A stretch of 64,000 bases of DNA from assembly GCA_003665825.1 (NCBI GenBank), contig QPFY01000018.1, positions 310,001-374,000 on the forward strand. The letters are read 5' to 3'. Below the pieces are notes generated by a model that was not told the origin of the DNA, made no database searches, and was given only the letters and a program-made list of their open reading frames with translations. This document shows, in pieces, positions 1-64,000 of this stretch (the stretch's first letter is position 1; each line of letters begins with the position of its first letter). Origin of the DNA: Microbotryum silenes-acaulis (Eukaryota; Basidiomycota; Microbotryomycetes; Microbotryales; Microbotryaceae). Both the position numbers and the translations under genes were made by a program.

Positions 1-1
1 A

Positions 2-1434
2 CGATATTTCCACGACAATCTTCCCACGCACACAGAAGCCAAAGCGTTCCGCGAGAACGCCCGATCGTACAACAACGTGTTGTCGTTCACTTCGCTCGCT
101 GCTCACTTTGACCAGACTCGAATGGTCACTCTAGGAGCCGCGTGTTTCGCGTGTTTGGTCGCCTTTACCATCGACTCGGCGCCCTGATTCCTGCCGTGAA
201 TCAACGCCCAGCCTTTGCTCAAACATGGCTGATCGACCCGGCCGAGGCCCCCGACACTCGACTTGGACCCGATGGCGCAGACAGTCGCATGCAACGATCT
301 ACTTTGACCAAGCTCGAGTCCATCCTGCGCACCGGCAATCGCTTTGTGAGGGAGTTCGCATCGGCCAGAGCTCGCAGGTTGGGATACGGCCAAAGAGTGG
401 ATCCTGCGCCTCTGCCTCCCGCCAGGCCGGGACCGACGCACCCACAACCTTCCTACGTCAAGCACGGAAATGGCGATGCTTATCTGCGATTCCGACACCA
501 ACACGGGAGATCGTGGACCGCAAGACCTTGTTCTCCAGGTACACGGTGATCGATGTCCCGATGGTCGGCCCAAGTACCAAGTTGTTAGCTCGCTCCATCC
601 GTCCGCGATGCCTCTCCGTTACCCACTACTTTTTCCTGCCGGGGAAGATGGCTTCCACCCCAACATTCCTCTTTGCGGGTTCCACCAAGCCCGGCCGCCA
701 ATCGCCAGAAACCGAGAGCAGATCGGCAATGGTGTCGAATCGCGCGAGGTACTTGCCGGTCTCGGTCTTGATGACGGAGGCGAAGAGGAGGACGAAGACC
801 GCGACGATGAGGATGAAGACGGCGAGGAAGGGGACGAAGAGGATGGTGATGGCGAACGTAAGCGTCTTCCGCTCTTTCTCATATGTTCCTTTCTGTTGAG
901 ACGTAAGCACAGACTCACATAGAATGTTCGAACATCTAGGACGATCATCAAGGAGACGAGGAATATCTTGCATACTACTTGCACGAACGCGGCGACTACT
1001 TCTCAATCCCACATGCCACCCAGCGTCTCCTCCTCGATTTTGTCATTGACGGATACTCCCAAGTCGAGATCGATCGACTTAACTATATCCGCTTTCATCA
1101 AGAGAACCTGCGCCTCACCACGGCGCAGGGCATCACCGACGCCGTTGCCAACGGTTTGACCCCGGATCAGATTGGACGTTCGGTGATATTGGGGTCGACG
1201 TTCAAGAATAGCCCGCAGGAGGTCACGCAGCGTTACCAAGATGCGATGGCGTGTGTCGTCAAATACGGGAAGCCTTCGCTGTTCATCACGGTGACGTGCA
1301 ACCCCGAATGGCCGGAAATCAAGGCTGCACTGGGGCGGAACGACAAAGCATACGACCGTCCGGATCTCATTGCACGAGTGCTTAAAGCCAAGTCCGGCAA
1401 CAAGCAACGGCCAGGCTGTTTCGGTGATGAATAG
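2..1434 (+). pseudogene. Truncated Helitron Rep/helicase gene, N-terminal part
   Basis: This is the amino-terminal part of a Helitron replicase-helicase. The pieces appear in the usual order but in different frames: a short ARSYNNVLSFTSL segment (about 85-110), then FRVFGRLYHRLGALIP (145-200), then MPLRYPLLFPAGEDGFHP (610-665), then a Helitron_like_N segment starting HERGDYFSIPHATQ (979 on) that reaches FITVTCNPEWPEI and RPDLIARVLKAK. The reading stops at 1434, before the HUH nickase motif, and no helicase follows, so nothing here can act alone. Some frame changes may be introns (a GTAAGC to CACATAG pair near 860-941 would fit); the one near 145 looks like a frameshift. The 5' side runs off the window. 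It is not closely similar to the two Helitrons at 30-41 kb, which suggests an older or different family. Confidence 0.8.
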
Positions 1435-1570
1435 ATTTTGTTTCTTTGCTGTACTTCGTATTGTGTTTTCTTAACCTCTGCGCTGAAATCATGTAGACTG
1501 TTCAATTATTCTGCTATTTTTTTGAATTTCATCCTCCCGTTAATTTAACGGGTTCCCACTGGTGTGTATA

Positions 1571-1685
1571 AAATACAATCTGTCGTTCTTGACCGCTAGG
1601 CTAAAAGCCAGTCGTAACTAGAACTCGACAGTTCTAGCTACTCAGAGGCTACTTCTAGGGCTGTTCTGTAAGGCATCCCCTTACA
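1571..1685 (+). repeat. Direct repeat copy 1 (with 2438-2563)
   Basis: Starts AAATACAATCTGTCGTTCTT and ends near CATCCCCTTACA. The same sequence recurs in the same orientation at 2438-2563, separated by about 750 bp. There are no TG/CA ends, so it is not an obvious LTR. It may be a solo element or the remains of a tandemly duplicated insertion. Confidence 0.7.
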
Positions 1686-2437
1686 GTCGGTGTTACTCCG
1701 TCAGAGGTTCAGGGACCCGTCGCCCCCCCCCCGGGGGGCGACTTAATTGACTATTACGTACAGTAAATACCACATGTCATTATTCCCGTCCGAAACCGCC
1801 TGGTCACTTGTCATTCATCTGTGTTATTGTCGCTGGCGCCTTCCTGGGAAGCAGATTCTATGAGCTTAGCGCCCACATGCCATGCGGTGCAGCTTCGATC
1901 TCGGTCTCGGCTTGCCGCAACCGATTGGAAGGTCTCAGGACCCCTATCTCCTTTTTCGTGGCCGAACCGGACCGATTCTGGAACCGCCCGTCGTCTTGCG
2001 ATCGTCCAGAAGGGTCGGTACGAAGTTGGTTCTTCGCGGGAAATTGAAGTGTAGCGTTCATCAAGCTCCAGGGCACGTACTTAGGCGACATGTCTGTCCT
2101 CAGATGAAAAAATAGAACAAGCCCAGCCTCTTCCCGTTGCAGACCACTATGGGCGGTGCAGTGTTGCCGAACCGGAAATCACTAGTGACCATACACTAGT
2201 TCGACAGCTTTCCGGCTCCTGCAATCGCACCTCATGGCTCTACTGACAGTTTCCGTGACGACTCGATGAGGCGCTGTAGGCTAAAGCCAGACCCCGAACC
2301 GCAGTGAAACATCAGACACAGCCCATGGCACCCAGCAGTGCGGACCTACGAGGCCAAATATGACAAAACCAGACCGAACTATGGTTCATGACCGGCAGAA
2401 AAGGAAGACTGTAAGGTATGCGCCTTTGATGTGCATG

Positions 2438-2563
2438 AAATACAATCTGTCGTTCTTGAACGCTAGGCTGAAAGCAAGTCGTAACTAGAACTGTCGAGTT
2501 CTAGTTACTCTCTAGTTACTCAGAGGCTACTTATAGGGCTGTTCTGTAAAGCATCCCTTTACA
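2438..2563 (+). repeat. Direct repeat copy 2
   Basis: Second copy of the 1571-1685 repeat. It differs by scattered substitutions and a small internal duplication of CTAGTTACT, which makes it slightly longer. Confidence 0.7.
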
Positions 2564-2915
2564 AAGACGGAACCGAGTCACAGAACTCAGGAGCTAGGTC
2601 GCAGGAGGCGGCAAATACCCTGAGGAGAGGTCTTCAAAAGAAAGTCCGAGAGGCGAATGCGAATGTCCGTGAATCGAGAGCGAGGGTCTGAGAGCCGAAA
2701 GCATAGCATGGGAGAGCAAGAGGGAAAGGGGCAGACACGGGAATGGCGCGCGCGGGGTCTAGAGTCGGCAGTTACGAAATCCAACTCTTGACACCGGTGT
2801 CGACTCGGAGGATCGTGGCGCCTCTTGTCCTCTCCCTTCATCCATCAAGGCCCCCCATTTTCAGTCGTTGCTATCCTCCGCATCCAAGCTCATCCCCCAA
2901 GAACTTATCCCTACC

Positions 2916-3636
2916 ATGCTGTTCCTGTGGTTGCGTGTGGCCGCGCTCGCTCTCGCCGCGACGGGTGGCCCCGTCTCGGCCTCGCCCCTGAAGGCCCTCG
3001 ACAACCGCCTGAGCAGCGCGCCCGCCTCTCGCACGGTTCAAGTCAACCCTAATTCCACCGGTCCCGCCTCTAAACTCACGCCGATCCCGCTCCCTCCCAC
3101 CATCAGTCTCCCTTCGAAAAGCAAGACGTACTACCCGGGCGACACGGTCCGTTTCAAGTGGGACCTAGCTGCACTGGCTGTACCTATACCATACGCCGAT
3201 CTCTGGATAACTTACTCCGGGCATCGCGCTACGATACCTAGTGAGTTTCTTTCGATGCCTCCCAGAGAAGGTCGAAAGGCGGCTGCGACCCCTGACCCAA
3301 CGGGGAATCCAATGTCTGACTTCATGCTATTCGGACTTGATGCGGACTCAATGCTACAGTCCTTGTCACGCGCAACATGCTGCTCCTGCCTGACCAAGGC
3401 AGCATGGTTCTTCCGGACGCCAGCGCCATACCCTGGACGGAGCTCATTGGTTACGACGGAAAAGGTGCAAGTGTCTATGCGTATGTACCTCCAACCTCCT
3501 TTTTTAACGAGGTTTGATCAACTGACAGCTTGTCCCCCACAGATTCCTTTACTTCGTCTACTCACCGAGCGACTACAGACATGATTCAGGCGTAGCGGGG
3601 GTAAAATCCGATCCCTTCACCATCCAAGACAGGTAG
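2916..3636 (+). CDS. Small secreted protein, Ig-like/Kre9-type fold suspected
   Basis: Three exons (2916-3240, 3360-3480, 3543-3636) give a 179-residue protein. Introns 3241-3359 (GTGAGT...CAG) and 3481-3542 (GTATGT...CAG) keep frame. The start was chosen because it is immediately followed by a clear signal peptide: residues 1-22 are hydrophobic (LFLWLRVAALALAATGG) with an Ala/Ser-rich cleavage region. The mature part has a proline-rich linker, then YYPGDTVRFKWDL and, after the introns, YLFYFVYSPSDYR and a terminal DPFTIQD. This beta-rich pattern resembles the Ig-like domain of fungal Kre9/Knh1-type cell-wall proteins, but the match is weak. No membrane anchor or GPI signal is seen at the C-terminus. 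Function unknown; probably extracellular or cell wall. Confidence 0.7.
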
Positions 3637-4837
3637 AAGTAGAGGAGCGCCTGTACCCGGGCAGACCACCAAAGGCGTCCCTGTACTACCGTTTTTCCTT
3701 CGTCGACAAGCAAATCTTCAACTCCACATTACAACACGCTGTTCATCATACACACAGACTTTTTTTTGCTGTTCATCTCAAGGTAGTACATAGTTTCTCC
3801 CGTCAGGAAGGCAATGACGACGACGACGACGCGGGTGGATGAAAGGCACGAGATCGCTCTCGAGCCTCACTGGTTCCGAGTCCAAACAGAAAGGATCAAA
3901 CGGTGTATTCGCAGGCGAAGAAAGACTACTGAAAGGACTAAGGTCAAGAGACGCGGCGGCGCCGCGCGCGAGGGCAAGCGTGAGGCCGCAGAGGTTGGCT
4001 CGAGGTCGTCGTGAGGCGTAAGCGGAGCGGCGCCTTACAGTGGACTCCCTTCACTTCCTCTGTCGTTTTTTCAATATTTGCCCGTACCCCAAGGACACCC
4101 CAAGATCAGCAAGAATGTATGAGCATAACGCAGAAATGGCTGCCACGCACCTGGTCATCCGTTGCCTTCTCCCTTCGCATCGGTCGATTCGCATTTGCGC
4201 TCACGTGCAGTGCAGGACATAATGACCTCCAACCATGCCTGGTCAGATGTCAGTCGTCTGTGTTATCATCGGTGGCGCCCTCCCCGAAAAGCTCGGGAGG
4301 CGAAATTACTCCGCTCGAGAAATGCTTAATTGACTAGAAATAAGGTTCACCATTATGTGAAGTCTGTGAACACCGGGCTGAGCCAATAGTTTTTCGGTAT
4401 TTGAAATGAGTTCGCCGAGGTAGCCCCTTGAAATAGAGGCCCAGAAACACGGTGCATAAGAGAAGCTCACCATGTCTCATGGAGTGATACGACGATAACA
4501 TTTAACTTGATTGCTATTTTGCTCAGAATTAAGAGTACAATGCAGATACGAGAGACGTTCTCAACCAACATTCACAAGTATTAAAACACCTGCTCATTCT
4601 ATCGCTCCAATCAAGATGAACCATTGTCATAGAGCTCACGTTCATTTCGCCATCTCATCCTCTCCCATCCCTAATATCACCCACCCCACCTTCTCCTACT
4701 TTTCGTGGCCCTCTCTTATCCTGTTCCAACTGATCCCGTTCGTCGTTGTCGACGTCGTCGCCACCATTTTTTGAATTCTCGAGTGCGACGCGTCGGAAGA
4801 CGAAATTGGGATCGAATACTTTTATTACAAGGAAGAA
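3637..4837. other. Intergenic region with a dispersed 197-bp repeat
   Basis: Beyond the 197-bp repeat at 3843-4039 I see no supported gene. A short open stretch near 4232-4330 (starting MPGQMSVVCVIIGGA) is too short and lacks family features. Confidence 0.5.
3843..4039 (+). repeat. Dispersed 197-bp repeat, copy 1 (MITE-like)
   Basis: Identical to 48223-48419 except for one base seen (ACGCGG here, ATGCGG there), although the copies lie 44 kb apart. It begins AAGGCACGAG and ends GCGCCTTACA, so the ends carry a short imperfect inverted repeat (AAGGCRC / GCGCCTT). The last 30 bases also form a small AGGCG...CGCCT hairpin. It encodes nothing recognisable. The near identity implies recent movement or conversion. 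Confidence 0.85.
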
Positions 4838-5389
4838 CTAGTTATCACACCTCTGATCGTCGCGACACAACCTCCTCCTGCAAACAAAGAAACAAAGAAA
4901 CAAAAAACATTCGATAAATTCAGTAACCGTCCTCCGATTCCTTGGAGAACTTCTTCAACGATTGGGGGCAAAGCCTTCCCAAAAATAAAATACATCCGAG
5001 CTGGGAGGTGAAAGGACTCACCTACTGTCGCAGTGGGTCCTACATTTGACGGGGCACGTCTGTGGTTGGTTACACAAACCATAGCAGTGTTGTATCCTGA
5101 TGGAAAAGGGAAAACTAATTAGACAGTGGCATCGCGAGAGTTGTCGATGCAAGCGGTCGGGTTGGCTGCCGAACGACCAGCGAGGTCGGGTACGTGCAGT
5201 CACTACCATTACTCACGCATTATCGCAAGCGTCACACCCAGAGACATTAGCGGCCAAACAATTATTCCCATCACAGTTGCCGCTGGGGCAATTCTCTGGT
5301 GTACAAGTGGGGTTGCCGTCCGAATCGGCCCCTCGAACGACGGTGATCGCGAGGGCGAAAGCGATGAAGGAGAGGTACATTGCTCTCAT
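4838..5389 (-). CDS. Cysteine-rich small secreted protein
   Basis: Three exons on the minus strand (5389-5217, 5096-5022, 4877-4838) give 95 residues. Both introns have GTGAGT donors and CAG acceptors. Residues 1-20 form a signal peptide (MRAMYLSFIAFALAITVVRG). The mature chain of about 75 residues holds 13 cysteines (for example PTCTPENCPSGNC, QTCPVKCRTHC, LCRDDQRC), one of the densest Cys patterns in the window. Small size, signal peptide and many Cys are the usual marks of a fungal effector-like or wall-associated secreted protein; no named family is recognised. The last exon is only 40 nt and ends a few codons after a run of three arginines. Confidence 0.75.
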
Positions 5390-6288
5390 CTCGAGCTGAA
5401 GTTGCAGTTGAAAGGTTGCGGAACCGAATGCGGAGTGATGAACAGGAGAGAGAGAGAGAGAGAGGGGGGCAGAGAGCGAAATTGACGGCGTGGAGTAGGC
5501 AACTGGTCCACTATAAACTACCGTTTGGAGCCGTTGGCGTTCGGGCCCGTTGCGGTGGGGGACGTCTAATGCGGGATTTCAGCCGAGTGAAATTAGCCGA
5601 TAGGGGACGCCATTTCAAACTCAAAAACGAGTCGCACATCTGAGGGGTCGATGGCGACTATTCATCTTTAATTCAGCGTTCCTGCATTGCCCTGCAGCGC
5701 TGAGGTGGCTTGCGCGAGGGGCAGCGGACTGATGTGCACGTGGCATTCGTAGTGGATGTGAAAGAGAAGTTAGTCGAAGTGTTCAAGGTACCCTGAAACA
5801 TGATCAGCATGAAACCCTGACTACTTGCCCAATGGTCAGCGATGATTCGCTCCTGTTCGGGCGATCGCAAGCTAATGATTCTGAGTCAAGTTCGGTGCCG
5901 CAATAGGAGACAGGGGGGGGGGGGCATTCACTTGAAGCCGGCTCAGCAGCGGAGCGAAGTCGAAGCTGAACCCCATCAATTCTCGCCTTCAAATCCGGTA
6001 CCTATTATGGTTCCCGTACCTATCACGATTCTTAATTTTAGTCACAGTGTAAAACGCCGTCTCAGGCCGCCTAAACTTTGGATCCCCCCACCTGCCATCA
6101 GTGGCGTCTTTCGCCTGACCTTTACGCCTCGTGATAATACCAGCGCTCCCCTCAACTTTTCACACTGCTACAACACCGCACGAGGCAAAAACGATACCCA
6201 TAACGCGGGAATGCAAACTACGAGATGCAAAACAAATAAAGGTAAAAATATATAAGACGAAGCGCGCATCGAACCGTCACTCCAATTT
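5390..6288. other. Intergenic region
   Basis: Holds the promoter side of the Cys-rich gene (a GA-rich run near 5451-5470) and the 3' side of the permease gene. A poly-G tract lies near 5912-5923. No supported gene. Confidence 0.5.
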
Positions 6289-8800
6289 TCAAGCAGCGAT
6301 GATCCTAACCCCCCCAAAGGCCTCCCACCCCGCCTTACTCCGCTCCGTAAAACATCCTACGAAACACCTCGAAAGTGATTCGACGCCGGTCCTTATAACC
6401 AACGCATCGACCAATTCGGGACTGAAATTACCCTGCACGAGTAGGAGGTCGATCGTGATCGAGGGGAAGGATTCGTCGAGAATTTTATAATTCGCTTCGA
6501 GTTCGGAGGGGATCAAGTGGATTGATAGGTAACAGTAGACGAGTTTGACGTGGGAAGTTTCTTCGTTCGAGCGAATGTAGGAAAGCATGTCGAAGAGTTT
6601 ATTGACCTGTGGACAGAAACGACGATAGGGACCGAGGTTAGTCATGTTCTCTGGACGGAGAGTCACGGTTGGTTGAAAGCGCTCACCTCATCCGTCGAAA
6701 CAAATAGCAATACCGGTCCGGTCCTCAACCTCTTCATCCACCCCACGACGCTCCTATCCCACCCCCACGTCTTCATCCACCCCGTCTGGTCCACAACCCA
6801 CCAAACGACCTTCATCCCCCGACTCCTCTTACTCAACACGACCAAACCCAAAATCAACACCGTCGCATAAGCGAAGAAGATTGAGTTTGTCCCAGGAGCG
6901 ATATAGAAATTACCTCCTACGAAAGTGAGGGTTAGAGAAAGGGCCAGAAGGTTAAGCCATAGGGATGCCCGGGGTGTTCGAGGGAGGTAAGGCCGATGAT
7001 AGGAGGCGAGGAGGGACGCAACCGGGTAGAGAGCCATTATGGATAGGAACACGATGGCGAATATTCCGGATAAGATGGGGAGACTGGCACCTGTTGAGGC
7101 GTAGACGACGAGACAACCGAGGCAGAAGAGGGTCAAGGCGACCCAGGGTGCTCCAGTTCGAGGAAGCCGGTGGAGGAGGAAGCGGGGCAAAAGACCGTCT
7201 TCTGCGATGCGGCAGAGCAAGGCATCGGCTGATACGATGCCGCTCAAAACCGTTGCGCCCAAGATGAGGACCGCGTCGACGGAGATCCAGAGGCTGAGCC
7301 AGCGACCGCATGCACGCGAAGCAACGGACTTGAGCACGCTGTCGACGCCGAGAATGTCGTTGAGGGGGAGGACGGCCAAGGTGATGAGCATCAAGGGGGC
7401 GTTGATCCACACCGCGATGACTTGGAGCGAGGTCAACACTGTCGGGTAGCACCCTTTGCGGACCGAGGATATGTAGTCCGGCGCAGTTTCGAAGCTGTGC
7501 GCCAATTGGGATCCCGAGAATGGTCAGTCTCGACGTCGAAGAAACGATTCCCAGATGGTCGCTTACCCAGTCACACCGAGGAACGCGACACAGACACCAA
7601 GGAATATTTGCTTCACCACCTGACCTGCACCAACAGCTTGATGTTCGAGCCAATTCGATCGCAAGACCTCGTTCCCTTCCTTGGCCCAATGCACGATCCC
7701 GAACAAGGCCAACATGGCCAGCGTCAAGAGCTGTGATGCGCCGTTCATCAGTGAGGGCTGTGCTTTTTGACTCGCGGGGAAGGAAAACCGACGCACATGG
7801 AATATCAGAATCGCGGTCGTCACCTCTGCTGATCCCTTGACTCCACTCAAAGCGATCAAAGTGACCGCAATAATGAGGATCACCGTCATCCAAGGCACGT
7901 TCCATTCGACTGGAATATACGCCGCTCCCGTCGCGGCTCCAACGACGGCGGTGCATACGTCGTCGAGGAGGGTCAAGGCACAGGCTACGATGGCGAAGGT
8001 TTTCGTTGTGGACGAGTTGAGCATGTAGATGTAGTTGGACCCGTCGATGGGGAACGCGGAAGCGAGTTCGATCATGATGGGGCGCCAGACGGACAAGAGC
8101 AACGTCGCGATCAGAAGAGAGATCGGGGAACTGAGGGGAGCCCCAACTGATCTCAACAAAGGGGCGGGAGGTGACATGTCCCATGCGGCACTTACTATAT
8201 ACTCGCCACCCCTACCAGCGTAGGAAAAGCATACAACGGACTGCCCGCCACCGCGACCCCAGCAACCCCACTCGCCGACCACTTGCCCAAACTGCTCTCG
8301 CCATCCCGATCCATCTGAGCCCTCCTCTGCTTGCGAGCTCGTTCGGTCTCGTCGTTCGTGATTTCGAGGAATTCGACTTGACCCCATCCGACGAAATCGA
8401 ATTCGCGACTCACCTTGGGAGCATGCTCGGTTGCTTCGCCTTGGGGATGTGCGAGGTCGGGATCGCCTGGGTGGTTCGAGGATGGATCACCAACCGCAGG
8501 TTGGCGCAAGTATCGAGGCGGCAACTTGAGTTCCCCCTTTCCTGTTCTGGCTCGCTGTCGTCGTACTATGGTCTCGTACTGCGAGTGCATGTACGATGGC
8601 GTCCTGCCGTGACCACCACCTCGAGGGACGGGACTCGATCGTTGAGCAACGAGCTCAATGTCGTCGTCATGGGTTGAAGAGGAGGGGACACGGGGGAGGT
8701 CGAGGGGGGACGGGGCGTCGACGGGGTCGAGTTCGGGCATTAGGACTTGGTCGTCATCTAGCTTAGGATCGGGGGAGGATTTGATCTTGGCTTTGGCCAT
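6289..8800 (-). CDS. Amino-acid permease (APC superfamily)
   Basis: Five exons on the minus strand (8800-8203, 8146-7797, 7730-7567, 7494-6687, 6606-6289) give about 745 residues. The first 150 residues are hydrophilic and cytosolic. The membrane domain starts with PLSSPISLLIATLLLSVWRP, followed by the APC-type IELASAFPIDGSNYIYMLNS, FLGVTG joined to FETAPDY, and about ten further hydrophobic spans, then a hydrophilic tail of about 100 residues. These are features of basidiomycete amino-acid/polyamine transporters, proton-coupled carriers of the plasma or vacuolar membrane. Substrate cannot be read from sequence. The first intron needs a GTATAT donor to keep frame (an adjacent GTAAGT would not), so that junction is the least certain. 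The intron at 7731-7796 is a multiple of three without a stop, so retention would insert 22 residues. Confidence 0.88.
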
Positions 8801-9110
8801 CGTGGTCGTGGGACGGGTCTAGAGAAGCTTGTGAAAAGGTAGAGACGGAGATGTGTGGGAGGCGTGTAATCCGGGTTTGCTGAGTTCGCGTTCCTTCCAC
8901 ACGATGCGATGGCGAGTCGTTTGGAGGGTAGGGTGTTCGGATGGGGTGGTTGTGTTGGCTGTCGTGCAGCCAAATCACCTACTCCTAGCCAGTCAGACGA
9001 AGAGACGCGACAAAGGCACAAGGGAGAGGTGGTGGCGCTACTTCGACGAGTTCGCCCTGTACCAGAAGAGCCCAAATCGTCCACCTCTTTGATGTGGCCG
9101 GAACCCTCGA

Positions 9111-9147
<37 letters not shown>

Positions 9148-9647
9148 TGATCGCCGACGACTCGACGACGAGTGACGAGTGGTCGCTGTGCGAGAGGGGT
9201 AACTCGTCCCGTCTTGCGCGCACCCCACCGCACCCCACCGCACCCCACCGCTTTAAGTTATGCGATTTGGTCATGTTTCTTCCTGCGTTCCCAACTCACC
9301 AGATTTGATCAAGCTCGAGTCTTGATCAGGAACAAACTCTTTGGACAAAAATCACCGCCTTTCTGATTTCACCGCTGCTGCGTAACTGAACCGCCCTTTG
9401 CGGTGAGCGCATGCAGTGGATGACCAATCGCCTCGAGCTTTGAGGCGCCGGCCTCCACTTGCTGGATCGACTCTTGTCATCTTTCGCCCCGCGCCTGTCC
9501 CACGCCCTGCCTCACGCTCCCCTTTGGATCGCCACCAGCCACCAGCTACCAGCTCGGGTGCGACACTCTTTGCCCTCCTCCCTCCTGCCTCCTGCCTCCT
9601 GCCTCCTCCCTCCCCGCACACCCGCCTCCCCACCCGGCAACCCAACG
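8801..9647. other. Divergent intergenic region with simple repeats
   Basis: Lies between the divergently transcribed permease and ABC transporter, so it holds both promoters. It contains a (CGA)n run at about 9114-9148, three tandem copies of a CACCCCACCG unit at about 9221-9250, and a CTCCTGC repeat at about 9580-9612. No gene is supported. Confidence 0.6.
9114..9148 (+). repeat. (CGA)n microsatellite
   Basis: About eleven uninterrupted CGA/ACG units, continuing as imperfect CGACGACTCGACGACGAG to about 9175. It is in the promoter interval, not inside a recognised gene. Confidence 0.9.
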
Positions 9648-12600
9648 ATGCTCACCACCACCACACCCTGGTGGTCGCCCGTCTGTTCAGGCGCGCCCTT
9701 CTCCGCGGACGACTGGGATCTGTCCCCCTGCGTCGAGTCGGAACTGAGCATCCTCCCCGTGCTCGTGCTCGTCCTGATCGGAGGCATTGCCTTCCCTCGT
9801 CTGGGGAGACTTTATCGAGCAGGGGAGAGGTACGAGCGAGGTGGAAAGCCCGCATATGCTCTCAAGCAGGTGGGTGCTTGGTCGTGGTTCTTTCTGTATG
9901 GCTCGTCCGACGGGGTCGCGCTCCGCTAACTTTGGATCTGTCCTCCGTCATTTCAAATCGGCGCTCGGCTCGACCTCGATCGCGCATGGATGCGCTCGCA
10001 CTCCCACCCCGCGCGCCGGCCGCGCTCGTGCAACAGCTCCTAGCCACCGTCCTGATCGGTGTCCAAGTCGCCTACATCATCGTGCTCGCACTGCACCACA
10101 CCCATGACCGTACTCGCAAGGTCAAGATCGCGTTCGGCGGCGTCAGCCTACTCGCCCACGTCAGTTCTCATCTGCGCCGATCGCAGAGCAAGGCTGACCA
10201 TGCCGACTAGTGACCCTTTTTCCGTACTCAGAGCTTTGCGCTCGTCTTGGCCAAGGTCTCGCATCCTCTACTACCGCATTCGTCGACGCCGATCCTCTGC
10301 TTCACCCTCACCTCGTTGGTCTTGCAACTCGTCGTCCTCCGCACGACCTTGCTGCTCGATGGTCAACCGTCGCACTATCACTCCTCAACCAAGTTGGCGC
10401 TCTTTGTCCTCTCGATCCTTAAAATCGTCTTTCTCGCAGCATGGTTCGGCGTCGAGCTCTTGGGTCCAAACGGATGGGAAGGCATGACCTGGCGCGACTT
10501 TGTCCCCTTTGCCGGATCGAGCCAAGGGCGAATTCGTCTGGCCGAACAAGGTGACCAAGAGACGACTCGCGAGGCGCACGAGACGAATGATGGGGAGAGG
10601 GAGTGGAAGCAGACTGAATGCCCGAGATTGAGGGCCAATATCTTTCAAAGGTTGACGTTCTCTTGGATGACGCCCATGATGAAGGCCGGCTATCTCACAT
10701 TTTTGACCGAGGAGGACTTGTGGGCTTTGCCTGTGAGTATGTATGGCCAGCGGCGATTTCGGAGAGGGGCATTGAGCTGACCCGGCTCTTTTCGCTCATC
10801 ACTAAAAGCCCGACGACACGGCCGAAGCTCTGGGCCGCAAGCTTGAAACGGCATGGAAGAAGCGCTGCAAGACCGCCTCGGAAAAAACAGCAGCCGCCAA
10901 ATCCCACAACGACAAGAGCAAGCCCGTCAAGCCCTCGCTCGCCGGTGCCTTGATCGCCTCGTACGGTGGACCCTTTTTCTCCGCTGCGCTCTTCAAGTTG
11001 CTCCAAGACACGCTTTCCTTCACCCAGCCTCAACTCTTGCGTCGCTTGTTGCGCTTCGTCGAGACCTACAAGACCGATACGCCTGAACCCGCGTTCCATG
11101 GTTACATCATCGCGTTGGGCATGTTCGTCTGTGCCGTTGCCCAAACGAGCTTGTTGCACTGCTACTTTGCTCGTGTATTCGAAACGGGCATGCGCGTTCG
11201 AGCAGGCTTGGTCTCCCTCATTTACAAAAAGTCGTTGGTGCTTTCGAATGATGAGAGGGGTGGGAGGTCGACGGGTGATATTGTCAATTTGATGAGTACA
11301 GATGCGACGAGGCTGCAGGACTTTACGACGTATGGTCAGATCGCTTGGAGTGGGATTTACCAAATGACGCTTGCGTTCATCAGCTTGTACCAACTCTTGG
11401 GTGAGTCCATGCGGGATGCAAAGACGAGGGCTGAGTCAAGGCAGGCAATGCTCACTTTGGTGACATGTCTGACTCACAGGATTTACCATGCTCGTCGGTG
11501 TCGCCGTGATGGTCCTCAGCATGCCCTTGACCGCCTCAATCGCGAGGTACCAAACCAAGTTGCAGCGCCAGCAGATGAAAAACAAGGACAAGCGCACGTC
11601 CATCATGTCCGAGATCCTCAATAACATCAGATCGATCAAGCTGTATGCGTGGGAGGACTCTTTTGCGGCCAAGTTGTTTGATGTGCGCAATAATCGCGAG
11701 TTGGTGCAGTTGCGCAAGATGGTGAGCATTTCAAGACCGAGCAAGTGTAAATTAAGAACTACAAGAGCTGACCACGCTTCGGATGTCTGGCAGGGATACC
11801 TCTCTTCGGCTTCGACCTGCCTCTGGTCCTTCACACCCTTCCTCGTCGCCTTTTCATCGTTCTCGCTTTTCTCGACCATCTCGGGCCAGCCCTTGACGGC
11901 CGAGATTGTCTTTCCCGCCATCACGCTCTTCTCCCTGCTCGGTTTCCCCCTCGCGGTCCTCCCCGTCGTCTTCTCCTCCATGGTCGAGGCCTACGTCTCG
12001 GTCGGTCGATTGCGCGACTTTTTGACCGGCAAAGAACTTCAAGACGGTGCGATCAAGATCGAGAACCTGTCGCGCTCGCGTACGTTTCAAAACGGTGACG
12101 AACTCGTCTCGGTCGTTCGGGGGGAATTCGCGTGGAACTCCAAGTCGTCGACCGAATCGATCTTGTCCGACATCAACCTCAGCGTCAAGAAGGGCGAGTT
12201 GCTCGCCGTCGTAGGTCGTGTCGGATCGGGCAAGTCCTCGCTCTTGTCCGCGATCCTGGGTGAGATGACCAAGATCGATGGATCCGTCACCGTGCGCGGA
12301 ACGGTCGCTTACTGCGCTCAACAACCTTGGATCATGGGTGGTTCGGTTCGTAGCAACATCGTCTTTGGCCACAAGTTCGAACAAGACTTTTACGACGTCG
12401 TTATCGCCGCTTGTGCGCTCAAGGAGGATCTGGCGATCCTGCCTCAAGGTGACGAGACCGAGGTCGGGGAGAAGGGGATCTCGTTATCGGGTGGTCAAAA
12501 GGCGCGAGTGGCGCTCGCTCGTGCCGTCTACGCCCGTGCGGACGTTTACCTCCTCGACGACCCTCTCTCCGCCGTCGATGCCCACGTCGCCAAACATCTC

Positions 12601-14897
12601 TTTGACAAGGTGCTCGGTCCTACCGGTTTGTTATCCCAGAAAGCTCGTTTGTTGTGCACGAACGCGATTCCATTCTGCCAAGAAGCCGACGAACTCGTCT
12701 TTTTGCGTCGTGGGATCATTCTCGAACGAGGGACGTACGCCTCGGCGATTCAAGGTGATACGGAACTGTCGAGGCTCTTGATCGATTTCGGCAAACAGAA
12801 CCAAGATGATGAGGAAGGGGAAGGATCGGGAAGCGAGGATACGGCCGTCGAAGAACCCAAGAAGCACGAATTGACGGAACTTTCGACCGAGTTGAAACGC
12901 AAGGCCACGGAGGCTCTTAGTCATCGTGCGGAACCTGTTCCGGTGTTGGAACAGAAACGCGAGACGTTGCGCTTGTTGAAGCGCTCTACCAGGCCCAAGG
13001 AGAAGAGGGAACAGGGCGCGGTCAAGGTCAGCGTTTACAAGGAATACATCAAGGCCAATGGGTACCTCGGAGTAGGCTTGTACATGTCCACGATCGTGCT
13101 TCAACAGATTCTACAGATCGGGACCAACGTCTGGCTCAAGAACTGGGCCCAACATAATTCCGAAACGGGCGAGAACGGTAACTTGACCTGGTACCTCGGC
13201 ATCTACGCCGTCTTTGGCGTCAGCGCCAGTTTGGCATATCTGTTGAACGGGTTGTTGTTGTACTCGTTCTGCGTCGTAAGGGCCGCCAAGCTGATGCATG
13301 ATCGTATGTTCAATGCGGTGATGAGGTCGCCGATGTTGTTCTTTGAGACGACGCCGTTGGGCACGATCTTGAATAGGTTTTCGCGAGGTGAGCACTTGCG
13401 GAAGGGCGCTGGCATACGCTGGAGCCGACTGACAGGATTTTGGACGATGTTGCTACTGTAGATGTCTACGTCGTCGACGAGGTCCTCGCGCGTGTCTTTG
13501 GTGGCTTCTTCCGCACGGCCGCGAGTGTGATCGGCATGGTCGCCGTCATCTCGACCGCCGCCCCGGCGTTCCTCTTCATCCTCGTTCCGATCGGTTTCAT
13601 CTACAAGCGCGTACAGACGTATTACCTCGCCACCTCGCGCGAGTTGAAACGTCTCGACGCGACGACCAAGTCCCCGATCTTTGCTTCCTTCCAAGAGACC
13701 TTGGGCGGCGTCGCGACCATTCGTGCCTACCGTCAATCGGCGCGCTTCATCGCCGAGAACGAGGCGCGCGTCGATCGAAACCAGGAGGCCTACTTCCCTT
13801 CAATTAACTGTAACCGCTGGCTCGCTGTACGCCTCGAGTTCTTGGGTTCCAACATCATCTTCTTCACCGCTCTGTTGTGCGTCGTCGCGCTCGTTCGTAA
13901 TCGCAACGTGGACGCAGGGTTGATTGGAATCGCGTTGTCGTACGCTCTGTCGACGACCCAAACGCTCAACTGGATCGTTCGTTCCGCGACCGAGGTCGAG
14001 ACGAACATCGTCTCGGTCGAGCGCGTGCAAGAGTACATCGAACTCAAGCCCGAAGCCCCTCTGTACATCAAAAACACCGAACCCGACGCCTCGTGGCCCC
14101 AATCAGGTTCATTGACGTACGACCACATCGCCGCTCGGTACCGCGAGAACCTCGATCTCGTCCTTCGTGACGTCTCGTTCGAGATCAAGGGCGGTGAGAA
14201 AGTTGGCGTGTGCGGTCGAACGGGTTCGGGCAAGTCGACGTTGACGATGGTTTTATACCGCGTCATCGAGGCCGAACAAGGTGTCGTCTCCATCGACGGT
14301 GTGGACGTTTCCAAAATCGGCTTACATTGCCTCCGTTCGAGGATGAGCATCATCCCTCAGGACTCGCAATGCTTCGAAGGCAACTTGAGGGAGAACCTTG
14401 ACCCCGCGGGTAAAAGCAGTGATAGTCAACTATGGGCGGCGTTGGAACAATGCCGATTGAAGGAACACGTCGAATCGATGGAGGGTAAACTCGAAGCGCA
14501 CATCGACGAGGGGGGAAGTAACCTTTCTTCTGGACAGAGGCAATTGTTATGCCTCGGTCGTGCTTTATTACGCAAGAGCAAGATCCTCGTTTTGGATGAA
14601 GCGACTGCCGCCGTCGATCCTGAATCCGATCAAGAGATTCAATCCGTCATTCGACGTGAATTCGCCGATTGCACCATCTTCGTCATCGCTCATCGTCTCA
14701 ATACCATCTTGGATTGTAACAAGATCATTTGTATGGACACCGGTAGGGTCGCAGAGTTCGATACGCCCGCGAATCTGTTGGCGGATTCGAGCTCGATGTT
14801 TTATTCGTTGGCGAATGAGGCGGGGGTGATTAAAGGGAGTAGGAGCGGGAGTGCGACGCCTAGGTCCGGGACGAGGACGCCGGTGAGGAAGGATTAG
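9648..14897 (+). CDS. ABCC-type vacuolar transporter (Ycf1/MRP-like)
   Basis: Seven exons (9648-9869, 10037-10159, 10232-10732, 10809-11400, 11480-11721, 11794-13387, 13462-14897) give 1569 residues, close to yeast Ycf1. The order is an N-terminal hydrophobic TMD0, L0 linker, TMD1, NBD1, acidic linker, TMD2 and NBD2. NBD1 has Walker A GRVGSGKSS (near residue 701), LSGGQ (near 790) and Walker B VYLLDDPLSAVD (near 811). NBD2 has GRTGSGKST (near 1342), LSSGQ (near 1446) and ILVLDEATAAVD (near 1466). NBD1 has Asp rather than Glu after Walker B and Asn in the H-loop (LLCTNAIPF), the usual degenerate ABCC site 1; site 2 looks catalytic. Family knowledge: ATP-driven export of glutathione conjugates, cadmium-glutathione and bile-acid-like anions into the vacuole. 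The intron at 13388-13461 was set by continuity of NRFSR with DVYVVDEVL. Confidence 0.93.
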
Positions 14898-15577
14898 AGC
14901 GGAGATTAAAAGGCGGAGTGTGAGAAGGATGGTGTGGGGGGAGTGCATGAGCAGTGCGGGTCATTTTACTGACTCCGTTAGAATCAGCCTGAGGCTTTCG
15001 AATGCAATCGAATCGCAAAACGTGTAGAATTTTGTATTACAGCTCACGTGCCACTTCGAACTCTTTAAGATGGGTCTGTTCGGACAAAGATGTCTCCTAA
15101 CGGCGCTCTTTGGTCTCGGATGAAGCGGATTAATAAGCCGCCGACTACGCCTTGCGCGGCCTTGCGGCTAGGTGACCTAAGGAGGTTTTACTCCCTCCCG
15201 ACTTTGGACATCAAGAAATGCATCCCTACATCATATCATGTTCAGGGTTTCCGTAAAGTTCCAAACGTAGTTCGCAATGTTGTTCTAGCTCGTGAGTACC
15301 ATGAACTGTCTTTAGAGGCAGCTATTGAATATCCAAAACCGTCGACTTAAAGCCCGGCCGACATAGGCCGACATCAGCTAAGAACCTCGATCGACCTCAA
15401 GGAGAGAGCGCGCTACGGGACCGCTTCGTCTCTGATTCGCCACGAGTCTCGAGAGGAGTTAGTGTGCTCGATCCTTTCTTCACCTCATCCCCTTGTTCCA
15501 TCGGGCGATCTGGGGGTCAGGGGAGCCACCTAGTGACAGGAGAGCGAGACGAGGATCAGCTTGTGGTCAGGGTCGTG
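14898..15577. other. Intergenic region
   Basis: Between the ABC transporter stop and the zinc-cluster gene. No supported gene or repeat; a short open frame at 15090-15350 has no family features. The distal part is the promoter and 5' leader of the transcription factor. Confidence 0.5.
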
Positions 15578-18500
15578 ATGAGTTCGGCCGCGGGCGGTGG
15601 ACCACCCCTATTCACTCACTCAGCAAGCAGCAGTAGCATCGATCGTCCCGAGGCGAGTACTTCGTCCTCCGCTCTATCAAACCAGCATGGGAAGAAGCGT
15701 CCTAGGGCAAGTACGTCCAAGACGCCGCAAGAACCGACTCCTCGGCATCCACATCACCAACAGCAGCAGCAGCAACAGCAACGCGCGGGTTCGGGCGGGC
15801 ACGATGAGGATGAAATGATGGCTGATGGAGGCGAGGAAGAGGAGAATAGACGCAAGAGGAGACTGGCACTTTCTTGTGAGTTTGATGTGGGGCATGCGCT
15901 ATTCTAGCTTCTATTTTCGTTGACGGGGTGTCCGTGCGGTGGGCAGGCTCCGAGTGCCAGCGCCGAAAGATCAAATGTGTGAGTCTGATCTCCGAGACGT
16001 AATAAGGAATTTCACTGACTCGTTTTCCTCTTTCGCTCTCAGGACCGAAAACAACCTTGTTCGGCGTGCATCCGACGCAAAGTCGCGCACAACTGCAACT
16101 GGGACGACGACCCGGACTCGTCGGGACAATTCGCGCTCAACTCGGACGTGCGACACATTCATCGTCGTTTGGCTCATTTGGAATATTTGGTCCAAGGGTT
16201 TCACCCTGAAGCTGTGCTGTTACCGAATTTGAATGATCCTACGAGTGCGAGTGCGATGATCCCGGGGGCTGCGATGGATTCACAAGGGACTCGGAGAGCG
16301 GCGACCACAAATCCTTTGACCTCGGAACCGAATTCACCCCGAACCTCGAGACGCCCGTCGCAAGCCATACGCGAATCGGATGTGCAACACCGATCCCAGC
16401 AAACCGCACGCCAAAGCGAAGATCAAGAAACTCGTCAGGATCCTCATTCCGATACCGAGGATGCGGTCGCCGATCTCGAATCCGTCGCATTTGGCGCCCG
16501 AGTCCCCGTCCTGCAAGCCGTCAACGCCGCCGCAGAAATGAACGCCAGTCGACCCGTCCAATCCCGCGTCGGGATCGAACTGACACGCGCTCTAACAAGC
16601 ATCATCGCGGAACCTTTGTCGTACGACCAGGATGGGCGTCCTAGGAGCGCGGTGAGGTTGGGTTTGGATCTAGCGGTGCCGACGAAGCAGTTGCCCGATG
16701 CGAGAAGTGAAGCGATGGCGCAGATCTTTGCGGTCTTGCCCGGGAAGGAAATCGCGAGGTTCTTGATTGACAAATACTTTGATGAGGTATGTTACTTTTT
16801 CATCCTCCGTCAGTACTGGTGCTGATGTATTCTGTTGCATCGCTCAGATGGAGTGGGATTTTCGCATTCTCGACCCCGTCGCTTTCCCCATCGAGCACGA
16901 ACGCTACGTCGAGATGATCGCGGAGGGGAGGGAAGACTCGATCGACCCACTCTGGGTCGCGGTCTTTTGTATGGCAAGTCTACTGGGCTTTCTAGCCTGT
17001 CGTAAAGCCCGCCAAAGCTAAGTCGGAATCTTCGGACTGCTTACCGCAGGTTCTCGCATTGTCTTTGGAAGGGTTTTGGTCTCGCTCGAATGGCAAAAAG
17101 GATCTCTCGCTCTTTCATGGTCTGACCGAACGGGAATTGCAAGACCTACCTTCCGTCTTTCACGATGCGTCTTTACGGGCTCTACAGCTCGGTGAATGGG
17201 GCGGCACACCAAGGATCCGCACGATCCAGACCATCATCCTCTTTGGGCAGTACATCCAGCTCTCGTCGCAATCGGGTCAGCAAGGCCGGTTTCTTGGTTG
17301 GGCCGCAAGTGGGATTAGGATCGCCCAACGCATGGGACTACATCGGCTCGGGTCCAATCCTCGCACAATGCCACCCGACGATCCTGCCCTTCCCCCTGGT
17401 GTCAACTCGCTCAAGCGCGAGACAGCCGTTCGAGTGTTCAATTACCTCGTCCTCATCGATTCGTTCCTCAGCGATTCGGCCGTCTTCAGATGCTACATCC
17501 TTCATCCGTCACAGTACAACACGTGTCGACCTCTAAACCTGAACTTTGACGATTTGTCAAGAACCGAATGGAGGACCATCACCCCTCCCCCGAATCACGT
17601 CTACACCGATGCGAGCTTTGAGATCGCGCAATGCGAGTTGGGGGCTCAAGTCCGTCGAGCGCTGGACGAGTTGGTCCTTTCGGGGAAACCTTTCTCGTAC
17701 TCGGCCGTCATGGAGCAGGATGCTCTGTTCCGTGGTGTGCTTGAGGGACTGCCAGACGTGTTGTCGACAGCGAACCCTCCCGTCGAGTCGGTGCGGATCC
17801 GGTATCAGAGGTCGCTGTTGCACGAAGACGTCTACGCCCGACTGGTTCGCCTGCATCGACCGTTCCTCTTGCGTGGGTACGTCCCGACCTCGCCTTACCG
17901 CTACTCAACGAGTTCGTGCGTCGACGCATCAAGATCCATCATCCGATCCAACTATGACCTCCTGAGCATCACAGGCTCCTTGTGGTGGATGTTCACCTCT
18001 TCGATGCGCGCCACGATCGTGTGCTTCATGGATCTCTTTCATGCGATCGATACCGATCGACCCGAAGTTGAGATCAAGGAGAAACGAGCGGTGTTGATGC
18101 AAGCTTCCTACATCTTTTCGACTCAGGTTCATTCGCCTGCGCTTCAGGCGGTCGTGGAACAAGGTCGGCGGATCCTGAATGGCCTTTTCGCAGCGGAGGA
18201 GAATCGACGAACGACATTGGCGGCGCATACACTCGCAGGAGGTGGAGTCACTCCTGCCCAGGAAACCTTTGCGCAGGTGTTGAAGAGGGTCTCTACCGAA
18301 ATTTCGAGGGAGGAAAGGGCAATGTTTGCAGCTGCGTCGAACCAACTCCCTCCTTCACCTTTCCCACCTCCTTCCGGTTCGTCTTCAGCGACCTCGCCGC
18401 CGTTCGTCAAGCATCAATTGGCGTACGGAACGCCTGCTGCAGGTCCGGGGACGTTCGAGTATTGGAGCTCGATGAATCCCGTTAACTCCAACTTCCCCAA

Positions 18501-18744
18501 CAATCAACAACAAGGAGGCAACTCCGCCTCCCCTTCATTGAGCAGCTACGCCCCCACACCGACGACTTTCCCCCTCGTCGGAGGACCGGTGGGTACGAGT
18601 TCAGCGACGGCGATCAATGGGCAAGATTTTGCGAGCTTTTTCGAGACGTTGGCGAGTGAGGATTGGGCCAATGCTGCAGGTTTGAATGGGAGTGATGGCG
18701 GCCAGGAGAGTGGGCTTTTGGGCCAGATGGCAGCAACTTGGTGA
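15578..18744 (+). CDS. Zn2Cys6 fungal transcription factor
   Basis: Five exons (15578-15875, 15947-15978, 16043-16786, 16848-16973, 17050-18744) give 964 residues. The binuclear zinc cluster has Cys at 100, 103, 110, 116, 119 and 128 (CSECQRRKIKC then DRKQPCSACIRRK), spaced C-x2-C-x6-C-x5-C-x2-C-x8-C. It is cut by two introns, one exon being only 32 nt. A basic RRKRR patch precedes it and a polyQ run lies near residue 60. The middle holds a fungal_trans-type regulatory domain (HDASLRALQLGEWGG, GIRIAQRMGLHRLG). The C-terminus is Ser/Pro/Asn-rich and could be an activation domain. It is nuclear and expected to bind CGG-type sites. Intron 16974-17049 uses a GC donor (GCAAGT...CAG). Targets are unknown; the neighbouring ABCC pump and GST make detoxification control a reasonable guess only. 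Confidence 0.92.
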
Positions 18745-19525
18745 GCGGATGGGTGGGTGAGGCATTTTTGCATTCCATCCAGGATGGGTTGGGAAGGGGG
18801 AGTTTTGAGTTTTGTGATTGTTTGAATTACCTGTTTCATGTTGTTGGGAATACAAGAGACGTGGATTTTTGTGTAAACGTCGGTTTAGTGTTTTAGTAAG
18901 CAATGATTATAGAATGATGACCCGTTCGCTCAAATGGGCAAAGGGCGAAACCGCTCCGGATCCTCGAGCTGAGCCGACGGGGAGCGGCTTCCGTAGCACC
19001 CCTGCGATAAGATAACCTTGTCGAGTAGGGGCAAACTCACCTTCAAGCTATCGTTTCCTGACTTTTGCAACTCACCCTTGGACGGTCCATATTAAAGGTG
19101 AACTAGAAAACCTGCGTGGCGGCGTCGGCCGGAATTCGGGATCGTCCCGAATCAAAAGTAGACGAGTGGGTGACCTACGGCGCTCTGGAAAGCGGGCCTT
19201 TCCGGCGGGCGAGCGTAAAGTTACCTAAAATAAGGGGCACGAACCGGGTCCCCGAAGGGTTACCAACCGCCTTGCGGAGAGCGTAAAAGGTTGGGAATTT
19301 GTCATGAACTCTTTTCCCCCGGCTGTCGGATGGCGCGCGCGCACCGAAGAAAGCCGGTGGATGGATCGGAAGCTCGCCGAGGGGCCTTGTGGTGCCCGAG
19401 AAGGGTTGGTGAAAGTTGGTGAAGCTCGAAGGTTGAAGCTGATTGTCGAGTGTGAGGCCTGCCACTCGTTTCGTTCCTCCGCTCTGTACTTAATCTCATC
19501 TCAACCCTAGCACTCGACTTCCATT
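18745..19525. other. Intergenic region
   Basis: 3' region of the zinc-cluster gene and promoter of the GST gene. No repeat or further gene is supported. Confidence 0.5.
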
Positions 19526-20815
19526 ATGCCTGCTCATATCACCGTCCACTGGTGGGTCTGAACTATCCAGTCTGCTCGCAGAACGCTGTCTTTACGCGAC
19601 TGACATGTGATTGACGTCATGAACGCCTCCTCCCTCCTCCCTGCCCCTCATTTCGTTCCATCTCGTCGGCGTGGGGTTTAGGCTCGAGAACTCGCGCGGG
19701 CAACGGATTCTGTGGTTGTTGGAGGAGGTCAGTCAACGCACATCTCGTTCTAGGTCGCGGTTCTGAGTGAGAATGAACTGAAAAGGAGACCTGTGTGTTC
19801 AGCTCGGCCTCGAGTACACGGTAAAGGAGTACAAGCGGGATGCCAAGACGTTGCTTGCTGGTGCGGACCTTCGCAAGGTCCATCCTCTTGGAAAGGTAAG
19901 TCGTCTTTCTTATACGTTGTGCCCAAATGGGATCGCATCGAACGAATACCTCATTTCCCAACCTCCCCACCCCTGCCACTCCTCATCAGTCGCCCGTCGT
20001 TGAAATCCAAGAAGACGGTCACGGCACTTTGACCCTCGCCGAATCAGGAGCGATCGTCGAATACCTCATCGAAAGATTCGGCAACGGCAAGTTCGGTTAT
20101 GCACCTGGATCAGACGCACTGAAGAGGAGCCAGTACTTGTATTGGTTGCATTGGGCCGAGGTGAGTGGGCTGAGTTTTTGGAGCTTAGGATGGCGTGTGG
20201 CCGAGACAGTGTAAAGCGATGGGATAAGGATTGGAAAGGAGTGCTGACTTTCTCATGCTTCATGTGTATGTCATCTCTAGGGCTCAGCGATGCTTCCCCT
20301 CATGCTCACGATGTGAGTAGTGCCGCCCGCGCCTCTCTCAGAGAAGCCTGCTCGCTTCCCGATCTTCGACACTGATCGTCCCCTCCTCATGTTTCTCATA
20401 GCGTCTGCGCCCAAATGCCCAAACAAGCACCCTGGATTGCGAAACCGATCGTCTCGATCGTCGCGTCGCAGTTGATGGCGATCATGGTCAACCCTCGCCT
20501 CAAGGAAAACTTTGGCTTTGTCGAATCGCACCTCGCCGACAAGCAGTTCTTTGTCGGGGATTCGTTGACCGGTTCGGACAGTACGTCAATCTTTCTAGCA
20601 ACCGTTGGGAGGCGTATACGCTGATCGGAAAACCCCTTTCGATTTCGTAACTCGCAGTCATGATGATCTTCCCCTGCGAAGGTCTCGCCGCGTCGCCGTT
20701 GTGGGATTCCCACCCCAACATCAAGAAGTGGTTCGAAGCGATGGAGGCCCGACCCGCTTACAAGAGGGCTCTAGAACGAGGTGCGGCTAATAACCTTGCC
20801 GCTTTCACTAAGTAG
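19526..20815 (+). CDS. Glutathione S-transferase (GTT1-like)
   Basis: Seven exons (19526-19551, 19682-19727, 19803-19895, 19990-20160, 20281-20312, 20402-20580, 20658-20815) give 234 residues, a normal GST length. The N-terminal thioredoxin-like half reads HWLENSRGQRILWLLEELGL, with Ser13 in the position that contacts glutathione in this class, then HPLGKSPVVEI with the cis-proline and LAESGAIVEYLIERF with the Glu-Ser pair that binds the gamma-glutamyl group. The C-terminal half is helical and ends GAANNLAAFTK. This matches the fungal Gtt1-type GSTs (conjugation of glutathione to electrophiles, peroxidase activity), with no organelle targeting signal. The short phase-shifting exons explain why no long open frame is present. 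With the ABCC transporter at 9.6-14.9 kb it could form a conjugation and export pair; that link is inferred from proximity. Confidence 0.92.
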
Positions 20816-21918
20816 AGAGTTAGGTGGGAGAGAAGCAGCGGCGTTGCTTTGAGTGCAGTGGGGAGATCTCGATTCTCGGTAATTGTTTTAGGGGAGGCTC
20901 GAGTTTGTCGATCGTAATTTTACACATTTCAGAGTGACTAAATTATATGGAATGCAAAGGAGGGGGGGCAATCTCCTTTCAACTTTGACAAGCCCTGGGA
21001 TCTTCATCGACGAGGTGGTGCGTACGAGTTGAGTCAGGATAGGAGGACAACGGGGTGGTGTTTCACTCTGGATTACCTCACCCCAAGCTCGATTGCTTTG
21101 CAAATTCGCACCTACGTGAACGCGAGCCCCAGGGATTGTATTTTTTGGCTACCCCGCGTTTTGTTATGGTGGTCGATCTAGCGTTTGTTAGAATCGACGA
21201 AGACTAGCTGGAATTTAGGACGTAAAGTTTGTAACTTCTAAATCAGGCCGGAATGCCGATCGTGGAACTCCGACGCACGGCAAGTCTACCATGTCTGTAG
21301 TTGATGCTTGTCTTCTTGGCATGAAGACCGAAAGTAACGCATCATACTGTGCGAGCTTCAGCGGACGATATAGGCGAGGTGTTGAGCGTGGACCGAAACT
21401 GGGGCTCGGAGCGGAGTGAGTGCGCCGAGCCGATCGAACGTCGATGAAAGACAGGGGGGAGCAATGTTCTGTCCGCAAGTGTCCAAACCGCTCACTGATC
21501 AAAACGCGCTCTCGCGTCACGGCCGCCGCGCCCGCGCCTGCCCCCGCCCTACGACGCCTAGCGCGGCGGCGCGCGGTGGGTCGCGGTGGGTCGCCTCTCG
21601 GCTGGCCTAATCGAGCGCGACTTTAGAAGCTCGAAGCCCGCCTTCGCACCCTGGCCGATTGACTCTTCAATCACCCACCACCCCAGACCGAGACCCAACA
21701 CCTCGTGGCTCCTGTCTCTTGTCTCCTGTCTCCTTCACCCAGCTCGGCTTTGCGTTCTTGTCTTTCTTGGACTGCGCGCCCTTGTTCACCTTGGGTCCCT
21801 GCCGCGTTTTAACTCGCGCCAACGCCCAACCTCGGGACGCGTTGCCCCCGGTTCTCTCTCCTCACCGCGCGCCGTTAGCAGCTGAGGCCGCCGCCGCCGC
21901 CGCCGCCGCCTCTACTCC
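20816..21918. other. Intergenic region with GC-rich repeats
   Basis: Promoter side of the Gln-rich gene. It holds GGTGGGTCGC duplications near 21575-21595 and a (GCC)n run of about 8 units at 21887-21910, just before the start codon. No gene is supported. Confidence 0.55.
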
Positions 21919-22873
21919 ATGACGACGATGGCGACTACCGCGACCACGACCACGACCTTTACACCGTTCAAGACGAGCTCATCCGACTCCAACTTGAGCG
22001 CGTCTGAAGCGTCTCCCACCAGCAGTTCGGTCCAACAACATTCGCACCAACAGCAGCAGCAACAGCAACAGCCGCCTCAACCGCCAGCTTCACAGGCCCA
22101 GCACCAGCAGCAGCTTCAGCAGGGCGCCGATACGTTCAGCTCGCACCACGCGTCTTCAGCCGCCTCGACCTCGTCCGCGTCCACCTCGACCACGACCACG
22201 ACCACGACCACAACCACTGCACACACTACGGCGACGAAATCGGCGAAATCGACACCTCGTTCATCGACGGCTTCGAACCGGAACCGTACGCCGTCGTCCA
22301 TCTCGTCCGGGTCATCCTCATCGGCGATGAAGAGAAGCGAATCCGCCATGTCCTCGGCGTCGACGTCGGGCAAGGAAGAGCGCAAGAGGAAGGACGCGAT
22401 CGACAAGGTCTTGCAGCGCGCAGAGATTGCGAGGGTGAGTGCAATACGTCTGCTTCATATGTTCAAGTGAAAGAGCGAATACGGATCCTGGACCGGGGCT
22501 TGAGTCATCGGTGTTGGCCCCGCTACGGTGCGCTCTCTGGCGGAACCCAGGTCGTCGAAGGGGGGGGGGAGACGATCATCACGGCGCGTTGCAACGCGTG
22601 CCGCCCTTGTCGACGCATTGCACTTGTACAGCGCGGTATGCATGACGACGTTCTATAGGATCTTCGGGACTGACCCAATGAATTGCTTTACCTTTGGCGG
22701 GCGTGCCCCTAGATCACTCGGCATTTCAAGACCCGACTGGCTCTGGCCGCGTTCAAGGCTCAACGAGGATGGCAGGACGCGACGCTGGACCAGATCGAAC
22801 CCCACCTCGAGCAGGAGGCGCAACGGCATAAGCAGCAACAGCAGTTACAGCAACAGCAGGCCCAGCAGAACCA

Positions 22874-22912
<39 letters not shown>

Positions 22913-24410
22913 ACATATGATGGCGCAGCAGCAGTTTCTCGCTCAACAGGAAGCCGCGGCCGCCCAGCAGCAACTCCAGTACCATCGATCTCAGCCTCCA
23001 CAGGGCGGCGCCGCGTTCCAGGCGCAAAAGCCGCCAGCACATTATGCCGATGGGAATGGGATGGAGTATGCCCAGCCGTATCAACAGCACATGTCGATGC
23101 AGCAGCCACCGCAACAGGCGTGGGGCCGACCGGGCCCTTTCGACAACGCCGGAATGGGACCGCCTTCGTTCGCCGGTCATAAGCGAGCGCGCAGCATCAA
23201 CATATACGACCAACCACAACAATTGATGGCCTACCCTGCGAACTTGGGCGCGTACAGCTCGCCGCAACCCATGGCTTCGGCCTCGGCCTTGCAGCCGCCC
23301 GTGCAGATCGGCGCCAATGGAGGACCGGCGATGTTCTGCGACGCGAGTCGACCGACGAAGCGACGCGTTCTCGGACAGGAACACAGTGGAGGTCGACCCT
23401 CTTTGCACCACTCTTCGTCGTCGTCGTCGTCGGCTGGATCGGTAACGGCCCTGGGGGCGATCACCGAGCTTCGAAGTCCTCGATCCCGGCATTCGGCGAC
23501 GCGATCTTCGCTCTCGCGAGGGAACGGCTCAGCCAGCAAGGTCGGGCGCCCCGTTTCGTCTTCGGACCCCAACTTTTCGACTTTTGTTGATGCAGCTTCG
23601 GTGCTGACGGGGTTGTCGAGGGGCCTATCCGATCAGAGCGATAACAGCGACGAGGGCATGCAAGGCGGCGCCGCAGGCGGTCCTTCTTCTTCCTCGCAGT
23701 CGAATCCGTTCGGTTCGTCGATCCCACGACCACGGACACCTACTTCTGCGAACGACAAGGGCAAAGGGGTCGCGATGCATCACATGTCGGGAGTGAACGG
23801 TTCGGCACCCCCGACGACGGGAGGCGAGTCGAGTGCCGAAGGAGCGGCCGAGTTGATGCTCTACCTCGCACATTCGCCCTCGCCCGTCCAATCACGCTCC
23901 AGCCACGTCGTCAACAACATCGGTGGGGAAGGGATGATGAAAGGGCGGCGGTTGTTCTCGGGCAGTGGGGAAGATCATCCGGCTTCGTCAGCGGCCTTCG
24001 GTAACGGAGCGGGGATGAACGGAGCCGGGGGTGGTCCGAACGGGATTGGTTTGGGCTCGTACGACGAGGCGTTGCATCCCGCCAAGGCATCCCACGTCGT
24101 CAGTGCGCCTCCACCGGGTTCACCATCTTCCTCGATGCTCGGACCCGGTGCCTTCGGCGGAGCGATCCCTTCGACCCCAGGGCGGGAACGTCAAATTTCA
24201 TCGAGTTGGGACGCGTACATCAACGTCTCGCCCTCACCCCAACGTGCGTCGATCGCGAGATCTTCGGAACACTCGTATGCGTCGAACGGACCGCCTCCGA
24301 CGTTCTTATTGCCGAATGGGACGCCACCCGGTTCGAACGCGCCGACCTCGACGGCGAGCACGACTGCTGGAGGCGGGGGAGCTGGGGCAGCGGCAAGCTG
24401 GCGAGGGTGA
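21919..24410 (+). CDS. Gln/Ser/Thr-rich nuclear-type protein, Whi5/Nrm1-like segment suspected
   Basis: Two exons (21919-22434, 22713-24410) give 737 residues; the 278-nt intron contains stops. Residues 1-140 are low complexity (poly-Thr, polyQ, poly-Ser). Around residues 150-215 is the only ordered-looking part: basic KEERKRKDAIDKVLQRAEIA, then, across the splice, ITRHFKTRLALAAFKAQRGW and a helix ending EPHLEQEA. The RLALAxFK core resembles the short motif of the Whi5/Nrm1 family, repressors of the G1/S transcription factors; this assignment is from memory and moderate at best. A long polyQ block (near 22835-22990) and Ser/Gly/Pro-rich sequence fill the rest, with many SP/TP sites that could be CDK targets. 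No DNA-binding domain is seen. Confidence 0.72.
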
Positions 24411-25139
24411 AGGGTCTTGTATATGCTGGTTTCGTGTTCGTTTGATGCATAAAAGTTTGTCGCTTTTTGTTGTCTTGTACCTTTTAGATTTAATCAACTG
24501 AGCTTGGGCGTTGGCGTTGCATAAAGGAGTAAGTGTGGGGAATGGTGACAATGACGGGTTCGGGGTGAAAATTGAAAAGTATTGCAAGAGGCATGTACCA
24601 TTGCACACGAGAGTCAGCTACCTGAACGAAGAATGAGCGGGGATGGGTCCTCACGATCGCCCTTTACCCTGACTCAGAGTTAGCTCGGACCTCCTTTGTT
24701 GCTCCTAAATATCGAATGTACTTCGACAAGGCCTAGGTATCCTTCAAAGCAAAGTATGAGCCACACAGGGCGTATGACTCTTCCTTCGATGAAAACCGGA
24801 AATAAAAGTGTGATCACCGCGGTCGGACGATCCCTTCGTGGCGTGACCGACTGATTGGCGCAAACCGCACTCAAAAAAGGCACCCCTCTCTCGAGTCTCC
24901 ACGGCCTTTCGAGGAGCCACGCGGGCGCGGATGGGGGGCGTGTTTTAGGTCGAGGCGGTGCTGCCCATATCATTCGATTCACACTTTTGCCTACGGTTCT
25001 CAGGAACACTTTGAGCACCTCGGCGTCTTTCCCCCTCCCCAGCTTTCTAGCTCTGCTCTCTCACACGCTCTCGTGTCGATTCGCTCGCCCGCCCCGGCGA
25101 CGCCCTCTCGCCTCTCACAACGATCTACGTCGATTCGAC
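24411..25139. other. Intergenic region
   Basis: Downstream of the Gln-rich gene and promoter of the mucin-like gene. No supported gene, RNA or repeat. Confidence 0.5.
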
Positions 25140-28100
25140 ATGCGACGTGGAGCCGACAGCCGTCCCTACCGCCCAACGCCACGATCTCCTTGGAGGAGCC
25201 TGACCCTGGCATGTTGTGTGATCCTACTCCACCTCGTCTCTGCATCCGACTCGCCCTCGTCATCATCGGTCAATGACACCACACTTTCGCCACCACGTGG
25301 TGCGTTTGGCAATGCGCACGCCAGCTTGTCTTCGTCGCCCGCGTTGCTGAAACTGAGACGGGCGGCAGGAGTGCACGGCGGCGCGATCGTTTCCCCATCG
25401 GCACCACTAGCTGCAGCTGCCTCGCCTCCACCTCTAGCAACCTCACGTCTCGCTCGCAATGCCGAATCGCATCGTTCGACTGGTCCGAAACCTAGACAGC
25501 TTGGAGAGGTTTTGGGCAAGTTGTTGAACCAGACGGTTTCGGGCGGCGGCGATAGTTCGGGCGACCAGTCTGGTAGCCAATCGAAGAAGGACGACGAAAG
25601 CAGTGGTGGAAGTGTAACGGGTGGCACTGGTGGCACAAATCAGACTGGCGGCGCTGGAGGTAGTGCGTCTGGATTCGATGAAGAAAATCCTCCCGCTCAA
25701 GGTACGCCACAGGGCGGCATTGTCAGTGGCAGTGGTGGTGATGCTACCCAGCCGCCGGGCGGCACCGTCGGAGGGGGCGCCCCACCGCAGGGCGGTACAC
25801 CACCTGTCAATCAGACTACCGGCAGTAGTCCAGGTTCCACTCCAGGTTCCGCTCCAGGTTCCGCTCCAGGTTCCGCTCCAGGTTCCGCTCCAGGTGGCGG
25901 TTCAATTGGTGTTCCAGGCTCCGGTTCCGGCACCAACATCTCGACCCCAACCCCAATCCCACCAGCAACAGCCCCCACCAACGCGACCCAAAACCCACCA
26001 GCAACAGCCCCCGGCAGCTCGACCCCAATTCCACCCACAACAGCCCCCACTAATTCGACCCAAATCCCCGGCGGCGGTTCGTCTCAGAGTGGCGGTCAAC
26101 AAGGCGGTGGTCAGCCCGGAGGCGATGCATGTGAGTCCGTGCACGCTGCTTTCTTTTGCTTGCTACGCATCCTGGCATTTTCAACCTCTCGACGCTCGGT
26201 GCGGGTTCGCGCGGAGAGCCGCGGTCGATCAAAGATCGGCCATGCGTCGCGCCACGCGCACGTGTATGGAGCTTGCATCATCGCCAAAAGCTTCCTGCAT
26301 GTCTGGGACCCGGCCAGCTCAGCCTCGTTCGTGACGGTACTCGGAATCGGCCCTGTCGGTGTTCTGGAAGCGCTGTTGGACGTGCTCTGGGCGCTAGACG
26401 GCTGGCGTTTACCCGAGACTCTGGTGCCCTCATCAGCCTCCTGTCTCACATTGTGTGAGCGCCGTCGACACTACCTCGTGATTGCCCGTTTACCCGTGCT
26501 CGGCCCTATACAACTTCGGCTACTGCTTCATCTCAATTCATTTATCAGATGCTCTGCATGGGGAAGTTGGGGTTCCTGATTGGGTCGTCATGCTGGCGGG
26601 CGATGCAGACGGTCGGCGCTGATTAGGGGCTCACATGTCTCGCGCTTGCGAAGCCGGGAAGCCACGAGATTCTGTCCTACTCAAGCGTTCTTGGATTAAA
26701 TTTCCTTGTTGAACGCTTTTTTCTGACATAATGTTTTCTTTTCCAACTCGGCGCCGATTTCTGTACAGCTCGCAACGCCACTCAGAACCCGACCAAACCC
26801 CCGAAGCAGCAGCAGCCGGGCAGCGCTGGTACTGGTGGTGATCCGTCCAAACAACCAGGTAAGCGACTCGTCTTGTCTATATCTTTCTCCCACTCTACCG
26901 AGGCACATCATCGCGTGTCCTCTCGGCTGATGTCCCGTCGTGTTGTGTGCCTCGATCGCGGCGCCGTGATTCATTTCCGTCTCCATCTCCGGCTTCCGTT
27001 CCCACCCGCATGTTATCCACGAAAACTCACCAGGCCATTCTCCCCAACCTCATAATAACCCTACTGACAATTCAACTCAACCTGACCTACCTTGGTACGC
27101 ACCGGATCCCAACTTGATCCCCCCGCCTGGTTCTACAGTTGGCACCCCGTTGCCTAGTGGAAACACATCGACGAATGCCGGGGGAACGGGCAACGCTACA
27201 AACGGCGCTCCGGGTGCGGGGGGTACATCACTCAATACAAACAGTGGCGGTGGATCTGGCTCGGGCTCCAACACGTGGGCTATCGTCGGCGGTGTCGTCG
27301 GGGTGAGTCGATCCGTTGCTGGTCAACCAAACATCACGAAGGGTTCACATTGACTCTCCATTCGCGTCTTCGTTCGTCGTCCCTACCTGAAGGGCATTGT
27401 CCTACTCGCCTCCGCCATTTTCATCGTTTATCGCCTCACGCAACGACGATTCTCTTCGCTCGAGGACGAAGGCGCTGAAATTCGCTGGCCTGAACTCAAC
27501 CCCGACGGCCAAGAGGTCTCGGCCAGCACCTCGACGCTCTACCCGCTCGGTACAACAAGGACCGGTGGTGCAGGAATCGAGATGGAGAGTGACAAGTCCG
27601 AATGGGGGGATGAGATGGACTACGCAACGCACGAACGGAACGCATTGAACTCGATCCCGGGACGAGAGGCGTACCTCGCGAGGGGACCAACTTTGCATGC
27701 TCGACAGATGAGCTACGGTGCGCTGGCGATGCAGTCGAGATCCGAAGTCGGTATGAGCCCCGATGGGTACTTTGATTCCTCGTCCGAAGGGTTGCGAAGG
27801 AATCCGTCCAGCCAAGGATCGTACCCTCTTTCGCCCCCGAACATGATGGCCTATGGTGGTGGCGGCGGCGTCCCTCCTCCCCCCGTGCCCGGAATGCCAC
27901 CCCATCAATACGGCGGCGCTATCTACCCGGGTCCTGGACAACCCCTCCCCGGCAGTCATTCTCCTCCTCTTCCTGGCGGCCCCGGCCATATGCCTCCTTT
28001 CCCGTTTACTTCTTCTCACCCTTCCCTCGAAGGCAGTGCCAAGCCGTACTCCAAGGAACAAGCCACTGCTTCCCAACACCGCGCCCAAAAACCGAGCTCT

Positions 28101-28259
28101 GACTCGATCGACAACTACTACCCCGAGTTCGAGCCGAGGGCCGACACGCCGCAGCATTTTGCGGTCACGAACCCGGATCGAGCGTCGAGTGAGGTCGGGG
28201 CCGGGAACATGGACCCGCAGCAATTGCGTCATCAGCTTTCGATCAAGGCTGTAGCGTGA
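25140..28259 (+). CDS. Mucin-like single-pass membrane protein (possible wall sensor)
   Basis: Four exons (25140-26130, 26769-26858, 27034-27302, 27393-28259) give 738 residues. The start places a signal anchor near residues 18-36 (WRSLTLACCVILLHLVSAS). The outside half is Ser/Thr/Pro/Gly-rich, with about five PGSAPGS-type units near 25830-25890 and two copies of a TPIPP-TAPTN-TQ unit, the look of an O-mannosylated stalk. One membrane span lies at about residues 442-465 (WAIVGGVVGGIVLLASAIFI), followed by YRLTQRR, so the C-terminal 270 residues are cytosolic. The tail is Pro/Ser-rich with an acidic MESDKSEWGDEMDY patch. This layout is that of fungal Mid2/Wsc/Msb2-type surface sensors, but no WSC or other named domain is present. 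The first intron (26131-26768, 638 nt) is far longer than the others in this window. Confidence 0.82.
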
Positions 28260-30232
28260 TCGCCCGGCGGGTGACAGATGGGATCGCAACTCCTTTCCTG
28301 CCCTCGCTCGACCCCGGAACGTCGCCCCTCTGGCTCGAGAGACCCCATTCCTTCATTCCCTTCTCGTTTCGATCTCTCCACCTCTCTATTCCCCATATCA
28401 TGGCAAGCAAAAATTAGTCTCATCAACGCATATCGCATATTGCACCACACCTCCTATCGTTCGTTTTCGTTTTCGTCCCGTGGTTTTCTTTGAGCTTTTT
28501 CTCGTCTTCTGCAAGATACACCCCGCATAGTTCTCGGTAAATAAACATCTCTGCTTCGTTTCTTATGTAATTGATAGTCACTCCCTTAACCCTCTTGAGA
28601 CTCGCCGGAAGAACTTTAATAAAAAAATAGGATGCCAGCCAGAGCTTCAGTTGAGCTTGGACCACACCGAGATCCGCAGTCGAATACTCGCGTTGAGCCG
28701 AATGAGCATTCAAAAGGCTTTCACAAATCAGTCGAAGTTCCAGCCATTCTAGCAGCCCTATATTCTTGTTTCCCCTTTGTGAGCAAGTCCAAGAAAAATA
28801 GTGTGCGGCTGAGGATGAGACTGGAGTAGTATTGGAAAGGTGTCGAGGCACTGAACACTAGGTGAATTGCAGCGGCCTGCTAGAGTGCCGAGGTATCCAA
28901 AATACAACAAAGATGAGACTAGTGTGCGAAGTCTTAAAACCCCGAAATAAGTCACACAGAACTCAGTGTACTACACAAGAAAGCGGTTTTTTTTAGTATT
29001 CCCCTCGGTCGGATCGATCCGATGACGGTTTAGTGCCGGACGCGGAACTGGCAGTGCTGTTCCTTCAAGGTGAGATTGATGTGACTGTATCGGAAGAGGC
29101 GATGTTGATGACGTCAAAGTACGTGTAAACGGGGGAGACGTTGCCATTGCCTCAATCTCGGTCGGCCAGGCCCGATGAGGTTACTCGTGTCGCCGAATGG
29201 AACTTGACCAAGGGTAGCGAGAAGCTTACCCGGGCCCAGACACCGAGTGCTTGGACCAGAGGGATGAGACAGTCAGGGGTGTTGGAAAGCAAAGGGTCGC
29301 GGGTGATCGAAATTCCGTCGGCCGACAAGAGGCCTTTGACCCAGGTCCCACGGAAGGCGATGGAAACGAAGTTTCGTGCAGTTAGCTCGCGCGCGCCTGG
29401 AACCTCTCTTGACTTCCGCCAGGTCACTGACCCGAGGGGTCTAGGTGAATGTGTTTCTCTTGTTTGTGTAGTATCGCCAGGTCATTGACCCGAGGGTCTA
29501 GACGTGCATTACTATCGGTTCATCCTGTCTATCGTTCTGGAGCACGGCTGCACGCGGTGCTTCCCCACTTTTTTTTGGACAGGATCAAACGATAGTAATG
29601 CACGTCTAGCACCTCGGGTCAGTGACCTGGCATTAATACGGATACAAGAGAAAGTGAAAGGCCAGCCCCTTCACAACTGGACTACACAGCCGAAACGGCT
29701 ACCAATTGGATTTGAAACCCCGACCTTACTAGACGATGTTGACTCGGACGGCGTCCACAGCGCGTTGAACATCCCATCGTTGGCAAAAACGGGCTACCAG
29801 CTTCAAGAAGGCTCAAATCCCTTTTACAAGCTACCCACAGCCTGGACTGGGTGCCAAATCCGCGCCCCCCTCCGATCGCCTCCAATCAATCTCAGACCGA
29901 ATCAGAGCGGTTCAGAGGGAATCCAGACCGTTCTGGTGGAACTCAGGGGCTCTCAGCCTGTTGGAGAGAAGTTTCAACAGAATCGAGAACTTGATGAGAG
30001 TTTTTGATGTCATGCTGTGTTGCCTACGAGATGCTGGTTCAGGCGGGTCATCGGACCCCATCAGTCTAAGCTCTTCTCCAACAGACTTTGGGCGGCTGAG
30101 AGGATCTGACAAGTTCCCACACGTTAATGGCTACGCTGCAGCAGAGTGCACCTGTCAATGAAAGTGAGGGATGGAAAGCCGCGAGGGTACGTAGGACGAA
30201 ATCCTTAAAACTATCCTTAAAACTATCTACTA
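28260..30232. other. Intergenic region with a hairpin element
   Basis: The transition from host genes into the transposon-rich block. It holds the inverted repeat at 29476-29632. Open frames on either strand here show no recognisable domain. Confidence 0.5.
29476..29632. repeat. Inverted-repeat hairpin element
   Basis: Arms of about 54 bp (about 29476-29530 and 29579-29632) are near-perfect reverse complements; both contain the CTAGACGTGCATTACTATCG region or its complement and the GGTCA-TGACCCGAGG region, around a loop of about 50 bp. A third, partial copy of the GCCAGGTCACTGACCCGAGG part lies just upstream at about 29418-29445. It has no coding capacity and looks like a foldback or MITE-type element. 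Confidence 0.8.
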
Positions 30233-31423
30233 TCTACTAAAGACGTAACGGGAGACAAAGAACGTCAAAGAACGTCAAAGAACGAAAGACAAACCAAAAG
30301 ACAAACCAACAGACAAACCATGTGGCGTGACGTCATAATAGTTTCGCTACTGCAACAGCTCTCGGTCCAGCGTGTCCCCTGAGCCAGCTAGCGCTGTTTC
30401 AGAAAGGGTCGGCCGGCCACAGGCCGTTTCGCCCACATTCGCCGAGGTTCCATTTTCAATCAAAGCAGCGTGGCACATGACCCTCTGCTTCCCGAAGCAG
30501 ACTGAAACGACCTGTCTTGCGTGTCTACCACATCGTAGCGTAGTTCCTTCAATCATCCAGTTCCTGCCACTGCCGAAATCTATGCCAGACCTCGGGTAGT
30601 GTCGGCAAGTGCGCCAATTCCGCCGTTAGGGGCCCCGCCAGCGTGTCACGGCTTGCCGACACTGGGCTTCACTCCACGACGTTCCGCGGCCTTCCGCGAC
30701 ATTCTATGAGCCCGGTTTAAACTGAGGCGCAGGCTTCTCCATCTTTCTCCCTCCTGCTCTTCACACCTTACCCATCGCACCTCATCCCATCGCTCGCGAC
30801 ATCCGAAGCGGTCGTCGTGGAAGCTCTGCAACGAATACGGGACAAGTTTTCTCAAGAAATGGCTGCCGCATGCAGCATAGCTACGGATTCGAGTAAGTAA
30901 CTTCATGAACTGTGCTCTTGGTGTGGGATTGTTCAGGAGCTAATGGAAAACTACCAAGCAGCAATTCCCTTTAACAGGTCCTCTTTGAATGTCAACCCTC
31001 GAGTTGTTTCTTCACCGTCAGCTGGTGACACTGCATGCGTGAGTCATCGCTTGACATCGCTGTGCAGTCTTAGATATGACGGAAAAACTGATACGAAAAA
31101 CAGACATGGGACGTCAGTGACACAGCGGAAGGATTGACTTCGTACGGTTGAGATTCCGGGTCCTTGGGACACTAAATGTGAGTCTTCACTGCCATTGCTA
31201 CAGATGGACAACAGCAAGAATACTAATAGTTGTAACGAATCGCGCAAGAAAAACAGGTTCCTTGAATTGCGGCTCACCATCCCGTGGCAGTCGCGCTGGC
31301 AGGTGTGTGCCAATCTTTCAAAAGCAAAACGCAGGGCAGCATGACTGACCGTTTGGACTGTAACATCACAGGGGACAAGTTTTCTCAAGATGCCTTCCCG
31401 TTATTTCCAAGTCATCGCCTACA

Positions 31424-31794
31424 CAAATCGTCGATTTTGTTGATGCTCCGGGAGGGACAGGCAAAACGTTCTTGGAAAAAACGATCCTTGCTCGGATACG
31501 GTCAGAGGGAACATACGCTCTTGCCGTTGCATCATCGGGTATTGCTGCACTGCTACTGCCAAAAGGCAGAACGGCACATTCACGGTTCAAAATCCCGATC
31601 ATCATCTTCGACGACTTTACGTGCAACGTTCCGAAACAGGGACAGCTCGCCGAGCTTTTTCGGATGTGCGACTTGATCGTCCGGGACGAGGCACCGATGC
31701 AGCACCGTCGATGTTTCCAGCTGGTGGACAGGATGTTGCAAGATGTGCGATCGTCAACGGCTCGGTTTGGTGGACTGCCCGTCGTGTTGGCAGG
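31424..31794 (+). pseudogene. Pif1-like helicase fragment in Helitron A
   Basis: The frame reads FVDAPGGTGKTFLEKTIL (Walker A), then ASSGIAALLLPKGRTAHSRF and CDLIVRDEAPMQHRRC (motif II, DEAP), the N-terminal helicase core. It is nearly the same as Helitron B's helicase (37200-37600, minus). It has lost its upstream partner domains and is bounded by duplicated intron segments. Confidence 0.85.
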
Positions 31795-33479
31795 TGTGTG
31801 CCAATCTTTCAACAGCAAAACGCAGGGCAGCATGACTAACTGACCGGTTGGACTGTAACATCACAGGGGACGCATGCCGCATAGCTACGAATCCAAGTAA
31901 GTAACTTCATGAACTGTGCTCTTGGTGTGGGATTGTTCAGAAGCTAATGGAAAACTACCAAGCAGAAATTCCCTTCAACGCGTCCTCTTTGAATGTCAAC
32001 CCTCGAGATGTTCCTTCACCGTCAGCTGGTGATACTGCATGTGTGAGTCATCCCTTGACATGGCTGTGCAGTCTTAGATATGACGGAAAAATTGATACGA
32101 AAAACAGACATTGGACGTCAGTGATACAGCGGAAGGATTGACTTCGTACGGTAGAGAATCCGGGTCATTGGAACACTAAATGTGAGTCTTCACTGCCATT
32201 GCTACAGATGGACAACAGCAAGAATACTGATAGTTGTAAAAAACGAATCACGCAAAAAAACAGGTTCCGTGAATTGCGGCACACCATCCCGTGGCAGATC
32301 CTCAACGGCTCGGTTCGGTGGAGTGACCGTCGTGTCGGCAGGTGTGTGCCAATCTTTCAACAGCACAGCGCAGGGCAGCATGAACAACTGACTGGTTGGA
32401 CTGTAACATCACAGGGGACAAGTTTTCTCAAGATGCCTTCCCGTTATTCCCAAGTCATCGCCTGCACAAATCGTCGACGCTTGCATCATGGAAGGCTGAC
32501 TTCTGGGGGGAAGTTGAGGTGCTGTATCTCTCTGTAAGTAGTAGCCCTTGCCTGACTTTCTAAACCCTATACTAACAGCGGCACGGTGCGAGCGCAGACA
32601 AACATGCGTCTTCTGGCCGCTGCAGACCGCATGACCGAAACGGAACGGGCAAAGGCACAGGCAGGTGTGTGCCAATCTTTCAAAAGCAAAACGCAGGGCA
32701 GCATGACTAACTGACCGGTTGGACTGTAACATCACAGGCGATTCCGAAGCAATGCCTTCCCGTTATTCCCAATTCATCGCCTGCACAAATCGTCGACGCT
32801 TGCATCATGAATGCTGACTTCTGGGGGGAAGTTGAGGTGCTGCATCTCTCTGTAAGTAGTACTCCTTCCTTGACTTCAGGCCCTATACTAACCGCGGCAC
32901 GGTGCAAGCGCAGACAAACATGCGGACATCGAACGGGTGGGCCGACCCGAACTGTGCTCGAGACAAATCGGCCTCGAGCTCGCGACACCCGAAGGGGTCA
33001 TCGTGGAAGCTCTGCAACGAATACGGGACAAGTTTTCTCAAGAAATGGCTGCAGCATGCAGCATAGCTACGGATTCGAGTAAGTAACTTCATGAACTGTG
33101 CTCTTGGTGTGTTGTTGAGGAGCTAATGTAAAACTACCAAGCAGCAATTCCCTTCAACACGTCTTCTTTTCGAGTTGTTTTCCTTCACCATCAGCTGGTG
33201 ACCAAAACTGATACGAAAAACCGACATTGGACGTCAGTGACACAGCGGAAGGATTGACTTCGTACGGTGGAGAATCCAGGTCATTGGGACACTAAATGTG
33301 AGTCTTCACTGCCATTGCTACAGATGGACAACAGCAAGAATACTGATAGTTGTAACGAATCGCGCAAGAAAACAGGCTCTGGTTCCGTGAATTGCGGCTC
33401 ACCATCCCTCGGTTCGGTGGAGTGACCTTCGTGTTGGTGTCGCGCTCCCACGTGAGCTTCTCCTGCCGGCGACCACGAG

Positions 33480-33911
33480 GAACAGATCCGGGTTAATCAG
33501 ACACGTTTATCCCGTCCCCGCGCTCGAACTGGACAATGCGTCAATAGGCGAAAAAGTCGAATACTTCCGAGATCGAGCAATTCTGGCGCCCAAAAATTCG
33601 CAGGTGGATCAGATCAACGACATGGTGCTCGACCTGCTGCAAGACGAATCACTGTTCCCGATCGAGTACCTTCAGAGTCTCAACAGGTAAGAGTGTGTCT
33701 GGAGACGCCCGTCTTTTCTCACGGCCAGTCGTATGTCGCGTTGTCCCGAGCAACGAATGTGGAGGGTGTCAGAGTTTTGTTTCATCAGACTGAGAACGGA
33801 GAAGCGGATAATGTTGAAATTAAGAGTTACCTCAAAGCTCCGAGCACATCATCGGGCTCCCAGAGAACAAAAAAAGAGTTCAGTGATGAAATGAAGGCTC
33901 TGTACATTTGA
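33480..33911 (+). pseudogene. Pif1-like helicase C-terminal fragment in Helitron A
   Basis: Two pieces in different frames: a stretch reading [20 protein letters not shown] and [17 protein letters not shown], then, after a deletion, [20 protein letters not shown] with the Helitron/Pif1 motif VI and a C-terminal tail ending at a TGA at 33909. About 130 residues present in Helitron B are missing between them. Confidence 0.8.
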
Positions 33912-34057
33912 TCGTCGTCGCGCGCTTCTCTCCCGACTTCAACCACTACGCTTCCGTTACTCAACAGTACCGCAGCTGTTGCAGCAAAGTACATCACATT
34001 GCAGCGGGTCAACGCTTACGGTGGGAGGTGGCGCGCGGAGCGCGCCGCCGAACCTAG

Positions 34058-34267
34058 TATAATAAAAAACGTCGTCGAGACAAAGAACGTCAAAGAACGT
34101 CAGAGAACGGGAGACAAACCACGTAGACAAACCACGTGGCGTGACGTCATAGCCAGCTCTCGGTCCAGTGCCCCCAGCTAGCTAGCGCTGTTTCCGTTTC
34201 GCCTACGTTCGCCGAGGTTCCATTTCCTACGGTGGGAGGTGGCGCGCGGAGCGCGCCGCCGCACCTA
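34058..34267 (+). mobile_element. Minimal Helitron derivative C (about 210 bp)
   Basis: Begins directly after the CTAG end of Helitron A. It consists of a shortened copy of the Helitron 5' region (AGACAAAGAACGTCAAAGAAC, CGTGGCGTGACGTCATA, CGTTCGCCGAGGTTCCATTT) fused to the last about 40 bp of the 3' end (GGTGGGAGGTGGCGCGCGGA, GCGCGCC, CACCTAA) and is followed by T. It is thus a deletion derivative with the hairpin and a CTAA tip and no coding sequence. The first bases differ from the A/B tip, so its 5' end is eroded. Confidence 0.8.
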
Positions 34268-34316
34268 ATCGGAAAAAAACAACCTATGAACACGAGCGTC
34301 TCCGCTCCCGGCAGCG

Positions 34317-35523
34317 CTAGTTACGGTGGAAAAGGCCCTCCCGGAGTGCCATAAAGTTCCAGGCCATCCGACACACTTCAGTGCGCCGGAATCGCCTCTT
34401 GCAATGATCTGGTATGTGGTCCATGTACGAGTTCATTGGGTCGACCTTCTCTTCACCAGTCTTAGGATCCGTGCACTTCACGGGCAGAGGGCAATTGCTG
34501 TGAAGGCGGCGCGCCATCTCTGATTGCGGATCGAGCAGGTCGCCGTCCTTGCAACGTCGGTGGGCGAGCTTGGGTTCCGTGTTGTGAAAATCGAAATCGA
34601 GTCCAAGCCACTTTGCTGCTGCGGTGATGAACTCTGTACCATCCGCACTGTGCCTCATGGCGTCTCGCGTGATCGTTATGCCGTCTTGACGCATGTTCTT
34701 CGTTGACAAGTGGCACTTGAGTGGGTCATTTGCATGCGCTGTAGAGAAGGGAGTAGGAGCACCAAAGTCAGATAACTCCAACAGGCATGCAGACCGGTCG
34801 TGTCACCACTGCTCAAATTACATGAGATGTTTCGGCAGGGCTTATCAGTGGTGACTCGCGATCCACGAGATACCAATTCAATGCACTGCAATTTCCCATG
34901 TGTCGATTGAGCCTCACTGAAGTTTCTACGGCACTGTCGACTGTTGGACAAGGTTTGCCGCCATAGTCGTATGAGGGGCGGTACTTGGTGTACACCCCGG
35001 TGTCGATGAACCGGAATGGGGCCCCGCTGTCTTGGAACACCTTTTTGAGTTTGCGCAATTGGTCCTCAAACAACCTCACGTTATCCAAGGGGGGGTCGGC
35101 CACTGGAGACAAAAAGTGTGGGGTGAGACATGGATGAGGCGGGTTCGCTCTTCCACATAAAGCTTACGGGGATCCCTATAATTCTTAGAAATGTCATGGG
35201 CGTAGACTGGAATCAGACCATGGTCGCTTGAGTTCGACGTATGCCACTCTGGCGGTTTGCGATTGTCTCGCGCTTTCAGAGTCGCCGCCGCAGCTGGCGC
35301 TTCTCTACATTGCTCCCGTAAAACACGATCAGCATCTTCCGCAGCAGAGTGCAGGCTGTCAAACTTTGACCTACTGCCCGGCCATAACTTGCGTGCGGAT
35401 TCCCCGACCGTCCTTGTGCTCCAACGTGGCGAAAGCGTCGAGAGGAGTCGCGACCACCCCCTGAGTCATGATCGTCACGACCCCGGCGAAGGCGAGAAGG
35501 GCGCGCATCGTGGTTTGAAGCAT
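34317..35523 (-). pseudogene. M43 (pappalysin/ulilysin-like) metallopeptidase, zinc site lost
   Basis: On the minus strand: a signal peptide (MRALLAFAGVVTIMTQGVVA, start 35523 or 35508), a propeptide-like part, LIPVYAHDI, VRLFEDQLRKLKKVFQDSGA, then the catalytic region and the C-terminal CP-DP-NSYMDH-DHC-F-W pattern typical of fungal M43 proteases. Where the family has HExxHxxGLxH, this protein reads FITAAAKWLGLDFDF (plus-strand about 34598-34640): all three zinc His and the catalytic Glu are replaced while flanking residues are kept. Frame changes between about 35400 and 35340 and again near 34790-34815 are not all explained by clean introns. It is therefore either a decayed gene or a secreted, catalytically dead homologue. 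It lies between the two oppositely facing Helitron tails. Confidence 0.68.
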
Positions 35524-35874
35524 TGTGCTGTTAGAACACTTTGTAGGGAAAAGAAAGGGCGTATAAGGTATCGGTGGAAGTATGGGGAGTGAACAGCTGT
35601 GGTAGGCAGCGCAGGAGGAGGAGGAGGGCAGAAAGATTGCGAACCACGGAGAGCACGTACAGGCCGACGCCAGCGCGCAGGTCTCACACTTGTGCCACGC
35701 ACAAATTCGGCATCGTCCGTCATTCCTCAGCCTGAGGGGGTCTCTAACACTTTTCCTTGTCGAGTCAAGCGAGAACGAGCCGGTGAAGAGGAGCCGCCAG
35801 GCTATCTCCTTTCTTTGGGGGCCCAGCAGGTGATCGGCGACTTAGTTCAGTGCCCAGCGTTATTAGTATGTACA
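35524..35874. other. Short intergenic region beside Helitron B tail
   Basis: Upstream side of the M43-like gene up to the Helitron B 3' end. No gene is supported. Confidence 0.5.
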
Positions 35875-38800
35875 CTAGGTTCGGCGGCGCGCTCCGCGCG
35901 CCTCCTCACCACCGTGACCGTCACCAATGACTCGGTGACCCGCTGTAACGTACCGTACTTTCGTTGCAGCCGGCAGAGTCGCGTGGGACGACAAACGAAC
36001 TACAGTCTTCATTTCATGCGAGCTGCGGGATGGCGAGCCTCTGCTGACTGTCGCAGGTTCACTATGGAGTTTTGTTATAAATCTTCATTCTATTAAGCCA
36101 AAAACCCTTCTAAAAAGTATGTTTTCTGTTACATTATCTGCTTCCCCATCCTCAGTAGGGTGAAGCAAAACTTTCACACCGTCCACACTCGTTGCCCGGG
36201 ACAACGCGACGTACAGTTGGCCGTGAGAAAAAACGGGTGTTTCCAGACACACTCCTACCTGCGCAAGTGACTGCCCCTGCGACTTGTTGATGGTCATAGC
36301 CATTGCCAGCCGAATAGGAAACTGGGTCCGGTGCAGAGTGAACGGAAGACCAGCTGATGATCCTGTTTTCAGTGTGATGCGCGGCAATAAGACGGGCTGC
36401 CCAGCATGATCTCCTGTGAGGATGATTGCCTCGAGGACGCGGGTGTGTAACCGCGTTAACAATAGTCTTGTGCCGTTGCACAGCCCCGCAGCCGGATCCA
36501 AGTTCCGGAGGAGCATAACGGGACATCCTACTTTGAATTTTGCAGCATGCAACGGCATCCCTGCGATGTTGAGACTCTGAAGGTACTCGATCGAGAACAG
36601 TGACTCGTCTTCGTCTTCGACCGAATCCGCGCTGTAGAACGTTTGAGCGTCGCCCGGTAGCAGGTCGAGCACCATATCGTTGATCTGATCCACTTCTGAG
36701 TTTTTGGGCGCCAGAATTGCTCGATTGCTGAAGTAGGCAACTTTTTCGTCTGTTGACATGTTGTCCAGCTCGAGCACGGGAACGGGGTAAACATGTCTGA
36801 TCAACCCGGATCTGTTTCTCGAGGCAGCCGGTAGGAGAAGATCGGATGGGAGCGCGATGGTGTCCTCTGTCTTGTTCGCCGAGCCGTCTCCGACCCCTAA
36901 GAGCCAATCTGCAAAGCCCTGTGCCTTTGTCCGTTCCGTTTCGGTCATGCGATCTGCAGCGGCCAGAAGACGCATGTTTGTCTGAGCTCGCACCGCAGGC
37001 TGTCAGTATAGGGTTTCAAAGGCAGGTAAGGAGTCTCCACTTACAGAGAGACGCAGTACTTCGACTTCTCCCCAGAAGTCAGCATTCATGATGCAAGCGT
37101 CGACAATCTGTGCAGGCGATGCCTTGGGAATAACGGGAAGGCATTGCTTCGGATCCCCTGTGAGGTTACAGCAGAGCCGGTCAGTTCTGCCCTGCGCTGT
37201 CTTTAGAGAGAATGGAACACACCTGCCAACACGACGGTCACTCCACCGAATCGAGCCGTTGAGGATCGCACATCTTGCAACATCCTGTCCACCAGCTGGA
37301 AACATCGACGGTGCTGCATCGGTGCTTCGTCCCAGACGATCAAGTCGCACATCCGAAAAAGCTCGGCGAGCTGTCCTTGTTTCGGAACGTTGCACGTAGA
37401 GTCGTCGAAGATGTCGATCGGGATCTTGAACCGTGAATGTGCCGTTCTTCCTTTTGGCAGTAGCAGTGCAGCAATACCCGATGATGCAACGGCAAGAGCG
37501 TATTTTCCCTCGGACCGAATCCGAGCAAGGATCGTTTTTTCCAAGAACGTTTTGCCTGTCCCTCCTGGAGCATCGATGAAGAAGACCTTTCCGCGGTTGT
37601 TCAGGATTGAGTCAAGAACGGTTTCAACAACAATGCGTTGTTCGGTGTTGCACGACTCAATGTTCTTTCTCCAGAGCGCATCCATCTCGTGAAGTTCCGC
37701 TGGTGTCGCTGATTCCTCCAGAATAAGACGGTTTGTTGCAGCTTCGTCATCGAACTGGATTGTTGGCAACGGCAGACCGTGGTCTGCTAATGAGGAATCG
37801 AGCCGTTGGAAAATATTGTTGAGCTGAAGCAGCCCCCAGTTAGCGACATGCTCGGGCGTGATCATCATCTGTTGCCTTTGGCTTCGGAGGTGGTACTCGA
37901 CGTCCTGGGTGAGGTTGTCATAGTGCTTCGTCCACAACTGCGCCGCGTTTGTCACTCCATCATCGGCCGTTAACAGCATGGCAAACAGGTGCCGCAGCTC
38001 GTGCCCAGTGCGGAAGATCGCCGCTTCGGTCAGACATCTGTCGGCTTCAGCGTCGTTGCGTAGGAGTCCCCGTTCGACACAGGCTTCCCGGAAGGTTCGA
38101 AACTCAACACCGTTGAACGTCCTCAGATGCGCAAACGTTGTCGGTGAAGGAACCTTGAGAAGAAGCAGTCTCAGGTAGTACCGCTCGCCGCCTTCAGGAC
38201 CACAAAAAAAGATTCTTCCGATTGTCCGGTTGTCCCTTTTCCGTGACACCCAAGCTCGATCTTCGCTGTTCCACCTGAATCGGGTCGGCACGTCGGCGTA
38301 GAGCAATCCTTGCGCGTTGAGATCAGGAGGTGTCTTGGCGCAAAGTTTCAGGAAGGCGGTTAACGTTGTCTCCGGTGGGGCTGATAGATCTGGAGCTCCC
38401 TTATCGGGGTCGAACCGAACTTCCTGCTCATTTGGGAGGTGCAGCGCGAGTCTGGCCACTGCGGGATCCCGATCGTGCATCTCGAATCGAAATATTCGGT
38501 GAATGGCTTCCGGAGCGCAAACATATCGAGCGTCAAGGAAGTCGTTGATTTCGTCTCGAGCTCCGGGTTCGTCGATCGTGAACGAAGTTCGGTCGTGTCC
38601 CTTGTAAACATATTTGTAGAGATATTTGACTGCTGCAACCCCGCTCGCAATTTCGACGTTGACATGACAATTGTACTTGGAAGCAAGCCACGGATTTGTA
38701 GGAACAACGTTTGCATCCGTATAAACTTCTTCTTGCGCTGTGCCCGGGAATTTGACATATTGGTGTATTCCGCGACGCCGGTAGTGAGGATATCCACCGT

Positions 38801-41503
38801 CTTCGCTGGTCGTCCGCGGTTGGAGTCGTTTAGGAAACCTTTTGGTACACTTCCCATGGTCGTCGTGGCACGCATGTTTGCCAGGACGATCACACCGCCG
38901 GTGGAGCATGCAGTTTGTGATAGTCTCAAACAACGCAGGGAACTTTTCGAGGTCCGGTATTTCCGCAGTAACGATCTTGTCGTAGTCGTCAATTGTCTTT
39001 GGCTTGTCTTCTGGGTCCATGATTAAAAGGATGTGGGCGTGAGGCAGCCCGCGCTTTTGAAATTCGACGACATAAACATATGCGATGACCTGTGCAAAGA
39101 ATTGAGGCTTGTGAGCATTCTATCAGCTCTGTTTCGACTGAGTCCCAGATTGACATACCTTCCCAAAGACTCCTGGTGCATGGCCACGGCCTAATACATC
39201 CGCAAGGAGGGCTTTCAATTTCCCGTGAAAGACCCGTGCTACTATGTTGGGACGGTCGGATGCGGCTTGCCCGGGAAGCAACGCGTTGACGATTTCCGAC
39301 CAGGCAGGATTGCATGTCATCGTGATGAATATGTCCGGAGCACCGAAAACACGAACGATGGCCATAGCATCTTGGTAAAGTTGGACCATTTAGCGTGGCG
39401 ATCCGGTGTGTGACGACGGTAGAATTACTCTCTTGCCAATCTGCGCGGGATCGAGTCCTTCAGCCAGACTTGCTTGAAGGGACGAATACTCTTCGGCTCT
39501 GAGCTTTTTTTGATTTGTTCTCATCCACCGAAGCCGATCCTGTTCAGTTAGTGCCCAGGCGTCGGCAACAAATTTCTGGAACAACCGGCCTCCAAGGAAC
39601 AATGTCGGGTAGCTGATATTGTTGGGACGGATATGGAAGTAGTACGCGTTGAATTGGTTTTGCGTTACACGTTTCGAGCCGCTCGGCCCGGTTTGTGGGT
39701 TATTGTGGGCGTTGGTGTTATCCATTGTGTGTTGCAAGACGCCGTCTTCGTCCCGCACCCGTCGAGCTGCCTCCGTTGCGGAAGTATTTTGGCTGAGGGG
39801 GATTCTGTCGTAGTACCAGTCTTCGCCGTATGGTAACAGTAGCGGATATGTCAGGCCATGAGCGCAGGGTGCCCATCGTAAATGAATTTAATCCCGTGGC
39901 TGTTGTCGTTTGGCGGGTGACGTAATCGGACGACAATCTCTCTTTTCGAAGACCGGTATTCTGTGTCGTCCCCGGGTAGAATGACGGCAACCTCGTCTTG
40001 AGTTGGTAAGTTGTAGATTCTCGGATCTCGATTGCGCGGCGCAAGTAACCGCAGCTGGTACATATGTGATGCATCACAGTCCATGAACTCCTGTGCTGTC
40101 AAGAACAGTTTGACGCGCCTGTTGTGATGTTGCAGCATACCGTCGAGTAGTGGAACAATTTGTTGATATGCCGTGTCCAGACGTCGTACTTCTTCAGACG
40201 GTCCATTGAATCTGCGTCGCGCTTCAATGCGTTCCGTCGGAGCCAGGAATAGAATCTGCGCAAAGACTGGGTTGCTTGCTGGGGATGGTGCCAGAGTGCC
40301 GATACAATGAAATACGTTCCCGCTCAGGTAGAAAGATGGTGGCCCGGAACCGCTGATGATGCCATGACCTTTGCTTGTCCCGAATGATGCCATAGCAAAG
40401 CTTTCATTGAATGCCAGAATGCGTTCCCGAAAGATCTTCTCAACTGTTTCACGGATATTCAGCAAGGCTGTTAGTCCGCTGTACTTGATTTAGCAGGTTG
40501 AAGGAATGGACGTGTACCAACCTGGACCATCGCCAGTCAAAAGCGCGAGCAGCTCGGGGGGCGGTTTTTCGATTCCGGGTAGCCGAACTTTGCCGTCCGC
40601 GCAACAGGTTTTGAATGGTGTGACCTCGCCTGGGGTCGATGATCTTTCGAACTCCCAGTGTAAAGCCGAACAGATTGGACACTGCAATGTCATTGAGCCG
40701 AGATCGTGTCGGGCAAAAGGCCCTTCCGGCAGCGGCAGCAGAGCAGTCGGGGGGGGGGGGTCCGGTTCGATCGCACTCTTTCGCGTTGGCGTCGTTGGCG
40801 CTGCTCCGCGGATCGGCGATCGACGGCAGTAGTGGTCGAAGTTGCAGTTGCGTCTGTACCTGACCCCGCGACGTGAGATAGGTCTGGAACTGGTTCATAA
40901 CGTGGGCGAACGGATCTCAAGCCTGGAGGTGAAGGACTGCGGGCGCGTCGCAGTTGCCCGGCTGCCGATGCAGATTCAATTGACTCGACGATCCAATTTG
41001 CGCGACGTCGTCTTCTTCGATTCGCCGCTGCTGCCTCTCGCGGGCCGGGTTGTGCGGAGGAGGGACGCGAGCAGCCTCACGGGCGGCGCGCTCAGCTCGC
41101 TCACGTTGCCGACGTCTCTGCTGCCCCTCTGCTCTCCGTGAAGGTTGTTGTAGAGGAGACGATGACATTTCGGCAGTGGCAGGAACTGGATGATTGAAGG
41201 AACTACGCTACGATGTGGTAGACACGCAAAACAGGATGTCTCAGTCTGCTTCGGGAAGCAGAGGATCATGTGCCAGGTTGCTTTGATGGGAAATGGAACC
41301 TCGGCGAACGTAGACGAAACGACCTGTGGCTGGCCGACCCTTTCTGAAACAGCGCTAGCTGGCTCAGGGGACACGCTGGACCGAGAGCTGTTGCAGTAGC
41401 GAAACTATTATGACGTCACGCCACATGGTTTGTCTGTTGGTTTGTCTTTTGGTTTGTCTTTCGTTCTTTGACGTTCTTTGTCTCCCGTTACGTCTTTAGT
41501 AGA
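35875..41503 (-). mobile_element. Helitron B, near full-length copy (5.6 kb)
   Basis: On the minus strand it starts TCTACTAAAGACG (41503 downward) after an A and ends in a GGCGCGC-GGA-GCGCGCC hairpin, CGAACCTAG (35875), followed by T, so both termini and the A/T target are canonical. It carries one replicase-helicase gene (36085-41168). Terminal sequences match Helitron A. The 5' tip abuts a TAGTAGA heptamer satellite. Confidence 0.9.
36085..41168 (-). pseudogene. Helitron Rep/Pif1-helicase gene of Helitron B, disabled
   Basis: Domains in order: Arg/Gln-rich start (MSSSPLQQPSRRAEGQQRRR), zinc-ribbon-like CPICSALHWEFE to FKTCC, Helitron_like_N, the HUH Rep core with EFQKRGLPHAHIL (His-x-His) and the two-Tyr helix KYLYKYVYKG, and a Pif1 helicase with FFIDAPGGTGKTFLEKTIL, WDEAPMQHRR and [10 protein letters not shown], ending GLIE at 36085. 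Short introns separate the helicase blocks. Three lesions are visible. A C12 tract (plus-strand about 40739-40750) sits where the frame changes. One base is missing near 39857, between GHPALMA and LTYPLLLPYGEDW. An in-frame TAA lies at 39390-39392, just before MVQLYQDAMAIV, where related proteins usually have Tyr. The catalytic residues of both enzymes are intact, so loss of function is recent. Confidence 0.88.
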
Positions 41504-41570
41504 TAGAAGATCTTTAGTAGATAGAAGATAGAAGATAGATAGTAGATTAGTAGATAGTAGATTACGTCTT

Positions 41571-41690
<120 letters not shown>

Positions 41691-42410
41691 GGCACAGTAA
41701 TCTACAGTAACACAACGGGGCCTGCAGTCGTTTTCAGTACCTTACCATAAAGGTACCTCCCCTGGTTCTGGTTCGTGCGAGTGGGGAACGTTGCGATCCA
41801 TGTGGCACTTACTGCACTGCCCGTTGCAAGCCTCTGAGCTCTGAGCGAACCGCCGAGCTCAGCGGCCGCGACACATGTCCGCACATGTGCGGACACTTGA
41901 TTATAGGTCAATACATGACGATATCGTATCTTTTCGATGTCGTAGGACAAATATATAAATATTCCTAGGTTGAACCTGCAAGAAGAACATGATACGATAT
42001 GTGCTGCAAGACTTATGATGATTTCAAATTCTCATGTGCGGACCGCAGCCTCATGTGCGGACATGTGTCGGTCAAGTGTCCGCACAGGGCGGTCTGCGGT
42101 CCGCACTTGGCCCAGCAAAGTGCGGACCCATCTGGCCAAGTGCGGACCCATCCGGCCGCACTCCGAGTCCGCCTGAGAATCTCGAGCAGTTCAAAGAAGA
42201 GACATACTTGCTACTCTGTTGACTTCATGTTGTATAGGGACTTTGCTAACTAGACTTTTAGAGTTGAAGTGGATCATGAAAATGTCTCTAAAGTTGTATC
42301 ATTAGCAGGAGCGCCCACTACAAAGCTGGCCCAGAAGATCACAACGCTGCGAATTTTGAGACAGACCTATCACGCTTAGTGGTTTTTAGCATTGCTACAT
42401 CAAAGGTTCT
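41691..42410. other. Region with GTGCGGAC motif cluster at the 3' side of the Mutator-like element
   Basis: No clear gene, though the terminal exon of the neighbouring transposase gene may extend to about 42302 (a GTGAGT donor sits over its stop at 42411). The interval 41876-42147 holds eight copies of GTGCGGAC or its complement. Confidence 0.6.
41876..42147. repeat. Cluster of eight GTGCGGAC sites, including a 20-bp palindrome
   Basis: Sites at 41878-41885, 41887-41894, 42036-42043, 42055-42062, 42078-42085, 42099-42106, 42120-42127 and 42140-42147, in both orientations. The first two form the perfect palindrome TGTCCGCACATGTGCGGACA (41876-41895). One further copy is at 48615-48622, inverted, on the far side of the Mutator-like gene. 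Position and spacing suggest subterminal transposase-binding sites (inference). Confidence 0.8.
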
Positions 42411-45400
42411 CTAACTCACCGATTTGAAGCCCTCGAACAAGACGGAAGCGTCTTGCATCTTCCAGACCCCTTTTCCCTCATCAAAGGACCCGTCCAGAGG
42501 CATTGTCGACACTTTGGATGGAAGGTCGGCGAGAGCCTCGGAGTCGTAGTATAGGCCCCACAGCTCGTGCCATTGCTGGTCCAGCAGCGCATTGAACGAA
42601 GGTAGCAAGTCATATGATTCATGTTCTAGCTCGTAGAACAACATAGTCACCAATCCGTTGGTGGTCCTGTTGCCGGTTGGATAAGCGAGATGACCGCGCA
42701 TTGCGTCGAAGTGGTAGCGAGCCGCCTCTTCCCCGTAACCGACGATTGCATCCGTAGCGAAATGCTCACCGCTGAGAATGTGGCGCACCTCTGAACGAAG
42801 AGACCAGACGAGCTCCATCTGGCCCGAGACAGCCAAGCGAAGCTCACGCGGGGGTTGCTCGTGGCGAGGATACTGGTTGTTGATGTTGAATACAAGCACA
42901 CGAGGAAGCGAGGTGATCGAAACGATCTGCGTGTAAGAGCGTCCGATGCAATCGCTCTTGTGATAACCGCGCACAGTGTTTTGTTTCTCTACGTCCGCCA
43001 TTGCTGGTTGCCCAACAAGTGAGCCAAATACCTCCGACAGAGTTGGCTCGCTAAGGTTTAGGCTCAATAGTAGGACGGGCCAGTCGACGATGAAGTATCG
43101 TCTTGGCAAGATCTCAATTTGTACGCACTGACAAGCCGAGCAATAACCGGCTCGCTGAAAGTGGGTTCCGATCTGAACTCGGGCCGACGAGGTTGGCAAG
43201 TGATCCCGCGGTATTGATATTGGTATGTGGTCGACCGTAAAGGTGTAAAGCGACACGAGCCAGCTCTGCGGACGACAAGAGCGATCAGCCCAATGTGGAT
43301 TTATGGTAAGCAAAAGAATCTTGATCGACTGACCGATGGGTTGCTGTATTCCCCTCGCTTGAGTGGAGTTGTATAATCACTCTTACGTTCCTTTGATAAG
43401 ACGATCACCAAGCTGATAATCCGCTCGCGCAGCTCGAAGTACGGCATCCTTTACGGGTTTCGAATCATAGTCGTAGGCTAGCTGCGTGTATTCGCGAATG
43501 AGGCTCCAGATCTCGAGGGCCAGTGTCCGACCTTGAAGTGCGAATGTCTCCTCCATTTCCAGCTTGGCACACATGGAGGGGTTGGTGATAAAGAGGCAGT
43601 CCATGTGCATTAGCCACTCTTTCAGCCCGGTGGCGACCGAGAGCAAGCCAACCAAGGCCGAATCAAGCCAGCAGGAATGGTTGTGCCATGGACCTTGGAC
43701 AATGCCAGTCCGTTTGCTGCATTGCTGCTCGGATCGAAGCCAAAAGTCTTCGTGGAGTGTGGCAATCGTGCTGCTTTGGAGTTCGAGGGGCGTCGAGCTC
43801 GACACTGCCTTCGACGGAGATAATCCCAAGCTTGCTTGAGATGTGGATAAGGACTTGGAGTCGGCAGCTTTGGGTGGCGCGAATGCCGAATTTGGTACAG
43901 GCTGGACATGTGCCACCGCTAATTCTGACTCCGGCTTCCCTAAGGCGGCGATCATCCGTTTCCGAGGTACACGGTAGTTCTTGCCAGACGATTGGGGCTT
44001 TTCCAATAGCGCAAGAACTGTGAGGCAAGAGAGATACCGCTTTGAGTCGGGTAGGTTTTACCCCGCAGATCCGCGCTTGAGCAGTCAAATACATACATCT
44101 CGACCTCTCTTCCGTTTACTCGTTGAGCGCCCTCACTGAAAGAGGAGTCGGTCGTATTGATCGCGCCGCGCCGCTCGATGGGCGACCCGAAGATTTGGCA
44201 CGCGATTTGGAAATGGAAGCTTCCTTCGGTTTTGTGGAGCGGTCAGCCGGGCGCCTCGTCGTGCTGCACGATTCGACATGATCGGATGAGCTCCGCTGCC
44301 TTGCTTGCGTCAATTGAAGAGCAAATAAATCGTCGTCCGAATCGTCTTCATCGGATAGCGCTTGAGAAGTCATGATAGGTCCATTTTTGGAAACCGCTTT
44401 GGCCGGCCTTGACTGCGCACCGCGCAGTTTACTTTTGCTTCGCGGATCGACGGGTTGCTGCCGTGAGCGAGCTGAATCTATCGTGGTCAAATCGTCGATC
44501 TCAATCGGTGAGACTGGCATGGGCCGCGATAACGAGCTGGGCGGCGCGTTTGATGACTTGGCAACGCCTGTCTCGGGATAACGAGCAGGAGAAGCGAACG
44601 CAACTGACGCTTCTGGCATGTTGGCGTCACTGATATAAGACGAAGGCACTTCTCTGCGTTCCTTGATCTCTTTCATATGAGCGCGGGTGTTGCCTCGCTC
44701 GTGATAGGTCGAGCTCTTGACGTAGCCATCTGCAAGGACGGGATGAGAATAAAGTCAGACTCAATGGTGAAGAATGTTCTGATGCAGGCGCGCCGCACTG
44801 ACCAGCTGCATGCATATCAATGTTGTCGGTCAGATTCGCGAACTCCAGAAGCCGCATCACTCCTTCCACCGGGCCATATCGTTCGTTGCCGCACGAATGT
44901 ATCAGAAGCCAGTGCGACGATTCTACCGCATTCGTAGTGGTTGCCACACCGTTGTTTGCCGTTCCACTCAAATTCTTGAAGACCACACTTCGGATCGCCG
45001 GTCTTGTCCACCACTTGATCCAGCTTTCGGCCACGGGGAACTTGTCGATGATGAACTTGGCGAGAGTGTCAATTGCTGCATGAGACTTTGCTGCGCGCAT
45101 TGAATGGACCAGTGAGGCAAAGTGGCTGCGCTCGTCCGATTCGGCGAAATGTTTGAGTCCAAATCTTCGGACTTGCTCAATGAAGTGAAAAGCGCAACCC
45201 TTAGCCACCTTCTCACCGATCTTGATAGCCTCCGCCGTCCACTGCTTTTTCTGGGGGTCGGTCACATTGAGTAGACCCACGTCTGCGATTTTGCGTCTTA
45301 CGTACCACTCTACTACGGCTTCACGGAGACCAAGTAGTTGCGCAGCTGAATAGTCGACAACAAAGGCGACACCATTGACGATCTCGTCTACAGTGCACTT

Positions 45401-48180
45401 GCTATCGTTCAGGATCTTGAACAGTTTCAAAAAATGCTGGCGGTAGAAACTTGCTCGCTCATAGTTGCCGATGGAGTACAAGACGGGGAGCCAACGACGA
45501 ACGCTGGGCGAGTAGCAGACTGTGGCCAGTAGTACGTATTTGTCCCGGAAGAAGGTGTTATGAGCGTCGGTAGGCCACCCTATATTGCCATCAGCAGCTT
45601 GTTCGGCGATCGAGTCGATGAGTCGTTCTCGCATCAAAGGGGTCTGGATGCCAATCGACATGTCGGAGCTTGCTTTAGCGTCCGGGTCACTGCTTCTTCC
45701 TGAAATCGTTGAAACAGCCTTCCGTCTCTTCCTCTCAGGCTCGGTCTTGGCCTGCTTCCGTGGATCGGGGTCGCGGTCGGATGCGAGGAACGGATCCTCG
45801 AAACCACTGTCGTACTTGGTGTACACCACCAGCTGATGATTGACATCTGCAATCACGCGCACGACTGAGTGAAGATCATCCTGTAGGGCGCCACGCTTGC
45901 TTTGACCCACTCTTGGCGCGTGCCTGGCAATCGTCCGAGTATTGTCGTATAGTGGACAGATCTCGGAAGCGGACGGCCGGTGTCGTGGGTCGTCTGGGAA
46001 AGCAGTCATCTGGCCCATGCGTAGCTCTGCCGCAGATGCTTGGGGCGCGGCAGAGCGCAGACGTTGCAGTTGTTCCACCTATTCCGATGACGGACGAGAG
46101 ACAGGCGGATGAGGATGGTTATGGAATCCCGAATGCAAAATGAAGACCTCGCCCGGGCGATCCTTGCGTTGCGCTTGAATAATGGTTGCCGAACAAAGTA
46201 TGTGCTTCATCGGCCCGCTGCAAGCTGAAATCGGACAGAGCGGGATCTGCGATGATGTGCGCTCTACGTTCGGAGCAATCGCTTTGCGCGAGGTGAGTTT
46301 GTTGGGCGCTTCCTGTGTAGTGTCGAGCGCTTCGGCCTCCTCCCCGCGATTTGCCCTCCTTGGTACTGATATCTTTGTCGGAGGTCGACGCTTGCCACAA
46401 CAGGATCGGTCGCAACAGAGAAACACACCCAAGCAGTATCTCTTGCTGTACTTGACATACTCAACGTTCAGTTCCCGACGAGGGCCTTGCCAGACACCAC
46501 CAGAGTCGCTTCGATTGCCCGATGCTGAGAAAGACCACAGATACGACAAGCCACCATTCGACATTGGAACGGCAACGACGTCGTCCCAAGTTCCGTTGGG
46601 TCTCCATGAATCGAGAACGACCTCTCTGGGGTATTCATCGAGCATGAGGTCGGTCATCTTCATTCGTCCTTCGTTGTACTTCGGTAATTCCGGGTAGTCT
46701 CCATCTTCCGGGTCATTCGGATATTGTAGGTCGTTCGGATGGGTGTGCGATGACCGGGAGTAGCGGTGGCCATCACTTGAGGTGCGGAACTCGGCTAGTT
46801 GACGATTCTGCCGTCGCACCTCGTCGTCGGCCTCCGCTTCGACTATGGCAAAGAAGCTCGATGCTGATGCCGCCTCGCCAAGATGCAGTGTGTTTTCAGG
46901 AGTCCTGACCAGAGTGACTGTAGGCGGGGGTGTTCCAGTCCTGCCCTCATCTTGTAGAGGTGCCGCTTGCGAGCGAGCGGGGATGGAAGTGCAATGCAGA
47001 AATTGATGACGATCTTTAGGGTGCTGGTAGATCTGAGGTGACGATTAGGCGGTAGCAAGTTCAGTAAGCGAGTTGATTCTGCAAGCGTTGTTCGATGCGG
47101 AAGGGAAACAAAGACATACCCTCATTGACAGTATAGCTTCTGCTGGTAGCGTGCCGAGGTCGAGAGCGGAGCTGGTCGACTCAAGAACTTGGTCCGAGAA
47201 ATCGGCCCTGGCAGCGAACGACGCGAGCTTGACGTATCGAGAGGAGATGAAGATCTGGCTGGGAGCAAACGAGACATCGGTCTGATCGACGATGGAGTAA
47301 TCAAAGCAGGAGTCGTCTGAAGATTTGCATTGGAAGAAGTTCGTCAGCGATCTGCAGGCAAGTCATTAGGTGAATCACTCTATGATTGTCCTGCATACCT
47401 TGGAGAGCAATTCCGAGCTCGTCAGCAACCTCGTCGAGCACATGCTGAAGGTAAACGAAACGACAGGCTCCTGCTGCGAAGTTGATGGGGACAGAGGGCG
47501 TCATTCGCACCGCCACGCCAGCAACTAAGTGGCCGGAGGGAGATCGTGCTTCGACGGTCGAAACTGAGCAAGTGGAGCCCGCCACACCGTGATATCAGCG
47601 ATTTCAACCCTAATGTACAGACATTCGCTTGGAAAGTTGAAGACGTACCATTAATTCTTAGAGCAATCGATTCAGGAAAATCACGAGTGGTACTGAGGGA
47701 TGCCGAAGTCGACGCGCCTTCTTGCGGAAAAGCTGCCGATTGAGGCAATGACGACATCGTCCCCTGCGGCCGCGGTGCACCCAGATCGGTGTTGGAAGTG
47801 ATACCTTTGAATCTCAACGTCTGATTGAGCGTGTTCGTTGTTGAAAACAAAAGAGGAGATGTAGAGGTGCAAAACGGGAACGCGTCGTTGAGGATCGGAC
47901 TGGAAATAGCAACCGCATCGTCGTAATGATCGTGGCCACCGTCTTGGCCGACTTCGCTCTTGCTCACACTACGGCTTAGATCGAAACTGATACTTTGTGC
48001 CAGGTGGTTCTGTCCCTGCATTGCGAAGGTAGAGGATGAAGGTGGGGCCGGCACCGCGCCGGTCGACATCGCCGCGAGGTGGTCGCCAGCCTCAGCAGCA
48101 CAGGTGTTGTCATGATCCGCAGCTAGCCGACCCGCGAGCGGCTCGTCAAGTTCGATGGAGGCTTCTGATATGGGTGTCAA
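42411..48180 (-). pseudogene. Mutator-like transposase with WRKY-GCM1 finger, DDE domain and USP-like protease region
   Basis: One multi-exon minus-strand gene, start near 48180. The N-terminal exons are Ser-rich, followed by a conserved block (FAPSQIFISSRYVKLASFAA, about 47230). A WRKY-GCM1-type zinc finger follows (46520-46090: KRYCLGVFLCCDRSCCG, CPISACSGPMKHILC, HSGFHNHPHPP). The DDE transposase (46070-44740) has TDAHNTFF, FVVDYSAAQ, KGCAFHFIEQV and TTNAVESSHW, so D, D and E are all present; it continues over an intron into GYVKSSTYHERGN. After a charged linker (44676-44116) comes a USP-like region: Cys box GPWHNHSCWLDSALVGL (about 43690), CSACQ finger and LPRVLVFNINNQYPR with a later RYHFDAM (42920-42700). 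An in-frame TAG (46079-46081) separates finger and DDE domain, and the linker-protease junction needs a frame shift, so the copy is probably inactive. Confidence 0.75.
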
Positions 48181-48222
48181 GATCGGGTGATGCTCGAAGC
48201 TCGGTTGCTTGCGTGCTGGGTT

Positions 48223-48419
48223 AAGGCACGAGATCGCTCTCGAGCCTCACTGGTTCCGAGTCCAAACAGAAAGGATCAAACGGTGTATTCGCAGGCGAAG
48301 AAAGACTACTGAAAGGACTAAGGTCAAGAGATGCGGCGGCGCCGCGCGCGAGGGCAAGCGTGAGGCCGCAGAGGTTGGCTCGAGGTCGTCGTGAGGCGTA
48401 AGCGGAGCGGCGCCTTACA
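48223..48419 (+). repeat. Dispersed 197-bp repeat, copy 2 (MITE-like)
   Basis: Same sequence and orientation as 3843-4039, with one difference seen. Here it lies about 40 bp upstream of the start of the Mutator-like gene, in its probable promoter. Confidence 0.85.
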
Positions 48420-48647
48420 CTCTTGTGGCCAAAGATCGCCCTCGCGTGAAAGCGAGTCCTCAAGTGAACCCAGTTTCACATGGCCCCTTTGACTGTATCT
48501 GCAACTAGACCTGGAAGGAAGTGGGTATTGGGTCACTGTACCTGGAAGTGAAAGGTGGACAGGTAATTTTGGGAAGTGCGAACATCGAAAGCACAAGATC
48601 GAGTCGATATATATGTCCGCACTTATGACTCCTGCTTATATCTCATT

Positions 48648-48900
48648 TGCTTCCAACCCAATCTTCATCACCTCTTGATACGTTAAAGTCACAACGTTCG
48701 CTGCAAGGTCTAATTTTCGCGCCAAATTCATGAAAGTAGAACAGCTCCGCTCTCAACCTCGACACGCTGCCTGCCGAAGCACTGCTGTCAATGAGGGTCT
48801 GTCCTTTTTTCCGCATCAACCCACGCTCGCGAAGCGGACTCCGTTGCTGAAAATGCTGCCGTCTAATTGCCACCTCGAAGCTCAGATAAGGATGCTGAGA
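48648..48900 (+). pseudogene. Inverted fragment of a related Mutator-like gene
   Basis: Reads NPIFITS, stop, YVKVTTFAARSNF, then a segment ending CRSTAVNEGL, matching the minus-strand exon at about 47240-47010 (PSQIFISSRYVKLASFAARA...) with many substitutions, in the opposite orientation. The following bases match the adjoining intron of that gene too. It contains a stop and ends without the zinc finger, so it is a diverged remnant rather than a fresh duplication. Confidence 0.7.
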
Positions 48901-49480
48901 AAGAAAACAAATAATTGAGGATTAGAGCCGGGTGTGTCGTCCTCTCGAGGCCGACACCACTCGCGGCACGCGGAGGATCGCCATGCAGTTAGTTTTTCAG
49001 GGGTGTTCAGGGGTGTTCAGGGAGTCGTGCGTGGTTTCCCACTGGCAGAGATTGGACGGAGTGGTAGCCTCAGGCGGTCGCTTGCGACGAGAGGCTAAAT
49101 GCCAAAGAAATGGTACACCGGGAACAAGACGCCACACTGCACAGATTATCCCGCATCCGTTTTTCCTAGATTTCCTACGCCAACGGCGTTCGAGCACCGC
49201 GTTCGAGGCGCGAGGCGCGAGTGTGGCGCGTCGACCAGGTCGAGCAAGCGGGCGTCGCTGACTCTCAGCAAGCGAGAAAACCACCCGGGCCCTTCAATCG
49301 ACATGGTGCGCACTCCGAGCAAATCGCCAAAAACACTCCATGGCTACTCCATGGCTTAAGAAGAAGAATTCATGCAGGCGAGATCGTTGCCCGGAATGAA
49401 AAGTAGCTACAGGGCATCGGCCGTGACCCGCGCCGAGTAGCGTCTGCACTGCCTGACGGAAGCGAGACGATAGATGCCAG

Positions 49481-49840
49481 ATGCCCGAAGCGCGAAGGCC
49501 GCGCCCGCAGCTTCACCGCAGTGTCATGGGTCAGATCGCATTCGCTTGCAACCGAAGGAACAACGCCATGCAGCATCGGTCTCGTAGCATGTGGAGCGAA
49601 CGACCGATCGACAATGTTTCTGTGCGATTGCGGTTTGACGACATCTCGCTGGGCGACAGTCTCCAAGCAGCTGCGAGCTTGATGAAGGCGAATTCGACGA
49701 AACTGAAGGAGATTGGCTCGAACAAGTACTTCCATGTGACCGTTGACAACATTGACGTCACACATCACGTCAAATATCAGCAGTTGGATCGACGAACCGA
49801 GCTGCTTCATGATGAAACTTTTGGTTACGCCCACATTTAG
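49481..49840 (+). pseudogene. DUF6589-like fragment
   Basis: About 119 residues: LHRSVMGQIAFACNRRNNAM, then GDSLQAAASLMKANSTKLKE, YFHVTVDNIDVTHHVK and a terminal HDETFGYAHI. The order (a Cys-Arg-Arg-Asn box, a helix, a VxxDNID box and a short T/F-G end) resembles the DUF6589 proteins that are abundant and apparently mobile in basidiomycete genomes; this is recognised from pattern memory. The rest of such proteins (several hundred residues) is absent, so this is a fragment. Confidence 0.5.
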
Positions 49841-49897
49841 AACGGAGATATTGCGGGCGCTTACAACCTTCGAGCCTACTCTGCACATCAAGCGTCT

Positions 49898-50885
49898 TTA
49901 CCGCGAGTCAAATTCCAGCATCTCCTCCCAACTCCCCAATCCGACTCGTCTTCTACAACCGGGATCAAAGCGCAGATATATCGAGCGCTTGCTCGACTGG
50001 TCCCTCATCTTGGCCTCAGTCTTCGCGATCCTTGATGCACACCACCCCCTGTCCTCGTCATAGACGGGCAACTTGACGCGCTCTCGAAAGGACTCCTTAG
50101 AGATCAATTTTGCCCAATCTGCATTGTTGATATGCTTTTCAGGAGACTTGACACGCAGCAAACAGGAAGGAAAATCAAGACATGTGCACTTCACTCAAAC
50201 TGGAGGTCAACCGGCATATACGATCAGAATGAAGGAGATCTTGTGATTGGGGTCGTCCAACTGCCTGTACAGCTCGCCGTCTCTACAGGTCTCCTCAGAT
50301 ACGACAACCGCGTTCTTTCCCTTTCGATTGAGATTGGCAGCCTGGAAGAAGCATGTAAATGCGGATTCAGCACGGATGTCGGTCCAGCAAGCCCAGTCGG
50401 CAAGAAAACTCAGCTGAGAATTGCTCAGTGCATTCAGTGGGCTGACAACAATGGTGACGGCCCGGCGTCCATAAGTGAGATACATTGCTTCGAAAATAAC
50501 ACTTTTGCTTAAACCTGTTGGCGCTGTGACGAACACAGCGTCATATCGATCCCGGTTCCCAAATTGCTCGAGTTTGAAAGTACAGCAATGGCCTCGATCT
50601 GCACAGGTCGGGGGGTAGGTCCTCGTCAAGACTTTCGCCCAGAATAACTTTGACCTTCCTGCGTAATTGGCTGGAATTTCGTCGGTCCTCGTGAGTCAAG
50701 CGTGGCCTCCAATGACCGAGAACGGGTCGGCAGGCAGGAAGGTCGGTTGTCGGATTGATTGAATGATTCGGTGCTGGGGTCGTAGGACTGGCCCTTGAAG
50801 CTGATCGCAAGGGAGATGCCCTGAACTCAATTGATGGATGTCGACGGGGCGGTCCCCTAACCGGCCTGGGTGTTTGTACCGACAT
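49898..50885 (-). pseudogene. Decayed RecQ-like DNA helicase fragment
   Basis: Minus strand, several frames. An N-terminal part starting at 50885 is Pro/Arg-rich; then YDAVFVTAPTGLSKSVIFEA (motif I), VTIVVSPLNALSNSQ (motif Ia) and, in a further frame, SPEKHINNADWAKLISKESF and KLPVYDEDRGW (motif II). Motif I has lost the normal G-x-G-K-S spacing (GLSKS) and motif II reads DEDR instead of DEAH. The C-terminal helicase half is absent. It lies tail-to-tail with the DUF6589-like fragment. Confidence 0.65.
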
Positions 50886-51700
50886 GGCTCATCATGAGAG
50901 GAGGTGCGATGTTGAGTGGAGGAGAGAGAGGATCATGCGTGAGGCGCGGCCGGGCTTAAGTGACGCGCCCTGGATCTATGCAGCCTTCGTTTTGTTTTGT
51001 TTTGTTTATCTACGCAAAATCAATGTTTCTTGAAAAGGGGGCTTAGACTTAATGTAAAGTCAAAGTCACTGGATGACGCGGACTGGACTACGACTGGTCC
51101 GTGCGCCAACCTGCGTCTCGTTCGGAAGCAGTTGATTCAAGCTGTTGTAGCGAGATGCTCAAGCGTTCCTAGACTTCAAGTATCGGTGAAGCCTCATCAA
51201 TAATGATCAAGTGAAGACGTATCCATCCAGTTTTCAGATAGCACCAATATATGCCATGCTACAGCAAGGGGGCACTTTTTAGGGCCAAAATTGTGGAGGG
51301 CAACTCAGCGAAGCGCGCGGATAACTCACAAGCGCGCGTCGAGCTTGGTGCTCCGTCAGCCGCGCGCGATGCTTACTTGGGGCTGACATGTACGGGCCGC
51401 CGTTTGGGCAACAAATGGATCTGCGCGCGCGGGGCCTCCGCGCGCTGAGAAATGTGGATATGCGCGCGCCGCCGAACGCTTCTGCGCGCCCGCGCCTCGT
51501 CTAGCCCGGCCCATAGACATGCTGCCTCATGCTGATGACTCCACATTGGCCTCCACTTTGTCTTGCCGAGCCCCGTTCTGGTTCGGGACTCGGTTTCATG
51601 CTTCCCCGCCCTTGTTTCCCTTTTGTCTTCTTCATCCCGGTCACTCTCCCCAAAGAACCTGTCCTCTCACCCTCGACTTTTACTCCACCAACACTACAAG
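50886..51700. other. Intergenic region with GCGCGC-rich stretch
   Basis: Between the helicase remnant and the Ser-rich gene. From about 51315 to 51500 the motif GCGCGC recurs roughly every 10-25 bp, including a GCGCGCCGCCGAAC string near 51467 that resembles the Helitron 3' end but lacks its CTRR tip. No gene is supported. Confidence 0.5.
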
Positions 51701-52536
51701 ATGTTCTCCTCCCTGTCCCACCGTCGCGCCAGTTCAAGTTCGAGCCGCTCCTCCGAGTCATGGTCCGAAGACTCGTCGGCGCAATGGTCCTCGTCCGCGA
51801 CTTCAGAGGTCTTTGATTTCCTCGAGCCCATTTCATCGCGAGCACCTCAAGAGTTGGCCTTCCTCGATTCGACGTCGCACGTCACCAAGGAATGCAACAG
51901 CGCCTATATCGCCAGTCTCTGGGTACGTTCAAGGCAGAACTCGGCCTGCGCGCTTGCGCGTGCGCGGTGCCTCGGCTCGGCAGGACGACGGCGTTACGAC
52001 GGCGCGAATGGAGCACCGAGCTAAACCCTTTTCCTTGCCTCCTCCGCACAGTCATCGAACAAGATCCCACATTGCCCGAAGCATGGCATCCAACACAACC
52101 CCTGCCTGAGCCTTCCCGAACGTGATTCGCGATCATTCGAAACTATCTTCTCGTCGTTCAAGTCCGCTACCAGTCGGTCCGGCAGCGCCTCGTCCTCAGC
52201 ATCGGCTTCGGCGAGCCGGAGGACACCCAGTAGGAGGGGGTCGGCTTCTTCTTCGATCAAGGTCAGTTCGAACAATTTCACAATAACCACAATTCGTATC
52301 TTGGTGCTGATTATCTGCATCCTTTTTCCTACCCTTCAGTGCTACGTCCGAAGAGCCGTTTCGCACCTCTGATCGACTCGGACCTCGGAGACGAGCGCGC
52401 GCGCGCAAGGGCATCGGCCAGCTCGTCACCTGCCCGCGTCCCCCGTAGAACTTCGCTCGGGCGCGAGTCCAAGGTCTCCCCGCCTCAGGCATATACATAT
52501 CGGCAAAGTCTGTTAAAAGTGTTCAATTATAAGTAG
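51701..52536 (+). CDS. Small Ser-rich protein, unknown function
   Basis: Three exons (51701-51922, 52052-52261, 52354-52536) give 204 residues. Introns start GTACGT and GTCAGT and end CAG and AAG; all exon lengths are multiples of three. The protein starts MFSSLSHRRASSSSSRSSES, has a moderately ordered piece (EVFDFLEPI, ELAFLDSTSHVTKECNSAYI), then SFETIFSSFKSATS and a long Ser/Arg-rich part ending KVFNYK. There is no signal peptide, membrane span or named domain. Many Arg-x-x-Ser sites suggest phosphorylation. No homologue is recognised; the last acceptor was chosen to keep an open frame, so the C-terminus is the least certain part. Confidence 0.6.
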
Positions 52537-52870
52537 TAGTCTATAACTCTGTACGGAGTAGTGTCTTTCTCCCCTCCTGGCTCTTCGCTGTGTCAATCAT
52601 TTTTTCTCCGTATGATCCGGTAGTAGTACTAGTAGCAGTAGTGGGTGTATCCCTAGTAATCTTAATAAAGATCAAATAATAGTATCATGACCTCCCCTCT
52701 TCATCCCTCAAGAACATTGCTGCCATTCAGTGATCACAAAGATAATGAAGGCAATCGTCGAGTCGAGCTCCGCCGGGCGTGTGGGGCGGCGCCTTCCAGC
52801 GGAAGTTTGGCCTTCGACGCATCAGTCAACTCAACGCGAAAGCAGAGTCGACCCCAGACCCCAAGCAGCC
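52537..52870. other. Intergenic region
   Basis: Between the Ser-rich gene and the LRR gene; holds a TAGTAGTACTAGTAGCAG stretch near 52620. Nothing else is supported. Confidence 0.5.
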
Positions 52871-55800
52871 ATGACCGACTCAACACGCAGTCGAACACCA
52901 TCCCGACTAGCCCGAATGGGATCCTCAGACTCATCTTGCTTGTCAGCACGGGGTCCTAGTGCTCCCAGTACACCGCTTCGTACACCTTTGACGAGTTCGA
53001 CGAGGGGAGCCGGAGCAATCAAGTCTGGAGCGGGCGCGTCGGCCAGTCCGCAAGGTGAGCTTGGGAAAGGGGATGGTGTGTAGCGTTGGAACTGACTTTG
53101 ATCGTCTTGGGGTTTTGCAGTGAAAGCGGCACTAGCGGCGATGAGGAACAAGCAACGCAGTAGCGCCGGCAGTGGTCAGATAGCTTCGAGTACGAGCGCG
53201 TTGCCCACGAATTCGGACTCGAAAGCCATCGCTTCCAGTTCGAGCTTGGCGTCATCTTCTTCGTCCCTGATGACGGGTGCGGAACAGTACGACGCGTACT
53301 CTACACCACCCCGGAGAGCAGTGCAGAGTGGGAACGATTCTGAAGAGGACGATGCCGTTCAAGAGTTTCGGTTCGGGCAGAGGACGATCGCGGTCCGAGC
53401 CGAACAACGGCAAACAGCGCAGGACAGGGAGGAAGACGTTGAAGAAGAGGAAGAGGTTGTTCTTGATTGGGGTACGAGAGCCAAGTCGACTAGAGATGTC
53501 GTCGAGGGAGCAAAGACGACAGGTGAGGTCTCCTTCAAGATTCCGCCGCCCTCGAGGGGGGACCTTGTCTGACCAACATGTATCCCGCAGGTGTGCTCGT
53601 CCTTGCCTCGCGAGAGCTCGAGTCCATACCTCTCCTGGTGTACGAAGCGCTCATGTCCAAAGCATCGGTCTATCACCCGACCCGTCAACGTACTCGCGCG
53701 AGCGGATCGAAAGGCAAAGATCCTGCCCCCATTATCGATTTCGGTACCTCCTACGATGATCGAAAGACGGCTTGGTACGAGCAGCGGGAACTTCGTAGTC
53801 TGTCGGTTGCGAATAATGAGATCAAGGAGATACAAGAGATGATCGCGGGATTTGAGGAATTAGAGACCCTCGATGTAGGTTCTTGGGCTCGAGGGTTTGG
53901 CGATCTTGGACGGCTGAGCTGACCCCAGGGTCTTGGAACAGCTCCACAACAACTACCTCGCCTCTTTACCGACCTCACTGGCGCAATTGAACCTCACCTC
54001 GCTGAACCTCTCCGCGAACAAGCTCACAACCTTCCCGATCCAACTCCTCGCCTTGCACTCGCTTACCTCCCTCAACCTCGCATCGAACCAGCTTACCCAC
54101 CTCTGGCCCGTAGACTGGCGCCTTCATCTCTCCGATACGCTCCACCCACCATCCCTTTCGCCAACAGCGACGCCTGAATCATCACCTGAACAAAGCGGAG
54201 GTGATGCCCTGGGCTTCTGGTCCACTCCTGCACCCAGCTCCAAATCCAAAACCACAACAGACCCTTCTCCGTCGAGCACGGATACCCCATCCAAAGCCCC
54301 TCTCACTCGCCTCACCGAGCTAATCCTTTCCGACAACCCTTTCTCACCCGACGTCTTCCAAAATCCCGGATGGAGTTTCCCTTCTAAATTGAAGGGACTT
54401 CATCTCGCCGATTCAGGATTGGTCGAAACCTCCTTCCCCGCGCTCGTGTTCGGTAAGCTGGCGCATCTACAAGAGCTTAATTTGGCGGGGGTCAATATCC
54501 TCTCTTCGCCATTTGATCTCGAGGACGTAGTGGATGAAGAAAGGGAACTCTTTCCTTCTTTGACACGCTTGGATCTCTCACGCAACTCGATCGATTCGCT
54601 TCTTCATCTCGAAGCGTTCTTCGTTCGACATGTTAAACGACCGATCGAGTATGTAGGCTTGGAGAAGAGTATCATGAACTTGGTTAAGGCCAGGGGAGGA
54701 CCTAATGGGGATGTGGAAGGGAGGGAGGAGGTCAGAATTGTGCTGCACGATAATCCGATGAGGGAGGAACAGGTTAGGAGGAGGGCGTTGTTTGGTCGAC
54801 CAGCTGCGTCGGAAGGAATTGAGGAGCGGGTAAAGGTTGAGCTGGCGAGTGCGGCACCGACGAAAAGTGCGGTGAAGCGGAGAGTGATCAAAGAACAATG
54901 GGAGATTGACGCGGAGAATGGGCTGCTGACGGAGGGTGGGAAAAGGAGAGCGAGGATCGAGGCGATGAGGAGGGCTAAAGAGGAGGAGGAAATGAGGAAA
55001 GAAGTGGAGAGGAGAGGAGAGAAGGTGGAGGTGGATGAGACGAGAACGATTTTGGGAGCTTTGTTGGGACTCAAGGTGGAGGACGGAGATGAGAAGGGGC
55101 AGAAGGCGGCGGAGGAGAGGGGGCAGGTTCAGGAAGAAGAGGCACCGCCACCCGAATATTCACCTACGCCTACGCCTGTGGCGCCAATATTGACGCCCGA
55201 AGCACCAGGTGCGACGGCACCCGCCGAAGCGAGCAAGGACGACCCTGCTATCCAACTAGTCAGCTTAGCGCACAAGGTGATATCGTCGACGATCGATCTG
55301 TCGTCCAAGTCGCTCGAAACGCTGCCGACCCCTTTGGGCTCCCCACCTTCGCATCTCTCTTCGCCTTCGTCGCTCGTCCTCTCCCGGAATCAGTTCAGGT
55401 CTTTGTCGACATCGGCGCTCTCGGCATGGACTTGGGCAAACACCCTCAGGTCACTCGACCTCTCGTATAACCGCTTGACGGTCTTCACGCCGGACAGCCC
55501 TCTCCCCAATTTGACCTTGTTGAACCTCTCCAACAACCAGCTCACGGAACTCGATCCAAACCTCGCTTCGTCGACCTCTAACCTGACTTCACTCGATCTC
55601 GCCCGGAATCGACTTACATCAGACTCCAGTCTCTCGCCCTTCTTTAGACTCACCCCTTCCACTCCATCAACACTCACCACCCTCAACCTCTCCGGCAACT
55701 CCCTTTCCTCCCTCCCTGCCCTCCTCGAACTCGCCACGACCATCAGAGGCCCGTCCTCGCTCGACCAAGGCCGATCCAAACACAACCTCTCCCTCCGTTC

Positions 55801-55981
55801 GCTCGACCTAAGGGACAACGATCTCCTCAAGCTCGAGACGAAATTGGGGTGGTTACCGCTGGGATTGGAGATGTGGTTGAGTGGGAATCGGTTTAGGGTG
55901 CCAAGGAGGGAGGTGTATGATTCTGCTCAGGGGGCGAAAGATATCGTAGGGTGGTTGAGGGAGAGGATTGTGGAGGAATGA
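52871..55981 (+). CDS. Leucine-rich repeat protein (LRRC40-like)
   Basis: Four exons (52871-53054, 53121-53522, 53591-53874, 53942-55981) give 969 residues. The first 200 residues are Ser-rich and acidic. LRRs start at about residue 197 (GVLVLASRELESIPLLVYEA) and continue LETLD joined across the splice to LHNNYLASLPTSLAQL, LTSLNLSANKLTTFP and more. A charged coiled-coil-like insert (near 54880-55130) separates them from a second LRR set (LRSLDLSYNRLTVF, LTLLNLSNNQLTEL, LTTLNLSGNSLSSLP), and the protein ends RERIVEE. The two LRR blocks with an N-terminal LxLSxRxLxxIP entry repeat resemble LRRC40-type intracellular LRR proteins. No kinase, F-box or membrane segment is present; a scaffold role is likely. 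Confidence 0.85.
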
Positions 55982-56131
55982 ATATGGTTTGGTGTTCGGT
56001 CTTGGTGACCTCCACTGGGTGTACTTTGCGTCGTTCCCGAGTTTTGAGGATAAGCTGGGTTTTGTGAATTCATTATCATCGACACGATAGGCAAAACAAA
56101 GTCGTTTATGACGCAGAGAGGAAGGAGGGGA

Positions 56132-57455
56132 TCAAGCCTGTTTAGTAAAGAACGATCCAATCCCTTTCTGTTGAGCAGGTTTGCTCGTCCCCGCCTTTGC
56201 ACCACCCGTCGTACTCGAACCCGCACCAAACTTCTTCGCCGGAGCCGCCGCCTTCTTCGGTGCGGGCGCGGTTTCCTTCTTCTTCGTCTCCACCGCCGCC
56301 GCAGGAGCCTTGGTCTTGGTGTCTCCCTTCAAAGCCATCTCCTCCGCCTCTCTCAAAGCCTCTTCATCCCAAAGATCGTCCTCCTCCTCGTCCGAAGCCA
56401 ATTCCTCATCCGCGAACAACCCATTCTGCTTCTTCTTCGGTGAAGCTTTCCTCTTACTCGGAACGACTTTAGGAGCCACTGGAGGAGGAGGAGTCGGTTC
56501 TCTACGCGCAAAAAGACCTCCAGGTTGTCCAATCTTGCGCACCGTCGAAGCGGCAGGTTTCTTAGTCGATCTCGAGGATGGGATGTCGGAATTCGAGGTG
56601 GAAGTTTTGGTTGATTCGAGTTTGTTTCCCAACAAGGTGGTGGACTTGGTAGAAGTCGAAGCCTTGTTCGTGAATGACTTCTTCCCCGTTTGAGAAGAAG
56701 ACTTTTTACGTTCTCCGTTGGGATGTACGATCTCGCCGTACCCTCCTAAAGGGATGGGCTTCCATTTCGCTCGGTGCGCGTCGGTGGAGAGCAAGGGGAG
56801 GGTATGGAGGGAGAGGTCTGAGGTTGAAGCGAGGGGGTTCGAGTGGAGGGCATAAACGTGTAATTGGGGCGGGGTGAGGAAACGGTTTTGGGCGGCTGGG
56901 ATGTAAAATACAGGAGAGGGAAGTAATCAGTGGGGGGTGGATGGCTAGGGGACGACTCGGTGAGGGAAAGACTCACCTTCCAGTTCGGCTTGAGGGACGA
57001 GCAAGATGATCGACGTGGGCGCGGTCGATCCCGTCTGTGAAGCATGCTGCGAGTCCAAATCCATCGCGTGGTCGTCTTCATCTTCCTTGGATTGGATCGC
57101 GACTTGGCCGCAGAGGCAGTAGGTCGCGGTGATGCCACGAGCTTGGGTGGACGGGTCTTCAAGGAAGGCTGCTAGCAGGCTGTGCGAGTGGGAGCATGAG
57201 ATGAGTTCACCAGTTCGAGCGTGGTCTGAAAGCAAAATAAAAAGGAGAACCTACACCTTGGCATCCTGGATAGTGATGCCTAATTCACGCGACGCAACCC
57301 TGTACGACAACTGCATTCAGAGCGACCACGACGCGCGAGGTCAATCGACGCGTCGAAGAATCGCACTCAGCTGAGAGAACGCAACGTACAGGCTGTTGGT
57401 CGATGGCGATCCGCTTGGTCAGGTGACGGAACGCGACTTTTTGGTCCATCTCCAT
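56132..57455 (-). CDS. POLD3: DNA polymerase delta subunit 3 (POLD3/Cdc27)
   Basis: Four exons on the minus strand (57455-57390, 57310-57255, 57179-56977, 56895-56132) give 362 residues. The N-terminus matches the small winged-helix domain that binds the polymerase delta B-subunit: RIAIDQQP joined to LSYRVASRELGITIQDAKVL, then ITATYCLCGQV. The middle and C-terminus are Lys/Ser/Ala-rich and disordered, and the protein ends with a PCNA-binding PIP box, Gln351, Ile354, Phe357, Phe358 (QKGIGSFF). Family knowledge: POLD3/Cdc27 tethers replicative polymerase delta to PCNA and supports lagging-strand and break-induced synthesis in the nucleus. Splice sites were set by family continuity; upstream in-frame ATGs exist, but the chosen start gives the normal short lead. 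Confidence 0.88.
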
Positions 57456-58503
57456 CTTGGTAGGCGAGTTGAGGTGCTCCCACAACGGAGCGAGTTGGTG
57501 CGACGCGTCGAGTTCGGAGGCGCGCTTGAGCTGGGACCTCCTCCAGCGGGCAACGTGCTTGAAGCGCCGAGCAGTCAGTCTACTCAGGGGCCGCATAGCG
57601 ACGAGCTAGCGATTTTCGATCATAAAATTTACCCCATTCTATAATTGACATTACATATTGCAAAGAATTGGATCTGACTCGATCATCTCTCGCTCTCTCT
57701 GAGCCAGGGTGGCCCGCGAGCTCAAGTAGCGAGGCCCGTTCGACGTCATCGTGTGAGTGGGGCGCGCCCCCGCGCGGGACCATCGTCGGTAGCCTCGGCA
57801 CTTGGAGCTTGGAGAGCCAAGTGATCGCTCGCTGAGCGCTGATCTATTGGTCGTCGCAGACTCGTCATCATTATTCATTATTGAGTCGTGAGTACGTTCG
57901 CTTTGAATTTTGCCACTGAAGGCTTTGGTTGTCCTCCTTGCCCTTTGCCTTCGAATTGTTCTCCTTCGCCACTTCACAAGATCCACGCCTGCTTCGTCTT
58001 CCCCGGACTCCAACCCGTCGCTGATTTCCGCCGGCTGAACTCGGCCTCCGACCCTTGTCACACGACCGCCGCCCGAGCGACCACAGATTCAATGCCGAAC
58101 GGTCCTTACCGAATCATAAACAGGATTTTGTAACAGATACGCTAGTTCGCTCCCACCAACCGGGTACGTACCTTTTGTCCGAGTTGTTCACTGGCGTATG
58201 AGCTGGTGTTCACTCGGGGAAAAGCCTCGGCCTAGACGAGCTTCGGCCTTGGTTACGTCAGCTGACTTTTGCCCTTTGCGCCCGCTCGCCCTCCCTCGGC
58301 CTTCTCGTTCCCAGCCATAGGCTCTTCCAGATCGGCTCTTGCGCACCTCGGTCTGAACCTTAGACGCCCAACCCTCTCTGTTTGAATTTTCTCCTCTCGA
58401 GATCACCTCCCAGCACAATCGACCTTAACGCACCTCCAAGCATAAACGCACCTCCAAGCATAAACGCACCTTCAAGCATAAACGCCCCGGCACAATCCCC
58501 AGG
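57456..58503. other. Divergent intergenic region
   Basis: Shared upstream region of POLD3 (minus) and the MBOAT gene (plus). Just before the MBOAT start there are three tandem copies of a 15-base CACCTCCAAGCATAAACG-like unit (about 58430-58490), likely in the 5' leader. No gene is supported. Confidence 0.55.
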
Positions 58504-60151
58504 ATGGGAACCACCTTGGAGTTTTCCCTTCCGCCGATCTCGGCCTTCGCCTTCGTCCCCTTCATCTACCTCCAAGCCGTACTCCTCCAACCTTCCATCC
58601 CGAACCGTATCTCACGCATCTTACGGATCCTCCTATGCATCCCCGCCATCTACCTCGCCGCTGTCGGTCCGTTCAGACATCGGATCGAACCGGTGAGGTA
58701 TGCGATTGGCGCCAACTTTCGCGCGAGCATTTTTCATCCCGCCTTCATCCTCAAGGCATTGGAGTGAGTCAGTAGCGTGCTGTCCCTTTGATCACGTATG
58801 GATGCTGATCTTTGCGCATCCGCGATGCATCAGATGGGGCTTTGCTCGGGATCGCTCGACATTCGCCTGGGTCGGCTTTGAGAACGAGGACTCGGTCTCG
58901 GGCTTCGACGCATCGGACTCGCACTCCGAGGATGAGAAGGCTCGACCGAGACGCAGGCGGATACAGAATGGAGCCAAGTCGTCCGCCCTAGCTGGATCCA
59001 AATCGCTACCAACACTCAACATTCGAGGGCAAAGAAAGATGTCGGAGCAGTTTCCGACACCTCCCGACTCGCCGACCAATTCGGAGGCATCTGATGTCGC
59101 CGAAGCGAGCCCCATCGTCCCCCTCGACCTCGGCATTTATGGTCCCACCGCAGACTCCAAGTCATCATGGACTGGGGATAAGACGCCCGTGATTCAAGTC
59201 CTACGAGATGCGCTCCATCTCTGTACGTCCATGCGAGGCTACGGCTACGCTTTCGCTCCCCCCAAACGTTCGATGGCGAGTCGACCGCGGACCCCACCAC
59301 CGTCGGCCCACGGCCCCTTTGCTCGACGAGCCTTGTGGCATCTGTTCCGCTCCCACCTCATCTCAACGATATGCCAAATCCTCCTCATCCACCGCGACGA
59401 CGCGATCCCCTATTGGCTCCGAACCTACCTCTCGATCCCGATCGCCCACGCCAAACCCATAGCGCATTTCTTGGCCTACCTCTCCGTCGGTTTCTCCCTC
59501 CACGCCCAAATGCTCATCGGCTTCGAAGGTGCCTCCCTCATATTCCTCGCACTGCATTACCTACCCCGACCCTTCCAGGTCGAATTCGATTCAAGAGAAT
59601 GGGCACCTTTGTTCGATCGCCCGTTCGAAATGAGTTCGGTCACCGAATTCTGGGGTAAACAATGGCATGCGCTGTTTCGAAAACCGTTCACGAGCGTAGG
59701 GTACGAACCCGTCGTCGCGGTGGTGAATGCGGTAGCGGGGAAGAAGATGGGTAAAAGTGTTGGAAGGACTTTGGGAGCGGTTTTGGTGTTTGGTCTTTCG
59801 GCTTGGATGCACGATTTCGGCCTTTGGTCGGCGAGGTACGGCTTGTCACCTTCTCCGATTCGAAAGTTGTCGTTCCTACAACGACATGGAGCGAATTTAT
59901 TCTTCCTCCTTCAAGCGCTCTGCATCATCTTCGAACAAATCTATTCACGAACTACGAAAAGGAAAGTTGCAGGTTCGTGGGGTAGAGTTTGGAGTTTATT
60001 CGTCATCGTCGTTTTGGGAAGTCTTTTGGCGGGGAGGAGTTGGATCGCTTTGGGTTTGGTCGACGGTTTACCGAGTTTGGACAGGTGGGGTTGGCAGAGG
60101 TGGTTGGTGCCGACGGTATGTTTGGCGCCGCCACCTTTGTGGGTCAAGTGA
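58504..60151 (+). CDS. Wax-synthase-like MBOAT acyltransferase
   Basis: Two exons (58504-58763, 58834-60151) give 525 residues. Residues 1-60 hold two to three membrane spans (AFAFVPFIYLQAVLLQP, ILRILLCIPAIYLAAVGPF). A cytosolic, charged Ser-rich loop follows (about residues 95-175), then a core with at least five more spans. The family hallmarks are SVTEFWGKQWHALFRKPF and, further on, FGLSAWMHDFG, whose His (about residue 412) is the expected catalytic residue of membrane-bound O-acyltransferases. The fungal wax-synthase-type subfamily esterifies alcohols or toxin-like scaffolds with acyl-CoA in the ER. The substrate is not predictable, and no terpene or polyketide cluster is nearby. The stop overlaps a GTGAGT, so a short extra C-terminal exon is possible. 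Confidence 0.8.
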
Positions 60152-60414
60152 GTGGAATGGGAGCAGATTCGGGAGGGAAGTACGATGTATTGGTTCGCTT
60201 GTTGTATTTTGTAGCAGTCTCGTGCGAGTGAGGAGCGTGGCTTAGGGGGGCGAAGAAAATTTGGTAGGGTTTGAATCTTCTTAGCACGCTTTTTTAATAA
60301 TATACGAACCGTGTACCCATCGTAAGTCGTCGAATGTAATGATTTTGAACAAGAATCGTTACAACACGTTTTCTACAAGGCCCATCACCTCCTCCTAAGC
60401 CCAAGACATCCTCA

Positions 60415-61662
60415 CTATTTCCCCTCGGAACCCGTCAGCTCGACTTGGGTCTTCCCCATCTCCTCCTCCTCCTTATGCCTTAACCACCACCCGATATCCC
60501 ACCCTTCAAAAACCTGCTCCAACTCTTTCCTCGCGCTTGCCTCACTATCCGAACCTAAGAAAGCGCCCGATTAGAAAGAAAAAAAAACACGTTTCAGCAA
60601 ACACTTTAATGGCTAACCCGTCTCTCATAGATCCCGTTTTTTGAGACATACCATGGAACCCATTTCTTGTATCGCTAATTCCGTACTTGGCTCTCAAACC
60701 CGAACTCAAACCCAAACCAATCTCACTCTGAAGGTCTTGTACTGCCGTCCATTGAGCTTTATATACGTGCGTAGGACCGATCAATTGACGCCAAGTTTGG
60801 ATGGAGGACGGTCCGTAGAGGGCTAGAGTGAGGAGAGGGGAGGAAGTGGCGTGTTGGACCTTTTTGGAGGAGGGGAGTGGAGCGGATGAGGGGGATCAGG
60901 TTCGTGGGGTGGTAAAATGATGGGGAAGAGGGGGAAAGGTGCGTACTAGGCGGGGGAAGTAGAATCGGCCTGATGGGAGTGGGGTGGGAAGCCAGGCGAT
61001 GAGTAAGAGTTTTTTTTCCCCCGTCGGTCGGGCTCGGCAGGCGGACGCGGGTTAGGGGAGGGGAAGACGTACCTGCGTGTTCGCTATAGAACTGATCTCG
61101 GGTCCAGGTGCGAGGATTGCGAGGGAGGGAAGCAGGGCGACATCAGTCGAGGTTTCTAAGATCGTTGGACCTGGGAAGGTTCGTTACCTTTTCGGCATCT
61201 TGGGTTTTCCAGAACATGCGTTTTTGGCGAACGATCTGAAAGAGAGAGAGAATGAAGAGATCAGATGGGGGTGATCTTTCAGTCTTGCTCTGTGGTTGAG
61301 GATGATCCGGGGGTCCGTAGTTCCATCCGTCTATCCGATCCGAGAGACGAGTTGCGAACGACTCGATTCGTTGACGCTTCGGAGCACCAGAGAGAGGGCT
61401 CGCTTGCACGCACTTCGAGTCCACTTTGTTTGATCAACTGCAGGATCTCTGTAGTGAGTACCATACATTGGATCAGCTGATGTCCCAAGGCGAGTATCGA
61501 CCCCACCTTTGAGGGGTTCCTCGTTCTTCCCAAGTGGGGGAATGAAGCCTAGCCAACTTGGCGGAAGAACGTACCTTTCACTTGGGCCTGTGAGCTACAT
61601 ACGGAAGGCTTGATGATCCCTAGAGTGAGTTGAAAGGGTCCAGCTGCTGGGATGGGCGACAT
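60415..61662 (-). CDS. Nucleoside diphosphate kinase, NME6-like
   Basis: Seven exons on the minus strand (61662-61575, 61448-61414, 61235-61188, 61091-61073, 60969-60947, 60859-60652, 60554-60415) give 186 residues; two exons are only 19 and 23 nt. The protein reads FQLTLGIIKPS, SGLEIVRQKRMFWKTQDAEK, FYSEHAGRFYFPRL, TLALYGPSSIQTWRQLIGPT, then RNGFHGSDSEAS and FEGWDIGWWL. The active-site His is His140 in RNxxHGSDS, and the LIKP-type Lys of strand 1 (IIKPS) is present. The insertion GPTHVYKAQW and the acidic tail are more like NME6 than the housekeeping NDK, which usually has GATNP here. Expected role: gamma-phosphate transfer among NTPs, or a mitochondrial/regulatory role as in NME6. No clear transit peptide is seen. 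Confidence 0.88.
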
Positions 61663-62460
61663 CGAGTGGTGAGGTGTGTACAGAGGTGTGTGGGAGGCAG
61701 CTACTTGCGACGAGTCGGGCAGCGCCGGTCGGTGAGGCAACCACCAGCGCCGACCGTGGCGCGAACGACAGGAACGCGACTCGATCGCCGGTAGCAACTT
61801 TTACTTTTCGGGACGACGACGAAGGCATCGATAATGTAGAAGGAAAATGTGGCTACTTTGTTTCAACGCCGAAGGATTTCGGGAAATTTTTCCGGGGGTT
61901 GGTCTATTCCAAGCAAGCGCAGAGTATTAATCACCGTACCGTAACTTGCCATTGAAGCATGCGCGCTGGGCCGTTACCGCGCCTTTTTGGTGGGCTCTCG
62001 TCTGCCCTCGTCGCCGCAGCGCGCACCAGCTCGCACCAGCGCGCACCCGGCTCGAACGCTCCGTCTCGTCTCGCGTCACTGATCCGAATTCCGCCGGCGA
62101 TCAAGTCCGCGGCGGGTCCCTTGCGCACTTCATCACCCATCCGCAAGTAAGGCCACTCGCCTTTTTCCGAGGTTCTCAAAGCAGTCACTTGTCTCACCAG
62201 TTTCTTTCACGCAAAAACTTTTTCTATCGCTTGAACTCGACCGAAAAGCCAGAAACGGCCGGTCCGTGATGGGCGCAGCGCGGCGTGTGAAAATCGTTAC
62301 GGAAGCAGGCAACCTTTTCCATCTAAACGAGCCCACCCTGTATAAAAGAAAAAGAAAGCTCTTTTCACCTGCCGAAGAAAGGGAAAACACCCCAACACCC
62401 CCAATCGAAAAATACAGCCACTGGTCGCCTCGCCCCATCTTGACCCCGCGCCACAAAACC
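61663..62460. other. Intergenic region
   Basis: Upstream of the NME6-like gene, reaching the copia LTR. No gene, RNA or repeat is supported. Confidence 0.5.
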
Positions 62461-62747
<287 letters not shown>

Positions 62748-62796
62748 TCCCCAGAATCCTGAGCAGCTGCAGTGGTAGCTCGTTGGGCTCATAACC
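62748..62796 (-). other. Primer-binding site / initiator tRNA-Met half between inverted LTRs
   Basis: On the plus strand the last about 33 bases read GCAGTGGTAGCTCGTTGGG then CTCATAACC, the D arm and anticodon stem-loop (CAT) of an initiator tRNA-Met cut in the anticodon loop. On the minus strand, directly after the LTR, this is GGTTATGAGCCCAACGAGC, the primer-binding site expected of a copia element that uses a tRNA half, as Drosophila copia does. Confidence 0.75.

Positions 62797-64000
<1,204 letters not shown>

What the first reader, a model, noticed from the sequence alone, without database searches (positions are those of the whole stretch)
42411..48180. Mutator-like transposase carrying its own USP-like cysteine protease region
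Seen: one gene order joins a WRKY-GCM1-type zinc finger, a DDE domain with D, D and E kept, a charged linker and a region with a USP Cys box (NHSCWLDSALVGL), a CxxC finger and a LPRVLVFNI strand. Known: plant Kaonashi MULEs carry a ULP/SENP protease, and WRKY-GCM1 fingers occur in Mutator transposases. Inference: a fungal element that pairs transposase with a deubiquitinase-like protease, perhaps to protect the transposase from turnover or to edit chromatin ubiquitin at target sites. I know of no description of this combination.
Basis: partly seen in the sequence, partly recalled or inferred. Interest (0 to 1): 0.8.

Follow-up and report, generated by a model that had tools for sequence, protein, structure and literature searches.

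The report
Fungal jumping gene with fused deubiquitinase-like protease
A broken copy of an anther-smut-type fungal jumping gene whose single large protein joins the DNA-moving enzyme to what looks like a distant relative of ubiquitin-removing enzymes, a new pairing within a known theme, with the protease activity still unproven.

Summary
On the minus strand, window 48069-42411 reads as one spliced protein of about 1,700 residues: N-terminal region, WRKY-GCM1-like zinc finger, D-D-E core, charged linker, C-terminal cysteine-protease-like domain. It belongs to a roughly 7.1-kb element with long inverted ends, of which one sister copy has both. Two Microbotryum silenes-dioicae gene models carry finger, core, linker and protease (47-52% identity). 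The window copy is dead: premature stop, frameshift in the protease half, right end missing. No Pfam family (E up to 10) or solved structure matches the protease half by sequence; two AlphaFold runs failed. A profile comparison with nine of the genome's own USP deubiquitinases aligns it, and in the extended alignment puts its conserved Cys, His and Asp on the USP triad (0 of 150 shuffles did). So a divergent USP-type fold is likely, not proven; activity and substrate are unknown. Only 3 of the 15 related gene models found hold parts of both halves. Transposase-protease pairings are in print (Ulp1 in Mutator elements, OTU/Ulp1 in Ginger1, C19 in a Trichomonas transposase protein), so this is a new variant of a known kind. 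All 14 named relatives are Microbotryum; one hit has no name.

The parts
41863..42165 (+). left terminal region / inverted repeat of the element; outer end begins CGGCCGCGACACATGTCCGCACATG
   Evidence: shared by the window, C14 and C8 copies and found inverted at the right ends of C14 and C4
42411..43265 (-). last exon: protease-like domain, second half (CxxC 43131-43142, LPRVLVFNI, candidate His 42762-42764, candidate Asp 42705-42707, LFYEL), ends with stop
43387..44017 (-). exon: end of linker and Cys box (candidate catalytic Cys 43671-43673); frame shifted near 43450 in this copy, and the exon's low end is set by a first model that P0001 does not bear out
44120..44729 (-). exon: charged, low-complexity linker
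   Evidence: alignment with P0001
44803..47032 (-). main exon: WRKY-GCM1-like finger (46115-46237) and DDE core (Asp 45566-45568, Asp 45353-45355, Cys/His 45185-45196, Glu 44921-44923); premature TAG 46079-46081
   Evidence: Pfam GCM E 0.0031, below its cut-off; residues identical in P0001, P0002 and window
47120..48069 (-). three N-terminal exons (48069-47649, 47563-47399, 47316-47120); the later part is a conserved region of about 120 residues of unknown fold
48222..48223 (.). truncation point: sister copies run on to the right inverted repeat, this copy runs into a dispersed repeat of about 197 bp

Best explanation
It is a decayed copy of a Mutator-type (WRKY-GCM1-like/DDE, long-TIR) DNA transposon of Microbotryum-like fungi whose protein ends in a highly divergent USP-type cysteine isopeptidase domain. 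Shown: both halves inside one TIR element, read as one gene, arrangement present in a second species, candidate Cys-His-Asp conserved in the compared proteins. Inferred: the zinc finger binds the element ends, the DDE core cuts, and the tethered peptidase removes ubiquitin (or a ubiquitin-like modifier) from the transposase itself or from proteins at the transposon ends, raising transposase lifetime or easing repair or silencing during transposition. I hold the anatomy at about 0.88, the USP-type fold at about 0.78, active peptidase at about 0.52, and self-deconjugation as the main job at about 0.33.
For: Single spliced frame. P0001 (1561 aa) and P0002 (1513 aa) hold finger, core, linker and protease; P0009 holds part of the core plus the protease. 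Both halves lie between TIRs in copy C14, 681681 to about 688776. hhalign of the protease half against nine host USPs: score 29.05, E 0.0038 for one comparison; 0 of 150 column shuffles reached it (max 24.0), and with the same setting the Cys, His and Asp columns fell on the USP triad in the real pair but all three together in 0 of 150 shuffles. A run of the same pair with other settings gave 28.7 against at most 25.7 in 200 shuffles. Among the nine rows His is kept in 9 of 9, Asp in 9 of 9, Cys in the 5 rows that contain the Cys box. Finger-plus-DDE exon under purifying selection between the two types: dN/dS 0.22 over 508 codons.
Against: No Pfam match at E up to 10 for the protease half and no protease family for the full proteins; no PDB match; no C98 match in the genome (whose controls also stayed silent). 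AlphaFold2 failed twice (pLDDT 30.1 and 31.5). hhalign's own probability is 8.7% and the query is in effect two sequences (Neff 1.35). At hhalign's default confidence only the CxxC-to-palm stretch aligns (P 0.0048), the Cys box is a second hit at P 0.16, and the triad register needs the lowered threshold -mact 0.01. A host-USP HMM gave at best 4.3 bits, below inclusion. In the template itself Cys and His are present in 7 of 9 rows and Asp/Asn in 5 of 9. Four query rows lack the Cys box in their models, and a decayed fragment on C7 has lost the His. Only 3 of 15 related models hold parts of both halves. The Asn that USPs keep five residues before the Cys is a Trp here (recalled). No copy read in this genome is intact; no expression data; selection on the protease half not measurable on DNA.
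Confidence: 0.7

Rival explanations
1. The C-terminal domain has a USP-derived fold but is catalytically dead and serves as a ubiquitin- or protein-binding tail of the transposase.
For: Very divergent sequence with no protease family match; the oxyanion-side Asn is not kept (recalled motif).
Against: The three candidate triad residues are kept between two types at about 50% identity.
Confidence: 0.2
2. The C-terminal domain is a different zinc-containing fold or another papain-like class (OTU, Ulp1, transglutaminase-like), and the USP resemblance is a chance set of motifs.
For: Direct family and structure tests were negative; the triad register appears only at a lowered alignment threshold.
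Against: Order and spacing fit USPs: Cys box, CxxC, LPRVLV strand, His, Asp 19 residues later, LFYEL; 0 of 150 shuffles gave the triad register. Ulp1 has the order His-Asp-Cys (recalled), which does not fit.
Confidence: 0.17
3. The two halves are separate transcripts or genes that share one element, or a host protease gene lying next to a transposase.
For: The window copy is broken; the relatives are predicted models; a 14-nt exon is needed in the linker; P0005 (transposase) and P0012 (protease) are consecutive locus numbers in M. silenes-dioicae, so one copy was annotated as two genes.
Against: Both halves sit inside the inverted repeats in C14 and are joined in P0001 and P0002; no homologue outside Microbotryum was found (limited reach).
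Confidence: 0.08

Closest known systems
Kaonashi / ULP1-bearing plant MULEs (Hoen 2006, van Leeuwen 2007, not read; as described in PMC2528002 and PMC13317346, passages read)
   Same: Mutator-like element carrying a cysteine protease that acts on ubiquitin-like modifiers
   Different: Ulp1 (C48) fold, described as a separate coding gene and found in either orientation; here USP-like and in frame with the transposase
Ginger1 DNA transposons with C-terminal OTU or Ulp1 domains (PMC2836005; passages read)
   Same: protease fused C-terminally to a DDE transposase in one protein
   Different: Gypsy-integrase-like transposase, OTU or Ulp1 domain, animals
Trichomonas vaginalis XP_001314237.1, transposase_11 plus Peptidase C19 (mentioned in PMC2836005; protein itself not examined)
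   Same: USP-class peptidase with a DDE-type transposase
   Different: transposase_11 type, protist, the single example named
USP (Peptidase C19) and USPL1 (C98) isopeptidases
   Same: order of Cys box, CxxC fingers, palm strand, His and Asp; CW-D in the Cys box recalls USPL1 (from memory)
   Different: no Pfam match to UCH or Peptidase_C98; short stretch between His and the last strand

Membership tests
Mutator-like elements (MULE) | WRKY-GCM1 zinc finger before the transposase core | tested here: inconclusive
   CX4C..HXH identical in three sequences; Pfam GCM only E 0.0031, 17.9 bits against a cut-off of 25, none for P0001 or P0002
Mutator-like elements (MULE) | DDE core with CxxH between the second D and E | tested here: met
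   residues identical in P0001, P0002 and window; the layout is recalled as MULE-like, and no Pfam MULE match was seen
Mutator-like elements (MULE) | long terminal inverted repeats | tested here: met
   C14 left end matches C4 right end inverted over 296 bp at 90%; C14 right end matches C8 left end inverted over 173 bp at 96.5%
Mutator-like elements (MULE) | 8-11 bp target site duplication | tested here: inconclusive
   only C14 has both ends; no exact 8-9 bp or one-mismatch 10-12 bp duplication in the flanks searched, right flank is poly-C
USP / Peptidase C19 | Cys, His, Asp/Asn triad in USP order | tested here: met
   all three fall on the USP triad columns at -mact 0.01; 0 of 150 shuffles; by alignment only, not by structure
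USP / Peptidase C19 | match to a family profile (UCH PF00443, PF13423, C98 PF15499) | tested here: not met
   no Pfam hit at E up to 10 for the protease half; C98 search of the genome silent, as were its controls
USP / Peptidase C19 | USP fold | tested here: inconclusive
   two AlphaFold2 jobs with pLDDT about 30
USP / Peptidase C19 | isopeptidase activity | not testable with these tools
   needs enzyme assay
Ulp1 / C48 (Kaonashi-type) | C48 profile and His-Asp-Cys order | tested here: not met
   no C48 Pfam hit; Cys lies before His and Asp; the Ulp1 order is recalled

The most novel reading that the evidence does not exclude
Anther-smut fungi carry a transposon lineage whose transposase is permanently tied to an active USP-class isopeptidase that strips ubiquitin or SUMO at transposon ends to beat turnover or silencing, and in M. 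saponariae the N-terminal region plus protease travels on its own without the transposase, as an anti-silencing factor.
Probability: 0.1. Interest if true: 0.78.

Novelty: new variant of a known kind. Interest (0 to 1): 0.51.

Why it matters
Ubiquitin-family proteases are reported in several unrelated transposons (Ulp1, OTU, C19; PMC2836005), and a 2026 review says the function of the Ulp1 domain in plant MULEs is unknown (PMC13317346, passages). A case where the protease appears fused to the transposase and has a candidate triad gives a clean system: change one Cys and measure transposition, transposase lifetime and silencing.

Tried and rejected
Pfam scans of the window pieces and relatives gave no protease family; P0001 and P0002 had only weak unrelated hits (Ustilago_mating E 0.14 and 0.052, Ribonuc_L-PSP 0.16). 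NCBIfam: none for P0001; three weak hits for P0010 far under their cut-offs, the best PRK10557 at E 0.0031, taken as chance. PDB by sequence: nothing. Peptidase_C98 in the genome: nothing, controls silent too. AlphaFold2 twice: no usable model, so no fold search was run. Target site duplication beside C14: none. RIP-like TCG bias between window and C14: 5 of 46 transitions in that context against 468 of 4779 sites, no excess. One search gave the real pair out of register because I numbered the template columns differently from hhalign; it is discarded and replaced, which fixes the columns. I first took YHFDA as the His box; the alignment shows it is the Asp box and GEHF/NSHF the His box. The M. 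saponariae models P0010, P0011 and P0013 skip the transposase at one and the same junction; this can be an internal deletion or a predictor's long intron, and I could not decide without their DNA.

Full report
What is there. The gene is on the minus strand. A nine-exon reading from ATG 48069 to the stop at 42411 gives 1710 positions with one internal TAG at 46079-46081. In order it holds an N-terminal region, a CX4C..HXH finger of WRKY-GCM1 type, a D-D-E core with CxxH between the second D and the E, a charged linker, and a domain with SCWLDS, CxxC, LPRVLVFNI, GEHF, YHFDA and LFYEL motifs. Of eight pieces given to Pfam, one had a match: GCM, E 0.0031, under its cut-off.

The element. The genome G000 (29.85 Mb, unnamed) holds the transposase on six contigs in ten match rows: C18 (the window), C14, C8, C4, C9 and C21. 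The Cys half of the window's protease is found at three places (C18, C8, C14); the P0001 protease half gives twelve match rows on C18, C14, C8, C22, C7, C21 and C5. Alignment of copies puts the left end at window 41863. The right end is missing in the window: sister copies run on past 48222, while the window enters a dispersed repeat of about 197 bp. C14 has both ends, 681681 to about 688776, with inverted repeats, and no target site duplication in the flanks searched. Each copy that I read is damaged: the window copy by a stop, a frameshift and loss of the right end; C14 by a stop and an 84-bp in-frame deletion in the protease half; C8 by an insertion of about 9 kb in the protease half; C4 has stops and lacks the protease half; C9 ends before the E motif; C21 is rearranged; the C22 and C7 fragments have stops, and C7 has lost the candidate His. 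Window and C14 differ at 57 of 4779 bases, which suggests fairly recent movement.

Relatives. Three protein searches were made. With the protease half of the window protein: 3 of 7996 scored candidates, all Microbotryum silenes-dioicae. With the finger and DDE core of P0001: 8 of 6803, the query included, 7 named M. silenes-dioicae and one (P0007) without a name. With the protease alignment: 6 of 7997, four M. saponariae and two M. silenes-dioicae. The first and third scored only the candidates sharing most words, and all need shared 5-residue words, so absence elsewhere is weak evidence. Of the 15 proteins found, P0001 and P0002 hold finger, core, linker and protease, and P0009 part of the core (second D changed to N) plus the protease: 3 of 15. 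P0004 to P0008 showed none of the three protease motifs tested. P0003 joins a reverse transcriptase to the protease half; P0010, P0011, P0013 and P0014 join an N-terminal region to it; P0012 and P0015 are protease only. P0005 and P0012 carry consecutive locus numbers, so that copy was annotated as two genes. P0001 aligns with the window protein from about residue 140 of the latter. It also shows that a 43-nt stretch which I had called an intron is exon, so the window copy is frameshifted there. C9 is, by eye, of P0001's type; between it and the window the finger-plus-DDE exon has dN 0.31, dS 1.41, ratio 0.22 over 508 codons.

Is the C-terminal half a USP? Direct tests are negative. There is no Pfam family at E up to 10 for the five rows of the protease alignment, no protease family for P0001 or P0002, which have only weak unrelated hits, and no PDB sequence. 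AlphaFold2 with five and six rows gave pLDDT 30.1 and 31.5. An indirect test is positive. The genome has 28 UCH (PF00443) match rows; from nine loci (L068-L076) I put together nine USP sequences by eye and compared them with nine protease-half sequences by hhalign. Score 28.7, P 0.0048; none of 200 column shuffles reached it (max 25.7). The reversed query gave P 0.097 and the transposase core P 0.78. At default confidence only the stretch from CxxC to the palm strand is aligned, with the Cys box as a second hit at P 0.16; a host-USP HMM gave at best 4.3 bits, below inclusion. With fixed columns and the lowered threshold -mact 0.01 the score was 29.05 (E 0.0038, probability 8.7%) against at most 24.0 in 150 shuffles. 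The USP Cys, His and Asp columns then met the Cys (SCW), His (NSHF/GEHF) and Asp (YHFDA) of the family: Cys in 5 of 5 rows with a Cys box, His and Asp in 9 of 9 rows. The other four rows (P0011, P0013, P0014, P0015) lack the Cys box in their models; P0011 and P0013 are out of frame there. Shuffles had all three in register in 0 of 150, two in 9, one in 43, none in 98. The template's own columns have Cys and His in 7 of 9 rows and Asp/Asn in 5 of 9. His to Asp is 19 residues, followed by an LFYEL strand as in USPs (USP spacing and end strand are from memory). I therefore think a divergent USP-type domain likely, and an active one about as likely as not.

How it may work. From the anatomy: the finger would bind the element ends and the DDE core would cut and join. 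The linked peptidase would act where the transposase acts. The simplest job is removing ubiquitin or a ubiquitin-like modifier from the transposase itself. The main alternative is action on repair or chromatin proteins at the ends; a link to DNA repair was proposed for Ulp1 and OTU domains by the Ginger authors (PMC2836005, passages). None of this is shown.

What is known. PMC2836005 (passages) reports Ulp1 in Mutator transposons of hydra, lancelet and plants, OTU or Ulp1 at the C-terminus of Ginger1 transposases, and a Trichomonas protein with transposase_11 and Peptidase C19. PMC2528002 and PMC13317346, passages only, describe Kaonashi and other ULP-bearing MULEs. In PMC12730594 (passages), on fungal transposons with a TET/JBP enzyme, protease and ubiquitin have no hit. 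In PMC10502011 and PMC4469406 on Microbotryum, term searches of the main text found no MULE, Mutator or ubiquitin. Ten full-text searches listed no paper that by title or abstract start describes a USP-type protease fused to a Mutator-type transposase; most listed papers were not opened, and subscription papers are mostly absent from the library. The result is a new variant of a known kind.

Noticed in passing
window 48641-48876: A 76% identical, inverted fragment of the element's own 47035-47277 lies just beyond the truncated right end.
   Followed up: partly
window 48223-48420 and 3843-4039: Dispersed repeat of about 197 bp with sharp ends; the genome search with window 48223-48930 gave 43 match rows, the query's own place included.
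   Followed up: partly
P0010, P0011, P0013 (M. saponariae): Three gene models join the N-terminal region directly to the linker and protease at the same junction, without finger and DDE core: an amplified internal deletion or a predictor's intron.
   Followed up: partly
P0003 and P0007: Gene models that run a reverse transcriptase into the protease half (P0003) or carry integrase-type Pfam domains beside the transposase (P0007): probably nested insertions.
   Followed up: no
P0001 residues 1-125; window 47120-47650: Conserved N-terminal region of about 120 residues with no Pfam match; its pattern looks to me like a beta-grasp (ubiquitin-like) fold, by eye only.
   Followed up: no
L056-L059 (C13, C3, C32, C11): Isolated 33-35 bp copies of the element's outermost left end without the rest: possible excision footprints or tiny elements.
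   Followed up: no
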